DNA of 64,000 bases from Cyanobium usitatum str. Tous (lineage in GTDB: Bacteria; Cyanobacteriota; Cyanobacteriia; PCC-6307; Cyanobiaceae). A program made the translations under genes and the position numbers. Under the pieces are notes generated by a model. That model saw only the letters and a list, made by a program, of their open reading frames with translations. It was not told the DNA's origin and searched no databases. The DNA lies in assembly GCF_963920485.1 (NCBI RefSeq), contig NZ_OY986431.1, positions 2,108,001 through 2,172,000 of the forward strand, read 5' to 3'. Below, in pieces: positions 1 through 64,000 of this stretch; positions within the stretch are counted from its first letter, which is position 1, and every line of letters starts with the position of its first letter.

Positions 1-2
1 TG

Positions 3-1745
3 GCCCAGGTGGGTGCAAACCCGGCCCTAGGTCTCAGCGGCCATCCACCGGTGCGGATGGAAACCATGGCTACGGCTCGCCTTTACCGGCAGGGAAGCAG
101 CTGTTTTGCCTTTTTCCCAGCCGTGCTGGAGGAAGACACCTTCTACCTGGCAGACGATCCTGAGCAGCTCGTGGACGCCGTGACCGCCGAACTGCGCCTG
201 TTGCAGCGCCACTGGCGCGGAAGCGGCTCGCCGCTACTGCTGCTGCCGATCGCCGAGGGGGCCTTCCAGGCCAACCCAGATGCCTTCCTGAGGCTGGGGC
301 AGCAGTTGCAGGCAGGTTTGCTGGACGGCGTCCCCGTGCAGCTGGCCCCGCTGGCAGAACTCATCGACCAGGGCAGCTGGGTCGAGCTGCCCGCCCAAGC
401 GCCCGGGGCCGCGCTTCTACCGCCTGCGCCCATACCCACCCCATTGCGGGCTGGCACCAGCCAGACCCCCCTTAGCGCCAAGGAGGAGCAAGAGCTCGAA
501 CGGGAGGACATCAGCATTGGCGAACTCGCCGATCGGCTCTGGCGCAGCTCCTCCCTGGAAGAGCAGGGCGAGCTGCTGGAGCAGCTGGTGCGGCGTCTAG
601 GTCCCTACTCCCGGCTGCAGGGACCGGCCGGCAGCCAACCGGTGCGCCTGCATGACCTGCTGGAGGAGGTCTACCGCCGCGCCCTGGCCGAAGCCGACTG
701 GAACGTGGTGCGGCGGGTGGCTGGGGCCCTCGATCTGGTCCATCCCCAACTGGAAGATGCCCTCACCGACCTGCTGGTGCGCCAGAAGCAGGTGGTGGTG
801 GGACGTAATTACACCAGCGATTCTCGCATCAGCGAGCCCCAGGGCAGCGCCAGCATCGCCGCCATGATCCGTCGCTTCAGCGGCGAAGACGGCCGCGAAT
901 GGATGCTGCAGCAGGAATTGCTACTTGCCCTCGACAGCCTGGCCCGCCACGAGCCAGCCCTGCTGAGCGGCAGCCTCACCCTGCAACTGGGCCAGCTACT
1001 GCTGTTGCTCACCGGCGAACTAGCCAGCGAAGCCGAGCTCAACCCCATCGACGCCTTCGAGGCACTTTGCGATCAGCCCCCCCACGCCATCCAGCGCCGG
1101 CTGCGGGCCGTGCTGGCTGACCTGGAACATGCCAAAGCCTCCCTGCAGCGCCAGGAGCAACTGCATGTGAGCGGCCGGGTGCGTTGGGACGTTCCCGATC
1201 CCCTGGCAGAGCTACCCAAGGGCGACTGCTGGCTGCAACACCGGCTACGGCTCGGGGCCCTAGGGCGCGTACCCCGCGATTTTTATCCCGGCATCTGGGA
1301 TCTACTGCACCACTGCCACGGCATCGTCATCGGCGACAAGCTGGAGAAGCGCAACCGCCTGGACAGCGGTCCCCTATTGAGGGAAAAGACACCCGGCGAA
1401 CGTAATTTCGCCGCCCTTGTCGATCACCTACTCAGCAAAATTGAAGCGCCGGACTATCGCCAGCTGTGCACGGAAACCCTGCTCACCTTGATCACCTTTA
1501 TGGGTGCTAATCCAGAGGTGGTATTTGACGACGACCTGGTGTTAGACGTGGTGATCGGTCACGCCGTGCGGGTGGGCTGGCAACAACGCCACCCCAATAT
1601 TCCTGAATCCCAATATGGCCTGCATAAGGCAGATGCCTGGGATCAGTTTTATTTGGCTTCGCCAGCTGATTGCCGCCGCTGGCAGCTGGCAGCTCTGCGC
1701 CAGCTCACTAGCCCGGAAATAGCCACGCCAGCTTCGACGACCTAG
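3..1745 (+). CDS. GH15 / phosphorylase-kinase-like protein, 5' truncated
   Basis: The frame is open to the left edge of the window, so only the C-terminal part (about 580 residues) is seen and the GTG at 9 is probably internal. The visible part resembles the C-terminal half of eukaryotic phosphorylase b kinase alpha/beta subunits, which are fused to a GH15 glucoamylase-like domain. The clearest matches are a run with LGALGRVPRDFYPGIW (about residues 416-432 from base 9), the stretch REKTPGERNFA (about 457-467) and PDYRQL just after it. The mammalian subunits have LDGALNRVP, REMTPGE and PEYRQL at the same places (recalled from memory). Cyanobacterial relatives are usually annotated as GH15 family proteins of about 1000 residues. 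Substrate and function in bacteria are not established; a role in glycogen metabolism is an inference. The 3' end overlaps the end of the convergent oxidoreductase gene by 4 bases. Confidence 0.75.
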   Translation, partial: AQVGANPALGLSGHPPVRMETMATARLYRQGSSCFAFFPAVLEEDTFYLADDPEQLVDAVTAELRLLQRHWRGSGSPLLLLPIAEGAFQANPDAFLRLGQQLQAGLLDGVPVQLAPLAELIDQGSWVELPAQAPGAALLPPAPIPTPLRAGTSQTPLSAKEEQELEREDISIGELADRLWRSSSLEEQGELLEQLVRRLGPYSRLQGPAGSQPVRLHDLLEEVYRRALAEADWNVVRRVAGALDLVHPQLEDALTDLLVRQKQVVVGRNYTSDSRISEPQGSASIAAMIRRFSGEDGREWMLQQELLLALDSLARHEPALLSGSLTLQLGQLLLLLTGELASEAELNPIDAFEALCDQPPHAIQRRLRAVLADLEHAKASLQRQEQLHVSGRVRWDVPDPLAELPKGDCWLQHRLRLGALGRVPRDFYPGIWDLLHHCHGIVIGDKLEKRNRLDSGPLLREKTPGERNFAALVDHLLSKIEAPDYRQLCTETLLTLITFMGANPEVVFDDDLVLDVVIGHAVRVGWQQRHPNIPESQYGLHKADAWDQFYLASPADCRRWQLAALRQLTSPEIATPASTT

Positions 1746-2734
1746 ATCGGCACTTCCAGGCTCATGCAGAGATTGGGCTGCTCGACGCACTGCTCAATCA
1801 GGTCGGCCAGCTGCAAAGCCCGGGAAGCCTGCAAACCATCCACCGCCGGGATCTCAACCCCCCGCACGCACTGGAGGAAATGCTCTAGTTCGGCGTAAAG
1901 GGGCTCAATGGAAGTGGTACTGACCTCTTCAATTACTCCATCGGACCTGTACACCAACTCGCCGTGATCTGCGCTCACCGACTCGTGAGCGCGGCGATGA
2001 ATGTGCAAGGTGCGGTTAAGAAAATCCGTCTCTACCAAGCTGCCGCGGCAGTGGGCACTAAGGCTGCGAATCTTGCGATGGGCCATCTTGCTAGCCGTGA
2101 GGCTAGCTACCACACCATTAGCAAAGGCCAGGGTGGCGTTTACGTAGTCGATCGGCCCCTCAGCGCTGCGACCACCGGCCGCCGCCAGGCGAATCACCGG
2201 CGCCCCAGCCAACTCCAGCACAAGGTCGATGTCGTGAATCATCAGGTCGAGCACCACCGACACGTCATTAGCGCGGTCTGGGTTGGGACTGTGACGGCGA
2301 GCTTCAAGCACCACCACATCTTCATTGGCCACAACCTTGCGCAGTTCCCGGAAGGCGGGATTGAAACGCTCGATGTGGCCCACCTGCAGCAAACGACCGG
2401 CCTGCTCGGCCGCCTGGATCAACTCAGCTGCCTCCTCCTGACTGGCTGCGATCGGCTTTTCGATCAGCACATGCACCCCGGCCTTCAGGCAGGCCATGCC
2501 TACGCGGTGGTGAAGCAGGGTGGGCACGGCGATACAAACAGCATCCACCTCCGGCAACATTTTATCGTAGGAGGGAAACCAGCGGCACCCGAACTGCTCG
2601 GTAGCCAGCTGTCCGCGGCTCCCATCTGGATCAGCCACCCCCACCAGTTCGGCGTCTTTGATCAGGCTCAGCACCCGGGCGTGGTGCCAACCCATGTTGC
2701 CGATGCCGATGACACCCACGCGCACAGGGTTCAA
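1742..2734 (-). CDS. Gfo/Idh/MocA family oxidoreductase
   Basis: A 330-residue NAD(P)-dependent oxidoreductase. The N-terminal Rossmann motif is GIGNMG (about residues 10-15), and the family hallmark EKPIA, carrying the lysine that contacts cofactor and substrate, lies near residue 92. The second domain contains the HDIDL histidine segment typical of the family. Such enzymes oxidise or reduce sugars, inositols or related polyols, and the substrate cannot be read from sequence. Length fits the family and the ATG start gives the complete Rossmann fold. The gene is convergent with the GH15-like gene and lies just downstream of the CNNM-type membrane protein gene on the same strand, so the two could be co-transcribed. 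Confidence 0.85.
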   Translation of the reverse strand: MNPVRVGVIGIGNMGWHHARVLSLIKDAELVGVADPDGSRGQLATEQFGCRWFPSYDKMLPEVDAVCIAVPTLLHHRVGMACLKAGVHVLIEKPIAASQEEAAELIQAAEQAGRLLQVGHIERFNPAFRELRKVVANEDVVVLEARRHSPNPDRANDVSVVLDLMIHDIDLVLELAGAPVIRLAAAGGRSAEGPIDYVNATLAFANGVVASLTASKMAHRKIRSLSAHCRGSLVETDFLNRTLHIHRRAHESVSADHGELVYRSDGVIEEVSTTSIEPLYAELEHFLQCVRGVEIPAVDGLQASRALQLADLIEQCVEQPNLCMSLEVPI

Positions 2735-2789
2735 GGCAGGGGCTCTCGACTGAGGGCATTATCGGGGGTACGGGGGTCCAGACCGCTGA

Positions 2790-4118
2790 TCAGGCGCCCT
2801 CGGTGCGCTCCGGTTCGACGACTGGACGCTCGATCTGTACTCGCTCAATGCGCGGGCCATCCATGGCTAGGACCCGAAATTGGTGACCCTTCCAGCGCAA
2901 ACCTTCACCGGCCGAGGGAATGTGCTGCAAGCGCTCAAGCAGGAAGCCAGCGAGCGTGTGATGTCCTTCCGCCTCAGGCAACTGCAACGCCAGCTGCCTG
3001 TTGAGTTCGAAGATTTCCAGATCCCCTGCCACCGACCAGCAGCCTTCGCCGAGTTGCTGCAGGTCTTGGGCCGCCTCAAGGGAATCTTCCTCCTCGCCAA
3101 CGATCTCGCTGGTGAGGTCGGCCACCGTGACCAGCCCCTCTGTACCACCATGCTCATCGACCACCACCAGCAGGGGCTGACCACTGCGAATCAGGGGCAG
3201 GAGCTCCGCCAGGGAAGTGCTCTCCTGCACCAGCGCCACGGGGGTGATGTAGGGAGCCAGGGGAGTGTCGGCGCTGAGCAGGCCCCTGGCAATGGGATCA
3301 GCAAGACGCCGCAGGTCAAGCACGCCACGCACGTCGTCGAGGGAGCTGCCGATCACCGGGAAGCGGGCGTGGGCGGTGTCATGGACCTCGCGCATCAGCT
3401 CAGCAAAACTCACATCCAGGGGCAGGGTGACCATGCCGGAGCGGGGCACCATCACCTCCCGCACCAGGGTGTCCCGCAGCGAAAAGACTCCCTCCAAAAT
3501 GTTGCGTTCGTCGGGCATCAGACCGGTGACGTTGCCGGTTTCGATCAAGGTTTCAAGCTCGCCAGCCGACAAGGCGGGCACCAGCTCATCCCAGTTGCGG
3601 GGTAAGCCCAGCAGGTGCAGCAGCACTCCGCTGCAGCGCTCTATTAGGGAAAGCAAGGGGGCCAGGTTGCGACTCACCGCAGCCAGCAACGGCGCCAGTC
3701 GCAGAGCCGAGCTTTCGGGACGGTGCAACACCCAGGCCTTGGGCAGTAAGCCGCCCAGCACGGTGGCAAGTAATACAAGTACAAGAAATAAGCCGGCATC
3801 AAGCCAAACCTGGGGAACGGCTCCAGGGCTGGCTGCCAGGGCCCCACCCAGCTGTTCAGCCAAGCCGCGACCGGCCCAGCCCAATGCCACCAAAGCGAGC
3901 GCCGTACCCAGCTGGGTAGCCACCAGCACGCGCCGGAGCCGATGTTGCAGCTTGGCAACGGCTTGGGCACCGGGCTCACCCGCCTCCTGCAGTTGCTGCA
4001 CCCGGCTAGGCCGAAGGCGAATCAGGGCGAATTCCCCAGCGGCAAAAAAAGCCAGCAGTGCCAGCAAAACGGCCAGCGCCAGGACTTGAATCACAGGAAG
4101 CTCCGCCAGGAGAGCCAT
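2790..4118 (-). CDS. CNNM/HlyC family membrane protein with CBS pair
   Basis: A 442-residue protein of the hemolysin-C / CNNM type (YtfL, YhdP, CorC relatives). The N-terminal third is a DUF21-type membrane domain with about four hydrophobic segments (residues about 8-30, 60-85, 105-130 and 135-155). It is followed by a CBS pair containing REVMVPRSGM (about 217-226) and VVDEHGGTEGLVTVADL (near 325), and by a C-terminal CorC_HlyC domain (about 350-430). Relatives act in the inner membrane in divalent cation efflux or homeostasis, particularly magnesium, and CBS domains usually sense adenine nucleotides. The label hemolysin is historical. The gene precedes the oxidoreductase gene by about 55 bases. 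Confidence 0.85.
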   Translation of the reverse strand: MALLAELPVIQVLALAVLLALLAFFAAGEFALIRLRPSRVQQLQEAGEPGAQAVAKLQHRLRRVLVATQLGTALALVALGWAGRGLAEQLGGALAASPGAVPQVWLDAGLFLVLVLLATVLGGLLPKAWVLHRPESSALRLAPLLAAVSRNLAPLLSLIERCSGVLLHLLGLPRNWDELVPALSAGELETLIETGNVTGLMPDERNILEGVFSLRDTLVREVMVPRSGMVTLPLDVSFAELMREVHDTAHARFPVIGSSLDDVRGVLDLRRLADPIARGLLSADTPLAPYITPVALVQESTSLAELLPLIRSGQPLLVVVDEHGGTEGLVTVADLTSEIVGEEEDSLEAAQDLQQLGEGCWSVAGDLEIFELNRQLALQLPEAEGHHTLAGFLLERLQHIPSAGEGLRWKGHQFRVLAMDGPRIERVQIERPVVEPERTEGA

Positions 4119-4182
4119 CAGTGCTCAAACGATAGGGGTTGCTGGGCAATCAGACCGCTGGGGTTGATTGAACCAACGTGAA

Positions 4183-4255
4183 TGGGGGTCCCGAGGATCG
4201 AACTCGGCTAAGGCGAATTATGAGTTCGCTGCATTCACCAGATTGCTAGACCCCC
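4183..4255 (-). tRNA. tRNA-Met (CAT), elongator type
   Basis: Read on the minus strand this is a 73-base cloverleaf. The acceptor stem is GGGGGTC/GACCCCC, the D loop contains GGT, the anticodon stem is GCGAA/TTCGC with loop CTCATAA (anticodon CAT), and the T stem is CCGAG/CTCGG with loop TTCGATC. The discriminator is A and CCA is not encoded, in keeping with the cca gene at 48464. The first base pair is a normal G:C and the anticodon stem lacks the three G:C pairs of initiators, so an elongator Met is favoured over fMet. A tRNA-Ile with a lysidine-modified CAT anticodon is not excluded from sequence alone. Confidence 0.9.
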
Positions 4256-4267
4256 GTGCCAGCAGGG

Positions 4268-4843
4268 CTACCAGAGGCCGCGCACTGGAGCGCTGTAGCT
4301 GGCACCGCCAGCCTGCCAGCCGCGGCCGTCAGGCTGGGAGCCAGCAGATCCCAGACTGCCGGAATAGCCGTTGGACACATCACCCGTACGCCAGGGCATG
4401 GGATCACTCTGCTGCTGAAGCAGTACCTGATAGGTATTTTCCACTGCGGTGCCATCCCAAATGATCGTTTGATCAGGGAAGCCAAAGCCCATCACCCTGG
4501 TGCCATCACCACCACCCATGGCGATGCCAAATAGATCGGTGATTTGATTGGTGAGGCTGACGCCGCGGGCAAAGGGTGCTGTGTAGCTGTAAAAGCGCTT
4601 CTCCATCAGTTGGGGCGTGGTCTGCACGACACCGCAACGGGTGACTTCAACCGGGCCGGCTGCCGCCCCCTGGAGTGCCTGCCCACTGCTGTTTGGGGCC
4701 TCCAAGGTGGTGGTGCAAACCACAGGGCCCGCCTCTGCAGGGGGCGAGACCAAGGCTCCAACCGAGCACCATGCGACTACGGCAGAGGACCCTGCGGCTA
4801 AGGCGAAACAAAAATTGGACCTTAATTTGGTGCCGTTAGCCAT
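4268..4843 (-). CDS. secreted conserved hypothetical protein
   Basis: About 191 residues when started at the ATG at 4843; an in-frame ATG three codons upstream (4852) is possible. The N-terminus is a signal peptide: basic residues, then a hydrophobic stretch ending in a small-residue PAEA cleavage-like site near residue 38. The mature protein has two cysteines early (VVCTTT and TRCGVV), which could form a disulfide, followed by a Gly/Ser-rich tail. I recognise no catalytic motif and give no function; similar small secreted proteins occur in picocyanobacteria. The stop lies 12 bases from the tRNA-Met on the same strand, so read-through into the tRNA is conceivable. Confidence 0.65.
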   Translation of the reverse strand: MANGTKLRSNFCFALAAGSSAVVAWCSVGALVSPPAEAGPVVCTTTLEAPNSSGQALQGAAAGPVEVTRCGVVQTTPQLMEKRFYSYTAPFARGVSLTNQITDLFGIAMGGGDGTRVMGFGFPDQTIIWDGTAVENTYQVLLQQQSDPMPWRTGDVSNGYSGSLGSAGSQPDGRGWQAGGASYSAPVRGLW

Positions 4844-4906
4844 GGATCCCATCAGCCCAGCAGCTGATCCTGTCGTGATAGTCGCAAACTAGTCAACCAA
4901 TCGCGA

Positions 4907-5527
4907 ATGCACCAGATCTTGTCGACCGTTTCCCTGGCTGCCACGTCATTGGCTGCCAGCCCCGCAGAGATGCGCCTGGCCCTGCTTCCCCTGCTCGCCA
5001 CCCAGGCTTACCGCCACGGCAACTTCACCTTGGCCTCCGGGCGCAGCAGCCACCACTACGTCAATTGCAAGCCAGTCAGCCTCAGTGGCACCGGCTTGGC
5101 CCTGCTCGGCGCCCTAATGCTCGAGCAGGTGGAAGCGGAAGCGCGGGCGGTGGCCGGCCTCACCCTGGGGGCAGATCCCCTGGTGAGCGCAGTGGCGATG
5201 AGGGCTGCCTTGGATGGCAGGGAGATCAACGCTCTGATCGTGCGCAAAGAGGCCAAGGGCCACGGCACCGGTGCCTGGCTGGAGGGGCCGCTGCCGGAAC
5301 CGGGCAGCACCATCACCGTGCTTGAAGACGTAGTCACCACCGGCGGCTCTTCCCTAAAGGCCGTGCAGCAGCTGCGGGAGGCTGGCTACACAGTGAACCG
5401 GGTAGTGACAATCGTGGATCGCCAGGAGGGGGGTCTCGATGCGATGACGGCTGCCGGGCTGGAGCTGCGCAGCCTGTTTCTGCTGGACGAGGTGGCTGCC
5501 ACCGCCGCGGGCCTGGCCAACTCATGA
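4907..5527 (+). CDS. pyrE: orotate phosphoribosyltransferase
   Basis: A 206-residue enzyme that joins orotate and PRPP to give orotidine 5'-phosphate, the fifth step of pyrimidine synthesis, in the cytoplasm. It contains an orotate-side segment [11 protein letters not shown] (about residues 46-56), the basic catalytic loop [10 protein letters not shown] (about 112-121) and the PRPP-binding signature [12 protein letters not shown] (about 138-149). Length is normal. The N-terminus before AEMRLALL is probably flexible, and a start at the ATG at 4970 is also possible. It overlaps the following ygfZ-like gene by four bases (ATGA), which suggests translational coupling. It is divergent from the secreted-protein gene upstream. 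Confidence 0.93.
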
Positions 5528-6477
5528 GCTCTGATCCCTGGGGCTGGCAGCCCAGCGGCCCGTGTCGAAGCGAGCAAGCGGGCTACCTGATCCGCCTCGA
5601 TGGCCCAGATACGGGCAGATTTCTACACGGCCAAACCAGCGCCGCAATCGAAGGCCAGCAGCCCGGCAGCTGGATACCCAGCTGTTGCACCACCGCCACC
5701 GGTCGTCTGCGGGCCCTAGCTGAGGTATTGGTGGATAGGGATGGGGCCTGGCTGCTGCTGCGCGGCGCTGATGGCACCGCCCTTTGGCAGGCCCTTGAAC
5801 GGGTGCTGTTCCCCGCCGATCGGGTGCAACTGGGTCCGGTAACAGCGGTGCGTTGGATCACAGCACTGGGGGATGGCTGCGACGCCCTGCCCCAGGTTGC
5901 TGATGGGAGCTGGATTGCTCTGGAAGATGGCAGCGGTTGGTTGCTAGGCCGCCAGTTGGCCCTGCTGGCCAAGGCCGAGCCGCCCGCCTGGCTAGCCGAT
6001 CGAGCGCCCCTGCCGGCTAGGGAACAGGAGCGTTGGCGCATCCAGCAGGGGGTGCCGGCGGCCCCAGGGGAGATCAACGACGACACCAACCCCTTCGAAG
6101 TAGGGCTCGCCGATCGGGTGAGCCTCAGCAAGGGCTGCTACGTGGGCCAGGAAACCCTGGCCAAACTCGCCACCTACGACGGCGTCAAACAACAGCTGCG
6201 GCGCTGGTTCTGGCGCGGAACCCAGGGTCCAGGAGAGCCAGGCACGGTCTTGTATGGCGCCAAGACGGGGGATGAGAGCAGCAGCCCCCGGGCGGGCCTG
6301 ATCACCTCCAGCCTGGCCCTGGAAGATGGCCTCTGGATTGGCCTAGCCCTGGTGCGCCGCCAGTCGCTTCAACAAACCTGCCTGCGCGCCGGCCCCGATC
6401 CCGATGGCGCGCTGCTGGAGCTATCTCGCCCGCCAGCTTGCGTTGATCCACCGGTCGGTGCCGGCCGTAAATCCTGA
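5524..6477 (+). CDS. ygfZ: folate-binding YgfZ/GcvT-like protein
   Basis: A 317-residue member of the YgfZ family of tetrahydrofolate-dependent proteins related to the glycine cleavage T protein. The signature motif KGCYVGQE (around residue 202), with its essential cysteine, is present and intact. YgfZ proteins assist assembly or repair of some iron-sulfur enzymes, including the methylthiolation enzyme MiaB, and act in the cytoplasm. The ATG overlaps the stop of pyrE. The C-terminal 40 residues are Pro/Gly-rich and less conserved. Confidence 0.85.
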
Positions 6478-6509
6478 ATCTGAAGTCCTGAATCTGAAGG
6501 GCTGAAGAG

Positions 6510-7997
6510 TCAGGGCTGAGCCAGTAGCCAGCGCACCACGGCCCAAGTGGCCAGGCTGTCATCGCGGTTGTAGAGAAATATCCGCTGCAACTGATTGCGA
6601 CTGGCCTGGCCCCGGCTGCCGTCTTGGCGGTGCCATTGACGCCACTGGCGCCACCAAAGCAGGCAGCGGGCCCCATCCACCCCCTTCTGGCTCCAGGCAA
6701 AGCCAAGCCAGCCGGCCACCGCCTTGAGCCCGTAGCTGCTCACCGGCAGACGCCAATGGCGCCGCAGCCGGGCGTGCACATCCAGCATCCGGCCCCGCAA
6801 CCGGGCCACCTCAGCCTCACTGGCCCCCTGGCGCTGGGCCAGGCGCACCAGGCCAATCACCTCGGTTTCGCCGTAATGCAGCACCGGCCAATCGGGATAG
6901 CGGGCAAGCAAACGCTGCAATCGCTGCCACAGGCGCTGCTCACCATGCTCCTGCAAAGCCAGCAGGGGCTGGTAACGGGTGGACTGCTCTAGCCAGCCCC
7001 CCGCCCCGTCGCTCTCCAGCACCACAAAGCCGTGGAGGAAATCATCGCGGGCATCGGGATCGGATTCGATGTCGTAGAGCAGCACACCAGGTGCTGTTGC
7101 CAACTCGGGCAAGACCGGCCCACGGCCAAGGCGCTGCGGCAGGCCAGAGGCCTGCACCCGGGCCTGGGCCACCAACTCAGCGGCAATCTCGCGATGCTGC
7201 TCTCCGTAGGCGGCAAGGGCCTCGGCCAACAGCTCTGGATCGCGGGCAGCCAGGTCCGGCAGGCTGGTGACCCCCTGCTCCAGCAACATCTCGCGGCGCT
7301 TACCGCCAATGCCACTCACCTCGCTGAGATGCCCCATGGCGGCGGCCTCCTTATCGCAGACGCCTCGCCAGCTGCACAGGGTGCACTTTTTGCGATCGCT
7401 CACCAAGGGCGGTGGCGTGGACTGGGCAAGATCAGCTGCCAGGCGCTGCAGGCTCTCATCGAGCTGGTGCTGCAGGCCGCTAGCCAATGCCAGGCGCTCC
7501 CGCTGCAGGAACCTGCCTTCACCGGCCACCACCAGACCATGGGGCACTGCTGCCTGCTGGTGCTCCGCCAACAGGCGCCCCCAAAGCGCCAGCACCACCC
7601 GAGCTTCCCGGGTTAGACGTCGCCCCTGGCGAGCCAATACCGGCCGGTATGCATAGGCACCCCAACGGCTTTGGCCAGCGATGCGCTCCAGCAGGGAGGG
7701 ATGGGATTCCAATCGCACTCCCTGGGGACCAGCCCCCCGCAGCCGCAAGCCCACCACCCCAGCCGCCCCTGCGACGCAGGCCGCCTCGCCGTGGCCCGGC
7801 CGCTGGGGCAGCAGGGTCTGAAAGCTGCGCAGCTGGTCGCTCAAGGCCAGAGCCCGGTGGGCATTCCACTGCCGCTCGCTGGCAACCCCAAAGCGATCCA
7901 GCCAGGCGCGGCGCCTGCATCGCAGCCAACTGCGCAGCAGGCGATCCGTGAGAGCCGGCTCGAGCCCTGAACGTTCGATTTGGGGCCGGGAAGTCAA
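6510..7997 (-). CDS. TM0106-family RecB-like nuclease
   Basis: A 495-residue protein. The N-terminal half resembles a RecB/Cas4-type PD-(D/E)XK nuclease module and ends in a cysteine cluster (CTLCSWRGVC near residues 205-214) likely to bind an Fe-S cluster or zinc. A helix-hairpin-helix segment (VSGIGGKRREMLLEQGV, about 227-243) follows. The C-terminal half is an RNase H-like exonuclease domain with a first acidic motif YDIESD (near 309) and a last motif YNRDDS (near 477). This architecture matches proteins annotated as TM0106 family RecB-like putative nuclease. The biological role is not established. The start abuts the divergent phosphohexomutase gene. Confidence 0.8.
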   Translation of the reverse strand: MTSRPQIERSGLEPALTDRLLRSWLRCRRRAWLDRFGVASERQWNAHRALALSDQLRSFQTLLPQRPGHGEAACVAGAAGVVGLRLRGAGPQGVRLESHPSLLERIAGQSRWGAYAYRPVLARQGRRLTREARVVLALWGRLLAEHQQAAVPHGLVVAGEGRFLQRERLALASGLQHQLDESLQRLAADLAQSTPPPLVSDRKKCTLCSWRGVCDKEAAAMGHLSEVSGIGGKRREMLLEQGVTSLPDLAARDPELLAEALAAYGEQHREIAAELVAQARVQASGLPQRLGRGPVLPELATAPGVLLYDIESDPDARDDFLHGFVVLESDGAGGWLEQSTRYQPLLALQEHGEQRLWQRLQRLLARYPDWPVLHYGETEVIGLVRLAQRQGASEAEVARLRGRMLDVHARLRRHWRLPVSSYGLKAVAGWLGFAWSQKGVDGARCLLWWRQWRQWHRQDGSRGQASRNQLQRIFLYNRDDSLATWAVVRWLLAQP

Positions 7998-8080
7998 TGC
8001 TGGCGTCCACAGACGCCGACGCTAGGGCTGGAGCGCCGCCGGCACCGCAGAATTGCCCCAGCTCGGCATGCCCACCCCCC

Positions 8081-9550
8081 ATGGCCTCAGCCCCCTTGCC
8101 CCTGGAGGCCAGCCCGATCGCCTTCGGCACCGACGGCTGGCGCGGCATCCTCGGCGTGGACATCACCCTTGATCGACTGCTGCCGGTAGCTGCCGCTGCA
8201 GCCCAGGAGCTGGCCCACTCAGCCCCCGAAGGCCTGAAAAGCCGCGAGGTAGTGATCGGCTACGACCGCCGTTTTCTGGCGCCCGAACTAGCGGAGGCGA
8301 TCTGCAGCGCCGTTAGAGGTTGCGGCCTTGAGCCCCTGCTTTCGGCCACAGCCACTCCCACCCCCGCCAGCAGCTGGGCCGTGGTGGAGCGCCATGCCCT
8401 GGGCGCCCTGGTGATCACCGCCAGCCACAACCCGCCGGAATGGCTCGGCTTAAAAATCAAGGGACCGTTCGGCGGCTCGGTGGAAGGCGACTTCACCCGC
8501 CGAGTGGAAACCCGCCTCGAAGCCGGCGGCATCACCGTGCCGATCCTGGGAGATCCCCAACGCTTCGATGCCCTAGGCACCTACGTGGCTGGCCTGCTGA
8601 CCAAGGTGGACACTGCGGCACTGGCGGCAGGCCTAGAGCGCCTGGGGCTCAGGGTGATTGTCGATCCAATGCACGGCTCAGCAGCCGGTGTGCTGCCGGC
8701 CCTGCTGGGCGATGGGGCCAGATCCAGTGGCGTCATCAGCGAAATTCGGGCAAACCGGGACCCCCTATTTGGCGGCAACCCGCCCGAGCCGCTGGCCCCT
8801 TACCTGCAGGAATTGATCACGGCCGTAACCGCCAGCACCGCAGCTGGTCGGCCCGCCATGGGGATCGTTTTTGACGGCGACGGCGACCGCATCGCCGCCG
8901 TGGATGAGCGCGGCCGCTTCTGCAGCACCCAGCTGCTGATGCCCCTATTCATCGACCACCTGGCCCGGGCCCGCCAGCTGCCCGGCTGCGTAATCAAAAC
9001 CGTAAGCGGTTCCGACCTGATGCAGCTTGTGGCAGAAGGCCTGGGCCGCCAGGTGCTGGAAAAGCCCGTGGGCTTCAAATACATCGCTGCAGAGATGCTG
9101 ACCGGCGAGGTGCTGGTGGGGGGCGAGGAATCGGGCGGCGTGGGCTTCGGCATGCACCTGCCCGAGCGCGATGCGCCCTTTGCGGCCCTGCTGCTGATCG
9201 AAGCGCTGGTGGAGGGCGGCGTGCCCCTAGGGGAGCGGATCGATGCCCTGCAGCAGCGCTGCGGTGGTGCCGCCGCCTACGACCGACTCGACCTGCGCCT
9301 GCCAGACATGGCAGCCCGCGAGCGCCTCGAGGCAAAGCTGGCCGCAGCACCGCCCAGCGAGGTGGCCGGCAGCCCCGTGCTGGAGGTCATCACCACCGAT
9401 GGGGTGAAGCTGCGCCTCGGCCCCAGCCACTGGCTGATGTTGCGCTTCTCCGGCACCGAGCCGCTGCTGCGGCTCTACTGCGAAGCCCCCAGCCAAGCCC
9501 GGGTGGCTGAGGTGCTGGGCTGGGCGCGGCAGCTCGCCGAGGGGAACTGA
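8081..9550 (+). CDS. phosphoglucomutase/phosphomannomutase family protein
   Basis: An alpha-D-phosphohexomutase of about 489 residues that interconverts hexose 1- and 6-phosphates. It has the phosphoserine loop TASHNPPEW, the metal loop DGDGDR, the sugar-binding loop GGEESGG and the C-terminal phosphate-binding loop RFSGTEPLLR. The frame is open upstream to 7997, but the ATG at 8081 is preferred because the preceding 28 codons are low-complexity and overlap the divergent nuclease start. Glucose, mannose and glucosamine phosphates are all possible substrates. The XTP/dITP pyrophosphatase gene follows after one base. Confidence 0.88.
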   Translation: MASAPLPLEASPIAFGTDGWRGILGVDITLDRLLPVAAAAAQELAHSAPEGLKSREVVIGYDRRFLAPELAEAICSAVRGCGLEPLLSATATPTPASSWAVVERHALGALVITASHNPPEWLGLKIKGPFGGSVEGDFTRRVETRLEAGGITVPILGDPQRFDALGTYVAGLLTKVDTAALAAGLERLGLRVIVDPMHGSAAGVLPALLGDGARSSGVISEIRANRDPLFGGNPPEPLAPYLQELITAVTASTAAGRPAMGIVFDGDGDRIAAVDERGRFCSTQLLMPLFIDHLARARQLPGCVIKTVSGSDLMQLVAEGLGRQVLEKPVGFKYIAAEMLTGEVLVGGEESGGVGFGMHLPERDAPFAALLLIEALVEGGVPLGERIDALQQRCGGAAAYDRLDLRLPDMAARERLEAKLAAAPPSEVAGSPVLEVITTDGVKLRLGPSHWLMLRFSGTEPLLRLYCEAPSQARVAEVLGWARQLAEGN

Positions 9551-9551
9551 A

Positions 9552-10139
9552 GTGCTAGTGATCGCCAGCGGCAACCCCGGCAAAGTCCGAGAGTTCAGCC
9601 ACCTACTCGCCGGACTGGGCCTGGAGATCCGGCCCCAGCCCGAGGGCCTGGAGGTGGAGGAAACCGGCAGCACCTTCGCCGAAAATGCCCGCCTCAAAGC
9701 CACCGCCGTAGCCCGAGCCACAGGCGCCTGGGCCCTCGCCGACGACTCGGGCCTGGCCGTCGAGGCCCTTGGCGGTGCTCCAGGCGTCCACTCGGCCCGC
9801 TATGCCGACACGGACGCCGCCCGGATCGCGCGCCTGCTGAAGGAGCTAGCCACCGCCCAGGCCGCCGACCCCGCCGCCAGCCGTGCGGCCCGGTTCACCG
9901 CCGCCCTGGCGGTGGCGGATCCCAGCGGCACCATCCGCCTGGAGGTGGAGGGGATCTGTCCGGGCACGATCCTCAAGGCACCACGCGGATCCGGTGGCTT
10001 CGGTTACGACCCGGTCTTTCTCGTGGACGAAGCCGGGCAGACCTTCGCGGAGATGGCCAAGGAGGAGAAGGCCCGGCTTGGCCACCGCGGTCGGGCCTTC
10101 GCCCTGCTGGACCCCCAGCTGCGTGCCCTGCTGGGCTGA
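9552..10139 (+). CDS. rdgB: XTP/dITP diphosphatase (RdgB/HAM1)
   Basis: A 195-residue house-cleaning nucleotide pyrophosphatase that removes dITP, XTP and ITP. It has the N-terminal SGNPGK motif (residues 6-11), the ADDSGL motif (about 62-67), PGVHSARYA (about 75-83) and GFGYDPVF (about 148-155), all typical of the family. The GTG start follows the stop of the phosphohexomutase by one base, so the two genes are probably co-transcribed. The 3' end is close to the convergent DM13 gene. Confidence 0.93.
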   Translation: MLVIASGNPGKVREFSHLLAGLGLEIRPQPEGLEVEETGSTFAENARLKATAVARATGAWALADDSGLAVEALGGAPGVHSARYADTDAARIARLLKELATAQAADPAASRAARFTAALAVADPSGTIRLEVEGICPGTILKAPRGSGGFGYDPVFLVDEAGQTFAEMAKEEKARLGHRGRAFALLDPQLRALLG

Positions 10140-10142
10140 CGA

Positions 10143-10646
10143 TCAGCCCTTCAGCGGCGCCCAGGCCATGGTGGCGTTGAACTTCTCGCACCAGATCAGC
10201 ACCGAGCCCTGCTTGCTGAGATCGATCGAGGCGGGAATGGTGTAGCTCTGCCCTCCCATACTGGTTTTCAGCGGCGCCAGGATCGTGTAGCTACCGGGCT
10301 TGAGCGGATAGCCGGGCGGCTTGGTGCTGGCGAGGGGCGTAGTCGAGGCGCTGAAGACGATCTTCAGATCGGGGGCCATATCGCTGGTCTTGAAGTCCTT
10401 GCTGAGCGTCAGCATCTTCTTGCCGCCTTCGCTGTGGATCAAGAAGCCGCCACTCACGGGTTTCTCCGCCATCCGGAAACTTCCCTTGGCCAGCGCACCG
10501 GCCATCCCACCGGCAGCCTCTTTCTGCATGGGGTTGATCATCGGCTTGGACATGGATTCGGCGTGGAGCGCCGCACCCGAGAGCAGGGAGGCACCGACCA
10601 AGGCCAGGGCAGCGGAGCGGGCCAGGGTGGAGGAGAAGGGCTTCAT
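10143..10646 (-). CDS. DM13-domain secreted protein
   Basis: A 167-residue exported protein. The ATG at 10646 is chosen because it gives a signal peptide (MKPFSSTLARS, then a hydrophobic stretch and a cut near ALHAES); the frame extends upstream to 10856 but would run through the promoter region. The mature part fits a DM13 domain: a GSF start, a Gly/Pro-rich KPGSYTI turn, and a single cysteine in LIWCEKFN near the C-terminus. DM13 domains are proposed to carry redox chemistry through that cysteine or a haem-like cofactor; this is a family-level prediction. It is divergent from the ECF sigma factor gene and faces it across an inverted repeat, which suggests it belongs to the sigma factor's regulon. 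Confidence 0.8.
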   Translation of the reverse strand: MKPFSSTLARSAALALVGASLLSGAALHAESMSKPMINPMQKEAAGGMAGALAKGSFRMAEKPVSGGFLIHSEGGKKMLTLSKDFKTSDMAPDLKIVFSASTTPLASTKPPGYPLKPGSYTILAPLKTSMGGQSYTIPASIDLSKQGSVLIWCEKFNATMAWAPLKG

Positions 10647-10735
10647 GACTAACGAGGAGTGGGGGCGTGTGTGGTGCGCAGTGGGAAGGGGTGAACCAAC
10701 CGAGTTGAACCGAACGGGATCGACCTCTGCGTCCA

Positions 10736-10847
10736 GGGATACCGATAGGCCTCGGCATCGGATTGGAACGCCCTCACTCACAACCCATGCAGTCCTGCCG
10801 TCGCCGGGCGTTCCGCCAATCCGATCGGGCTGCCCATCGGTATCCCC
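10736..10847. promoter_or_regulatory. long imperfect inverted repeat with two ECF-like -35 elements
   Basis: The left arm is 10736-10773 and the right arm 10806-10847. Both read, from their outer ends, GGATACCGAT, then a GGC-containing part, then ATCGGATTGG, then GGAACG and CCC. The right arm has three extra bases before GGAACG. GGAAC lies at 10765-10769 on the plus strand and at 10814-10810 on the minus strand. GGAAC is the classical -35 core of many ECF sigma promoters. In this layout one promoter would fire rightward to the sigma/anti-sigma genes and the other leftward to the DM13 gene, across a shared central stretch. The promoter reading is inference; the repeat itself is seen. Confidence 0.6.
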
Positions 10848-10890
10848 ATCAGTCAATGCCCGCCGAGAGTGCCTGAACGGCCATCACCCT

Positions 10891-11475
10891 GTGGACTTTC
10901 CTGCCCAACAACCGGATGCCGCTGCCGCCAGGCCGCTGCTGCAGGGATTCGCGTCCGATCAGCCGAGCCCCACCGATCTCGGTGCTCTCTACGACTCATA
11001 CGGCGGGCCCGTCTACCGCCTGGCGCTGCGGCTATGCCGCTCGAACCAGGAGGCGGAAGACCTCTGCCACGACGTCTTTCTGCGGTACTGGAAGCAGGAC
11101 CGCTACGAGCCCTCCCGCGGGCCGGTGCTGGCCTACCTGCTGCTGCTGACCCGCTCGATGGCGATCAACCGCCTCAATCAGCGGAGCAATCGCTGGCAGC
11201 TGGTGCAACGCTGGTCGGAGCAGCTGTTCCCGCAGGCCGTGCGCAGCCCCCAGGAGTCCGCCGAGGCGGATGACCTCAGCCAGCGGGTGCGCCATGCCCT
11301 GGAGACGATTCCCGCCAATCAGCGGCAGGTGTTGGAGCTGGCTTACTACGAAGGGCTAAGCCAGTCTGCGATCGGACAGCGGCTAAACCTGCCGCTGGGC
11401 ACCGTCAAGACCCGTTCCCGCCAGGGCCTGATCCGCCTGCGGGAGTTGCTGATCGATTTCCGGAGCACACCATGA
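10891..11475 (+). CDS. ECF-type RNA polymerase sigma factor
   Basis: A sigma-70 family protein of about 194 residues. Region 2 spans about residues 30-95, with the core-binding segment AEDLCHDVFLRYW. Region 4 spans about 135-187 and includes IPANQRQVLELAYYEGLS and the helix-turn-helix LPLGTVKTRSRQGLIRLR. Regions 1 and 3 are absent, as in ECF sigma factors, and it looks closest to the SigK/SigG-like group. The frame is open to 10321, but the upstream part runs antisense through the DM13 gene. The GTG at 10891 is the best start that keeps the full region 2, without a strong ribosome site. The stop overlaps the anti-sigma start by four bases. The inverted repeat upstream suggests autoregulation. 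Confidence 0.88.
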   Translation: MDFPAQQPDAAAARPLLQGFASDQPSPTDLGALYDSYGGPVYRLALRLCRSNQEAEDLCHDVFLRYWKQDRYEPSRGPVLAYLLLLTRSMAINRLNQRSNRWQLVQRWSEQLFPQAVRSPQESAEADDLSQRVRHALETIPANQRQVLELAYYEGLSQSAIGQRLNLPLGTVKTRSRQGLIRLRELLIDFRSTP

Positions 11476-12173
11476 CACCGCAAGACGCCATCGATGCCCT
11501 GCTGGCCGGCCATGCCCTGGGAGATCTGGACGAAGAGGAACGGCAGCAGCTGACGCTTCTGCTGCAGCAACACCCGGAGCTGCGCCAGCGGCTGGAGGAA
11601 TTCCGCACCACGCTCGAACTGCTGCCCCTGGCCCTGCCGGAGACAGAGCCGGCACCAGAGGGGGTGCGCCACCGCCTGCTGCGCCTACCCATGCAACCCC
11701 AGGTCAGTCGCCGTGTTGCAGCGCCTTCCTGGCTGGTGCCTGGCCTGCTCTCCCTGGGGCTGCTGATCCTCGGCATGGAGCTGCAGCAGACACGCAAGCA
11801 GCTGGCGCAATTGCAGTTGAGGGTGGCTCCGGAACCCACTCTGACGCCGGCTAGCCGGCGCCTGCCCCTGCGGGCGATGCCTGGGAACGGCCAGGGGTTC
11901 GGCGAGGTACTCGTGACCGGCAACCCCACCAACAACATCCTGATGCTCAATGCTCTGCCGCCGCCGCCGCCGAAACACGTCTATCGGCTCTGGGCAAACG
12001 TGAACGGCCGGCCGGTGGGCTGCGTCTCCTTCAAACCCACCGCCCAGGGCCATGTAGCCATGCTGATCCCCCCTTTCCCCACCAGCCAGGCCAGCAGCCT
12101 CAGCGTCAGTGTGGAAGCAGACCCCCTCGGCGCAGCACCCACTGGCCCGCGGGTGTTGACCAGCACTATTTGA
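11472..12173 (+). CDS. membrane anti-sigma factor (RskA-like)
   Basis: A 233-residue partner of the ECF sigma factor, with its ATG overlapping the sigma stop. The N-terminal 1-75 region begins like the sigma-binding domain of RskA-type anti-sigma factors (AGHALGDLDEEE at about 12-23) and lacks a ZAS zinc motif. One transmembrane helix follows (about 85-104), then a short coiled stretch (QQTRKQLAQLQLR). A C-terminal extracytoplasmic domain has the RskA-C pattern GEVLVTG...ILMLNALPPPP...YRLWANVNGRPV. It would hold the sigma factor at the membrane until a periplasmic signal triggers release. The signal is unknown. Confidence 0.85.
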   Translation: MTPQDAIDALLAGHALGDLDEEERQQLTLLLQQHPELRQRLEEFRTTLELLPLALPETEPAPEGVRHRLLRLPMQPQVSRRVAAPSWLVPGLLSLGLLILGMELQQTRKQLAQLQLRVAPEPTLTPASRRLPLRAMPGNGQGFGEVLVTGNPTNNILMLNALPPPPPKHVYRLWANVNGRPVGCVSFKPTAQGHVAMLIPPFPTSQASSLSVSVEADPLGAAPTGPRVLTSTI

Positions 12174-12253
12174 GCCTCTCCATGGTGAATGAGGCGTGCT
12201 TGCCGTCCACCGGCACCGATGGCCTCAACGGCGAGATCGGCCACAGGGGCTGA

Positions 12254-13759
12254 TCAGGCAGTCGCAGACCAACTGCCGTGCAGCCCATAGGGAATGGCGA
12301 GGGGAAGCTCGAGCACGGCTTTCTCTGTCATATCGGCAGCGTTGAGGATCACCAGATCCGTGGCGCAGCGAGCCCCGTTCCAAACCGGCACCAACACCCA
12401 GCCCCTATCTTCGGCAGAGCTGTCTTCGGCCGGCACCATCACCGGTTCGGTGACAAAACCGCGGGGGGCCGCACTCCAAACCAGGCGTTCGCCGGTTTGC
12501 AAGTCGAGCTTCTCAATCGCCTGGAGCGGATCATTACCCCGCTCCCGCTCCGCCACCGCCATCCAGGCGAAGCGGGCGTTTAGGCCCTGCTTTGCCGGAT
12601 TAACCATGGCGAACTCACAGCAGCGCTGCTCCAGCCACTCGCTCTTAACCGTGCCGCTGCGGGGATCTATCCGGCAACGGCGCAACTGCCCCTCAGGTAT
12701 GGAGTCGAAATCAATTTCGCGGTAGTCAACCTCGGGGCCTATGGAAGGAAAATCGTCGTAGTAGATCGAATCCACCACCACCTCGCCGGTGGCCGGATCC
12801 TCAAATGCATTGAGGTGGTGGAACACAAAGCCTTCAGGAGCAGGTAGCAGCAGCGGCCGGGCGCCAGCGTGGTGACCCGGCTGGCGGGGCACCAACCAAA
12901 ACTGGCCGGCTTCGCCGGGCTTGGAAGCCAGGCATTGGGCCGCCCCCTTCTGGCCAAGCACAAACGGCAGGGGGTTAAACGCCACAGCGTTCTGCAGAAA
13001 CACAGCCCAGCTGGGTGTAATCGCGAAATCGTGCAGGAAGGCAAATCCCTTGAAGCTGTGGCGGCTGTCAGCCACCAGATCACCGGCGCGCACACCATCT
13101 GGCTGGTCTGCGCTGGCAAATTCCATCAGGCGAATGGTGCTGGTGGGGCCCGCCTTGACGCCGAAGGTGACCATGCGGGGCTCGCCGTGGTGACCAGGAT
13201 CGAAGCGAGGGTGGGCGCTGAAAGCTTCGCCTGGCTTGAGCAGACCCTCCAGCCGCGAGAGCCCCCTGGTCTCGAGGGTGCGGGGATCAAGGGCGTGGGG
13301 CTCGGCCGCTTCCCAAAGCGCCAGCAGCTGGTCACCCAACTGCACCGCATGGGTGTTGGCGATGTTCTTGAGGCGCAGATCAAAAGCATTGGCGAGTGGC
13401 CCGCCAGGCTTCTGGGTGCCGAAGACCCCCCGATAAACGAAGCGACCGGCCTGCTCCTCTGCCAGCCAGCCCTCGGTGCGCACAAAGCGGTTGGTGAGTC
13501 GGGCTTGGCCCCCTTCAAACCGGAAGGCACTGATCATGCCGTCACCATCAAATGGGTGATGAACCCACTGGCCACCACGCTCGAGCCGGCCTGGCCCGTT
13601 GCGGAACAAAGTGCCCTTGAGCTCAGCCGGAATCGTGCCGCGCACGGGCTCCAAGGGAACGTCGCTTAGTTCAACACCGACGTTGCGAAAGGCGCTGGAC
13701 CAATCGTGGCGCTCATAGGCAGGCTGAAAACCGGTGGGCTGAGAGGCGGTAGCTGTCAT
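12254..13759 (-). CDS. carotenoid oxygenase (apocarotenoid-forming type)
   Basis: A 501-residue member of the carotenoid cleavage dioxygenase family, which uses non-haem Fe(II) bound by four histidines to cleave carotenoids or apocarotenoids oxidatively. Candidate iron ligands lie in the segments HPRFDP, FLHDFAITP, FHHLNAFED and the C-terminal YGLHGSW. The N-terminal PVRGTIPAELKGTLFRNGPGR is typical of the family. Length matches cyanobacterial apocarotenoid-15,15'-oxygenase and Diox-type enzymes; the substrate is not decidable here. Its ATG overlaps the stop of the msbA-like gene by four bases, so it is the last gene of the lipid A/LPS operon, an unexpected neighbour. Confidence 0.9.
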   Translation of the reverse strand: MTATASQPTGFQPAYERHDWSSAFRNVGVELSDVPLEPVRGTIPAELKGTLFRNGPGRLERGGQWVHHPFDGDGMISAFRFEGGQARLTNRFVRTEGWLAEEQAGRFVYRGVFGTQKPGGPLANAFDLRLKNIANTHAVQLGDQLLALWEAAEPHALDPRTLETRGLSRLEGLLKPGEAFSAHPRFDPGHHGEPRMVTFGVKAGPTSTIRLMEFASADQPDGVRAGDLVADSRHSFKGFAFLHDFAITPSWAVFLQNAVAFNPLPFVLGQKGAAQCLASKPGEAGQFWLVPRQPGHHAGARPLLLPAPEGFVFHHLNAFEDPATGEVVVDSIYYDDFPSIGPEVDYREIDFDSIPEGQLRRCRIDPRSGTVKSEWLEQRCCEFAMVNPAKQGLNARFAWMAVAERERGNDPLQAIEKLDLQTGERLVWSAAPRGFVTEPVMVPAEDSSAEDRGWVLVPVWNGARCATDLVILNAADMTEKAVLELPLAIPYGLHGSWSATA

Positions 13760-15504
13760 CCTGGCGATCCCGCGTCAGCGTTTGCGAATTGTGTCGAAAA
13801 TAGGTCGGCATAAGGGCCGCCGCGAGCCAGCAGGGTGGCGTGATTTCCCGACTCAACCACTCGCCCGCCCGCAATCACACAAATGCAGTCGGCATTAACC
13901 ACAGTGGAGAGGCGATGGGCCACCACCAAGGTGGTGCGATCAGCCATCAATCGGTCTAGGGCTTCTTGCACCACCTGCTCAGAAGCTGAGTCGAGGGCAG
14001 AGGTGGCCTCGTCAAGAAATAGCAAGGGCGCATCCTTAATTAATGCGCGCGCAATTGCAATCCGCTGACGCTGGCCGCCGGAGAGCATCGTGCCATTTTC
14101 GCCAATAAGGGTGGCATAGCCCTCGGGCAGCTGAATAATAAAATCGTGTGCATTCGCAGCCCGCGCAGCAGCCTCAATTTGGGACGCCGAAGCTGACGCC
14201 AATCCATAGGCAATGTTATTAGCAACAGTGTCGTTAAAAAGGAATGTATTTTGATCAACAACTGAAATCAAGGAGCGCAGCGATGCCAGGGAAAGCTGGC
14301 GAATATCAATGCCATCAATCGATATAACGCCGGAGCTGGGGTCGTAAAAACGGCAGAATAAGTCAATTATGGTAGTTTTGCCGCCACCACTTGATCCAAC
14401 CAAAGCGACGGTGCTACTGCAACTCAACTCTAAAGATAGGTCATCGATGACCAGATCATCGCCATAGGCAAAACAGACATTCCTGGCCACAAGACCTTCA
14501 GAAATGTTGTTTAAGGACTTGGGACTGGAAGCCTCAGGAGGCTCAGGCTTGGTATCAAGAATATTGAATAAATCACTAGCAGCAGAAACACCTTGCTGCA
14601 ATACTGAATTAGATTTAGCAATCCCCTTAAAAGGTGCATAGCACAGGTAGAGAGAAGTCAGGAAGGCAAAGAAATTACCAGTAGTACGCGTACCTGCTAT
14701 TACATTTTCACCGCCGTATACCAAAACCGCACTAAAACCAATCGCGCCTATAACTTCCATTAATGGCTGGTTAGCAAGCTTGGCCCTAGTTGTCTTTAGG
14801 GCGGCCCTTAAAACCGATTGATTCTCTTGGTCAAACCTCGACAACTCATAGGCCTGCATGCCGAAGATCTTGACCACCCGCAAACCGATTACCGACTCTT
14901 GCAGGAATGAAGCCAACTTGGCAAGGCTGAGCTGGCCTTTACTAGAGTGACGCCTAACTTTTTTAGATGAGTTAAGAATCGGCAAAATCGCTAGAGGGAA
15001 AAGAATGAAAGCTATTAACGACAACAGCCAATCTTGATAGAAAGCCACGCAAACCAAAACCAGAAGAGTTAGGGAATCTTTAAATATGGATGAAAAACCA
15101 TCAACAATTCCGCTCTTGACAAGTGATACATCCGTGAGCACTCGAGACACCAGCACGGTGGAGGAGTTGCGATCCACATAGGACTGGGGCAAATCCAATA
15201 TTCGCTCAGCAAGTTGATGGCGCAAGTCAGCCGTGATTGACTGACCAACAGTTTCAGTCAGATAGGCCCCTAAGTATTGGGACACCGCCCTAAGCACTAT
15301 CACAACAAGTATAACTACAGGCGCCAAATACAAGCGACTTCGATCACTCGAGGGCAATATATCGTCAAAAAGGTAGCGAATTACCAACGGCACAAAGCCG
15401 GTAGATGCGCCATACAAAAAATTAAAGAACAGGGCTAGGGAAAAGCCAGGCCACAAATGGCTGCGCCCATAAAAAGCCAGCCGTTGATAAATTTGCGTGC
15501 TCAC
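13756..15504 (-). CDS. msbA: MsbA-like ABC exporter (permease-ATPase fusion)
   Basis: A 582-residue half-transporter. About six transmembrane helices (residues about 20-310) precede an ATPase domain with Walker A GSSGGGKT (about 372-379), signature LSGGQRQR (about 474-481), Walker B LLFLDEATSALD and the switch histidine in VVAHRLS. In the context of lpxK and lpxB its likely cargo is the lipid A core flipped across the inner membrane, as for MsbA; this assignment rests on neighbourhood. It starts with GTG overlapping the lpxB stop (GTGA), and its stop overlaps the carotenoid oxygenase start. By eye it is clearly more AT-rich than genes on either side, which could reflect transfer or replacement. 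Confidence 0.85.
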   Translation of the reverse strand: MSTQIYQRLAFYGRSHLWPGFSLALFFNFLYGASTGFVPLVIRYLFDDILPSSDRSRLYLAPVVILVVIVLRAVSQYLGAYLTETVGQSITADLRHQLAERILDLPQSYVDRNSSTVLVSRVLTDVSLVKSGIVDGFSSIFKDSLTLLVLVCVAFYQDWLLSLIAFILFPLAILPILNSSKKVRRHSSKGQLSLAKLASFLQESVIGLRVVKIFGMQAYELSRFDQENQSVLRAALKTTRAKLANQPLMEVIGAIGFSAVLVYGGENVIAGTRTTGNFFAFLTSLYLCYAPFKGIAKSNSVLQQGVSAASDLFNILDTKPEPPEASSPKSLNNISEGLVARNVCFAYGDDLVIDDLSLELSCSSTVALVGSSGGGKTTIIDLFCRFYDPSSGVISIDGIDIRQLSLASLRSLISVVDQNTFLFNDTVANNIAYGLASASASQIEAAARAANAHDFIIQLPEGYATLIGENGTMLSGGQRQRIAIARALIKDAPLLFLDEATSALDSASEQVVQEALDRLMADRTTLVVAHRLSTVVNADCICVIAGGRVVESGNHATLLARGGPYADLFSTQFANADAGSPG

Positions 15505-16634
15505 TTAAGCAAGCCCACTAATTCATCGGCTGCTCGCCTGGATGCGCCAGGGGGTCCCATGGTTGCCTGCAACTCCTGCACAGATTGATTAAACAAGTCC
15601 CGGTTAGCGTCGAGGCTGCGCAGGGATCTCACAATTTTGTCAGCCGTCACATGCCTCTGAACCAACTCTGGAAATAACTGGCGTCCGAGAATAACATTGG
15701 GCAGACCCATAGAGCGCTGGCCAATTACCAGCCTGGCAATCAAATAGGTAAGCCAGGAGAAGCGATAAAGAATCACATGGGGACAGCCCAGCAAGGCTGC
15801 CTCGAGCGTGGCTGTGCCAGAGGCGATAACGCCAGCATCGGCAGCATGCAGCAGGTTATGGGCGTCGCCATCAACCAGGGGAACCGGCAGCGCCTCTCCA
15901 GCATTCGCCTGCTCCAAATAGGAGCGATCGATGGTGGGCGCCTTAAGTAAGACAACCTGCCAACCATCGAGTTTGAGCTGGTTGGCAGCTTTCAGCATGG
16001 CGGGCAGCAGCATCCGCACCTCTGCCCGGCGACTGCCAGGCATCAGCACAAGCAAAGGCTGCTCTAGGGATAACCCATGGCGAAGCCGCGTCTGCTCGCG
16101 GGAGCAACTGACTTGGAGCTCATCCACTAGCGGGTGGCCCACATAGCGAGCAAAGTCGCGGCCATGGGCATTAAAGATGGGCTCCTCAAATGGGAAAATT
16201 ACGGCCAGGCGCTCAATTAGTCGCTCCATCTTTTTGGCCCTTCCCTGGCCCCAGGCCCATACCTGGGGCGCGATGTAGAAAAACACAGGAATGCCGCGCT
16301 TCTTAGCCTCCTTAGCCACAAACATATTGAAGCCGGGATAGTCAACCAGCACCACCACATCTGGGCGATGGTTATCCATCTGATGCTTCAGCAACTCCAT
16401 CACGCGGTGGTGACGGCGAAGACTGCTGATGATCTCCACCAAGCCAACCGCAGAAAGCACTCGCACGTCGGCCAGGATGTCGATGCCGCAGGCGCGCAGT
16501 TGGTCACCGCCCACCCCTGCTATCTCTACCCCCGGCACTTGGCGCTGCAGCTCGCGCACCAAGAAGCCGCCATGGAGATCTCCCGACGCCTCACCTGCCA
16601 CAAACAAAACCCGCCGCCGTCCCAGATCAGCCAT
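15501..16634 (-). CDS. lpxB: lipid-A-disaccharide synthase
   Basis: Condenses UDP-2,3-diacylglucosamine with lipid X to form the lipid A disaccharide, at the inner membrane. The protein is about 377 residues from the ATG at 16634. This start is chosen over 16658 because it directly precedes the conserved VLFVAGEASGDLHG motif (about residues 8-21) and reduces overlap with lpxK. Other GT19 features are the PQVWAWGQGR segment, LPGSRRAEV and the C-terminal ASGTATLEAAL. It overlaps lpxK by 8 bases and the msbA-like gene by 4, indicating one translationally coupled operon. Confidence 0.95.
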   Translation of the reverse strand: MADLGRRRVLFVAGEASGDLHGGFLVRELQRQVPGVEIAGVGGDQLRACGIDILADVRVLSAVGLVEIISSLRRHHRVMELLKHQMDNHRPDVVVLVDYPGFNMFVAKEAKKRGIPVFFYIAPQVWAWGQGRAKKMERLIERLAVIFPFEEPIFNAHGRDFARYVGHPLVDELQVSCSREQTRLRHGLSLEQPLLVLMPGSRRAEVRMLLPAMLKAANQLKLDGWQVVLLKAPTIDRSYLEQANAGEALPVPLVDGDAHNLLHAADAGVIASGTATLEAALLGCPHVILYRFSWLTYLIARLVIGQRSMGLPNVILGRQLFPELVQRHVTADKIVRSLRSLDANRDLFNQSVQELQATMGPPGASRRAADELVGLLK

Positions 16635-17646
16635 GGAAGCGAACACCCGACAGAGCACAAAGACGCTGATCCAGCCAATTCAGTAAGGGAGCCAGACTGG
16701 CCCTATCCACCTGAAGCGACACCAAGCTCACCTCCTGGCGAAAACGCTGGGGCAGGCGTTGTCCATCCTTGACGGTGGTGACCAACCGTGCGCCATTGGC
16801 GTGGGCCAAATCCAACAAACGCTTCAAGTCTGATTCAGCATAAACGTGGTGATCCGGGAAGGATTCCGTTGCCACCAGCTCGAGTCCGCAGGCCCGCAGA
16901 GCGGAAAAAAACTTCCCTGGTAAGCCAATACCGCAGAAGGCCACCAGAGGCTCCTGCTGGAGCTGGGGTGGCGGCAGCAAACAGAAGCGCACATCAAAGC
17001 GTGGCTTGTGGCTCGGCCAACCCACGGGGATAGGCGGCAACGGCTCAACAGGCTCTGCACCGGTGAACACCAGCCCATCGGCCCGGGCCAATTGATCCAG
17101 GGGCTCGCGTAGCGGGCCCGCCGGAAACACCAGACGGTTGCCCAGTCCGTGCTTTCGATCCAGCAGGGACAGGTCCAAATCACGGCCCAAAGGCCAGTGC
17201 TGCAAACCATCGTCCAGCAAGATCACAGTGGCCCCAGCCGCCACCGCCAACGCCGCGCTCTGGCAGCGGTTCGAGCCCACCCAGGCCACACCCTCCCCGA
17301 GGCTTTGGGCGTACTCCAGGGCCTCATCCCCCACCTCCGCGCAGGAACTAGAAGAAGAAACCTGGCACGGGTTTCGGCGCCGGGTGCCATAGCCCCGCAG
17401 CAGCACCGCCACCCGCCAGCCCCGCTCCTCAAGGCCCTGGGCCAAGGCAATCCCCAGGGGGGTCTTGCCCGTGCCCCCCAGGGTGAGGTTGCCGATCGAA
17501 AGCACCGGCACCGAACAACGCCAGCGGCGGGTACTGCGCCGGTGCAGGGTCACGGCGCAGCCATAAAGCCAGCCCAGTGGCCAGAGCAGCCAGGCCTGCC
17601 AGCCACGGCGGCGCTGATACCAAAAACGCGGCGTAGTTAAGGGCAT
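16627..17646 (-). CDS. lpxK: tetraacyldisaccharide 4'-kinase
   Basis: Phosphorylates the 4' position of the lipid A disaccharide at the cytoplasmic face of the inner membrane. The protein has 339 residues. It has a hydrophobic/amphipathic N-terminus, then the kinase P-loop region SIGNLTLGGTGKTP (about 50-63), the LLRGYG motif, the DDGLQHW motif (about 141-147) and a C-terminal TVKDGQRLP stretch. Its presence implies a phosphorylated lipid A, notable because some marine Synechococcus have been reported to make lipid A lacking phosphate. It sits between waaA and lpxB, about 32 bases after waaA. Confidence 0.93.
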   Translation of the reverse strand: MPLTTPRFWYQRRRGWQAWLLWPLGWLYGCAVTLHRRSTRRWRCSVPVLSIGNLTLGGTGKTPLGIALAQGLEERGWRVAVLLRGYGTRRRNPCQVSSSSSCAEVGDEALEYAQSLGEGVAWVGSNRCQSAALAVAAGATVILLDDGLQHWPLGRDLDLSLLDRKHGLGNRLVFPAGPLREPLDQLARADGLVFTGAEPVEPLPPIPVGWPSHKPRFDVRFCLLPPPQLQQEPLVAFCGIGLPGKFFSALRACGLELVATESFPDHHVYAESDLKRLLDLAHANGARLVTTVKDGQRLPQRFRQEVSLVSLQVDRASLAPLLNWLDQRLCALSGVRFHG

Positions 17647-17678
17647 TAGATCATTGGCATCCCATTAATTAGATCTAA

Positions 17679-18953
17679 TCAGTGGCACTGCTTCAGCAGC
17701 AGTGAAGCAAGCAGCTGGGAGGGGCCGCGCAAGCGCAGGCCCTCCCCATGCCCCTGCGGCAATGGCTGAACCAGCAGGGGCAGGGCAGCCGCCAGGGTTG
17801 CTGCCACATCGGCGCACTGCTGCAGGCAGCCAGCCGCCAGCAACGGCTCCAGCAGATCAGAAAAGTTGGCCATGTCGGGGCCGCAGAGCACGGGACGACC
17901 CAGGGCCACGGGCTCCAGGGGGTTCTGGCCACCAAGGGCCCGGCCCTGCGGATAAAAACTACCGCCCATCACCACCACGGCCGCTGCGCTGATCCAGGTG
18001 CCCATCTCGCCAATTACATCAGCCACCAGCACATCGGGGTTAGGAGCCAAGCCGCCGCCAGCCAGGTCACTCCAGAGCGCCGCCGACAGGCCCAGCTGCC
18101 GCGCCTGAGCAAGCACCTCCTGGGCCCGCTGGGGATGGCGCGGTGCCAGCAGCAATCCAAATGGGCGCTGCGTCAGCTGGTTTTCCGCCCAGGCTTCAAG
18201 CCATTGCCGCTCTTCGCCGGCATGGCTGCTGGCCAGCAGCAGAACCGATCTACCGGCAAACACCTGCTGCACCACCGCTAGGTATTTGCTGTTGACCGGC
18301 GGCGGATCGGCATCGAGCTTGGTGGAGCCCAAGGCGCGCACATCGCGGGCCCCCAGACGCCGAAAGCGCTCGGCATCGGCCTGGGACTGGGCCAGGCATA
18401 GCTCCACCCGCGCCAGCAACCAGCCGGCATAAACGGGTAGCCGCCGATGCCGCAGGTAGGAGCGTTGGCTCATGCGGGCATTGATCAAATGCAGATGGGG
18501 CATCGCCTGCACCAGCTCAGGCCAGAGCTCCGCCTCCGCCAATACCCCCAGGCAGGGCCGCCAATAGCAGCGAAAGGGCACCAGGGCCAGCCAATGATCT
18601 ATCGGCACGTATTGGTGAATCGCAGCAGGCGGCAATACCCGGCCAGCCAGGGCGGCGGAGGTGCGTGTCACCGTGGTCACCAGCATCCCTGGCGCTCCAG
18701 CACCCTGGCCCAGCGCTCGCAACACGGGCAGCAGGCTGTTGAGTTCGCCCACACTGGCGGCGTGAAACCACAGCAGAGGCCCAGCTGGGCGGCGGCGGCT
18801 CGGCCAGCCCAGGCGCTCCCCCAGCCGGAGGGGATCCTCCTTGGCCTGGGCCAGGCGGATCAGCAACAAGATCAGCCAGAGCGGGGTCAGGCCAAGGGAG
18901 AGCAGTCGATAGAGCCCCAGCAGCAACCAGGCCTGAGCTCGCTTCACGGGCAC
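17679..18953 (-). CDS. waaA: Kdo transferase (lipid A 3-deoxy-D-manno-octulosonate transferase)
   Basis: A 424-residue GT30 enzyme that attaches Kdo from CMP-Kdo to lipid A precursors at the inner membrane. The N-terminal membrane anchor (about residues 8-33) is followed by the signature WFHAASVGE (about 62-70), containing the catalytic glutamate. The C-terminal domain has ASSHAGEE, LLAPRHPQRA and the donor-binding GGSFYPQGRALGGQNPLEP region (first part). One gene of normal length is present, so whether it adds one or two Kdo residues is open. It overlaps the upstream acyltransferase gene by 10 bases. The CMP-Kdo supply genes are near 45-48 kb. Confidence 0.93.
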   Translation of the reverse strand: MPVKRAQAWLLLGLYRLLSLGLTPLWLILLLIRLAQAKEDPLRLGERLGWPSRRRPAGPLLWFHAASVGELNSLLPVLRALGQGAGAPGMLVTTVTRTSAALAGRVLPPAAIHQYVPIDHWLALVPFRCYWRPCLGVLAEAELWPELVQAMPHLHLINARMSQRSYLRHRRLPVYAGWLLARVELCLAQSQADAERFRRLGARDVRALGSTKLDADPPPVNSKYLAVVQQVFAGRSVLLLASSHAGEERQWLEAWAENQLTQRPFGLLLAPRHPQRAQEVLAQARQLGLSAALWSDLAGGGLAPNPDVLVADVIGEMGTWISAAAVVVMGGSFYPQGRALGGQNPLEPVALGRPVLCGPDMANFSDLLEPLLAAGCLQQCADVAATLAAALPLLVQPLPQGHGEGLRLRGPSQLLASLLLKQCH

Positions 18954-19603
18954 TCACCAGCCAGGCTGGCCACCTGACGCAATCGCTCCGCCAGCAGCTC
19001 CTGGCTATCCACCAAGCTGTCGTGCAGCCACAGCGGCTCGCCCAGCTGCACAACCACTCGCGACAGGGGCAAGGGCAACACCGACCGGTCCCAGGAGCGC
19101 AAGCGATAGCTGCGGGAGCAGGCAACAGAAACCGGCACAATCGGGCAGCCCGATTGCTGGGCAAGATGAGTCACGCCACTTTTGACCAACTCAGCCGGGC
19201 CCTTAGGCCCATCTGGAGTGATGCAAACAGGCTGGCATTGCTGCAGAGCGCGGCGCAGGAAGTGGTATGCCTGCAGGCCACCACGGGTGGAGGAACCCTC
19301 CACCACCTCCAAACCGCGTAAGCGCACTGCCACTGCCACGATCTGGGCATCCCGATGGCTACTGAGCAGCACAGCCACTCGACGCCTATCAAAGCGACGC
19401 AGTAGGGGTATAAAAAAAGCGTGGCGATGCCAGAGGGCGTAAATCACTGCGCCCCCCTGTTCCTGAACCAACCGATAGGTGTCGGGATGGGCCTGAATGC
19501 GGATCCGAGCGGTACGCACAAACAGCTCCCCGTAGCAATTGAGAGCAGCACCGGCAAGGCTGGCCAGCAGTCGGTTGTTGAGCAGGGTTCGTTTTTTCAC
19601 CAA
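18944..19603 (-). CDS. DUF374 lysophospholipid acyltransferase-like protein
   Basis: A 219-residue protein of the DUF374 branch of the glycerolipid acyltransferase superfamily. The catalytic block is LWHRHAF (about residues 56-62), where the usual HX4D histidine region is expected. It is followed by SSHRDAQIV and TPDGPKGP (about 131-138). From memory, some DUF374 proteins act as late lipid A acyltransferases (LpxJ type). As the first gene of a waaA-lpxK-lpxB-msbA operon, a secondary acyl transfer to lipid A is the natural guess. It overlaps waaA by 10 bases. Its start lies only 11 bases beyond the psbJ terminator T-tract. Confidence 0.8.
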   Translation of the reverse strand: MVKKRTLLNNRLLASLAGAALNCYGELFVRTARIRIQAHPDTYRLVQEQGGAVIYALWHRHAFFIPLLRRFDRRRVAVLLSSHRDAQIVAVAVRLRGLEVVEGSSTRGGLQAYHFLRRALQQCQPVCITPDGPKGPAELVKSGVTHLAQQSGCPIVPVSVACSRSYRLRSWDRSVLPLPLSRVVVQLGEPLWLHDSLVDSQELLAERLRQVASLAGECP

Positions 19604-19614
19604 AACAACCCATC

Positions 19615-19656
19615 AAAAAACCCTACAGATCTGCCGAAAACGGCAATTCTGCAGGG
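19615..19656 (-). terminator. Rho-independent terminator of psbEFLJ
   Basis: On the minus strand a 16-base stem (arms 19656-19641 and 19636-19621, pairing CCCTGCAGAATTGCCG with CGGCAGATCTGTAGGG, with a few non-Watson-Crick positions) closes a TTTT loop. It is followed directly by TTTTTT (19620-19615). It lies 27 bases after the psbJ stop codon and should end the operon transcript. Confidence 0.88.
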
Positions 19657-19682
19657 AATCACGGATCAGATCGGCAGCCAAC

Positions 19683-19883
19683 TCAGGCGGAACCAACGCC
19701 CACGTAGGAGCCGTAGAAAAACAGCCCAACCACAAAAATAACTGCCATACCGCCGGCTGTTGCGACCAGCCAAAGGGGCAAAACCCCTTCGGTCCAGCGA
19801 GAGCGCCAAGCAACTGCAGGACGACCATCTGGCAGACGATCTGGAATCCGGCCATCAGGCAGATTGGACTTCTTGCCGCTCAT
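19683..19883 (-). CDS. psbJ: photosystem II protein J
   Basis: A 66-residue subunit of photosystem II in the thylakoid membrane. The single transmembrane helix (about residues 37-58) contains the characteristic [20 protein letters not shown], and the C-terminus GSYVGVGSA is typical. The N-terminus carries the longer polar [18 protein letters not shown] extension seen in picocyanobacteria. Last gene of psbEFLJ, 30 bases after psbL. Confidence 0.95.
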
Positions 19884-19913
19884 CGGGAGCTCTCCGGGTT
19901 ATGTGAAGAGGGG

Positions 19914-20033
19914 TCAGTTAAAGAAATAGCTGGAAAAAAGGATGCCGATCGTGAAAACGAACAACAGGCCCAGAAACAAGCTGGTGCGGTTTAGTTCAAC
20001 CGGCAAATTATTGGGATTGGGAGAGCGTTGCAT
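19914..20033 (-). CDS. psbL: photosystem II protein L
   Basis: A 39-residue PSII subunit, read directly from the minus strand between psbF and psbJ. It has the conserved MQRSPNPN start, the [10 protein letters not shown] segment and the FSSYFFN end of PsbL, with one transmembrane helix. The protein sits near the QA/QB side of the PSII reaction centre and is needed for its stable assembly. Confidence 0.95.
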
Positions 20034-20054
20034 GGCTGACGAGCAATTACCGAC

Positions 20055-20192
20055 TCAGCGGCGAACAAATTGCATAGCCGCAAGACATCCCAGGAAAAAG
20101 ACCGTGGGAACGCCGAGGGCATGCACCGACAGCCACCGAACCGTGAAGATCGGATAGTTGCGGGGGGTGGTGGAAACAGGTGCTTGGGTCAT
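20055..20192 (-). CDS. psbF: cytochrome b559 beta subunit
   Basis: A 45-residue protein read on the minus strand. It has the haem-ligand histidine in [10 protein letters not shown] (His at about residue 24) and the C-terminal [12 protein letters not shown] typical of PsbF. With PsbE it binds the b559 haem in photosystem II. It starts 3 bases downstream of the psbE stop and ends 21 bases before psbL. Confidence 0.95.
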
Positions 20193-20195
20193 GGC

Positions 20196-20444
20196 TTATT
20201 GCAAGCGCTGGTCAAGTTGACTCTTGCCCTCGTAACGCCGACTCACCACTGGAGCCTTGCTCTCCTGAGCCTGAAAATAGGCATCAGGGCGAGGGGTCCC
20301 AAAGGCGTCATAAGCCAAGCCCGTAGACACGAACATGAAACCAGCCAAAAAGATGGCGGGCAGGGTAACCGCATGGATTACCCAGTAACGGATGCTCGTA
20401 ATGATCTCGAAGAACGGGCGTTCTCCAGTTGAGCCGGCAGCCAT
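20196..20444 (-). CDS. psbE: cytochrome b559 alpha subunit
   Basis: An 82-residue PSII subunit. The segment [20 protein letters not shown] contains the haem-ligand histidine (about residue 24), followed by the single transmembrane helix. The lumenal tail has the family's [10 protein letters not shown]. It forms the b559 haem site with PsbF and is essential for PSII assembly. The psbE leader (20445-20554) contains a GC hairpin (20494-20510) of unknown role. Confidence 0.96.
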
Positions 20445-20554
20445 AGCGACAAGCGTTCAGCTCGTTGATCTTAAGGGTGAGCCGGGGAAGGACGGGGCCG
20501 GAATGGCCCCTTGGTTACAGAAGTTGGCGGCCGCAGCCGCTAAAGGGGGCGGGA

Positions 20555-21589
20555 TCAGCCCACCCAGCGCAGCAGGGATCCCCGTTCACCCAGCACGAAG
20601 CCCTTGCCATCTGACTTAAAGCTGATGCGGGTGAAGTTGGAGGGCTGCTGGGCGCCCACCGGATCTTTCTGCCAGCTTTTGCCCCCATCGCTGGAGATCA
20701 ACAAGGTGCCGCTGCCGCCGCCGGTCCAGATCGAGCCATCAGGAGCCCAGGCCATGTCGAGATAACCGAAGCCATTAGTGATCGGCACCACCGCCTTGCC
20801 CCACTCCTCAACGTTGCTGACATCTGGGTTGAAGCGAATCTGGGCTCCCCGGGCCAACATCCAGAGAGAGCCATCGGGCTGGAAGCCCATCGACTGGAGC
20901 CGCTGGCTGCTCATCCGTTGGTGGGGCTGCCAGGTGCCATCCCCCGGCTTCCAAGTGGAGAAAAAGTTGCCCAGGCCGCTGACGCTTACATAGCGACCAT
21001 CGTTAAAGCGGCGCAGCTCCCGCACGGCCCCGGCAGCGTCGTCCACATCGGCTTGCCAATTGGTGCCGCCATCGCTTGTTTGATAAATCGCTCCCACGTT
21101 GGTGGCCAGCTCGGCCTGATTTGGCCCCAGGGCCGTGATCAGGTACGGCTCACCTGGCAGCTTGGTATCCAGGAAAAGCCGGCTCCAGTTTTGGCCGCCG
21201 TCCGTGGTGTGCAGCAACAGGCCGGGCTGGCCGGCAATCCAGCCCTCATCGCCGCGGAAATCAAGACTGATCAAACGGAAGTTTTCCTCCTCCGGCAGAT
21301 CGAGGGCCCGCTCAGCCCAGCTGGCTCCGCCATCGTTAGTTTCGAGGATCAGCCTGTTGCTACCCACCAGGAAGCCGTGGCGGTCATCGGTGAAGGCCAC
21401 GTCCAGGGGATTGGCCTTAGTGGCCAAAGGCACCGCTTGCCAGGGGCTTGCGGCTGCCACAGGCAACCCGGTGGTGACACAACCAGACAGGCCAAAGCCC
21501 AGCCCAGCAACGAGCAGCAAGCTCACTAGGGGCCTCAGCAAGGGCCGCATTAGGGCCTGAAGCTGGCGGAACAGGGGAAGACTGGTCAT
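20555..21589 (-). CDS. ycf48: photosystem II assembly factor Ycf48 (HCF136)
   Basis: A 344-residue lipoprotein that helps assemble the PSII reaction centre by acting on precursor D1. The N-terminus is a lipoprotein signal peptide with a lipobox LSGC (cysteine at about residue 37). The rest is a seven-bladed beta-propeller of repeated NDGGASWAERALDLP-like, TDGGQNWSRLF and SDGGKSWQKDP units. The ATG overlaps the rubA stop by two bases or more (ATG at 21589). An internal ATG at residue 14 would also give a signal peptide. Gene order rubA-ycf48-psbEFLJ is conserved in cyanobacteria. Confidence 0.93.
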   Translation of the reverse strand: MTSLPLFRQLQALMRPLLRPLVSLLLVAGLGFGLSGCVTTGLPVAAASPWQAVPLATKANPLDVAFTDDRHGFLVGSNRLILETNDGGASWAERALDLPEEENFRLISLDFRGDEGWIAGQPGLLLHTTDGGQNWSRLFLDTKLPGEPYLITALGPNQAELATNVGAIYQTSDGGTNWQADVDDAAGAVRELRRFNDGRYVSVSGLGNFFSTWKPGDGTWQPHQRMSSQRLQSMGFQPDGSLWMLARGAQIRFNPDVSNVEEWGKAVVPITNGFGYLDMAWAPDGSIWTGGGSGTLLISSDGGKSWQKDPVGAQQPSNFTRISFKSDGKGFVLGERGSLLRWVG

Positions 21590-22056
21590 CAGCGCAGGGA
21601 GTAAAGGGAGAGGAAGAAGGCAAAAGCCAAAGCGAAGCCCCCGAAGATCAACACATTCTTCTGGCCTGGGGTGAGCCTGTTGACGCCCAAACCGAAGTTG
21701 AGGTTTTCTTCGAAGCCGCTGGGCTTGTTGCGGGGCCCGATGTCCTTAAAGGCCCCAACCCGACTGCGGCAGACGGGGCAGCGGAAGCCGATCGGATCAA
21801 GCTGGGTAAAGGGCGTGCCGGGGGCGATGGCCAGCTTGCGCACCCCCTCAGCCGGGTCGTAGACGAAACCGCAGCTGCGGCACTCAAAGCGGTGCGTATC
21901 TGGATCCTCCCCTGGATCAACTGATGGATCAACTGATGGATCAACTGATGAATCATTTGACAGAGCCGCTGCCGCTTGGGGGCCTGGCTCGGCCTCAATG
22001 ACCTCGCTGGGTTCGCTGGCTTCGGGCTGGGGCCCAGGCACTTGATCAGAACTCAT
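21589..22056 (-). CDS. rubA: membrane-anchored rubredoxin
   Basis: A 155-residue protein. An acidic N-terminal extension of about 50 residues, partly built from tandem repeats, precedes a rubredoxin domain with two cysteine pairs (CRSCG near 55 and CPVCRS near 95) that bind one iron. A C-terminal transmembrane helix (about 133-152) follows. RubA is required for photosystem assembly, chiefly the PSII reaction centre, and is located in thylakoids. First gene of the rubA-ycf48-psbEFLJ operon, divergent from ndhCKJ. Confidence 0.93.
21915..21950. repeat. three perfect 12-bp tandem repeats in rubA
   Basis: The unit GATCAACTGATG occurs three times head to tail (21915-21926, 21927-21938, 21939-21950). 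On the coding strand it gives repeated SVDP tetrapeptides in the acidic linker of the rubredoxin. Being a multiple of three it can expand or shrink without a frameshift. Confidence 0.95.
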
Positions 22057-22148
22057 CCCTGGGCCTCAGGTGGTGCAGTCACTTTATCGGTGCCACCCCA
22101 GGGCCCGGGCACAGATGCCAGACTGCTCTGCAGGTTGGTATGGCTCGA

Positions 22149-22511
22149 ATGTTCGTGCTCTCCGGCTACGACGCTTTTGTTGGCTTCCTGCTGATTTCGG
22201 CGGCGGTGCCAGTGCTGGCGTTGTTGGCCAACAAACTGCTGTCACCCCAAAGCCGCAAGGGCGAGCGCGAGCTCACCTACGAATCGGGCATGGAGCCGAT
22301 TGGCGGCGCCTGGATTCAATTCAATATCCGCTACTACATGTTTGCCCTGGTCTTCGTCATTTTTGACGTGGAGACCGTTTTTCTCTATCCCTGGGCCGTG
22401 GCCTTCCACCGCCTTGGCCTGCTTGCCTTTATCGAAGCCCTTATCTTCATCGCCATTCTGGTAGTGGCCCTCGCCTACGCCTGGCGCAAAGGCGCCCTTG
22501 AGTGGAGCTGA
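22149..22511 (+). CDS. ndhC: NAD(P)H-quinone oxidoreductase subunit 3
   Basis: A 120-residue membrane subunit of the cyanobacterial NDH-1 complex, which works in cyclic electron flow and respiration in thylakoids. Three transmembrane helices and the conserved [17 protein letters not shown] and [11 protein letters not shown] segments are present. The start at 22149 ([10 protein letters not shown]) gives the usual length; an ATG three codons upstream (22140) is the alternative. The ndhK start follows four bases after the stop. Confidence 0.95.
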
Positions 22512-22515
22512 ACCC

Positions 22516-23238
22516 ATGACCAACACACCCTCCATAGAAGCTTTAAAGGATCTGCGGGCTGCTAGCTGCAACCCGGTTGGCACGCCAACTATCACCTCAG
22601 ATCTCTCCGAAAATGTCATCCTCACCACCCTGGATGACATTCACAACTGGGCGCGCCTTTCGAGTCTCTGGCCCCTGCTTTACGGCACGGCTTGCTGCTT
22701 CATCGAATTTGCTGCACTGATTGGCTCCCGCTTCGATTTCGACCGCTTTGGTCTAGTGCCCCGCTCCAGTCCCCGCCAGGCAGACCTGCTGATCGTGGCC
22801 GGCACGGTGACCATGAAAATGGCCCCTGCCCTAGTGCGTCTCTATGAGCAGATGCCGGAGCCGAAATATGTGATCGCCATGGGCGCTTGCACCATCACCG
22901 GCGGCATGTTTTCCGCCGATTCCACCACCGCCGTGCGGGGGGTGGACAAGTTGATCCCTGTAGATCTCTACCTGCCCGGCTGCCCTCCTCGCCCGGAAGC
23001 AATCTTTGATGCGGTGATCAAGCTGCGTAAAAAGGTGGGCAACGAAGCCTTGGTCGAGCGCGGCAATCTCCAGCAATCTCACCGCTACTGCACGGTCTCC
23101 CACCAGATGAAAGCGGTGGCCCCGATCGTGAATGGTCAATACCTAGCGGCCGAAACTCAAAGGCAGGCCCTAGCCGCCGCCAGCTCCCTTCCCATGCCCG
23201 CACCAGCTGCGGCCATCCCTGCTCCAGTCGAAGCCTGA
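22516..23238 (+). CDS. ndhK: NAD(P)H-quinone oxidoreductase subunit K
   Basis: About 240 residues. Peripheral NDH-1 subunit carrying the N2-type [4Fe-4S] cluster. It has the tandem cysteines in [10 protein letters not shown] (about residues 52-61), a third in MGACTITGG (near 122) and a fourth in [10 protein letters not shown] (near 153). The ATG at 22516 is preferred over an upstream TTG at 22498, which would lie inside ndhC. The C-terminal tail is rich in Ala and Pro. Part of ndhCKJ. Confidence 0.95.
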
Positions 23239-23258
23239 GCACCACCTCCACGCCCGCT

Positions 23259-23834
23259 ATGCCTGACGCAATCCAAACCAACGCCGGCGACGACGCCAGC
23301 AGCACGGCGCTTGAAACCCCAGCTACAGGCGCGGTTGGCAGCTGGCTTGACAGCCAGGGGTTCGATCATGTTGCGCTTGGCCGCGACCATCTCGGCATCG
23401 AAATGATCGGCGTGGAAGCGGTGTTTTTGCCCGTAATCGCTACGGCCCTCAAAAGCCAAGGGTTCGACTACCTGCAATGCCAAGGGGGCTACGACGAAGG
23501 CGCCGGTGGCCGGCTGGTGAGCTTCTACAACCTGGTCAAGCTGGCAGCCCTTTCAGATCGCTGTACCGCTGGAGTGATGCCCCCAGGGGAAGCCCCTGAA
23601 GAAGTGCGCATCAAGGTATTTCTGGAGCGCGACGGCGATCTCACCATTCCCACTCTCTATGGCCTGTTCCGCGGTGCCGACTGGCAGGAGCGGGAAACCT
23701 TCGACATGTACGGCATTCAGTTTGCTGGCCACCCCCATCCCAAGCGTCTGTTGATGCCGGAAGACTGGAAAGGCTTTCCGATGCGCAAGGACTACGTGCA
23801 GCCCGATTTCTACGAAATGCAGGACGCCTACTAA
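23259..23834 (+). CDS. ndhJ: NAD(P)H-quinone oxidoreductase subunit J
   Basis: A 191-residue peripheral NDH-1 subunit, the counterpart of NuoC. It has the [20 protein letters not shown] signature region (about residues 145-165) and the [13 protein letters not shown] end. The N-terminal 25 residues are variable. It is the third gene of ndhCKJ, and its stop overlaps the stop of the convergent yvcK-like gene by four bases. Confidence 0.95.
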
Positions 23835-25261
23835 GAAGCGGAACCGCTGCCCCGCTGGTGATTACGGAAAAAACGCATCACTGCCAGGGCGACGCTGCGG
23901 GGATCGTGGCGCAACGTGGCCGTAGGCCTTGCCCCTTGCAGCGGTGCCAGCATCACTTCGTAGCCCTGGCGGCGCAGCTGACGCGTATCACAGGCCACTG
24001 GCTCAGCGCCCTGGTGCCGGTAATGGTCAATCAAAGCGGAATCGCCCAGATCTTCCTGGGCCAGCACAGCGGTAAATAGTCGCTCCTCCACCCCGAGGCT
24101 GGCCAATTGGGCCTCAAGGGCCCGCAAATGGCCCTCTACATCGAGCCCATCGGTTTCGCCCGGCTGGGTCATCAGGTTGCAGATGTAAAGGCGCGGTGCC
24201 TTGCTGCGGCGGATGGCCTGCACCAGTTCGGGTACGAGAAGGTTGGGCAGCAGCGAGGTGTAGAGGCTGCCCGGGCCTAGCACAATCAGATCAGCATTGG
24301 CGATGGCCTCCAGGGCTCGGGGTAGGGCCGGGGGACGCTCGGGCGTGCAGCCCAGCCGCACGATTGGGCTGGAGGCGTGGCCAATCTTCGACTCACCTTC
24401 GATCCGTTCGCCGTTCTCAAGCTCAGCCCACAAACGCACGTCGGCGTTGGTGGCGGGCACCACCTGCCCCTGCACCGCCAACACCCGGCTGCTGGCGGTG
24501 ATCGCCGATTCCAGATTGCCAGTGATCGCCGTGAGAGCTGAAAGGAATAAGTTGCCGAAGCTGTGGCCCTCCAGGCCGCTACCGGCCTTGAAGCGGTATT
24601 GGAACAACCGGGTCAGCAGGGGTTCCTCCCGAGCCAGGGCCGCCAGGCAGTTGCGGATGTCGCCGGGTGGTTGCACGCCCAGCTCGCGCCTCAGCACCCC
24701 GCTGCTGCCGCCGTCATCAGCAACCGTGACGATGGCAGTGAGATTGCTGCTGTAGCGCTTTAGTCCACTGAGCAGGGTGGAAAGGCCGGTGCCGCCGCCA
24801 ATGGCGACGATGCTTGGACCGCGGTTGAGGCGCCGCTGAGCCAGCAGGGCATCCACTAACAAGGTGTCTTTTTCTGGAGCCAAAGCCTGCTGAATGGAGC
24901 CGAAACTGCGGCTCTGGCCCAGCCAGATCAGCACAGCCCCAACCAGCAACACCAACGGGCCCGTGAACTTGCGGGGCAACACCCCGGTGACCTGAGCCAG
25001 CAGCCATTGAATGCTGGAGAGCATCCAGTAGATCGGCTGCAGATCGGCCCACACCGCCGCGCCGAGCAGGGCCACCAATAAACCCAACCCGGAGGTGAGC
25101 ACCCAGCGCTTCACCACCAGACCTGGCTGCAACCAGCGGGCCGCTCGCCGGGAGCGACTCATCAGGTCCTTGCGGCGCAGATCGCCGCGGCCCAGCCAAC
25201 CCGGTTTCGGCAGCGGTCGGCGGGAGCGCCGCAATCGGGAAACCGGAGCGGAGGAGCGCAA
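23831..25261 (-). CDS. yvcK: YvcK/CofD-like protein with membrane N-terminus
   Basis: A 476-residue protein. After a basic N-terminus and two hydrophobic segments (about residues 52-72 and 95-115), the YvcK domain begins with [12 protein letters not shown] (about 153-164), [11 protein letters not shown] (about 178-188) and [12 protein letters not shown] (about 196-207). YvcK proteins bind UDP-sugars and are linked to central carbon metabolism and cell-wall growth in Gram-positives. The two membrane segments are common in cyanobacterial forms, and their physiological role is not clear. Divergent from mlaF. Confidence 0.85.
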
Positions 25262-25387
25262 AGGGCGGGGGAGGACGCTGCCTCAATTGGCTGAACTTTA
25301 AGGAGAGCCATCGGCCCCGCAAACAGCCAGGATGGAAACCTTCTTCATGAGCCCCCTCTGGCTTCCTCAGCAGCACCGCTGGCCGCA

Positions 25388-26146
25388 ATGGAGAACCTCA
25401 GCGTGCGCTGGGGCAGCCGCTGCGTTCTTGACCAGGTAAACCTGCACGTCGCCCCCGGCGAGCGCTTAGTGGTGGTTGGGCCTTCCGGGGCGGGCAAATC
25501 AACCATTTTGCGTCTGCTGGCCGGACTGCAGCTGCCCAGCAGCGGCAGCTTGAGCCTGCACGGCATACCCCAGTCCTACCTGCGTCTAGACCAACGCCAG
25601 CCTCCGGACGTACGGCTGGTATTTCAGAACCCGGCCCTACTTGGCTCCCTAACCGTGCGTGAAAACGTCGGCTTCCTGCTCTACCGCCACGGCCAGCTAG
25701 CTGAACGAGACATACGGGAGCGAGTGGGCGCAGCACTGCATGCGGTGGGGCTGCAAGGCATCGAGGAGCAAATGCCTGCGGAGCTCAGCGGCGGCATGCA
25801 GAAGCGGGTCAGCTTTGCCCGGGCCCTAATCGACGACCCGGCCAAGCCAGATGAACAGATGCCCCTGCTGCTGTTCGACGAGCCCACGGCCGGCCTGGAC
25901 CCGATGGCTTGTACCCGCATCGAAGATCTAATCGTGCGCACCACAGAAGTGGCCCGCGCCACCTCTGTGGTGGTAAGCCATGTGCACAGCACCATCGAAC
26001 GCTCTGCGGAACGGGTTGTGCTGCTCTATGACAGCCAATTCCGCTGGAGCGGCACGGTTGAGGAATACCGCAGCTGCAGCGATCCATACGTGGTGCAGTT
26101 CAGGAGCGGTAGTCTGCGCGGACCGATGCAGCCTGCGGAGCTCTGA
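25388..26146 (+). CDS. mlaF: MlaF-like ABC transporter ATPase
   Basis: A 252-residue ATPase with Walker A GPSGAGKS (about residues 35-42), Q-loop FQNPALLGSLTVREN, signature LSGGMQKR (about 133-140) and Walker B LLLFDEPTAGLDP. LSGGM(Q/Y)KR and the linked MCE gene point to the Mla/TGD-type lipid transport system moving phospholipids between inner and outer membranes. The frame is open upstream of the ATG without another ATG; no strong ribosome site is seen. The MCE-domain gene begins five bases after the stop. The MlaE permease is not in the window. Confidence 0.88.
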   Translation: MENLSVRWGSRCVLDQVNLHVAPGERLVVVGPSGAGKSTILRLLAGLQLPSSGSLSLHGIPQSYLRLDQRQPPDVRLVFQNPALLGSLTVRENVGFLLYRHGQLAERDIRERVGAALHAVGLQGIEEQMPAELSGGMQKRVSFARALIDDPAKPDEQMPLLLFDEPTAGLDPMACTRIEDLIVRTTEVARATSVVVSHVHSTIERSAERVVLLYDSQFRWSGTVEEYRSCSDPYVVQFRSGSLRGPMQPAEL

Positions 26147-26151
26147 AAACC

Positions 26152-27078
26152 ATGCGCCGCAGCATCCGCGAAGCAATTGTCGGCTTCTCCCTATTAGCCG
26201 CTATTAGCAGTGCCGTAGGTCTCTCCTTCTGGTTGCGCGGCATCTCCCTAAGCAGGCAAAACTGGAGCGTCAAAGCCAGCTTCGCCGAAGCATCTGGCCT
26301 GGCAGAGCGCTCACCTGTGACCTACAGAGGAGTTCTGGTTGGCAGCGTGCGGCGCGTAACTGTGACACCCGAGGCGGTGGTTGCCGTTCTTGAAATTAAC
26401 CATGGCGATTTAAATCTGGCGCGGCCCACCAGGGCGGAGATCGGCGAAGCCTCCTTACTTGGGGGTGAAGCCCAAGTTGCGCTGATCAGCAGCGGCCCGC
26501 CCTTGCCGCCAGGCTCTGCCAACCCACGCTCCAAGGCCTGCAATAAGACCGTAGCCATCTGCAATGGCGCCACTATCGAGGGAGTTCAGGGGCCAAGTCT
26601 CACCAGCGTGACCACCTTGATGCACAAGATGCTGGTCGAAACCGACCAGATGCAACTGCTCAGCAAGGTCTCAACCGCCGCCAGCAGCTTTGAGCGCACC
26701 GCCAAGGACACCTCGGCCTTCATGAAGGACGGCCAGTCCCTGGCCAAGGAGCTGGAGACATCGGTGAAGGCAGCCCAGCCCACGATCACCAACCTCAACA
26801 GCAGCAGCGCCCACCTGCGCCGGGTGCTCGCTGCCCTGGACAATCCCCAGACCATGAAGGATCTGCAGGCCACCGTCAGCAATGCCAAGCAGCTCACCGC
26901 CAAATGGAATTCAGTTGGGGGCGATGTGACCAAACTCACCGACGATCCCCGCTTCATGGACGGCATCCGCAGCGTGGCCGTGGGCTTGGGCAAATTCTTC
27001 GATGAGCTGTACCCAGCCCAGACCGAAGCCGCCCGCGACAAGGCCGCCCGAGAGAAAGCCGCGCAGGCGAAGCCCTAA
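26152..27078 (+). CDS. mlaD: MCE/MlaD family lipid-transport protein
   Basis: A 308-residue protein with an N-terminal membrane anchor (about residues 8-28), one MCE domain (about 38-120, including [17 protein letters not shown]) and a long helical C-terminal region of coiled-coil character (about 155-290) ending in Lys/Ala-rich sequence. Such proteins form hexameric rings or tubes that carry lipids across the periplasm with the MlaEF transporter. It lies directly downstream of mlaF and is convergent with chlD, overlapping its 3' end by 4 bases. Confidence 0.88.
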
Positions 27079-29159
27079 ATCCCGTTGATCGCCTCCATGG
27101 CGATGGCGGCGATGGCCTGATCGCTGGCCTTGGGCAGCTGCACATACTTGCCACCGGCGGCCTCAGCCAGGTCCTTGCCCATGCCGCTGCCGATGAACTT
27201 GCGCTCGGTGTCGATCACCAGCAGCTTGATGCCCAGGGCCCGGTACTTGCTGGCCACCTGCTTCACCTCCTCCTTGAGGTCCACCGGCTCCTCCCCCTCC
27301 AGCTGGGGCTGGCCGAGGGAGCGACTGAGGGGCACGTTGCCGCGGCCATCGGTGATCGCCACCACCACCACCTGGCCCAGATCGCCCGTGGCCAGGGCGT
27401 TGGCCCCCACCCGGGCGGCTTGGGAGAGCCCGTGGGCAAGGGGTGAGCCGCCGCCGCAGGGCATCGCCTCCAGACGCCTGCGCGCAGCGGTGATCGAGCG
27501 GGTGGGGGGCAGCAGCACCTCGGCCTGCTCGCCGCGGAAAGGAATCAGGGCCACTTCGTCGCGATTTTCGTAGGCCTCGGTGAGCAAGCGGATCACGGCC
27601 CCCTTAGCGCTCTGCATGCGGTTGAGAGCCATCGAGCCGCTGGCATCCACCAGGAAGATCACCAGGGCACCGGCCTTGCGCTGCAACTGCTTGGCGCGCA
27701 GGTCACCGTCTTCAACGATCACCTTGCGATGGGGCTCCCGTTCGCGGCGTGATTTCTGGTATGGCGCTGCGGCCCGGAGGGTCGCATCGACAGCTATGCG
27801 CTTCACCGGGCCGCGGGGCAGCATCGGCTTCACATAGCGGCCGCGAGAATCGCTGAACACCACCGCCCGGCTGCCACTGCCGCCGCTCTTGGCCTTGGCC
27901 GAGGCGAACAGCAGCAGGTCAGGGTCGATGGCGATGGCCTCCGGATCCAACAGAAACTCCTCAGGCACCTGGGGCGGGGCCTGGTCTTCGGGACTGTCGT
28001 CCTCAGATTTGTCTTCTTCAGATTCGTCGTCTTGATCGTCGTTGTCTTCCTCGGGCTCCTGCTCGTTCTCGGGCGGCTCTTGCTCCTGCGGCGGTGTCTC
28101 TCCCTGGGGCGGCGGTGGTGGCGGCGGCTCCAGAGGCTGGTCGGGATCGGGGGGCGGCAATTGCAGGGCACGAGGTGCAATCACCAGGCGCACTGCTACT
28201 TGAAGGTCGTCGGCCTCGACTCGATCGCGGCCGCTGAGGGCTGCATGGGCCCGGGCCACCCGCACGGCATAGAGCTCGCTGCGATGGCCCTCGACCCCAC
28301 CCCGCAAAGCCTCATTCACCAGATAAACGATCTGTTCGCGGGCAATCTGCACATCCGGTAGCCACTGCCGCGCCAGCAGCAGCTGGGTGGCCAGGGCATC
28401 GGTTTCCTCCTGCCAACGCGCACCAAAGTCGGTGCTGGATTCGGCCTGATCCATCGCCGAGCGGGTGATTTCCACCCGCTGCTCAAGCTCCAGCACCTGA
28501 TTGGCACTTAGGCAGATGGCGAAGCGATCGAGCAGGTGATCGCGCACCGGTCCCTCCTCAGGATTGAAGGTGGCGATCAGCAGGCAGCGACAGGGGTGGC
28601 TGAGGCTGAGGCCCTCCCGCTCGATCCGGTTTTCGCCACTGCCTACGGCCGCCAACAACAGGTTGGTGACGTTGTCGTCGAGCAGGTTGAGCTCATCGAT
28701 GTAGAGCACACCCCGGTGGGCCTCGGCCAGCAGCCCTGGCTGAAAAACAGCCTGGCCACTGGTCAGCGAAGCCGTCACATCGACCGAGCCCACCAGCCTG
28801 TCTTCGGTGATGCCCAAGGGCACCTGCACAAAGGGCGCAGGCACCACTGCGGTAGGCAACAGGGCGCTGGGGTCGGCGCCGAGCTCGGTCAGCCGGGCGC
28901 AGGTGGCGACATCCCAGTCGTCGGGGCGCTGGGGGTCGATGTTGGGGGTCTGGCCGCCGACATTGAGCACATCGATCGGTGGCAGCAGGGCATGGAGGCC
29001 GCGGGCCAGCACGGATTTGCCGGTGCCCCGGCCCCCGGCGATCACCACCCCGCCCAGGCCTGGATCGACCGCGGCCAGCAGCAGGGCCAACTTGAGGGTG
29101 CCGTGGCCGGTGATGGCGGCGAGGGGAAAGGCCCTACTGGCAACTCCGCTTGCAACCAT
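27075..29159 (-). CDS. chlD: magnesium chelatase subunit D
   Basis: About 694 residues. Subunit of the ATP-dependent chelatase that inserts Mg into protoporphyrin IX, the first step of chlorophyll synthesis. The AAA+ domain carries GGRGTGKS (about residues 41-48). An unusual Pro-rich then Glu/Asp-rich linker (about 340-395) follows, and the C-terminal von Willebrand A domain has the MIDAS motif VDASGS (about 506) . The frame is open to 29228, but the ATG at 29159 avoids overlapping the divergent folK gene and starts just before the conserved FPLAAITGH. Confidence 0.94.
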
Positions 29160-29182
29160 GGGAGGGCTAAGACCCGATTCAC

Positions 29183-29767
29183 GTGCCAGCCAGTCTCGCT
29201 GATCAGCCCAGAGGCAGTGAAGCGGCAACCCTGGCCATCGCCCTAGGCGCCAACCTGCCCAGCCACTGCGGTGGCCCGATAGCCACCCTAATCGCCGTGC
29301 GGCCCCTGCTCGAAGCCAGCCTGCGCCAGTGGGGCCAGGGCCTCAGCTCGGGGCCCACCGGCTTCCGCTGGTCTCCTCTGTTTGAGACCGAACCGGTAGG
29401 CGGCCCCCCAGGCCAGCCGACCTATATCAATGCGGTCCTAGTGGTGGACGGCCTGGTGGCAGGGCTGGGAGCTGATGGGGCAAGGGCAGCAGCCGGTGAA
29501 GCTCTGCTGGAGCAATTGCAAACGCTGGAGCATGACTTCGGCCGGGAGCGTCAGGCGCGCTGGACCCCCCGCAGCCTCGACCTCGACCTGCTCTGGTGGG
29601 GGGATCTGAGCTGCCACACCCCCCGCCTCCAGTTGCCCCACCCGCTATGGCGGCAGCGAGACTTTGTGCTGGCGCCGCTGGCTGCCCTGGCAGGCCTGGC
29701 CCCAGAACCTGGGTGCGCGGTCCTAGCGCTGGCTGGCAGACCCGGCTGGCCCGAGCAGCTGGGGTAG
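29183..29767 (+). CDS. folK: 2-amino-4-hydroxy-6-hydroxymethyldihydropteridine pyrophosphokinase
   Basis: A 194-residue cytoplasmic enzyme transferring pyrophosphate from ATP to the pterin in folate synthesis. It has the N-terminal ALGANL motif (about residues 19-24), the PTYINAV segment and the HPPK signature [16 protein letters not shown] (about 120-135). The last is followed by [19 protein letters not shown] as expected. It starts with GTG 23 bases from the divergent chlD start. Confidence 0.93.
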
Positions 29768-29810
29768 CCCTGCGCGATGCTGGCCCCACCGACCCGCGAC
29801 AAGCCCAGCC

Positions 29811-30371
29811 ATGGCGCCCCTCCCCGCTCCTGAGCCCTCGCGTCACCTGGAAACCACCGCGGTGCTGGATGCCCGCAAGATCCGCTTTGAGGTCAACCGC
29901 GTCGAGCTGCCGATGGGCGTGGTGGGCACTTTTGGCTTGATCCGCCACCCCGGCGCCTCCCTGGCCGTGCCGGTGCTCGCGGACGGCCGCATTGTGGTGC
30001 TGCGCCAATACCGCTTCGCCGTGGCCACCCGGCTGCTGGAATTTCCGGCCGGCACCCTCGATGAGGGCGAAGACCCGCTCAGCACCATGCAGCGGGAGCT
30101 GCAGGAGGAGGCCGGCTACAGCGCCAGCCGCTGGGATCCCCTGGGGGCGATGCTGCCCTGCCCTGGCTACTCCGACGAGGTGATCCACCTGTTTCTGGCC
30201 CGCGACCTCAGCCCCCTGGCCGAGCCCCCCGCTGGCGATGACGACGAGGACCTGGAGGTGCTGCTGATGGAGCCCGGCGAACTGGATGCGGCCCTGGCCA
30301 GCGGCGACGAATACCTCGATGGCAAGAGCGTCACCGCCTGGCTGCGGGCCAAGCAACTGCTGGGGATCTAA
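29811..30371 (+). CDS. Nudix hydrolase, ADP-sugar pyrophosphatase-like
   Basis: A 186-residue protein with a complete Nudix box (GTLDEGEDP, then REL and QEEAGY; about residues 81-104) and the upstream QYRFAV segment typical of ADP-ribose/ADP-sugar pyrophosphatases of the NudF type. The likely substrate is ADP-ribose or a related nucleotide sugar, and it is not provable from sequence. The stop codon overlaps the photolyase ATG by one base, so the two are probably co-expressed. Confidence 0.87.
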   Translation: MAPLPAPEPSRHLETTAVLDARKIRFEVNRVELPMGVVGTFGLIRHPGASLAVPVLADGRIVVLRQYRFAVATRLLEFPAGTLDEGEDPLSTMQRELQEEAGYSASRWDPLGAMLPCPGYSDEVIHLFLARDLSPLAEPPAGDDDEDLEVLLMEPGELDAALASGDEYLDGKSVTAWLRAKQLLGI

Positions 30372-31831
30372 TGGCTCCGGAGCGCTGGCTTTTCTGGCAT
30401 CGCCGCGACCTGCGCCTGGCCGACAACCGGGGCCTGGCGGCGGCCGCCGCCGCCACTCCAGTGGTGACGGGGGTGTTCGTGCTGGATCCCGCCATCCTGT
30501 CGGAGCCCAGCATGGCCCCGGGGCGGCTGTGGTTTCTGTCTGAGAGCCTGCGGGAGCTGCAGCAGGCCTGGCAGCAGGCCGGCAGCCGGCTGGTGATCCT
30601 GAGCGGCGACCCCGCCGAGCTACTACCCCGCCTGGCCGCTGGCCTGGGCGCCGAAGTGGTGGCGTGGAACCGGGACGTGGAACCCTTCGGGCGCGAGCGC
30701 GACCGGCGGGTGGCGCGGGCGCTGCAGGCGGAGGGGCGCAAGGTGCTGGCCGACTGGGACCAGCTGCTGGTGGCGCCGGAGGCCATCAAAACCGGCGCCG
30801 GCGACCCCTACCGGGTGTACGGGCCCTACTGGCGCAGCTGGCGCCGCTGGGTGGAGGAGGCGAGCGCCCTGGGTTCCGCAGCCTCGGGTGGCCTGGATCC
30901 CCTGCCGGCGCCGAGCGCCCTGATGGATTGCGATTCCGCCCAGCTCAGTGGGCTGCCACTGGTGAGCCCAGAGCTGGAGCATGGCTTTAGGGGCGCTGAG
31001 CTCTGCCCCTGCCGGCCCGGCGAACAGGCGGCCCAACAGCAGCTGCAGGCCTTCTGCGATGGCGATGGCCGCTCCATTGCGCTGCTTGGCTACGAACCGG
31101 GACGCAACATCCCCGGCGAAGCGGGCACCTCAGGGCTCAGCGCCGCCCTCAAGTTCGGCACGCTCAGCCCAAGGCAGGCCTGGGCCGCCGCCCAGCAGGC
31201 CCGGCAGCTGGCCCGCAGCGAGGAGGAGCTGCACTCAATCCAGGTGTGGGAGCAGGAACTGGCCTGGCGCGAGTTTTACCAGCAGGCACTGTTTCACTTT
31301 CCGGAGCTGGCCGAAGGGCCCTACCGGCCCCAGTGGCGCGCCTTCCCCTGGGACAACGACAGCGGCTGGTTTGAAGCCTGGCGCGAGGGGCTCACGGGCA
31401 TGCCGATCATCGACGCCGCCATGCGCCAGCTAAATGAGAGCGGCTGGATGCACAACCGCTGCCGCATGATCGTGGCCTCCTTCCTGGTGAAGGACCTGAT
31501 CTGCGACTGGCGCTGGGGCGAAGCGGCCTTCATGGCGCGCCTGGTGGATGGCGACTTGGCAGCCAACAACGGCGGCTGGCAGTGGAGCGCTAGCAGCGGC
31601 ATGGACCCCAAACCCCTGCGCATCTTCAACCCGGCCACCCAGGCCTCCAAATTCGATGCCGATGGCGCCTATATCCGCACCTGGCTGCCGGAGCTGCGCC
31701 ATGTGGCCACTCGCGACCTGATCAGTGGGGAGATAGCCCCGCTGGAGCGCCGCGGCTACCCGGCCCCACTGGTGAACCACAAGATCCAGCAGGCCCGCTT
31801 CAAGGCCCTCTACGCCGCGATCAAGGGCTGA
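30371..31831 (+). CDS. phrB: deoxyribodipyrimidine photolyase
   Basis: A 486-residue class I CPD photolyase/cryptochrome. The N-terminal antenna domain begins WLFWHRRDLRLADN (about residues 4-17). The FAD domain includes YEPGRNIPGEAGTSGLSAAL, the MRQLNESGWMHNRCRM region and DGDLAANNGGWQW with the FAD-contacting asparagine and the first tryptophan of the electron-transfer chain. Overall resemblance to cyanobacterial 8-HDF-type photolyases suggests light-driven repair of cyclobutane dimers. A second, split photolyase-like system lies about 2 kb further on. Its end overlaps the convergent aminotransferase gene by 22 bases. Confidence 0.92.
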   Translation: MAPERWLFWHRRDLRLADNRGLAAAAAATPVVTGVFVLDPAILSEPSMAPGRLWFLSESLRELQQAWQQAGSRLVILSGDPAELLPRLAAGLGAEVVAWNRDVEPFGRERDRRVARALQAEGRKVLADWDQLLVAPEAIKTGAGDPYRVYGPYWRSWRRWVEEASALGSAASGGLDPLPAPSALMDCDSAQLSGLPLVSPELEHGFRGAELCPCRPGEQAAQQQLQAFCDGDGRSIALLGYEPGRNIPGEAGTSGLSAALKFGTLSPRQAWAAAQQARQLARSEEELHSIQVWEQELAWREFYQQALFHFPELAEGPYRPQWRAFPWDNDSGWFEAWREGLTGMPIIDAAMRQLNESGWMHNRCRMIVASFLVKDLICDWRWGEAAFMARLVDGDLAANNGGWQWSASSGMDPKPLRIFNPATQASKFDADGAYIRTWLPELRHVATRDLISGEIAPLERRGYPAPLVNHKIQQARFKALYAAIKG

Positions 31832-33018
31832 GCCACCACGGTGCGCAGCACCTCGACCACCCGCTGCTGCTGCTCGCCGCTGAGCTCTGGGAAGATCGGC
31901 AGACTGAGCACCTCGGTGCAGAGACGCTCGGTGACCGGCAGGGATCCGGGCCCGTAGCCCAGATCGGCATAGGCCGGCTGGCGGTGGATTGGGATTGGGT
32001 AATAGATGATCGTGCTGACCCCAGCATCCTGGAGCTGCTGCTTGAGCCAGTCGCGGCAGCAGGCCTCCGGCAAACCAAAACTGGCGCTATCTGGAGCCGG
32101 CGTACAGGAGACACCGGACTCAGCACAGGCCTGGGCCGCAGCGCATCGGGGCACCCTCAGAACGAACTGGTTCCAGCTGTGGCCATCTGGGCCAAGCTCT
32201 GGCAAGGCGACACCCGAAAGGGCGGCCAAATGCTCGCGGTAGTGCCGGGCGATAGCACCGCGGCGCTCAACCCAGCGAGGCAGGTGGGGCAGCTTGACGT
32301 TGAGCACCGCCGCCTGCATGGCGTCAAGGCGGCTGTTGTAGCCCAGAGCCGTGTGCAGGTAGCGGCGGGGCATGCCGTGCACCGCCAGCTCCCGCATGGC
32401 CTGGGCTAGCTCGGCATCGCGGCAGGTGATCGCCCCTCCATCACCAGCGGCACCCAGATTCTTGGTGGGAAAAAAGCTGAAACAGCCCACATCCCCCCAG
32501 CTGCCCACGGGCCGGCCCGCCCAGCTGGCACCGGTGGCCTGGGCACAATCTTCGACCACCTTGAGGCCATGGCGCTCAGCGATGGCACACACCCGCTCCA
32601 TGTCCACGGGACGCCCAAACAGGTGCACCGGCAGCAGGGCCCGGGTGGCCGGCGTGATCGCCGCCTCCAACTGATCGAGATCGATCAGGTAGCTGCTCTC
32701 CTCCACATCGACAAACACCGGCGTGGCGCCCACGGCGCTGATCGCTTCAGCGGTGGCAAAGAAGCTGAAAGAAGCCGTGATCACCTCATCGCCTGGACCG
32801 ATGCCCAAGCCCCGCAGGGCCAGGATCAGGGCATCGGTGCCGCTGTTGCAGCCGATGGCGTGGGGAACTCGACAGGCCTCAGCAAAATCCTGCTCAAAGC
32901 GGGCGATCGTGGCGCCGCCGATGTATTGACCGCTGCGCAAAACCTCAAGCACAGCCTGATCTAGAGCTGCTCCCAGCCCTTGAAGCTGATCGCTAAGGCT
33001 GAAGGGGGGCACTTGCAT
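31810..33018 (-). CDS. DegT/DnrJ/EryC1/StrS family aminotransferase
   Basis: A PLP-dependent sugar-nucleotide aminotransferase of about 402 residues. The ATG at 33018 is used because the sequence from MQVPPFSL matches the family start; the frame runs on to 33159 without conserved content. It has GCNSGTDAL (about residues 53-61), HLFGRPVDM, EDCAQATGA and FPTKNLGAAGDGG (about 180-192), whose lysine forms the Schiff base with PLP. These enzymes make amino-sugars such as 3- or 4-amino hexoses for surface polysaccharides. The precise sugar is unknown. It is isolated from other sugar genes. Confidence 0.88.
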   Translation of the reverse strand: MQVPPFSLSDQLQGLGAALDQAVLEVLRSGQYIGGATIARFEQDFAEACRVPHAIGCNSGTDALILALRGLGIGPGDEVITASFSFFATAEAISAVGATPVFVDVEESSYLIDLDQLEAAITPATRALLPVHLFGRPVDMERVCAIAERHGLKVVEDCAQATGASWAGRPVGSWGDVGCFSFFPTKNLGAAGDGGAITCRDAELAQAMRELAVHGMPRRYLHTALGYNSRLDAMQAAVLNVKLPHLPRWVERRGAIARHYREHLAALSGVALPELGPDGHSWNQFVLRVPRCAAAQACAESGVSCTPAPDSASFGLPEACCRDWLKQQLQDAGVSTIIYYPIPIHRQPAYADLGYGPGSLPVTERLCTEVLSLPIFPELSGEQQQRVVEVLRTVVAQPLIAA

Positions 33019-33132
33019 AGCGGGCAATTTACGCCTTTCAGGCCTACGCCTTGGTGGCCGGATGCCAGTTGGTGGTTGACCCAAGTGGGGCCGGGCCATG
33101 ATCAACTCACCATGCGCCACGGAAGCCCGGCG

Positions 33133-33705
33133 ATGATCCCAGCTCGGCGAAGACAACATGCCCTGGCCAGTGGGCTTGCCAGCGTGGTCGGCACCGCCTT
33201 ACTGAGCGCCTGCGTGCCGGCCCACCGCCATCCCACCTGGGCGATCTACCCGCTGCAGCGGCGCCTGCCCAACGACGGCCTGGCCGTGGTGAGTCAGCCC
33301 GATGGCTACGGCCTGCACATCTGGATCGACACCGACACCCGCCAGAGCGGCAGCTGCAAGCCCCGCTGGAGCGCCGATGCGGCCCGGCTGTTCAACGGCA
33401 ACGGCACGGCCCCATTCAGCTCGGGCCTGGCGCCGCGCCAAGAGTTCTTCCAGGCCGTCGCCCGCCAGGACGTGCGCCGGGCCCTGCGCCAGCAGAGCGA
33501 GGCCCTCTGTCAGCAACAGGCCCCCCGCAGCAGCTTCAGCTGGCTGGAGCCGCCCCGCAACGCCGCCGAAATCAAGCCGGAGCCCTACCCGCTGCTGGAG
33601 GAAGCAGACCTGCTCAGCGATCCCAACGAGGTGCTGGAGCAGGAGGAGCGGCTGCTGAACCCCGCCCCCACAGCACCGGCTCAGCCCGGCGCCAGTAACG
33701 ACTAA
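33133..33705 (+). CDS. putative lipoprotein of unknown function
   Basis: About 190 residues from the ATG at 33133, which has GGAAG nine to thirteen bases upstream; an ATG at 33112 is the alternative. The N-terminus has Arg-rich residues, a hydrophobic stretch and a lipobox-like LLSAC (cysteine near residue 25). The mature part has two further cysteines (SGSCKPRW and ALCQQQ) and an acidic, Glu/Leu/Pro-rich tail. I recognise no domain; similar proteins are annotated as hypothetical in picocyanobacteria. The 3' end overlaps the antenna-like gene of the split photolyase on the other strand by about 90 bases. Confidence 0.6.
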   Translation: MIPARRRQHALASGLASVVGTALLSACVPAHRHPTWAIYPLQRRLPNDGLAVVSQPDGYGLHIWIDTDTRQSGSCKPRWSADAARLFNGNGTAPFSSGLAPRQEFFQAVARQDVRRALRQQSEALCQQQAPRSSFSWLEPPRNAAEIKPEPYPLLEEADLLSDPNEVLEQEERLLNPAPTAPAQPGASND

Positions 33706-34078
33706 AGCGGCGCAGATCCAGCGGTTCCGGCAGCGCCACGAAGGGTTCGGGCTCCAGCACCTGAACCGGCAAGTGGGTGGCGATCCGCTCCCGCAAGAGC
33801 CCAAAGCGCGGATCCACCGCAGCGCTGGTGACCACACCATCAGCCCCATGGCGGCGAGCGAAGCTCAGCACCTCCTGGACCACGTCGCCGTGGCGCAGGG
33901 TCACCGGCAGCTCCAGCAAACACTCATAGAGAAAGCCCAGCCGCTTGAGGCTGAGGCGCTGGGTCTCAATGAGCTCCCGGTCGAACACAAACACCGCCGG
34001 CGCCGCCGGATGGGCCACCAGGGCGGGATTAGCGGGCCCTAGGGCCTCGCCATGGATCCAGAGCACGGGCTTCAGCAC
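33614..34078 (-). CDS. stand-alone photolyase N-terminal (antenna) domain protein
   Basis: A 154-residue protein resembling only the N-terminal alpha/beta domain of DNA photolyases: a first strand VLWIHGEALG, then PAVFVFD, RLGFLYECLLELP, GDVVQEVLSFARRHGADGV (first part) and VQVLEPEPFV. No FAD domain follows. It starts with GTG inside the last codons of the preceding FAD-domain gene (7-base overlap) on the same strand. The two would be co-translated and could form one two-chain photolyase. The last 20 residues are Ala/Pro-rich and may be variable. Antenna cofactor binding cannot be judged. Confidence 0.75.
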   Translation of the reverse strand: MLKPVLWIHGEALGPANPALVAHPAAPAVFVFDRELIETQRLSLKRLGFLYECLLELPVTLRHGDVVQEVLSFARRHGADGVVTSAAVDPRFGLLRERIATHLPVQVLEPEPFVALPEPLDLRRFSRYWRRAEPVLWGRGSAAAPPAPAPRWDR

Positions 34079-34905
34079 GGGCTGGCGCCTGGGAAAAGGT
34101 CTGCCTGCAACTGCTCGTAGCTGGCTTCAAAGGGGCAGCCCGCACCAGCCAGGGCGCAGTCGCGGCAAAAGCGGCCGGAGCTGAAGCGCTCCAGGTTTTC
34201 CCGGTTAAACAGGTAGGGCTTGCTGCTGAAGCTGCTGGCAACCCACTGCCAGCTGAGGTTGTTGCTGGCGGGGTCGCCATCGAGCAGATGCTGCAGAAAC
34301 CAGCGGGCACCCGCCTGCCACTGGATCCGCCGCCAGTGCACCACGTAGGCCGCCAGCCACATGCGGGCATGGTTGTGCAGCCAGCCGGTGTGGATCAGTT
34401 CACTGGCAAAGCCATCCATGCAGGCCAGGCCGGTGCGGGCCTCGAGCAGGTCGGCCGGCAGCGCGGCGGCGTAGCGCTCGGGGGGATGGCCGGTCTTGAG
34501 CGGCTCCTGGTCGCGCCAGATGCCATCGCCCAGCTGGCGCCAGAGCCGCTGCCAATAGTCGCGCCAACCCAGCTCGTTGATTAATTTTTGGGCCGCTACC
34601 GGCGGCTGGCCGCTGCGCTCCAGCCAGGCAAACACCGCCTCACGCACCTCCGCCAGGCTGAGCACGCCGTGGCGGATATGGGGCGAGAGGCGCGTCACAG
34701 CCCCATCGAGGTTGTTGCGGCTGCGGCCATAGGCGGCCGGGTCGATGGCAGCCAGCGCCGTTTCAGCCGCCCGGCGCCCGCCCAGGATCGGGCTCAACCC
34801 ACCTGGGGCCTGAGGAAACAGCTGGCGCAGGGTCGCCTCCAGCGCCTCGCGATTGGCGAACTGGCGGGGCAGATCGCCGGGTGGGAGAGAATCGCCCGAT
34901 CGCAT
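34072..34905 (-). CDS. stand-alone photolyase FAD-binding domain protein
   Basis: A 277-residue protein that corresponds to the C-terminal helical FAD domain of photolyases/cryptochromes. It contains LSPHIRHGVLSLAEV (about residues 73-87), INELGWRDYW (about 109-118), HTGWLHNHARMWLAAY (about 172-187) and DGDPASNNLSWQWVASS (about 211-227). The paired asparagines and WQW that contact FAD and start the tryptophan chain are kept. No antenna domain precedes it; that domain is encoded by the next, overlapping gene. The C-terminus has four cysteines in the pattern CX2CX6CX19C (about residues 246-277), a possible metal or Fe-S site. Repair or signalling activity is unknown. Divergent from fabI. Confidence 0.82.
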   Translation of the reverse strand: MRSGDSLPPGDLPRQFANREALEATLRQLFPQAPGGLSPILGGRRAAETALAAIDPAAYGRSRNNLDGAVTRLSPHIRHGVLSLAEVREAVFAWLERSGQPPVAAQKLINELGWRDYWQRLWRQLGDGIWRDQEPLKTGHPPERYAAALPADLLEARTGLACMDGFASELIHTGWLHNHARMWLAAYVVHWRRIQWQAGARWFLQHLLDGDPASNNLSWQWVASSFSSKPYLFNRENLERFSSGRFCRDCALAGAGCPFEASYEQLQADLFPGASPC

Positions 34906-34931
34906 CGTTCCGGCTCCTGGCCACTACTCCC

Positions 34932-35714
34932 ATGCTCCTCGATCTGCGCGGCAAAAAGGCCCTGGTTACCGGCATCGCCAACAACAAGTCGATCGCCTGG
35001 GGCATCGCCCAGCAGCTGCATGCCGCCGGAGCGGAGCTGGGCGTGACCTACCTGCCAGATGAGAAGGGCCGCTTCGAGGGCAAGGTGCGCGAGCTCACCG
35101 CGCCGCTGGCACCCAGCCTGTTCGAGCCCCTCAACGTGCAGGACCCCGCCCAGATCGAAGCGGTGTTTGCCAGGGTGGCCGAGCAGTGGGGCTCGATCGA
35201 CGTGCTGGTGCACTGCCTGGCCTTCGCCGGCAAGGAGGAGCTGATTGGCGACTATTCCGCCATCAGCCCCGAGGGCTTTGCCCGGGCCCTGGAGGTGAGC
35301 GCCTACTCCCTGGCGCCCCTGTGCCGCTTCGCCAAACCTCTTTTCAACCCCGGCGCCAGCGTGATCACGCTGAGCTATCTAGGAGCTGAGCGTGCCATCC
35401 CCAACTACAACGTGATGGGCGTGGCCAAGGCGGCCCTGGAGGCCTCGGTGCGCTATCTGGCAGCTGAGCTGGGCCCCGAGAAGCAGGTGCGCGTCAACGC
35501 CATCAGCGCCGGACCGATCCGCACCCTGGCCAGCAGCGCAATCGGCGGCATCCTCGACATGATCCACAACGTGGAGGCCAAAGCGCCCCTGCAGCGCACC
35601 GTGACCCAGGAGGAAGTGGGCAGCACCGCCGCCTTCCTGGCCAGCCCCCTGGCCTCCGGCATCACCGGCCAGGTGATCTATGTGGACGCCGGCTACTGCA
35701 TCACCGGCATGTGA
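34932..35714 (+). CDS. fabI: enoyl-[acyl-carrier-protein] reductase (NADH)
   Basis: About 260 residues. Reduces enoyl-ACP in each round of fatty acid elongation. An SDR fold with the FabI-type loop [11 protein letters not shown] (about residues 14-24) and a catalytic Tyr-(X)6-Lys unit within [11 protein letters not shown] (about 157-167). The N-terminus [12 protein letters not shown] supports the ATG at 34932; the frame opens earlier, at 34881. The stop overlaps the hisB GTG by four bases, an arrangement that ties histidine and fatty acid synthesis in one transcript. Confidence 0.95.
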
Positions 35715-36334
35715 GCGCCACACTGGCCCCAACGGAGATCCCCATGCGCACCGGCAGCATCCACCGCGTCACCGGCGAAACAGACGTGCGCGTGAGCCTG
35801 GGGCTCGACGGCAGCGGCCGCTGTGCAGTGAACACGGGCGTGCCCTTCCTTGACCACATGCTCCACCAGATCAGCAGCCACGGCCTGCTCGACCTGGAGA
35901 TCAAGGCGGTGGGGGACACCCATATCGACGATCACCACACCAACGAAGACGTGGGCATTGCCGTGGGCCAGGCCCTGGCCGAGGCCTTGGGGGATCGGCG
36001 CGGCATCCACCGCTTCGGTCACTTCGTGGCGCCACTGGATGAGGCCCTGGTGCAGGTGGCGCTCGACTGCTCCGGCCGGCCCCACATCAGCTACGGGCTA
36101 ACGATCCCGGCCCAGAAGATCGGCAGCTACGACACCGAGCTGGTCAAAGAGTTTTTCGTGGCGGTGGCCAACAACGCCGGCCTCACCCTGCACATCCGCC
36201 AGCTCGATGGGGTTAATTCCCACCACATCGTGGAGGCCTGCTTCAAGGCGTTCGCCCGGGCGCTGCGCCAGGCGACGGAGCTCGATCCGCGCCGGGCGGG
36301 TGCGGTGCCGAGCAGCAAGGGAATGCTCGCCTAA
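35711..36334 (+). CDS. hisB: imidazoleglycerol-phosphate dehydratase
   Basis: A 207-residue histidine biosynthesis enzyme. It has the metal-binding motifs [11 protein letters not shown] (about residues 46-56) and [11 protein letters not shown] (about 74-84), with the second histidine cluster [14 protein letters not shown] (about 170-183). It starts with GTG overlapping the fabI stop; an internal ATG at 35744 (MRTGSIHR) is the alternative. It lacks the phosphatase domain of enterobacterial HisB, as expected. Confidence 0.94.
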
Positions 36335-37206
36335 CCCTGATCAGACTCCCGCGACCACAAAAACAACCCCAGCCGCTCGGCATCCGCCATCGTTTGCTCC
36401 GCATCCAGCAACAGGGCGCTGCGGGCTTCCCAGGCGATGCCGGCCAAACCTGCTGCAGCGGCCTTGGCCACGGTGGTGGGGCCGATGCCGGGCAGGTCCA
36501 TGCGCCGGTCTTGGTTGAGCTTGGGGGCCTTATAAAGCACGCCGGAGCGGCCCGTTTCCGGTCGTTCCGGACGCGTGGCTGCCACCCACTCGAGCATGGC
36601 ATCGGTGCCTGGCAACGCCTCGGTGGCCAGGCACAGCCCCTTAGCCACCACCGCTCCCTGGCCCACATCCACCTGGGAGATGGCCTCCACGATGTAAGCG
36701 GCCCGCTCCACATCGGCCCGGTCCAGATCGCTGGGCACGCTGCTGGCATACAAGCCCGGCTCCGGCAGCAGATTTGGAGCCACATCTTCGATGCCCACCA
36801 CCTTCAAGCCGTGCTCCTCGATGATCTGGGCCAGGGCCCGCAGGGAGGCATCGTCGCCATTGCGCAGCGAAGCCAGGATGCGGGGTGCCGCCATCAAGGT
36901 GGAACCCTCGAAGCGCAGCAGGTTGAGCGACCGGGGCCGCACAAACTTGCCCACCATCACGATCTGCTCGATGCCGCGCTGCTGCAGAGACTTGATGAAG
37001 GCGATCGAGCGTTCGAAGAAAAACTCCTCAGCCGCCGGCACCTCTACCTCCAGGCCGTGGGGGTAGCAGGCGATATGGGGCCGCCCCGCACGGCTGAGAG
37101 CCTCCGAGAGCATCCGAGGCAACACGCCCTCACCAGCAATGATCGCGACGGTCGGATCACCCATCAGGGCCGAAACTGCTCCGCGGCTTGTTGCTTGGCT
37201 AGTCAA
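36331..37206 (-). CDS. lpxI: UDP-2,3-diacylglucosamine diphosphatase LpxI
   Basis: A 291-residue DUF1009 protein that hydrolyses UDP-2,3-diacylglucosamine to lipid X, the acceptor for LpxB. It has the N-terminal [14 protein letters not shown] (about residues 19-32), the [10 protein letters not shown] segment (about 80-89), the [20 protein letters not shown] core (about 183-202) and the C-terminal AGIAWEA...LLLDAEQTM. LpxI takes the place of LpxH in many bacteria outside gamma- and beta-proteobacteria. The gene is convergent with hisB (4-base overlap) and sits five bases after hisS? It is read leftward as the gene that follows lower coordinates of hisS (stop of hisS at 37212), so both may share a transcript. 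Confidence 0.9.
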
Positions 37207-37211
37207 AGGCC

Positions 37212-38510
37212 CTACACCCTGGCCTGGCCCCCATCGGTGGACAGGTCCTGTGGCGTCATGGCCTCAAGCAGGGCCTCAGGGGTGAGTCGCTGATCGGCTT
37301 GCTCAGTGCCAGCGCGCAGATCCTTGAGCCCCACCACCCCCTCTAGCGCCTCCTGCTCGCCGATCACCGCCGCCCAGCGGGCGCCGGAGCGGTCGGCCCG
37401 TTTGAACTGCTTGCCAAAAGCCGCGCCACTGGCATCCCTCTCCACCGCCAGTCCGGCCTGGCGGCAGCGCCGCGCCAGGGCCAGAGCCAGCGCTGCCGCG
37501 GCCTCGCCACGGCTGACCACATAAAGATCGAGGGCGGGGGCAGCTGCCGGCGGGGCCTCGGCCTGACTGAGCAGCAGCACCAGCCGCTCCATGCCCAGGG
37601 CCCAGCCGATCGCCGGCGTGGGCGGGCCGCCCAGCTGCTGCACCAGGCCGTCGTAGCGGCCACCACCGCACACGGTGGCCTGCGCCCCCAGCTGGCTGCT
37701 GGTGATCTCAAAGGCGGTGTGGCTGTAGTAATCGAGGCCCCGCACCAGCCGGGGGTTGAGCACAAAGGGGATCCCCAGGGCCGTGAGGGCCTGCTGCACC
37801 GCCGCAAAGCGGGCCTGGCTGGCGTCGCTGAGAGCGGAGGCCAGGCTGGGGGCCTCCGCCAGCAAGGCCTGGGTATCGGAGTTCTTGGAATCGAGCACCC
37901 GCAGGGGGTTGCTGAGGATGCGGGCCTGGGAATCGGCATCGAGCTGGTCGCGCCGCTGCTCCAGCCAGGCCACCAGCAGCTCGCGGTAGCGGGCCCGGTC
38001 TTCGCTGCTGCCGAGGGAATTGAGCTGCAGCTCCAGCCCGCCCACCCCCAGCTCGGCCAGCAGATCCCAGGCCACGGCGATGGCCTCCACGTCACTGCAG
38101 GCATCGGCAAAACCGAGCAGCTCCAACCCGATCTGGTGGAACTGACGCAGCCGGCCCGCCTGGGGGCGCTCGTAGCGGAACATCGGCCCGCCATACCAGA
38201 GGCGCTGGGGGCCCTGGCTCAGCAGGCCGTGCTGGATCGCCGCCCGCACCACCGACGCCGTGCCCTCCGGCCGCAGGGTGCAGCTGCGCTCGCCGCGATC
38301 GAGAAAGGTGTACATCTCCTTGCCCACCACGTCGGTGGCCTCGCCGATGCCACGGGCGAAGAGCTCGGTGACCTCCAGCAGGGGGGTGCGGATCTCAGTG
38401 ATGGCACTGCGGCGGAAGTGCTCGCGGGCCGTAGCTTCAATGTGCTGCCACAGGCGAATCTGCTCTGGCAGCAGATCGGCCATGCCACGCAGGCTCTGCA
38501 GCGATGCCAA
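37212..38510 (-). CDS. hisS: histidyl-tRNA synthetase
   Basis: A 432-residue class II aminoacyl-tRNA synthetase. It has motif 1 around [15 protein letters not shown], motif 2 [20 protein letters not shown] (about residues 110-129), the histidine-specific [14 protein letters not shown] (about 257-270) and motif 3 near GWALGMERL (about 300-308). The start [17 protein letters not shown] matches the family. The lpxI start lies five bases beyond its stop on the same strand. Confidence 0.95.
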
Positions 38511-38549
38511 ACCGAAAGCAGCAAGTGGGGTGAGTCTGCCTGCCGGCGC

Positions 38550-39569
38550 TCAGGCGTAGCTGGCTTGATACCAGCGGGCGAAGCGTTCAACCCCCGCCTC
38601 GATCGAGGTGGAGGGGCGGAAGCCCACCCAGGCCTCGAGCAAGCTCGTATCGGCGGCGGTGGCCTCCACATCGCCGGGTTGCATGGGCTGCAGGTCGCGG
38701 ATCGCCTGCCGACCTAATGCCCGCTCAAGCAGCTCAATGAAATACAGCAGCTGCACCGGCTGGCTGTTGCCGATATTGAACAAGCGGTGCGGCGCCCAGC
38801 TGGTGGCAGGGTCTGGAGCCGCGGTGTCAAAACTGGGGTCGGCGCTGGCCGGCTTGTCGGCGCAGGCGATCACCCCGGTCACGATGTCGTCGATGTAGGT
38901 GAAATCGCGGCGCATGCGGCCCTGGTTGAACACCCGGATCGGCTCGCCGGCCAGGATCGCCTTGGCAAACAGCATCGGCGCCATATCGGGCCGGCCCCAG
39001 GGGCCGTACACGGTGAAAAAGCGCAGCCCCGTGGCCGGTAGCCCATAGAGATTGCTGTAGGTGTGGGCCATCAATTCATTGGCTTTCTTAGTGGCCGCGT
39101 ACAGGCTCACCGGGTGATTCACCGGCTGGTGCTCCGTAAACGGCAGGTTGGTGTTGCCGCCATACACCGAGCTACTGGAGGCATACACCAGATGCTCAAC
39201 GCCGTGGTGGCGGCATCCCTCAAGGATGTGGCCAAAACCCACCAGGTTGGCCTGGATGTAGGCGGCCGGATTCTCAATCGAGTGCCGCACCCCAGCCTGG
39301 GCCGCCAGATGGATCACGGTGGTGGGCTTGTGCTGCGTGAAAGCTGCTTCCACCGCCGCCCGATCCTCCAGATCGGCTTCGATCAGCGCCCAGGAGGTGT
39401 CTGTACGAGCCGCCGTGACCTGGAGCTGGGCAATCCGGGCCCGTTTCAGGGCGGGGTCGTAATAGGGATTGAAGTTGTCGAACCCCACCACCCGCTCGCC
39501 GCGAACCAACAAGCGCTCGCACACGGCTGCACCGATGAAGCCAGCGGCACCAGTCAAGAAAATAGTCAT
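38550..39569 (-). CDS. UDP-glucuronate 4-epimerase-like
   Basis: About 339 residues, an extended SDR. The NAD motif GAAGFIGA (about residues 7-14) and the GFDNFNPYYDPALKRAR stretch are diagnostic of UDP-glucuronate 4-epimerases (GAE/CapI). The catalytic YXXXK is within SLYAATKKANE (about 153-163). It would convert UDP-glucuronate to UDP-galacturonate for surface polysaccharide. The ATG at 39569 is used; the frame opens at 39614. It is downstream of the UDP-xylose synthase and UDP-glucose dehydrogenase genes on the same strand. Confidence 0.87.
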   Translation of the reverse strand: MTIFLTGAAGFIGAAVCERLLVRGERVVGFDNFNPYYDPALKRARIAQLQVTAARTDTSWALIEADLEDRAAVEAAFTQHKPTTVIHLAAQAGVRHSIENPAAYIQANLVGFGHILEGCRHHGVEHLVYASSSSVYGGNTNLPFTEHQPVNHPVSLYAATKKANELMAHTYSNLYGLPATGLRFFTVYGPWGRPDMAPMLFAKAILAGEPIRVFNQGRMRRDFTYIDDIVTGVIACADKPASADPSFDTAAPDPATSWAPHRLFNIGNSQPVQLLYFIELLERALGRQAIRDLQPMQPGDVEATAADTSLLEAWVGFRPSTSIEAGVERFARWYQASYA

Positions 39570-39688
39570 GGGAGGGGCTCCGCACCTGCGGAGGGAACCG
39601 CCTGCAAGCTCCACGGCATCCCGTGACGGATTCTGTACAACCTGTACGAAATCAGGGAGAGCAGCTTGCGGAACGGGGCCATGGACAT

Positions 39689-40630
39689 TCAGCCGATCGC
39701 CTCCCGGAAGTAAGCGATCGTGGGCTCCAGCCCCTGCTCCAGCGGCACCGTGGGCTGCCAGCCCAGCTCCCGCTGCGCCAACTCGATCACCGGTTGGCGT
39801 TGCAGCGGGTCGTCAGCGGGCAGGGGTTGTTCGATCAGGGGCAGGTCGGGGTTAATCCGGGCGCGCACCAGCTCGGCCAGCTGGCGGATCGTGAACTCGC
39901 CGGGGTTGCCAATGTTGATCGGGCCGGTGTGGGCCCCATTCATCAACCGGATCAGCCCCTCCACCAGATCATCCACGTAGCAAAAGGAGCGGGTCTGGCT
40001 GCCATCGCCATAAAGGGTGAGCGGTTCACCGCGCAGGGCCTGCACGATGAAGTTGCTCACCACCCGGCCGTCATCGGGCAGCATCCTTGGCCCATAGGTA
40101 TTGAAGATCCGCGCCACCCGGATCTCCACCCCGTGCATGCGCCGGTAGTCAAAGCACAGCGTTTCGGCGATGCGCTTGCCCTCGTCGTAGCAGCTGCGCA
40201 ATCCAATGGTGTTGACGCAGCCGCGGTAGCTCTCCGGCTGGGGATGCACCTCCGGATCGCCATACACCTCAGAGGTGCTGGCCAGCAGCAACCGCGCCCC
40301 CACCCGCCGCGCCAGGCCCAGCATGTTGTAGGTGCCCAGGAAGCTGGTTTTGGCGGTTTTGATCGGGTTGTGCTGGTAGTGCACCGGCGAGGCCGGGCAG
40401 GCCAGATGCCAGATCCGGTCCACCTCCAACCGGATCGGCTCGGTGACGTCGTGGCGGATCAGCTCAAAGCGCGGATGGCCGATCCACTGGCTGATGTTGG
40501 CCTTGCGGCCGGTGAAGTAGTTATCGAGGCAGATCACCTCCTCGCCGGCCTCCATCAGCCGGTCCACCAGGTGAGAGCCCACAAAACCGGCGCCGCCGGT
40601 GATCAGGTTGCGGGGGAGGGAAGCGGGCAT
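39689..40630 (-). CDS. UDP-glucuronate decarboxylase (UDP-xylose synthase)
   Basis: A 313-residue extended SDR. It has [12 protein letters not shown] (about residues 12-23), [11 protein letters not shown] (about 36-46), the [12 protein letters not shown] segment and catalytic YDEGKR (about 148-153), the last two typical of UDP-xylose synthases. It decarboxylates UDP-glucuronate to UDP-xylose. Its start is three bases after the ugd stop, so substrate-producing and substrate-using enzymes are coupled. Confidence 0.9.
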
Positions 40631-40633
40631 GGC

Positions 40634-42022
40634 TCAGCCCTCCCCCACGGACCACACCTGCAGCCCCGCCGCCCGGGCTGCAGCCGCATCCGCCTTGGCG
40701 CGAGCATCAAACAGCCAGGCCGGCTGGCGCATCAGCGCCGCCACTTGCTGCCAGTCGATCACAGCAAATTGCTGCCACTCGGTGAGCAGCAGCAGGGCAT
40801 CGGCGCCGCTGGCCGCCTGCTGCACCTCCGGCACCTGCTGCCAGCTGCCCTCGCCAGCGCCGGCCGGTTGCCCCAAGTCGCGGGCCATTTGGCTCTCGCT
40901 CACCTTGGGATCGACTATCTGCAGCACCGCCCCCTCCTCCAGCAGGTCCCGGCAGATACGGATCGCCGGTGATTCCCGTGTGTCATTGGTATCGGCCTTA
41001 AAAGCAAACCCCAGCACGCCGATCCGCTTGCCGCTCACCGTGCCAAACAGCTTGCTGATCACCAGCCGGGCTATGCGCTGCTGCTGCCAGTGGTTCAGCC
41101 TCACCACCTGCTCCCAGTAGGCCGCCACCTCCTCCAGCCCGTAGTGCCGGCACAGGTAGACCAAATTCAAGATGTCCTTCTGAAAGCAGCTGCCGCCGAA
41201 GCCCGGACCCGCCTGCAGAAACTTCTCGCCGATGCGGCTGTCGGCGCCAATCGCCCGGGCCACCTCGCGCACATTGGCGCCAGTGGCCTCGCAGAAAGCC
41301 GCAATGCTGTTGATCGAGCTGATCCGCTGCGCCAAAAAGGCATTAGCCGTGAGCTTGGAGAGCTCGCTACTCCAGAGGTTGGTGCGCAGGATCTTCTGGG
41401 GCGCCACCCACTGGCCGTAAATCGCCGCCAGGGCCTCTATCGCCTCGGGGTCCTGGCCACCGATCAGCACCCGATCTGGCTTCTCCAGATCGGCAATAGC
41501 TGTGCCCTCCGCCAGGAATTCGGGGTTGGAGAGCACCGCAAAGCTCTTGGCTCCCTCCGCTGAAGCCAGGATCTCCTGAATCACCTCAGCGGTGCGCACC
41601 GGCAGCGTGCTCTTCTCCACCACGATCGTGTGGCCCTGGGCAGCTTTTGCCACCGTGCGGGCACTCGCCTCCACCCACTTCAGGTCGCTGGCCTGGCCGG
41701 CACCCAGCCCTTTCGTTTTAGTGGGAGTGTTCACCGAGATGAACACCAGATCCGCCGCAGCGATTGTCTCCTCCACAGCCGTGGAAAAGTGCAAATTGCG
41801 GCCCCGGCAGCGGCCCACTACCGCATCGAGACCCGGCTCATACACAGGTAGGCGGCTTAGATCGGCGCCATTCCAGGCTGCAATCCGCTCAGCGCTGAGG
41901 TCCACCACAGTCACCTGCACATCCGGGCAGCGATCTGCAATCACCGCCATGGTGGGCCCGCCTACGTAACCCGCTCCTATGCAGCAGATGGAGCGGATGG
42001 TGGGCAATCCCATGGAACTCAC
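40634..42022 (-). CDS. ugd: UDP-glucose 6-dehydrogenase
   Basis: A 462-residue enzyme that oxidises UDP-glucose to UDP-glucuronate. It has the Rossmann motif IGAGYVGGPT (about residues 15-24), ISVNTPTKTKG, the VEKSTLPV loop and the catalytic cysteine in FGGSCFQKD (about 273-281). The length and GPGFGGSCFQKDI region look like the eukaryotic-type subgroup. A start at the ATG at 42013 is also possible. It heads a leftward sugar-nucleotide operon with the UDP-xylose synthase and UDP-glucuronate epimerase genes. It is divergent from galE across a 43-base gap that must hold both promoters. Confidence 0.93.
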   Translation of the reverse strand: MSSMGLPTIRSICCIGAGYVGGPTMAVIADRCPDVQVTVVDLSAERIAAWNGADLSRLPVYEPGLDAVVGRCRGRNLHFSTAVEETIAAADLVFISVNTPTKTKGLGAGQASDLKWVEASARTVAKAAQGHTIVVEKSTLPVRTAEVIQEILASAEGAKSFAVLSNPEFLAEGTAIADLEKPDRVLIGGQDPEAIEALAAIYGQWVAPQKILRTNLWSSELSKLTANAFLAQRISSINSIAAFCEATGANVREVARAIGADSRIGEKFLQAGPGFGGSCFQKDILNLVYLCRHYGLEEVAAYWEQVVRLNHWQQQRIARLVISKLFGTVSGKRIGVLGFAFKADTNDTRESPAIRICRDLLEEGAVLQIVDPKVSESQMARDLGQPAGAGEGSWQQVPEVQQAASGADALLLLTEWQQFAVIDWQQVAALMRQPAWLFDARAKADAAAARAAGLQVWSVGEG

Positions 42023-42065
42023 ATAGCCAGAACGAGAGACTATTCCTTAAGCACGAATTACCTCC

Positions 42066-43109
42066 ATGGCCCAGCTGTTGATCACCGGAGGTGCTGGCTT
42101 CATCGGCAGCCACAGCTGTCTGGTGCTGCTGGAGGCGGGCCACAACCTGGTGGTGCTCGACAACTTCGACAACAGCTCACCCGAGAGCCTCAAGCGCGTG
42201 CTCGAGCTCGCCGGCCCCTCCGCAGCCGGCCGGCTGCAGCTGGTGGAGGGAGACATTCGCTCCGCTGCAGATCTGGAGCGGGCTTTCGCGGCGGCCCCGG
42301 CCGGCCAGCCAATCTCAGCCGTGGTCCACTTCGCCGGCCTCAAGGCGGTGGGTGAATCGGTGCGCGAGCCGCTGCGTTACTGGGACGTGAACCTCTGTGG
42401 CTCGCGCCAGCTACTGGAAGCAATGCAGGCCCATGGCTGCCGCAGCCTTGTGTTCAGCAGCAGCTGCACGGTTTACGGCCTACCCGAACAAACACCGATC
42501 AGTGAATCTGCAGCCATCCAGCCGATCAACCCCTACGGCCACAGCAAGGCAGCAGTGGAGCAGCTGCTAGCCGATCTGGCGGCCAGCGAAGCGGGCTGGC
42601 GCATCGCCCGGCTGCGCTATTTCAATCCAGTGGGAGCCCACCCCAGTGGCCGCATTGGCGAGGACCCCAGGGGCATACCCAACAACCTGTTCCCCTTTGT
42701 GAGCCAGGTGGCGGTGGGGCGTCGCGACTGCCTGCAGGTATTTGGCGGCGACTGGCCCACACCCGATGGCAGCGGCATCCGCGACTACATCCATGTGATG
42801 GACCTCGCTGAGGGCCACCGGGCCGCCCTGGATGTGCTGCTGGCCGAGCCCCCCCAGCTGCTCAGCCTCAACCTGGGCAGCGGCCAGGGCCACTCGGTGC
42901 TGGAGGTGGTGAGGGCCTTCGAGCTAGCCAGTGGCCGTTCAGTTCCGTACACCGTTGTGGGAAGGCGAGACGGAGACGCGGCCAGCACCGTGGCCGATCC
43001 GCGCCTGGCAACTACACGACTCGGCTGGCGCACCCGCCGCTCCCTGGAGGAGATGTGCCGCGACGGCTGGACCTGGCAGCAGGCCAATCCCGAGGGTTAT
43101 GGCAGCTGA
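42066..43109 (+). CDS. galE: UDP-glucose 4-epimerase
   Basis: A 347-residue extended SDR interconverting UDP-glucose and UDP-galactose. It has GGAGFIGSHS (about residues 8-17), LDNFDNSSPESL (about 36-47), SSSCTVYG with the catalytic serine (about 131-138) and NPYGHSK with the YXXXK (about 154-160). Length is typical. It is divergent from ugd. Its 3' end overlaps the start of the fused SelD gene by 11 bases. Confidence 0.93.
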   Translation: MAQLLITGGAGFIGSHSCLVLLEAGHNLVVLDNFDNSSPESLKRVLELAGPSAAGRLQLVEGDIRSAADLERAFAAAPAGQPISAVVHFAGLKAVGESVREPLRYWDVNLCGSRQLLEAMQAHGCRSLVFSSSCTVYGLPEQTPISESAAIQPINPYGHSKAAVEQLLADLAASEAGWRIARLRYFNPVGAHPSGRIGEDPRGIPNNLFPFVSQVAVGRRDCLQVFGGDWPTPDGSGIRDYIHVMDLAEGHRAALDVLLAEPPQLLSLNLGSGQGHSVLEVVRAFELASGRSVPYTVVGRRDGDAASTVADPRLATTRLGWRTRRSLEEMCRDGWTWQQANPEGYGS

Positions 43110-45180
43110 AGCGAGGCTGGTGCTAGCCGGTGGCGGCCACAGTCACGCCCTGGTGCTGCGCATGTGGGCCATGGGCCGGCAGCGGCCGGCAGCCTGGATC
43201 ACCCTGGTGAGCCGCCACAGCACCACCCTCTATTCGGGCATGGTGCCGGGGCTGGTCGCCGGTCTTTATGAGCCAGCCGCCTGCGCCATCGACCTGCGCC
43301 GCCTTTGCCTGCTGGCGGGGGTGACCTTTGTGCAGGCAGAGATCACGGCGATTGATCCCGTGGGCCAGGAGCTGGCACTTGCGGGGCGGCCCAACCTGCG
43401 CTGGGACTGGCTCAGCCTCGATGTGGGCGCAGAAACCGGCGCCCCAGCCCATGCGGCCATGGCGGTAAAGCCCTTGGAGCCCTTCTTGCACTGGTGCAGC
43501 CAGCCCAAATCAGGCAGCGTCCGCATCCGCGGTGGCGGCGCCGCAGCCGTGGAGGTGGCCCTGGCCCTGCGGGCGAGGGGCCAGCAGCCCAAGCTGCTGC
43601 TACGCGGCACCCAGCTGAATCTGGGCTCAAAGGCAGCCAACCAATTGGGGAAGCAGCTACTTAAGAGCGCCGGCATTGCCATCGAAGCCAACTGCCCGGA
43701 TGACGCCGCCGCCGACCTGGCCTGCACAGGCAGCCGCGCACCCCGCTGGCTTGCCGCCTCAGGCCTGGCCTGCAACAGCGAGGGGCGCCTGCTCACTGAG
43801 GCCAGCCTGCAGGTAAGGGAGCAGCCGAGGCTGTTCGCCAGCGGCGACTGCGGCGTGATCGCCAGCAGGCCCCGGCCCGCCTCCGGTGTCTGGGCTGTGC
43901 GCTGCGCCCAAACCCTGGCCCACAACCTGACGGCAGTGGTGGCGGGCCGCCAGCTGCGGCCCTGGCGGCCCCAGCCCTGGGCGCTGCAGCTGCTGGGCGA
44001 TGGCAGCAACACCAGACCCCAGGCGGTGGCGTTCTGGGGTCCATGGGCCCTGGGCCCCAGCCCGCTGCTGTGGCGCTGGAAGCAGGCCGTGGATCGGCGC
44101 TTCATGGCCGGCTTCAGCGAGCTGAAGGCCATGGGCCCAGATGGGGGCGCAGCGATGGCCTGCCGGGGCTGCGCCGCCAAATTGGCCGCCAGTCCCCTGC
44201 AAGACGCCCTGGCACGCAATGGCCTCGGAGGCGGCACCCCGGGCAGCGCCGAGGACGCCGCGGTGATCGCCCAGACAGGCGATGGGTCCCTGCTGCTGCA
44301 GAGCGTCGATGGCTTTCCGGCCCTGGTGGCCGACGCCTGGCTCAATGCCCGGCTCACCACCCTGCATGCCTGCAGTGATATCTGGGCCAGTGGCGCCCAG
44401 GTGGAAAGCCTGCAAGCGGTGGTCACCCTGCCTGAGCTGGCTCCCGCCCTGCAGGCAGACCTGCTCAGCGACACCCTGGCCGGCGTCCAATCGGTGCTGC
44501 AGCCGCTCGGGGCCCGCCTGATCGGCGGCCATTCCCTGGAGGCCCGCGACAGCCAAGCCAGCCCGGCCAACCCCGCTGGCCTGAGCTTGGTGCTGAGCGT
44601 GAACGGCAGGGCAGCCGCTGGGCGGCACTGGGGCAAGGGGCCCTTGCGCAGCGGCGATGGGCTGTTGCTGTGCCGGCCCATCGGCACGGGGGTGCTGTTT
44701 GCTGCGGCCATGGCTGGAGCCGCCCAGCCCCAGTGGATAGACGCCGCCCTAGCCCAGATGCAGCAATGCCAGGCAAGCCTGGTGGAGCTACTCAACCGCC
44801 GCGGCTGCCGGGCCTGCACCGACGTGACCGGCTTCGGGCTATTGGGCCATCTGGGCGAAATGCTGGCCGCCAGCCCAGCAAACTGCCACGTGACCCTGGC
44901 GGCAGCAGCTATCCCGGCCCTGCCCGGGGCCTTAGCCCTGCTGGGCGCAGGCTGGGCCAGCAGCCTGGCCCCTTCTAATGCCAGCGCCCTTGCCCTACTG
45001 GGGGAGCGGATTGAGCTCCAGGGGCAAGCCGATGCAGCTCATCAAGCCCTGCTGATTGATCCCCAGACCTGCGGCCCCCTGCTGGCGGCGATTCCAGGCG
45101 ACCAGCTGGCAGCGGCCCTGAGCGATCTGCAGCAAGCCGGCTTTGGCGAAGCCGCTGTGATCGGTCAAGTGCACACCTAA
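43099..45180 (+). CDS. selD: fused FAD-dependent oxidoreductase-selenide, water dikinase
   Basis: About 693 residues. The N-terminal half (1-345) is a pyridine nucleotide-disulfide oxidoreductase/NDH-2-like flavoprotein beginning LVLAGGGHSHALVL. The C-terminal half (about 350-693) is SelD, with the catalytic cysteine region MACRGCAAKLA (about 352-362), the VDGFPALV segment, IGGHSLEARD and TDVTGFGLLGHL. SelD makes selenophosphate from selenide and ATP. The active site has Cys, not Sec. This fusion is known in cyanobacteria. The likely use is 2-selenouridine in tRNA via SelU, which is not in the window. The ATG at 43099 is preferred; an upstream frame to 42931 runs inside galE. Confidence 0.9.
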   Translation: MAAEARLVLAGGGHSHALVLRMWAMGRQRPAAWITLVSRHSTTLYSGMVPGLVAGLYEPAACAIDLRRLCLLAGVTFVQAEITAIDPVGQELALAGRPNLRWDWLSLDVGAETGAPAHAAMAVKPLEPFLHWCSQPKSGSVRIRGGGAAAVEVALALRARGQQPKLLLRGTQLNLGSKAANQLGKQLLKSAGIAIEANCPDDAAADLACTGSRAPRWLAASGLACNSEGRLLTEASLQVREQPRLFASGDCGVIASRPRPASGVWAVRCAQTLAHNLTAVVAGRQLRPWRPQPWALQLLGDGSNTRPQAVAFWGPWALGPSPLLWRWKQAVDRRFMAGFSELKAMGPDGGAAMACRGCAAKLAASPLQDALARNGLGGGTPGSAEDAAVIAQTGDGSLLLQSVDGFPALVADAWLNARLTTLHACSDIWASGAQVESLQAVVTLPELAPALQADLLSDTLAGVQSVLQPLGARLIGGHSLEARDSQASPANPAGLSLVLSVNGRAAAGRHWGKGPLRSGDGLLLCRPIGTGVLFAAAMAGAAQPQWIDAALAQMQQCQASLVELLNRRGCRACTDVTGFGLLGHLGEMLAASPANCHVTLAAAAIPALPGALALLGAGWASSLAPSNASALALLGERIELQGQADAAHQALLIDPQTCGPLLAAIPGDQLAAALSDLQQAGFGEAAVIGQVHT

Positions 45181-45233
45181 ACGGAGGCGCGCCGACCCGC
45201 CAGCGACAATGGCTTATCTGCGAGACCGGCGTC

Positions 45234-46262
45234 TTGTCTGCCCTTACCCGCTGCCTGGAAGAAGAAGCAGCTGCCATTGCTGCCGCCGCCCAGCGCCTCA
45301 GCAGCGATCAGGTGGAAGCAGCCCTGGAGCTGCTTGAGGGGTGCCGCCAACGCCGCGCCAAGCTTGTACTCACGGGCGTGGGCAAGAGCGGCATAGTCGC
45401 CCGCAAAATTGCGGCCACCTTTTCCTCTATCGGCCTTACGGCCGTATTTCTCAATCCGGTCGATGCCCTGCACGGCGATCTCGGCATCGTGGCTGCCGAC
45501 GACATCGCCCTGCTGCTCTCCAACAGCGGTGAAACCGAAGAGTTGCTGGCGATCCTGCCCCACCTGCGCCGCCGCGGCACGGCCCTGATCGCCCTGGTGG
45601 GGCGCCTGGAGTCCAGCCTGGCTAACGGCAGCGACGTAGTGCTGGATAGCTCGGTGGATCGGGAGGTTTGCCCGCTGAACCTGGCTCCCACCGCCAGCAC
45701 GGCTGTAGCTATGGCGATTGGCGACGCCCTGGCGGCGGTGTGGATGGAGCGAGCAGGCATATCGCCCGAAGACTTCGCCATCAACCATCCAGCCGGCTCC
45801 TTGGGCCGCCAGCTCACCCTCACCGTGGCCGATCTGATGGTGCCGACAACAGCCCTGGACGGCCTCTCTCCCGAGGCACCCCTGGCCGAGGTAATAGCGC
45901 GACTCACCGAAGGCAGCAACGGCAAAGGCAGTCTTGGGGCCGCCTGGGTGCGGGCCAGCGCAAACCCCGAATTGATGGCCGGGCTGATCACGGACGGAGA
46001 CCTGCGCCGCACCCTGCAGCAGCATGACCCGGCCAGCTGGGCCACCATTCGCGCCGACGCCATGGCTACTGCTGACCCAATTACGGTGACACCCCAAACA
46101 CTTGCAGTCGCAGCCTTAGAGCTGATGGAACGCAATCCCCGTAAAGCCATTTCAGTGCTGCCAGTTGTGGAGCCCTCCCAACCTCACCAGCTGCTGGGCC
46201 TGTTGCGGCTGCACGATCTGGTGCAGGCTGGGTTCACCAGTACCGCCGCGGAGCGCCCATGA
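45234..46262 (+). CDS. kdsD: D-arabinose 5-phosphate isomerase (KpsF/GutQ type)
   Basis: A 342-residue enzyme that converts ribulose 5-phosphate to arabinose 5-phosphate, the first step to Kdo. The SIS domain (about residues 25-200) includes [20 protein letters not shown] (about 46-65) and [10 protein letters not shown] (about 96-105), and PAGSLGRQL marks its end. Two CBS domains fill 205-335. The only usable start is TTG at 45234; no ATG fits the frame nearby. The stop overlaps the kdsA ATG by four bases. Confidence 0.92.
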
Positions 46263-47089
46263 CGGCCATCCCCTTCACCTTGATCGCCGGGCCCTGCGTA
46301 ATCGAAAGCCGCGATTTGGTGCTGCAGATCGCCGAGCAGGTGAGCACGATCTGCGCTCGAGTCGGCATCCGCTACATCTTCAAAGCCAGCTTCGACAAAG
46401 CCAACCGCAGCTCCGGCAAGTCGTTTCGGGGCCCGGGCCCCGATGAGGGACTGAAGATCCTGCAGGAGGTGGGCCAGAGCTTCGGGGTGCCCGTGCTCAC
46501 CGACATCCACGAGAGCTGTCAGGCAGCTGCCGCAGCCCAGGCCGTGGATGTGCTGCAAATCCCCGCCTTTCTCTGCCGTCAGACCGACCTACTAGAAGCC
46601 GCCGCCAAGGCCGTGGCTGGCACCAGAAAGGTGGTGAACGTCAAAAAGGGGCAATTCCTGGCGCCCTGGGACATGGCCCAGGTGGTGAACAAAATGCAGG
46701 AATGCGGGCTAGATCCCGCCAGCGGCCGCCTTTGGCTCACCGAGCGAGGCACGAGTTTTGGCTACAACACCCTTGTGGTCGATTACCGCAGCTTCCCCCA
46801 GCTCCAAGCCCTGGGTTGCCCGGTGATCTTCGATGCCACCCACGCCGTACAGCAGCCCGGCGGCCGTGGCACCAGCACCGGCGGGCAGCGGGAGTTTGTG
46901 GCACCACTTGCCAGAGCTGCCGTCGCCGTGGGGGTGGACGGTTTGTTCATGGAGACCCATCCAGACCCCGACAACGCCCTCAGCGACGGGCCGAATATGG
47001 TGCCGCTGCACCGGCTCGAGGCCCTGCTCAGCCAGCTGCTGGCCCTGCGTCAAGTAGTGGCAGCGGGTGTGGCCCCAAGCAGCCTGTGA
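46259..47089 (+). CDS. kdsA: 3-deoxy-8-phosphooctulonate synthase
   Basis: A 276-residue aldolase-type enzyme that condenses arabinose 5-phosphate with PEP to Kdo 8-phosphate. It has [10 protein letters not shown] (about residues 8-17), [11 protein letters not shown] (about 42-52), the substrate-binding [13 protein letters not shown] (about 123-135), [12 protein letters not shown] (about 191-202) and [16 protein letters not shown] (about 231-246). The early CVIES cysteine would suit a metal-dependent form, though other ligands were not checked. It overlaps kdsD and kdsC by four bases each. Confidence 0.96.
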
Positions 47090-47646
47090 TCCGCCAGCTG
47101 CTGCAACGAACCCTGCTGCGGCGCCGGGATCTTGCAGCGATCGAACTGCTGGTTTGTGACGTTGACGGCGTGCTCACCGATGGCGGCTTGCACTACGACG
47201 AGCAGGGCCAGGTGGTGAAGCGCTTCGACGTGCGCGACGGCCTGGCGATCCGGATGCTGCAGCGAGCAGGCATTGAGGTGGCCTTTCTCAGCGGCGGGCG
47301 TAGCGGCGCCATCGAGCAGCGGGCGCGGCATCTTCACGTCAATCACTGTCTGGTGGGCGTCGGCGACAAGCTCAGTGCCCTACGCCAGCTCCAGGCCAGC
47401 CTGCAGCTGGAGCGCCAGCAAACCGCCTTCATCGGCGACGACCTCAACGACCTAACAGTGCGCCCGGCTACGGGTCTACTGATCTGCCCCGCCGACGGCG
47501 CCCGGGGCCTGCGCCGCCAGGCCGACTGGGTGCTGCGCCGCCGGGGGGGAGATGGGGCCGTGCGTGAACTGGCTGAAGCCCTGCTGCTGCAGCGGGGGCT
47601 GTTGCAAAGCCTCAACCGCGAGGGCTGGCGAGAAGGCAACGCCTAG
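47086..47646 (+). CDS. kdsC: 3-deoxy-D-manno-octulosonate 8-phosphate phosphatase
   Basis: About 186 residues from the GTG at 47086, which overlaps the kdsA stop (GTGA). A HAD phosphatase of the C0 type without cap domain: motif 1 [11 protein letters not shown] (about residues 23-33), motif 2 LSGG (about 68-71), motif 3 lysine in GVGDKLSAL and motif 4 FIGDDLNDL (about 114-122). It removes phosphate from Kdo 8-phosphate. A longer frame to 46702 lies inside kdsA and is disregarded. Its end overlaps the convergent kdsB by four bases. Confidence 0.93.
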
Positions 47647-48434
47647 GCGCCGGCTAGGGCGCGGGCCTGCTCCAGCTGCTCCGGGGTATCCACCGAGAAG
47701 CAGTCCTGCGCCACCTCGTAGGTAAGCAGGGGAATACCGGCGTCGATAAGCCGCAACTGCTCCAACTTCTCCAGGTCTTCAAGCCGGGAATGGGGCAGGG
47801 CCGCCCAGCAAGCCAACACGTCGGCCCGATAGCCATAGAGGCCCACATGGCCCCAATAGGTGGTGTGCTGGGCCCACTGCTCGGGCGGCACCCCGCGCAA
47901 ATGGGGCAGGGCACTGCGGGAGAAGGTGATAGCGCGACCGTCGCGGGCCCGCAGCACCTTCACCACATTGGGATCGTGCAACTTGTCGGCGGTGAGGGGA
48001 TAGACGGGCGTGAGCACCGGCGGCCGCTGCAGCTGCTCAAACTGAGCCGCCATCGCCTCGATGATCGCCGGATCCAGCAGCGGCTGGTCGCCTTGCACAT
48101 TGATCACCAGGGTTTGGTCAAAATCAGAGGCCGCACCCCCCGCAGCGGCCACCAGCTCCGCCACCACGCTGGCCAGGCGTTCACTGCCCGAGCTGCAATC
48201 GGGCGAGGTCATCAGCACCGGAAAGCCCCAGCCTTCGGCTAAAGAGCGCACCTGGTCGCTGTCTGTGCACACCACCACGGCCGCCACACCCTGGGCCTGC
48301 CGGCAGCGCTCCAACACATGCTGGAGCATGGGCTTGCCGGCAATATCGGCGAGCAGCTTGCCCGGCAGCCGCGCCGATTCCAGCCGGGCCGGTACGGCCA
48401 CCACCACTCGGGGAACGGACATCTGGTCAGTCAT
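47643..48434 (-). CDS. kdsB: 3-deoxy-manno-octulosonate cytidylyltransferase
   Basis: A 263-residue enzyme that activates Kdo as CMP-Kdo for WaaA. It has VAVPARLESARLPGKLL (about residues 12-28), the CTDSDQV segment, NVQGDQPLLDP (about 106-116) and the HVGLYGYRADVL stretch (about 196-207). It is convergent with kdsC with overlapping stop codons and lies 29 bases after the cca gene on the same strand. Confidence 0.95.
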   Translation of the reverse strand: MTDQMSVPRVVVAVPARLESARLPGKLLADIAGKPMLQHVLERCRQAQGVAAVVVCTDSDQVRSLAEGWGFPVLMTSPDCSSGSERLASVVAELVAAAGGAASDFDQTLVINVQGDQPLLDPAIIEAMAAQFEQLQRPPVLTPVYPLTADKLHDPNVVKVLRARDGRAITFSRSALPHLRGVPPEQWAQHTTYWGHVGLYGYRADVLACWAALPHSRLEDLEKLEQLRLIDAGIPLLTYEVAQDCFSVDTPEQLEQARALAGA

Positions 48435-48463
48435 CCCGCCACGCTAACGGGGGTCTGCGGCGC

Positions 48464-49681
48464 TCAGATCCGCTCCAAGCGCAGCCGCTCGGCCCGCAGC
48501 TGGCGCAACCGCTGGCCCAACTCGGGGCCTTGCCTCATGCCACCAGCCAGCAGGTCGGCGGCGGTGAGCTCGGCCTTGACCTGGCGCCAGCGCAGCAGCC
48601 AGCGCAGCAGGGGCCGGCGCGGGCCGCTGCCACAGGCCAGGGCCAGGGCCACCGCTTCTGGACTGCAACCAGAAGCCTCCAGCAGGGCGCACCAGTGCTC
48701 GGGCAGCGCCGGAGAGCCAGCCAGCTGGTGCTCCACCAGCCGGCGCCGCAACTCCAACCATTGCGCCAGCAGGCGGTGCTGGCGGTGGGGCAACTGCAGC
48801 CGCTCCGCTAGGGCGAGGGGTTGGCGCGCTCCCGCCACCAGGGCCACCAGCAGCGGCAACCCCAGCCGAGCAGCCCAGCGCAGCCGCCGCGGCCACTGGG
48901 TATCCGCCTGCAGCGCCGGATCAAGCAGCGCCAGAGCACCCCAGCGCTGCAGAGCCCCCAGCGCCGCCAGCCAGGGCTCGCGCTCCAGCAGCAACTCCAA
49001 CTCCATCCGCAGGCGCGTGCCCAGGGCTGACGGCGCCTCAGCCGGCGCATCACCCTGCCGCCAGGGCCAAGGCCACTGGGCCAGGGTGGCTGCGGCCTGG
49101 GCGGCGCTGGCCCCGTCAAGCTCCAGCCCCAGCCGCGCCGCATATCGGGCGCCGCGCACCAGCCGGGTGGGATCGTCGCGAACGCTGCCGTGATGCAAAA
49201 AGCGCAGCTGGCGCAGCTCCAGATCCGCCTGGCCTCCATGGGGATCGAGCAGGGTGCAGCTGGCCAGATCCAAGGCCATGGCGTTGATGCTGAAATCACG
49301 CCTGGCCAGATCATCGGCCAGAGAGCCGAAGCTCACCTGAGGATTTTCGGCTGGCACCGGGTAGGTCTCGCAGCGGGCGGTGGCCACATCCAGCAGCACC
49401 TGCTGGCCGTCCAAATTGAGTTCGAGCTCAACGGTGCCGTATGCCCCGTGCTCCTGGCAGCGCTGCACCACAGCCTCACCGAGCTGGCCAACCAGCTCCT
49501 TAACCAGCTCTGAAGCCCGGCCCTCCACCACCAGGTCCAGATCGGGCAGCCCCCGCCAGGGATCGTTGTGCAGCCGGTGCAGCAACAAATCCCGCACCGC
49601 ACCGCCAACCAAAGCCACCGGCCCAACTCCTGCCCGACTAAGGGCTGTCAGCAGGGGCGCTGGAATACCGAGGATTTCCAC
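48464..49681 (-). CDS. cca: CCA tRNA nucleotidyltransferase / polyA polymerase family
   Basis: A 405-residue class II nucleotidyltransferase. The head domain has LVGGAVRDLLL (about residues 24-34), the catalytic DLDLVVEG (about 47-54), RRDFSINAMALDL (about 128-140) and the nucleotide-selecting neck region after DDPTRLVRGARYAARLG (about 165-181). It would add CCA ends to tRNAs, consistent with the CCA-less tRNA-Met in this window. In some cyanobacteria CCA- and A-adding activities are split between two genes, so only one of these may reside here. Confidence 0.87.
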   Translation of the reverse strand: MEILGIPAPLLTALSRAGVGPVALVGGAVRDLLLHRLHNDPWRGLPDLDLVVEGRASELVKELVGQLGEAVVQRCQEHGAYGTVELELNLDGQQVLLDVATARCETYPVPAENPQVSFGSLADDLARRDFSINAMALDLASCTLLDPHGGQADLELRQLRFLHHGSVRDDPTRLVRGARYAARLGLELDGASAAQAAATLAQWPWPWRQGDAPAEAPSALGTRLRMELELLLEREPWLAALGALQRWGALALLDPALQADTQWPRRLRWAARLGLPLLVALVAGARQPLALAERLQLPHRQHRLLAQWLELRRRLVEHQLAGSPALPEHWCALLEASGCSPEAVALALACGSGPRRPLLRWLLRWRQVKAELTAADLLAGGMRQGPELGQRLRQLRAERLRLERI

Positions 49682-52078
49682 CTAGACCGGCTCGATCGGT
49701 GCCAAGCGCGGGTCAAGGATTTTGGGCCCCATCCCCTGGAATTTCACGGCAATCGACACCTTCTCACCACTGCCAAACAGGTGGGTCACCTGACCTTCGC
49801 CAAAGCTGCTGTGGCGCAGCCGGTCCCCCACCGCCCAGGTCTTGGCAGCCGCCCGGCGCCGCACCGCATTGGCGGGAGCACCGGCCGCACCGCCACCGGC
49901 CACCTGGCGTGAATCCTCCCGATCCACTCGGGTGAGCCGCTCCAGGCGCTGCTCACGGCGAATGGAAGCTCCACCGCTATGGGGAATGTCCCCCTGGATC
50001 AGGGCGCTAGGCAGCTCCGAAAGAAACACCGAGGGCACCGCCGGCTCACGCATGCCACCCCAAAGCCGCCGCTCACTGGCATGGGAGAGAAACAGCCGCT
50101 CCTTGGCCCGGGTGATGCCCACGTAGCAGAGGCGCCGCTCCTCCTCGAGAGCCGAGGGGTCTTCCAAAGAGCGATAGCTGGGGAACAGACCCTGCTCCAT
50201 TCCCACCAGGTACACCACCGGAAATTCCAAGCCCTTACTGGCATGCAGGGTCATCAGGGTGACCCGGTCCTGCTCGGTGTCCTTGCTGTCAGCGTCGCTA
50301 GCCAGGGCCGCTGAGGCCAGGAAATCCTCCAGGGAGCCCTCCTCGTTTTCCTCCTGGTATTGCAAGGCAGCATTCACCAGCTCATTGAGGTTGCGGCGCC
50401 GGTCTTCCGCTTCATCGGTGCCTTCGGTGATCAACTCGGCCACATAGCCGCTCTGCTCCATCACCCGCTGCACTAGTTCAGAAGGGGCGATGTCCTGGGC
50501 GCAGGCCTGGAGGCCATTGATCAGCTCGCAAAACTGCAGCAACCCCTTAGCCGAGCGGCCCCCCAAAGAACGCACCGCCTCGGCATCACGCACCACCTCC
50601 CAGAGGGGAATGCCGAGCTGGTTTGAGGCGTCTGTGAGTCGCTCGATCGTGGTTTTACCGATGCCGCGCTTAGGGGTGTTGAGCACCCGCAACAGGCTGA
50701 CGGTGTCGGCGGGGTTCACCAGCAGCTTGAGGTAGGCGAGCACATCCTTGATCTCACGCCGGTCGTAGAAGCGCAGCCCCCCCACCACGATGTAGGGGAT
50801 GCCCCAGCGCACCAGCGACTCCTCCATCGCCCGCGACTGGGCATTGGTGCGATAGAGCACCGCCATGTCGCCCCAGCTGAGATCGGGGTGGGCGGCCTCG
50901 AGCATGCGCATGCGATGCACCACCGCTTCGGCCTCGGCGATCTCGTCGTCGCAGCGGGTGAGGGAGATCAATTCACCCTCACCGCGGGTGGGACGCAGCA
51001 CCTTGTCGATCCGCTCGGAGTTGTGGGCGATCAGAGCATTGGCCGCCTCCAGGATCGTGGCGGTGGAGCGGTAGTTCTCCTCCAGCTTCACCATCGTGGC
51101 GGTGGTCTCACTGGCGGCCCCGTCACCGAAGTCGTCCTGGAAGCCCATCAGGATCGTGAAATCGGCAGCACGGAAGCTGTAGATGCTCTGGTCGGCATCA
51201 CCCACCACAAAAACCGAGCGCCCATCCCAGTCGTCGTAGTCGGAAGGCTCGCGACCGTTGGTCACCAGCAGCTTGATCAGGTCGTACTGGGTGCGGTTGG
51301 TGTCCTGGTATTCATCCACCAGCACATGGCGAAAGCGCCGGTGCCAGTAGTTGCGGATCTGCTCGTTCTGGCGCAGCAGTTGCACGGGGAAGAGCAGCAG
51401 ATCATCGAAATCGAGGGCATTGTTGGCGGCCAGGGCGCGCCGGTAGCGCCGGTAGGTCTCCGCCATCAACTTGCCCCGCTGGCCGCCGGCATCGGCCTCG
51501 AGCTGCTCGGGCATCCAGCCCTGGTTCTTGGCGTTGCTGATCGCCCAGCGCACCTTCTTAGGCTCAAAGCGCTTGGGATCTAGCTGGAGCTCCTGGGTGA
51601 CGATCTCCTTGATCAGGCTCTGCACGTCGTTCTCGTCGTAGATCGAGAACTGGCGCGTCCAGCTGAGCCCTTCGGGATCCTTGAACTTGTCGATGTCGAA
51701 GCGCAGCAGCCGGGCGAACAGGGCGTGGAAGGTGCCGATCCACAGCTCCTTGATCACCTCGCGGTAGATGCGGGAGCGCAGCTGGCGCTGCTCCACGGCC
51801 GGCAGGGTGCTCCAGGGCTGGCCGAACTGGCTCTGGGCCAGCTTCTGGGCCAGCAGCAGCTCCAGCCGCTCCTTCATCTCGCGGGCCGCCTTGTTGGTGA
51901 AGGTGACGGCGAGCAGATGGGCCGGATCGGCGCCGTGGTGGCCGATCAGGTGGGCAATGCGGTGGGTGAGGGCGCGGGTTTTGCCGCTGCCCGCACCGGC
52001 CACCACCAGCAGCGGACCGGTGTGGTGGTCCACCGCCTTGCGCTGGGCGTCGTTGAGGCCGGCTAGAAATGCGCTCAT
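49682..52078 (-). CDS. pcrA: UvrD/PcrA-type ATP-dependent DNA helicase
   Basis: About 798 residues, superfamily 1A helicase moving 3' to 5'. It has AQRKAVDHHTGPLLVVAGAG...KTRALTHRI with Walker A (about residues 12-36), DEYQDTN (motif II), GDADQSIYSFRAAD (motif III), LEENYRS (motif IV), TLMTLHASKGLEFPVVYLVG (motif V) and CYVGITRAKERL (motif VI). The C-terminus has the RNAP-interaction-like segment SFGEGQVTHLFGSG. It serves in nucleotide excision repair and replication. The start at 52078 (MSAFLAGLN) is preferred over 52096. Confidence 0.95.
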   Translation of the reverse strand: MSAFLAGLNDAQRKAVDHHTGPLLVVAGAGSGKTRALTHRIAHLIGHHGADPAHLLAVTFTNKAAREMKERLELLLAQKLAQSQFGQPWSTLPAVEQRQLRSRIYREVIKELWIGTFHALFARLLRFDIDKFKDPEGLSWTRQFSIYDENDVQSLIKEIVTQELQLDPKRFEPKKVRWAISNAKNQGWMPEQLEADAGGQRGKLMAETYRRYRRALAANNALDFDDLLLFPVQLLRQNEQIRNYWHRRFRHVLVDEYQDTNRTQYDLIKLLVTNGREPSDYDDWDGRSVFVVGDADQSIYSFRAADFTILMGFQDDFGDGAASETTATMVKLEENYRSTATILEAANALIAHNSERIDKVLRPTRGEGELISLTRCDDEIAEAEAVVHRMRMLEAAHPDLSWGDMAVLYRTNAQSRAMEESLVRWGIPYIVVGGLRFYDRREIKDVLAYLKLLVNPADTVSLLRVLNTPKRGIGKTTIERLTDASNQLGIPLWEVVRDAEAVRSLGGRSAKGLLQFCELINGLQACAQDIAPSELVQRVMEQSGYVAELITEGTDEAEDRRRNLNELVNAALQYQEENEEGSLEDFLASAALASDADSKDTEQDRVTLMTLHASKGLEFPVVYLVGMEQGLFPSYRSLEDPSALEEERRLCYVGITRAKERLFLSHASERRLWGGMREPAVPSVFLSELPSALIQGDIPHSGGASIRREQRLERLTRVDREDSRQVAGGGAAGAPANAVRRRAAAKTWAVGDRLRHSSFGEGQVTHLFGSGEKVSIAVKFQGMGPKILDPRLAPIEPV

Positions 52079-52088
52079 TCCTGAGACC

Positions 52089-53138
52089 CTAGGCAAGGCG
52101 ACGGGCCAACCTCTGTCGCCAGCGCTCCAAGCGCAGCTGGAGCAGGGAAGGGGGCCTCAGGGGCGGCTCACCGGCCTGCAGTCGATCGATGTGGATGTTG
52201 ATCGCCTCCAGGGCCTGGCGCCAGCGCTGGCGCAGCCGCGGTTCACTGAGCTCATCAAGCAGCTCTTCCAAGCGGCGCGGTGCAGGCAGCCAGGAGGCTG
52301 GATCGGCCACCGCCGCAGCGATCCGCTCCCCGTCGGCGGCCAGGCTGCCCATACCGATCTGATGGGCCAGGCCCCCGGGGTCGAGATTGTCAGCCAGGGC
52401 GTGGTTAAGGCTGCTGAACAGCACGCAGCCACAGGCCAGGGCCTCGATCGGCGGCAGACCAAAGCCCTCGCTCACCCCACTGCAGCGCCAATGGTCGGCG
52501 GAGTCGTAAACCACCACCTTGGCGCTGTTGAACAGCCCCACCAGATCCTCCACCCAGCCGTCCTGCACCAGCACCGTGAGCCCCCGGGCCCGCAGGGCTG
52601 GCACCAGCTGCTCCAGCACATAGGCGCTGGTCTTGCGCCGCTGGATCAGCACATCAATCGAGCGGCCGCCCGGCGCCGGCTCAGCGCCGAAGTTGTGGGG
52701 GCGATCACCGCGGGCGATCCAACTGGCCTCCAGGGCGTTGGGCACCAAGAACAGCGGATTGCGACTGGCCCATTGGCCCCAGTAGCCCAGGGTGTTGCGA
52801 CTCACCGCCAGCACCGGCACCCCGGGGGGCAAGCGGAAGCCATAGCCACTGCTGTGGGCGTGATAGGCCACCGGCCGGCCCCGCAACGCCCCCAGCTGGC
52901 GCGGCACATCAAAGCCCCAGCTCACGATCCAGAGGGCGGCGGTGGCGGCGGGGCTGCCTAGGGGTTCAGCCCGGAGCAGATCATCCAGGTAAAGCAGTCC
53001 AGGCTCCCGCTGCCGATAGGTGACCAGTTCTGTTGGCACCAGTTCGGCCAGCAGCCGGGCCGTCTGCTGCTCCACCAACAGGCCACCGCAGCGGTAGCGA
53101 CCGCTGGTGCCTGGCACCAAAAAGCGAAGGGGGCGCAA
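52089..53138 (-). CDS. GT4-like glycosyltransferase
   Basis: A 349-residue protein with the C-terminal features of GT-B fold retaining glycosyltransferases: a SRNPLFLVPNALEASW region and the EGFGLPPIEALACGCVLFSS motif (about residues 239-258) with the donor-binding EX7E. The N-terminal 130 residues are divergent. Donor, acceptor and product are unknown. It overlaps the start of the pcrA frame only if the longer helicase start is used, and is otherwise 10 bases upstream of the helicase gene on the same strand. Confidence 0.78.
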   Translation of the reverse strand: MRPLRFLVPGTSGRYRCGGLLVEQQTARLLAELVPTELVTYRQREPGLLYLDDLLRAEPLGSPAATAALWIVSWGFDVPRQLGALRGRPVAYHAHSSGYGFRLPPGVPVLAVSRNTLGYWGQWASRNPLFLVPNALEASWIARGDRPHNFGAEPAPGGRSIDVLIQRRKTSAYVLEQLVPALRARGLTVLVQDGWVEDLVGLFNSAKVVVYDSADHWRCSGVSEGFGLPPIEALACGCVLFSSLNHALADNLDPGGLAHQIGMGSLAADGERIAAAVADPASWLPAPRRLEELLDELSEPRLRQRWRQALEAINIHIDRLQAGEPPLRPPSLLQLRLERWRQRLARRLA

Positions 53139-53171
53139 GACGCTCAGAGGCTGCGGCCCGCCAACTCTGGC

Positions 53172-53885
53172 TCAGGCCGCCGCCACTTCCGTGCTGCCCG
53201 AACGCTGACGGCGGGTAAGGAAGCCAAACAGCACCTTGCCAATGGCGGCGATCAGATTGCCTTCCAGTTCCTGGAACATGGTCATGTTGAGGTGGAAGGC
53301 GTGGTTGGCCTCCTCCACAATGCGATCGGCCATGGCCTGGTCGATTGGCAGGGCGTCGAGGGTGGCGCGGTAGTTGGCCTTGAAGGCCTTCTCATCGGGG
53401 ATAGCCGCGAATTCGTAGAAACGCAGGCCATCGTGCTCGCCCAGGCTCATCGCCTTCTGGGCGATGTTCTTGAGGATCTGGCCGCCGGAAAGATCACCTA
53501 TGTAGCGGGTGTAGTGGTGACCCACCAGCAGCTCCGGGCACTCCCGCGCCACCTGGTGCAGCCTCTCTACGTATTGCTGGGCTCCAGGGGTGGGTTGGAC
53601 CGCATTGCGCCAGTCGCCACCGAAGTAAAAGGCAAGGTCCTGCTCGAGACTTTCGCGCCGGTTGAGCTCAGGAAAGGCCACCGGACCCACCACCGGATGC
53701 TCCCTAAGCCGGCCAAACTCCTCCTCCATGGCGGAGTACACGAAATAAAGGTCGGCCACCAGGGTGCGGTAGCTGGCCTTATCCACCACCCCCTTGAGGA
53801 AGCAGCTCACGAAGCCGGTGTTCTCCGCCATCGTGTGGGCCTTTTTGGTGCCTTCACGCAGTTGGGAAGCAAGGGCGACGGCCAT
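53172..53885 (-). CDS. ho1: heme oxygenase (biliverdin-producing)
   Basis: A 237-residue soluble heme oxygenase that opens haem to biliverdin IX-alpha with ferredoxin as electron source, first step towards phycobilin chromophores. The proximal haem ligand is the histidine in GTKKAHTMAEN (His17), and the distal helix is RYIGDLSGGQILKNIAQ (about 131-147). The C-terminal 20 residues are a low-complexity tail. Length is standard for cyanobacterial HO1. Confidence 0.96.
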   Translation of the reverse strand: MAVALASQLREGTKKAHTMAENTGFVSCFLKGVVDKASYRTLVADLYFVYSAMEEEFGRLREHPVVGPVAFPELNRRESLEQDLAFYFGGDWRNAVQPTPGAQQYVERLHQVARECPELLVGHHYTRYIGDLSGGQILKNIAQKAMSLGEHDGLRFYEFAAIPDEKAFKANYRATLDALPIDQAMADRIVEEANHAFHLNMTMFQELEGNLIAAIGKVLFGFLTRRQRSGSTEVAAA

Positions 53886-53908
53886 CTGACGGGGGCGTTG
53901 TACGGGCG

Positions 53909-53945
53909 AGGCGCCAAGTTAGGCGGGAGTTTTACCGTGGCGCCT
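53909..53945. repeat. 8-bp inverted repeat upstream of heme oxygenase gene
   Basis: AGGCGCCA (53909-53916) and TGGCGCCT (53938-53945) are perfect inverted copies separated by 21 bases. They lie between the 3' end of the upstream hypothetical gene and the heme oxygenase start, both on the minus strand. It may be an operator, the base of a terminator hairpin without a good T-tract, or chance. Confidence 0.5.
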
Positions 53946-53962
53946 GGCAAGGTTGCGAAGGG

Positions 53963-54421
53963 TTACGCCGCCAGGTTCTGATCGGCCTGCTCAGCGCCAC
54001 CGAAGAGATCAAACAGCTCCCGGGAAAACTGCTGCAACTTCTGCGCCACCTCGGCCTGGGGCAGATGACTGCCTGACGGCTGCCAGTCGCCCACGGTGGC
54101 CAGCCGCCAGCGCTCGCTCTCGTAGGTGAGTCCCCGGATCGTCACCCCCAGCAGGCGAGGGCGTTCAGCCCTGCTCCGCCCTGGGGCCCCGTCCAGGCGC
54201 AGCTGCACCAGAAAGGAGCGGCACTGGCTGCGCGGACTCCAACCCGGTAGGTGAAAGGAGAGATCCAGGCTCTCCTGCTCGGCAAAGGCACGGGTCAGCG
54301 CGTCGTCGCGCCAGGGGGTGAGGTTGGCTCGGGCATCGGGGAAGTGGACGCGAAACAAGCTCGCCGCCGCAGCGATTGCCTGGGCAAGTTCCAGGGATCG
54401 GGCCTGATCGGCGGCATTCAT
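53963..54421 (-). CDS. conserved hypothetical protein (picocyanobacterial)
   Basis: About 152 residues from the ATG at 54421 (MNAADQARSLELAQ); the frame extends to 54511 but that would overlap the divergent icd start. No signal peptide or membrane segment is seen. It is a mixed alpha/beta sequence with RANLTPWRDD, SLDLSFHLPGWSPRSQCRSFLV (interrupted here) and a C-terminal helix ELFDLFGGAEQADQ. I recognise no domain. It is upstream of heme oxygenase on the same strand and divergent from icd. Confidence 0.65.
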   Translation of the reverse strand: MNAADQARSLELAQAIAAAASLFRVHFPDARANLTPWRDDALTRAFAEQESLDLSFHLPGWSPRSQCRSFLVQLRLDGAPGRSRAERPRLLGVTIRGLTYESERWRLATVGDWQPSGSHLPQAEVAQKLQQFSRELFDLFGGAEQADQNLAA

Positions 54422-54504
54422 GCCGTTTCCCCTGAGCAGAACCGCAACATGCTTAAAACCTAGGCTCGCCACACCGATAAGGCCGATCCGGTCAGTAACA
54501 GCCC

Positions 54505-55962
<1,458 letters not shown>

Positions 55963-56108
55963 AGTTCTAACCAATCAAACCCACCCGAACAAACTAGTGT
56001 TCAGCGACAAAAAGCAATTGACATCTATGCAAGCTCTTGAAAGCATGGCTGCATAGCCAAGCGCAATAGTCCAAGTCAGCCACTCACAGCATAACATCTG
56101 GCCCGAAG

Positions 56109-56117
56109 CCCCCCCCC
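56109..56117 (+). repeat. run of nine C directly before a start codon
   Basis: CCCCCCCCC at 56109-56117 is followed by one G and the ATG (56119) of the large glycosyltransferase gene. No Shine-Dalgarno-like sequence is present. An in-frame TAA lies at 56092-56094, so slippage would not change the reading frame from this ATG but would alter the translation initiation region. Confidence 0.95.
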
Positions 56118-56118
56118 G

Positions 56119-59100
56119 ATGATTAACGCTAGCCTGCAGAATAGCAAAATATTTGTATCAGTTTCACCCCAGTACAAGGGGCGAAAATTTGCAGTTTTAC
56201 AAGGCAACTTTTACATACAGCCACTGCCAACGAATCAATCCCCCGCAAACACAGCGGCAAAAGAATTCGCAATATTCAAAACATCTATTTTGCTACTGCC
56301 AGACCAGTCTCAAGCTACTATTCCGAGCGAAAGCGGAGCCGTTGCCAGTCATGGAATTAATGCTTTAAGACTCTGGTCTTTGGCCAACGGCAAAACTTTC
56401 CATGTGAACTTATCTAATCCGGATCATCCAGCGTCTGTGATCGTGGCGGATGACATGCCAATACTCGCCCCCGTCGAAGGCGCCTGGGAATTCACAGCAA
56501 TGATGGCCTGCCATCGAGGCCTAGGGAAACTTGAATTGGCATGGCAGCAAGGCAACCGGAAACAGGTCCGATATATCCATTTTAGCCCCACATATAAGGG
56601 CGGCAAGCACGCGCGCAGTTTTCAGTTGGTTAAAGAGCGAATCCAGCTCAAGGAAGGCCCTGCAACATTCAGCCTGAGGATCAATCACAACGGCTTTGTG
56701 CCCGATCAGAGAAAGCGCGACGACGCACTCTATTTAATCGCCAACCCAACGCTGAGCTCCCCTCAATGCCTGACCAATCAGAGTGAGGCCACTATCCCTC
56801 GCATCGCAAGGGGAAATAATAGCCCAATCGAGAATGGCGATACCTATGTGGCTTCCGTCGTTCCCTTTGCCTCGCCTGAAGACAGCCCGATCTCTATTCA
56901 ATGGGAGGACGGAAGACTAGAACAGCTCTTCTCGCCACTGCAAGGCCAATTAAAACTTGCCGAAGATTACGGCCACCTTATCAAGGTAGAAGCCAGCAGT
57001 TCTGGCACCTTTTGCCTTTATATCAACAAGCAATTCAGCTCCATGCTGAAACTGAATGCAGGTATTAATGCCGTGAATCTGCCAACGCAGTGGCTGCGTG
57101 GAGAACCGATTCTGGTGGAAATCCGCGATGCCTCGGGTAGCCAGATCTATCTTGCCCACCCGGTTCTGGCACCGCGGCATCTCACCCCTGCCGATCTGCT
57201 GCTCCAGGAAACCAAGCGCCCGTTCCCCACAGACCTCACCTGCCGGGCCAATCACCGCTACCAAGCGCTGCGGGCCCATCTGCGCCATCCCATCCCCGGC
57301 ATCAGCCAGGACGCGCTGCTGCAAGCGCTGGACACACTGGATGCCGACTACGCCACCTTGCAGCTCAAGCCGCTGAACTTCCCAGAGGTAGCAAATCCTG
57401 AAGTTTCTGTGGTGATTCCTGCTCACAACAAGGTGGAGGCCACCTACTACGCCTTAGCGGCACTGCTGCTGGCCCACAACAACACCAGCTTTGAGGTGAT
57501 TCTTGTGGACGATGGCTCCAGCGATGAAACCGCAGAGATTGAAGAGCTGGTGAGTGGGATCAGGGTGATCCGCAATGCGGAGCCGCTGCGCTTCATCAAG
57601 GCCTGCAACAAGGGTGCGAGCGAGGCTCGCGGCACCTATGTGGTGTTGCTTAACAACGACACCGAGGTAACGCTTGGCTGGCTGGATGCCTTAGTGGATG
57701 CGTTTCAGCGCTTTGATGGCGTGGGAGCCGTGGGCTCTAAGTTGCTGTATCCCGATGGCACCCTGCAAGACGCTGGGGGAATCATCTGGGGCTCTGGCAA
57801 TCCCTGGAACTACGGGAACAAGCAGAATCCGTGGGATCCGCGCTTCTGCTACACGCGCCAGGTGGACTACCTGTCCGGTGCAGCCCTGATGACCACCAAG
57901 GCGATCTGGGATGAGGTGGGCGGGTTATCGAGTTATCTCGAACCAATGTATTTCGATGACACCGATTTTTCTTTTAAGATACGCGAGGCTGGATACAAGA
58001 CCTATTTTGTACCCTCGTCTGTGGTGTACCACTTTGAGGGCACTACCAGTGGCACGGACACCAGCTCTGGCTTCAAGAAGTATCAGGAGGTGAACAGGCC
58101 GAAGTTCAAGCGGCGCTGGGCGAAGGCCTTTAGCAGACACGGGGAAGAAGGCGTGAACCCCGATCTGGAAAAAGATCGCGGCATCAGCGGCCGCATTCTG
58201 TTCATCGATTACACCACCCCGAGGCAAGATCAAGATGCCGGCTCTTACGCCGCCATTCGCGAAATAGAGCTGGTGCAGGCACTGGGCTACAAGGTAACTT
58301 TTCTGCCCCAGAACCTGGGCTTCTTTGGCAACTACACCGAGGAGCTGCAGCGCATGGGCGTGGAGGTGATTACCGCACCTTTTTATCTGTCGCTGGCGGC
58401 GTTTTTGGAAGATCGCGCCAAGGAATTTGATGCGGCCTATATCACCCGCTACAACGTGGCGGCTGACACGGTGCATCTGATCCGGGAGTTCTCACCGAAG
58501 ACTCGTATCATCCTCAATAATGCCGATCTGCATTTTCTGCGGGCATTGCGGGCGGCGATCAGCGAAGGCGATGAAGCCAAATTGGAAGCAATGCACGATA
58601 TCCGGGAGCAGGAGCTGGCGATGATGCGCAGCGTAGATCTGGTGCTCAGTTACAACGAGGTGGAGCATGTGGTGATCAGCTCCCACACCGATGGAGCAGT
58701 GAAGGTGATGACCTGCCCGTGGGTTGTCGACATCCCTGAAACCGTGGCACCACTGGCGGGCCGTGCGGGCCTGTCGTTCCTGGGCAGCTTCAAGCACCAC
58801 CCCAATGCGGAGGGTGTGCAGTGGTTCTGCCGCGAGGTGATGCCCCAGCTGGACGCCCAGCAGCTCAAGCTCTCGATCTATGGCTCAGGCATGGATGACG
58901 ACATCAAGGAGCTAGCCAGCGACTGGATCGACCCCGTGGGCTACATCGAGGATGTAGCGGATGCCTACCAGCGCCACCGCGTGTTTGTGGCACCGCTCCT
59001 GAGTGGTGCGGGCATCAAGGGCAAGGTGCTGAATGCCTTGGCCTATGGCATCCCCACAGTGCTCACACCCACCGCTGCCGAAGGCATCGGCCTACGCCAT

Positions 59101-59301
59101 GGCCATGACTGCCTGATTGCGAAGACACCTGAAGAGTGGGTGGAGGGGATTGCCAGACTTTGTCAAGATGATGACCTATGGGCTTCGATCTCGCATGCTG
59201 CTCGGGGCTACGCTGCCAGCCAGTTTTCGTTTGCTGCAGGCAGGCTGAAGATGAAAGCGGCGTTCGAAGCAGTGGATTTGTTCAGCCATACTCATGACTG
59301 A
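56119..59301 (+). CDS. two-domain glycosyltransferase (GT2 + GT4) with unknown N-terminal region
   Basis: A 1060-residue protein. Residues 1 to about 350 match no domain I know and are beta-rich in appearance, with the short segment QYKGRKF near 18 echoed by TYKGGKHAR near 157. Residues about 425-640 form a GT2 domain (VSVVIPAHNKVEATY, LVDDGSSDETAE, GTYVVLLNNDTEV and FDDTDFSFKIREAGY). Residues about 690-1055 form a GT4 domain (GRILFIDYTTP; SFLGSFKHHPNAEGVQWF; GAGIKGKVLNALAYG). It is probably a cytoplasmic enzyme building surface polysaccharide with two sugar transfers. By eye the first 900 bases are more AT-rich than the rest, which suggests a mosaic origin. First gene of the accessory island after icd. 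Confidence 0.85.
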   Translation: MINASLQNSKIFVSVSPQYKGRKFAVLQGNFYIQPLPTNQSPANTAAKEFAIFKTSILLLPDQSQATIPSESGAVASHGINALRLWSLANGKTFHVNLSNPDHPASVIVADDMPILAPVEGAWEFTAMMACHRGLGKLELAWQQGNRKQVRYIHFSPTYKGGKHARSFQLVKERIQLKEGPATFSLRINHNGFVPDQRKRDDALYLIANPTLSSPQCLTNQSEATIPRIARGNNSPIENGDTYVASVVPFASPEDSPISIQWEDGRLEQLFSPLQGQLKLAEDYGHLIKVEASSSGTFCLYINKQFSSMLKLNAGINAVNLPTQWLRGEPILVEIRDASGSQIYLAHPVLAPRHLTPADLLLQETKRPFPTDLTCRANHRYQALRAHLRHPIPGISQDALLQALDTLDADYATLQLKPLNFPEVANPEVSVVIPAHNKVEATYYALAALLLAHNNTSFEVILVDDGSSDETAEIEELVSGIRVIRNAEPLRFIKACNKGASEARGTYVVLLNNDTEVTLGWLDALVDAFQRFDGVGAVGSKLLYPDGTLQDAGGIIWGSGNPWNYGNKQNPWDPRFCYTRQVDYLSGAALMTTKAIWDEVGGLSSYLEPMYFDDTDFSFKIREAGYKTYFVPSSVVYHFEGTTSGTDTSSGFKKYQEVNRPKFKRRWAKAFSRHGEEGVNPDLEKDRGISGRILFIDYTTPRQDQDAGSYAAIREIELVQALGYKVTFLPQNLGFFGNYTEELQRMGVEVITAPFYLSLAAFLEDRAKEFDAAYITRYNVAADTVHLIREFSPKTRIILNNADLHFLRALRAAISEGDEAKLEAMHDIREQELAMMRSVDLVLSYNEVEHVVISSHTDGAVKVMTCPWVVDIPETVAPLAGRAGLSFLGSFKHHPNAEGVQWFCREVMPQLDAQQLKLSIYGSGMDDDIKELASDWIDPVGYIEDVADAYQRHRVFVAPLLSGAGIKGKVLNALAYGIPTVLTPTAAEGIGLRHGHDCLIAKTPEEWVEGIARLCQDDDLWASISHAARGYAASQFSFAAGRLKMKAAFEAVDLFSHTHD

Positions 59302-59302
59302 G

Positions 59303-59458
59303 ATGAATCAGCCTGCTGAACGCACGATCATCCTGCATTACTTCTTACATAAGATGAATAGGGTGGCATGGCAAGGTAAAATTGGTGAAGCGATTCTCAA
59401 GCTCAATGTTGGCAGAAGAATGAACGGGCGATCCTCCCAATTACCAAGAGTGGCATAA
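59303..59458 (+). pseudogene. possible sulfotransferase N-terminal remnant
   Basis: A 51-codon frame starting with ATG two bases after the glycosyltransferase stop. Its beginning, AERTIILHYFLHK, resembles the first strand and P-loop entry of sulfotransferases (typically ILHYHLFKNAGT), but after HK the glycine-rich loop is missing. It may be a truncated fragment or chance. Its TAA overlaps the next ATG (TAATG). Confidence 0.3.
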
Positions 59459-59652
59459 TGACTAAAGAAAAATGGCCTGAGGAAACTCCGCAGGCCGAGA
59501 GCGATGAATCCCACGCCTCAACAAATTCGATACTGTCTGCGTCTATTGCTACCTTTGAGCGCTGCTATTTATGCGGGACTCTTCCCTCTGCCGATAATTA
59601 TGCAAAAACGAAGGCTGGTCAAGAAGCAATCAATCCACTCGGGCATGGGTAA
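59458..59652 (+). CDS. small unrecognised ORF
   Basis: A 64-codon frame with an acidic N-terminus and one CYLC pair near residues 36-39, beginning at the ATG of a TAATG overlap and ending three bases before the sulfotransferase ATG. I recognise nothing in it. It could be a fragment of a decayed gene in the stretch 59302-59655, which otherwise holds no clear gene. Confidence 0.25.
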   Translation: MTKEKWPEETPQAESDESHASTNSILSASIATFERCYLCGTLPSADNYAKTKAGQEAINPLGHG

Positions 59653-59655
59653 AGA

Positions 59656-60387
59656 ATGATCATCAACCAGTCGGTCGGGTTTGCCTTTATTCATATTCCT
59701 AAGTCTGCTGGAACAAGCGTAACGCAATTCCTTTCTCGATTGAATTCACCATTGGACCTCGAACTTGGTGGAACAGTTTTTGGGGAGAATATTCAACCGG
59801 CTTATGCAAAGCGTTACAATCTTCGCAAGCACTCCAGCCTCGCAGAGGCACAAGCCACGATTGCTATGGCACGCCCACCTGCAGATATGTTTATTTTTAC
59901 TTTCGTGCGGAATCCATATGCACGCCTCGCCTCGATCTTTTCATTTTTACGTCAGTGGCAGGAGTACAATCCTGATTTACTGCTTATAATGAGGTCTTTT
60001 ACTAACTTTCAGGAATTTGTTGCGTCGGGCTTATTCATGCGTGTTCCTGGCCCAGATGGCATTTTCCGCCCGCAGTGTAATTGGCTCAAGATTGACAACC
60101 AGGTATCACAAGATGTTCGGTATTTTAGGATCGAGGAAGTAGCAGTAGCTATCGAGACGATTCGACAAGAACTGGTTAATCGTGGTGCTGATGTAAATCT
60201 TTTGCTTGATCCTTTCCCGCAAGCAAACCGATCAAGAAACAAGTCCTTAGATGACGTTCTTGCGCTGCCTGACAAGCTAGTGACTTTAATTAATAGTTAT
60301 TACGCCGAAGATTTTAGTGCATTTGGCTATCGCAATGCAGGCTTGACGGATGATGGCATTCTTTTTGATTGCAGAAGTAATTTTTAG
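59656..60387 (+). CDS. sulfotransferase family 2-like protein
   Basis: A 243-residue protein with the PAPS 5'-phosphosulfate loop FIHIPKSAGTSVTQFL (about residues 11-26) and the 3'-phosphate-binding segment FTFVRNPYARLASIFSFL (about 78-95), both hallmarks of the family. It would move sulfate from PAPS to a hydroxyl of a glycan or similar acceptor. The acceptor is unknown. The gene is AT-rich by eye compared with the core genome, consistent with an acquired surface-glycan gene. It is followed by a hairpin with a T-rich tail. Confidence 0.85.
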   Translation: MIINQSVGFAFIHIPKSAGTSVTQFLSRLNSPLDLELGGTVFGENIQPAYAKRYNLRKHSSLAEAQATIAMARPPADMFIFTFVRNPYARLASIFSFLRQWQEYNPDLLLIMRSFTNFQEFVASGLFMRVPGPDGIFRPQCNWLKIDNQVSQDVRYFRIEEVAVAIETIRQELVNRGADVNLLLDPFPQANRSRNKSLDDVLALPDKLVTLINSYYAEDFSAFGYRNAGLTDDGILFDCRSNF

Positions 60388-60402
60388 CCCAAACAAGGAA
60401 GC

Positions 60403-60440
60403 GCGGCGAGTGTCGCCCGCCTTAATTACTTTCTTTATTC
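60403..60440 (+). terminator. probable terminator after the sulfotransferase gene
   Basis: GCGGCGA at 60403-60409 can pair with TCGCCCGC at 60413-60420 (one bulged C) around a GTG loop. A T-rich stretch (60421-60440) follows, though it is not an unbroken T-tract. It lies 15 bases after the stop codon and before the convergent methyltransferase gene end. Confidence 0.45.
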
Positions 60441-61451
60441 AGAGATATATTGCGGTTCATGTATTGCGCGGACCGATTTTTCCGGGGACCTTCTTTGCCA
60501 ATGTTTACCCATATTCTTCTTCTTTGTAAAATAAGCGGCCATTTGTGTTGGGGTGATACGCCCAGAATCAATTAGATAATCATTGAGATGCTGAATGCAG
60601 TCCACAAACTGCGTATCCTCGGCCGAAGTTTTTAAGTAGTTTTGGCCAAAGGATCTGTTTATGAACCTTTCGACAATTCCACCGAAAGCGTAAAAATGAG
60701 AATACCCGAATCTTTCATTTATTAACGGCAATATGTCTTGGCTCCGTATTCCCTCAAATCCAGAATGCGAGAAGTCAGTATTTGGAAATTGCTCTGCATA
60801 TGCACCGCTTCGTACATTCCACTTGTAGCGATCTGGCATCTCGTTCCAGATAATGTCAACAACGTGTTTTGCTTCGGGCCAACTTTGGTGACCGTTCTTA
60901 CCAATCATGTCCCTTGTCATTAGCAATCCATCATCCTTGAGCGCGCAATAGCACGAGTCCAAGAGATCCTCCAGCATGACAACATGATGAAGGACCTGGT
61001 TTGCTATAATAAGATCAAACTGGGAGGAGCCAAGAGAAGAATTGATATCAGCATTTTCAAATGCAACTATATGCGAGACCCGCAGCTTTTCGGCTTCATT
61101 TGTTGCCTTGGATGCCAAGTCTTTTGATAGCTCGAAGCCGATAATTTGAACATTTAATATCGCTTGACGTAGCAGTTCTTGAGCTAAAGCGATCTCCACT
61201 TCACCATCGCCCGAGCCAAGGCTGGCAACAACGACATGTTCATTGCCAATGGCGGCCTTAATGATAGGCCGCAAATAAAATGAGTTGCCTCCAGAATATC
61301 CGAATATCTCTTGTACCCGTGGCTTAAGATACTTTGCAGACCACCATTCTACCATCTCAGGGAGTCTAGAAAAACTTTGTAATTTTTCAAAGTATCGCTT
61401 CTCGCCAATTACCCTTTTCGCGTAGTCATCCTTGCCTGCAGTTGCGAACAT
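60435..61451 (-). CDS. class I SAM-dependent methyltransferase
   Basis: A 338-residue protein with a Rossmann-like methyltransferase core: motif I VVASLGSGDGEVEIAL (about residues 74-89), an acidic loop after IIGFELSKDLA, FENADINSS and motif IV FDLIIANQVLHHVVM (about 144-158). The N-terminal 60 residues and the C-terminal 130 are specific and unrecognised. The substrate is unknown; neighbours suggest a sugar or glycan. By eye it is AT-rich. It is convergent with the sulfotransferase. Confidence 0.82.
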   Translation of the reverse strand: MFATAGKDDYAKRVIGEKRYFEKLQSFSRLPEMVEWWSAKYLKPRVQEIFGYSGGNSFYLRPIIKAAIGNEHVVVASLGSGDGEVEIALAQELLRQAILNVQIIGFELSKDLASKATNEAEKLRVSHIVAFENADINSSLGSSQFDLIIANQVLHHVVMLEDLLDSCYCALKDDGLLMTRDMIGKNGHQSWPEAKHVVDIIWNEMPDRYKWNVRSGAYAEQFPNTDFSHSGFEGIRSQDILPLINERFGYSHFYAFGGIVERFINRSFGQNYLKTSAEDTQFVDCIQHLNDYLIDSGRITPTQMAAYFTKKKNMGKHWQRRSPEKSVRAIHEPQYISE

Positions 61452-61665
61452 GCTTCAAGCTCTTAGTGTGGCGATGGCGCGGCGTGTTTTGCGGCGCAAG
61501 TTCTTATGAGAGTGGATTGAGAGTGGATGCAAGTCGCTTTCCCTTACTGCATAAGTAAAAGTAACGTAGGGCCCTAGAGCTCTGCCATTACTCTCCACAA
61601 ATCATATTCAATGCGCTGCTGCTCTGCCAGCAGCTTCACGGGGATCCATTAAGAGTCTTCTGAAA
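61452..61665. other. intergenic remnant before the IS element
   Basis: No intact gene is seen. On the minus strand 61577-61642 reads as about 21 sense codons (VKLLAEQQRIEYDLWRVMAE, then a last Leu) followed by TAG, with an in-frame stop four codons upstream. This could be the C-terminal stub of a gene lost on the IS side, but it is too short to identify. Confidence 0.3.
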
Positions 61666-61743
61666 TGTTTGACGTGGACCCCGTAAACCGGTTCAGGGTG
61701 AATGAGAGTCCTCATCCGGCCAGGCTGTGCCGCAGACTTCACC

Positions 61744-62025
61744 ATGAAACGCACCAGGCTCACAGCGGAGCAGATCATCCGCAAGGTCAAAACCGCCGAG
61801 CAGCTGATCGCCCAGGGCAAGACCGTCGCCGACGTCTGCCGTGTCATCGAGTTGACGCAGCCGACCTATCACCGGTGGAGACAGCAATACGGGGGGATGC
61901 AGGCCGAGGAGGCCAGGCGGCTCCCCCAGCTGGAGAAGGAGAACGCCCGGCTCAAGAAGCTGCTGGCAGAGACGGAGCTGGAAAAGGCGATGCTCAAGGA
62001 CCTTGCTAAGGCAAACTTCTTAGCC
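61744..62025 (+). CDS. IS3-family transposase OrfA-like part
   Basis: From the ATG at 61744 the frame gives a classical IS3 OrfA: MKRTRLTAEQIIRKVKTAEQ, a helix-turn-helix (VADVCRVIELTQPTYHRWR, about residues 29-47) and a leucine-zipper-like coiled coil (LEKENARLKKLLAETELEK). The recognisable part ends near LAKANF (about 62025). The frame stays open to 62412 without OrfA similarity, so the original stop codon was lost. It binds the IS ends in active elements. Confidence 0.8.
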
Positions 62026-62029
62026 CGGA

Positions 62030-62715
62030 ACGCCGTCGCAGGGCCGTTGTGGTTCTGTAGGAGCGTTACCGGGCCCAACAGCGTTCTCACCCATCTGGAG
62101 GCATCAGTTGAACCGCGTCTACCGGTCAACCTGATTGACACGGAACAGGTGGGAGCCCCATTTCAGGGGCGGTGCCCTGCCTCAGAGGTTAACGATGGGT
62201 CTTGTCCAGAAAAACCAGACCACCTCACTCCGGCTGGTCACGACTGTGGATCAGGTCTGGGCCACCGACATCACCTACATCCCGCTGCAGAAAGGCTTCC
62301 TCTACCTGATGGCGATCATGGATCCCTTCTCCAGGCATGTGCTCAGCTGGAAGCTCTCCAACAGCCTGGACACAGAGTTCTGTCTGGATGCCCTGAAGAT
62401 GGCGCTCTCTGACGGACGCAAGCCAGAGATCTTCTACCCCAACCAATGATGCCACTTCAAGTCCTCTGACTTCGTGGCCAGTCAGCGGACTGAGGACATC
62501 AGGATCAGCTGGTCAGGAAGGCAGCGCTGCTACGACAACATCCTGGTGGAGAGACTATGGCGCACCGTCAAGTATGCGGAGGTGTACCTGCATGCCTACG
62601 GCAGCGGCTGGGAGGCGGAGATCAGTCTGGTGCGCTTCCTGTTGAGGTACTGCCATGTAAGGCCCCATAGCTCGCTGGGAGGCCAAACTCCCCATGAGGT
62701 CTACACTGAGACCGA
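62030..62715 (+). pseudogene. IS3-family transposase OrfB, broken
   Basis: Fragments of an rve-domain DDE transposase lie in the second reading frame. The first 100 or so residues are disrupted: a piece ERYRAQQR at about 62070 sits in another frame behind a TAG. The catalytic part then runs from VDQVWATDITYIP (first Asp, near 62262) through YLMAIMDPFSRHVL (second Asp). An in-frame TGA at 62447-62449 interrupts the usual DQG(C/S)F-like motif. The frame resumes without shift to NILVERLWRTVKYAEVYLH (Glu, near 62550) and ends about PHEVYTETEP. At least one frameshift/deletion and one nonsense codon make it inactive. Confidence 0.8.
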
Positions 62716-62766
62716 ACCGTGTTCCACCTCTGGGGTTAACGATACCGGGGGGCACATCTGTCCAGT

Positions 62767-63265
62767 AAAAGGCACCCACCTCATTGTGCAACAACTGATT
62801 GAAGAACTCCGGGCAACTGATCTTGAGAAGGCAGTGATTTCCTCGGAGGATTTCGAGTACTTATCGCAATACCCAAAGATCCTGAAGGGATTTGTCAGCT
62901 CGTTGCGCGAAGACGGCTTCGATCCGGTTTTCATCGTCTTCTTCAGGGAGCGCCATGCATACCTCACAAGTCTTGCCGCCGCCCTAGCCAATCATGGCGC
63001 GACGCACGCGATGAAATGGTACAGGGAGTAACTGGCAGTTCACGATGCAATCCTTGTGAAAAAGGATTGGTATTTTGATTTTAACCGAGACCGATTCGTT
63101 TCACTTCTAAACGATATAACCAATGCCGAGCTAATCGAGCTTGTCTATGACGCATGTGTGAGGGGAGCAGGGTTTTTATCGATGTTCCTTGAAACGCTGG
63201 GCGCGAGCGAAGCCATGATCCTACGTGCCCGAACCTGGCCTCGAATGTATGTCCGCCAGTCTTGA
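62767..63265 (+). pseudogene. sulfotransferase-like gene fragment with in-frame stop
   Basis: Directly after the IS the same frame reads GTHLIVQQLIEELRATDLEK, then AVISSEDFEYLSQ, FDPVFIVFFRERHAYLTSL and HAMKWYRE, followed by TAA (63029-63031). It continues without frame change to VKKDWYFDFNRDRFVSLL and GAGFLSMFLETLGAS, ending at 63265. The pattern SSEDF, then a strand with FFRERHAYLTSL, then a WYFDF...FLETLG region is that of bacterial sulfotransferase-like proteins, whose P-loop N-terminus is missing here. The start is lost at the IS boundary. The fold assignment is from pattern memory and is not secure. Confidence 0.5.
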
Positions 63266-63503
63266 GCTCGTTAGCTACGATGAATTGCCGTTTCTCCGAA
63301 GAGGCTGTTGATAGTAATTTCTGATTGATGCAACCCTTTAGAGTTTGACGTCAAGTTGGCAGAGCAATGGCTTGAATCAGCCTGGGGCTGCTTTGAGCAA
63401 GCGGTTTTCTCGCAATGGTTGCCTGGCCGCACTAAGCCCCCCAAGCTGAGAGCTCTGAACTAAATGTTGCCCAGAGAATGCTCATTGGAATAACGTATCA
63501 AGG
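63266..63503. other. no gene seen
   Basis: Multiple stops occur in all frames that I read, with no RNA gene or clear repeat. It separates the broken gene from the convergent partial gene at the window edge. Confidence 0.5.
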
Positions 63504-64000
63504 TCAACCCATAAGCTCAAGCAAATCGGGGCCAGAAGGCATAAATGCTGGCCGAATGGTTTTAACGAGCTCGTTACGCCGATCAATCCGCTCCTGCGGA
63601 TCCAGCACCGTTCGATTCACCTCCAACATGGCCATCAGCAACGCTGCGCTCATCGACGTATTAGTCCACGGGATCTGATCAGGTAGTTCTCCGTCTATCG
63701 CGCCGGCTACCTTGAGCAGTCTCTGCACCAAGCTTTCTGCAGGCTCATAGGCCAACACCTCCACCCGGGCACCAACAGCTTTCAGATCCTCAATCATGGG
63801 CTCGATCCTGAGTTTGGCCTCTTCCTCCTTCAGCCACTGCTGCGGGCTGCGGGTTTCACCCACATAGGGGTCCTTCACCGCCTGGTTGTAGAGCGAGGCT
63901 GCCATGCTGCGCAGCTCCCGCTCCACCAGCCAGGGCCCCACTACCTCCATCTCAGAGAGAAACTTCTCAAGCTTGGTCTGCTTATTGACGGTGGTGAGCT
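63504..64000 (-). CDS. unidentified protein, N-terminus outside the window, possibly sulfotransferase-like
   Basis: The frame is open to the right edge, so the ATG at 63950 is probably internal. About 165 C-terminal residues are visible. A weak pattern match to the broken gene next door is seen: ERELRSMAASLYNQAV corresponds to FFRERHAYLTSLAAAL, and ARVEVLAYEPAESLVQRLLK to the region before FLETLG. The tail has RRNELVKTIRPAFMPSGP. If the match holds, this is another glycan sulfotransferase-like gene. No P-loop is visible to prove it. Confidence 0.35.
   Translation of the reverse strand, partial: LTTVNKQTKLEKFLSEMEVVGPWLVERELRSMAASLYNQAVKDPYVGETRSPQQWLKEEEAKLRIEPMIEDLKAVGARVEVLAYEPAESLVQRLLKVAGAIDGELPDQIPWTNTSMSAALLMAMLEVNRTVLDPQERIDRRNELVKTIRPAFMPSGPDLLELMG

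Follow-up and report, generated by a model that had tools for sequence, protein, structure and literature searches.

The closest described counterpart of the system considered here is SigK-RskA of Mycobacterium (ECF18/ECF19), in which, according to the account in PMC7509140, SigK is autoregulated and controls mpt70/mpt83; the same account gives two cysteines as present in 94% of ECF18 and 56% of ECF19. Canonical autoregulated ECF operons are described with AAC at -35 and CGT at -10 (PMC8103513). In cyanobacteria, sigG is reported to be cotranscribed with a partner gene, sapG (PMC2758279, PMC11119718), and promoter recognition by SigG, SigH and SigI was stated to be unclear in 2009 (PMC2758279). 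Our literature search found neither a promoter nor a regulon for a cyanobacterial ECF sigma factor of the kind described below, nor any paper combining an ECF sigma factor, DM13 and cyanobacteria; the published ECF re-classification lay outside the scope of this search, and its motif tables may already list the motif.

The locus compared here with these systems lies in a 64,000-nt stretch of the genome of Cyanobium usitatum str. Tous (“the window”). An ECF sigma factor gene (10891..11475, plus strand, with an inferred GTG start) is followed by a gene for an RskA-like anti-sigma factor (11472..12173, plus strand), which overlaps its end by 4 bases and matches PF10099 RskA_C with 41.9 bits against a cut-off of 29.4. 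The sigma factor has the domain pair of the ECF type, PF04542 together with PF04545 and PF08281, and no region 3 model is among its matches, leaving regions 2 and 4 only; its close named relatives are from Synechococcus and Cyanobium strains.

Like the mycobacterial pair, this sigma factor adjoins an RskA-type anti-sigma factor and has SigK as its closest solved relative (chain 4nqw, E 7.2e-17); unlike it, the positions of SigK cysteines 133 and 183 (numbering offset inferred from the chain) are occupied by A and L, the -10 element is CGGTA, the phylum differs, and the candidate targets are DM13 here and MsrA and thioredoxin-like proteins in relatives. The best NCBIfam model is PRK12519 (198.6, below its cut-off of 222) and the SigK model comes second (108.8 bits, below its cut-off of 226); with both models below cut-off and both cysteines absent, we describe the protein as SigK-like without assigning it to SigK. 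Since the cysteines occur in just 56% of ECF19, their absence is compatible with that group. The -35 element of SigK is CCATCC, and a literature search for SigK, CCATCC and promoter together found no paper.

As in the canonical autoregulated operons, so far as PMC8103513 describes them, the sigma and anti-sigma genes would share a promoter predicted for their own sigma factor. The AAC and CGT boxes are, however, absent: those of the window are AATCCGAT and CGGTA (ATCC / GGTA, where distant cyanobacterial homologues have ATCC / CGTA), and the GGTA of the -10 box departs from the usual ECF CGT. With SigG/SapG and the other cyanobacterial ECF-like sigma factors, as these are described, the protein shares the ECF type and the domains r2 and r4. 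The system is probably a SigK/RskA-like, autoregulated ECF system with divergent promoters; the divergent layout is ordinary and of a known kind, and it is the sequence code that is newly read.

Results

An inverted repeat with two outward-facing sites

The DM13-domain protein gene (10143..10646, minus strand; PF10517, E 1.1e-17), whose product has a signal-peptide-like N-terminus by eye, is divergent from the sigma factor gene, and a repeat search placed an inverted repeat between the two, with a left arm at 10736..10766 and a right arm at 10816..10846, each of 31 nt with 25 of the 31 positions complementary (81%) and 49 nt between them. BLAST, by admitting an indel, lengthened the arms to 10736-10773 and 10806-10846 (38 and 41 nt, 78% identity), and none of 1000 shuffles (dinucleotide blocks, 10647-10890) attained 25 matches over 31 nt (mean 17.9, maximum 22). 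The inverted repeat of about 38-42 bases on which the original prediction was built is therefore real. The inner block of the arms, in its exact form ATCGGATTGG(N0-4)AACG, occurs at 2 places in the 2.66-Mb genome, both at the repeat, so that the genome search that had been proposed yielded no further exact copies. A phage origin was rejected, as 10647-10890 gave no phage match.

Read outwards, the arm on the DM13 side is CCAATCCGAT-GCCGAGGCC-TATCGGTATCCC (minus strand) and the arm on the sigma side CCAATCCGAT-CGGGCTGCC-CATCGGTATCCC (plus strand), with the mismatches between them concentrated mid-arm. This is what a two-box promoter would lead one to expect, and AATCCGAT-N12-CGGTA was therefore taken from the window and tested in relatives. 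The putative ECF-type promoter of the DM13 gene (10740..10764, minus strand) consists of a -35-like AATCCGAT at 10764-10757, the 12-nt spacer GCCGAGGCCTAT and a -10-like CGGTA at 10744-10740, and its assignment draws on the sequence, the exact match within the genome and the relatives. The putative promoter of the sigma/anti-sigma operon (10818..10842, plus strand) consists of AATCCGAT at 10818-10825, the spacer CGGGCTGCCCAT and CGGTA at 10838-10842. Because the element points outwards, transcription starts would be expected outside the arms, near 10850 on the plus strand and 10732 on the minus strand, and not in the central segment. No sigma-70-type promoter was found in 10600-10950.

We consider it very probable, from sequence comparison, that the inverted repeat represents two outward copies of one promoter, recognized by the adjacent SigK-like ECF sigma factor. 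The original prediction of two ECF promoters, one for each divergent gene and arranged as an inverted repeat, thus holds for the arrangement and fails for motif and direction: it had read the promoters with GGAACG, and the conserved element is instead AATCCGAT-N12-CGGTA, facing outwards. What can be read directly from the sequences is the motif with its spacing and positions, how far it is conserved, and that it occurs together with the sigma gene.

Conservation within the family

A search of 400 family genomes with the sigma protein (E 1e-40) gave 58 matches in 56 genomes, the window's own included. The stretches holding all 58 loci, some of which end at contig ends, were compared with the sigma gene turned to the plus strand, and 57 distinct 250-nt regions upstream of it, leaving out the window, formed the test set. 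With the 12-nt spacer, a plus-strand site was present in 55 of the 57 at no more than two mismatches and in 46 at no more than one; other spacers (6-11 and 13-18) gave 0-7 loci at the looser threshold and none at the stricter one, and 300 permuted motifs in the same regions gave a mean of 0.06 loci and a maximum of 3. The comparison with related strains that had been called for thus finds the outward site conserved upstream of the sigma gene. Including the window, 56 of 58 loci carry it, pointing to a sigma factor that is probably positively autoregulated. Over these 56 sites, selected at up to two mismatches, the A, C and C of the first box and the G, T and A of the second are invariant. The sigma homologues of L160 and L166 (G005, second copy) have no site upstream at this threshold; the promoter code may have changed there.

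Of the 58 loci, 43, window included, have an upstream DM13 gene on the minus strand, and in 36 of these it is preceded by a minus-strand site at up to two mismatches; in the remaining seven (L096, L126, L128, L134, L140, L141, L149) the closest approach to the motif, with 3 mismatches, stands 92-135 nt from the DM13 match. From locus to locus the distance between paired sites ranges from 17 to 1892 nt, with the spacing inside each site fixed.

These observations bear on a reading in which the arms form the long operator of a second, dimeric regulator common to both genes, as the original prediction had allowed. The long inverted symmetry of the arms speaks for such a regulator, but an operator of this kind is hard to reconcile with sites whose mutual distance varies so widely or with single sites upstream of other genes (see below), and we regard it as very improbable. 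Nor is a second regulator needed, since -35, spacer and -10 together account for the length that the arms share.

The GGAACG hexamers

GGAACG is indeed present in each arm (10765..10770 on the plus strand and 10809..10814 on the minus strand), directed at the gene on either side as first described, and GGAAC is a common -35 element of ECF sigma factors; the first reading had two inward-facing promoters crossing each other. The outward motif, retained in 55 of 57 other loci, argues against this arrangement, as does the distribution of the hexamer. L115, L170 and the window (L171) are the only loci in which GTTCC, which is GGAAC on the other strand, stands just inside both arms; one arm is so flanked in L116 and one site in L132. 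When the whole 250 nt upstream of sigma is taken on both strands, 18 of 57 loci contain GGAACG and 41 contain GGAAC, at no fixed place, and by eye no CGTC lies 16-17 nt downstream of either GGAACG. We rejected GGAACG as a -35 element, since none but the nearest relatives have it next to both arms; both copies are probably incidental and best read as a local carry-over among near relatives, and crossing inward promoters are highly unlikely. The outward-facing pair is the reading followed below.

The gene between the paired sites

At the place of the stretch between the arms (10767..10815), many relatives have a gene for an EamA-family transporter, identified by Pfam for the copy in L042 and by similarity to L042 for the remaining copies. 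Among the 56 loci with a sigma site, 32 have such a gene upstream of sigma, and in 25 of the 36 loci that have two sites it lies, whole or broken, between them. In 24 of these 36 there are EamA matches and the sites are 506-1892 nt apart; L125 has a remnant, with sites 124 nt apart; and the other 11, the window among them with a distance of 53 nt, have no EamA match and sites 17-76 nt apart, which gives the pair its appearance of a “repeat.” L136 has the gene in pieces and L147 a fragment only, and both sites persist whether the intervening gene is whole, fragmented or missing. In L133 (G166) the anti-sigma-like gene is separated from sigma and located upstream of EamA; a site precedes this anti-sigma-like gene by about 150 nt.

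Two loci of one genus, L142 with and L144 without the EamA gene, share the same two sites and have flanks that are 94% (159/170) and 93% (90/97) identical; a 37-nt piece of L144 matches the start region of the L142 EamA gene at 34 of 37 positions, with one gap. This comparison favors loss of the EamA gene, probably more than once, with loss rather than gain as the probable direction. The EamA reading frame, taken from stop to stop, reaches into or past the sigma site in all 32 loci having both, and the sigma promoter would therefore be embedded in the 3′ end of the EamA gene or its remains. We propose that the arms are close together in the window because the transporter gene is absent here.

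The matching flanks of the arms, over roughly 35 bases, had also suggested that one promoter segment was recently duplicated and inverted. If so, the arms of a locus should resemble each other beyond the boxes. Over the 9 nt upstream, the spacer and the 8 nt downstream, identity within loci is 0.40, 0.41 and 0.28, against 0.40, 0.43 and 0.27 between loci (36 loci). The window's own arms, at 0.33, 0.50 and 0.50, share half of the spacer and of the downstream bases, which is somewhat above the averages and the one point in favor of duplication, yet these values stay within about 1.4 standard deviations. With arms no more alike within than between loci, EamA between the sites in 25 of 36 loci, and paired sites found family-wide as well as in 3 of 25 distant loci, the data do not support a recent duplication, which we think extremely unlikely.

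The same symmetry could in principle belong to an RNA or DNA hairpin (attenuator, terminator or structured RNA), and the 111-nt strand does fold at -53.3 kcal/mol (z -4.5), but such a fold is what the repeat alone would produce. A search of 10100-11200 gave no Rfam match, and no terminator-like site was found in 10600-10950; the predicted transcripts would begin beyond the arms, and many relatives have a gene between the two sites. A hairpin function accordingly has next to no likelihood in our estimation, and two outward promoters remain the preferred reading.

Sites and sigma factors across genomes

The exact pattern CMATCCGAT-N12-CGGTA was found in 47 of the 400 family genomes, in 46 of the 56 that bear the sigma gene versus 1 of the 344 others (Fisher test); the count includes the window's genome, and the choice of the leading C and of the M in the pattern was guided by the sequences of relatives. 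The reversed pattern, as a control, was found in 2 of 400. Genome size being a possible confounder, a count was made by hand within the single genus g6, where the exact site is present in 17 of 19 genomes with sigma versus 1 of 23 without it (Fisher p 1e-8).

Genomes usually have several ECF sigma factors, so the promoters might be real and be read by one other than their neighbor. Genome G308 gave no sigma match at E 1e-40 and yet has a perfect site (L190) ahead of an ArsS-like gene; recent loss of the sigma gene, a divergent sigma factor or another reader of the site are all possibilities for this genome. Against a different sigma factor stand the co-occurrence just described and the fact that 56 of 58 loci have the site in front of the very gene for this sigma factor, and we judge such a reader unlikely, the neighboring SigK-like factor being the favored one.

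Within the window's own genome the exact site occurs twice, both times at the repeat. Up to one mismatch gave 7 places versus 3 in the control, two of the seven being the exact pair; up to two mismatches, with a slightly different pattern, gave 59 versus 70 in the control; and at three mismatches any signal among the matches listed was swamped by chance. By eye, no site is in promoter position among the one-mismatch sites L218-L220, and the genome's MsrA-like and thioredoxin-like genes (L246-L250) have none in promoter position at the threshold used. The regulon in this genome may be just these two sites.

The family as a whole has 84 exact sites. The sigma stretches do not cover 28 of these, a few of which are on the same contig at a distance of 8-10 kb. 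Twenty of the 28 were examined, the other 8 all being from genus g6 and resembling the ArsS site of L180. An open reading frame of at least 140 aa follows on the same strand within 100 nt in 17 of the 20 (none does in L203, L206 and L214); random positions pass this test in 41% of cases (68% with a threshold of at least 60 aa), and the recurring functions are therefore the better evidence. After exact sites we found a DM13 gene apart from sigma (L195, G020; an RskA-like stretch lies beside DM13 at 37-273), MsrA (L202), a thioredoxin-like protein in each of two genera (L208, L216), a member of the low-molecular-weight phosphatase family with a resemblance to arsenate reductases (L200, with L205 alike) and ArsS (L180 by TIGR04167; L190 and L204 by resemblance). 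Family-2 glycosyltransferases also follow exact sites (L201 by Pfam; L209 by TIGR04283, the model for an arsenosugar biosynthesis glycosyltransferase; L207, L211 and L215 by resemblance), as do larger transferases that are cellulose-synthase-like by eye (L210, Pfam Glycos_transf_2; L212 and L213 alike).

Perfect sites stand before ArsS-like genes and glycosyltransferases in L180, L204, L190, L209 and L211. These sites, with L209 matching the arsenosugar model, suggest a link of the sigma factor with arsenosugar synthesis in some genera. In four loci the anti-sigma gene is followed by a third site, beside rskA (L148:4313, L150:4295, L155:4328 and L156:4304, with sigma on the plus strand), and in each it precedes, with a constant 26-nt leader, an exported MsrA-like gene named by its resemblance to L202.

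Distant cyanobacteria

Among the class-level matches to the sigma factor, 25 of 31 were examined by an unbiased count of dyads in the 350 nt upstream of sigma. The top dyad was ATCC-N16-CGTA, present on the plus strand in 8 of the 25 loci with 0-1 at other spacings; in 100 dinucleotide-block shuffles it had a mean of 0.04 and a maximum of 1, and the top count of any dyad was 3-6. In the same register the window reads ATCC-N16-GGTA. The exact plus-strand dyad is absent from 17 of the 25 distant loci and neither orientation is present in 15; the opposite strand carries it in 5.

L008, L011 and L028 have both orientations back to back upstream of sigma, with ATCC-N16-CGTA starts 18 nt apart in L008 and L011, and the tight divergent layout therefore recurs outside the window's family. 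The genes beyond the opposite-strand sites, named by reading alone, include those for exported proteins of ferritin-like appearance (L011, L024), for a lipoprotein with repeats (L028), for a DUF4331-like protein with a leader of 187 nt (L030) and for a Crp-like regulator (L008).

Discussion

A simple model would account for the arrangement. At rest, the RskA-like anti-sigma factor would hold the sigma factor; an envelope signal, probably redox in nature to judge from the candidate targets, would free it, and RNA polymerase with the freed sigma factor would bind AATCCGAT-N12-CGGTA in both arms. Rightward transcription of the sigma/anti-sigma operon would provide positive autoregulation with a built-in brake, and leftward transcription would express the DM13 gene, whose product would be an exported redox protein. 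The arms would then look alike because one sigma factor reads both. A striking inverted repeat can, by this account, arise without duplication, where a gene between two promoters of the same sigma factor is missing.

As a tentative and on balance doubtful extension, the locus could be one instance of a cyanobacteria-wide, SigK-like switch for envelope redox repair, with the code ATCC-N16-[CG]GTA, whose promoters in the Synechococcus/Cyanobium relatives flank a transporter gene that has been repeatedly lost and compete in the tightest pairs. If this were true, each loss of the transporter gene would draw the promoters to 17-76 nt apart, and in the tightest cases two holoenzymes could not bind together, coupling autoregulation of the sigma factor in competition to the output of DM13. 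The finding offers a testable promoter code together with a candidate regulon, comprising DM13, to which relatives add MsrA, thioredoxin-like and arsenic-related genes.
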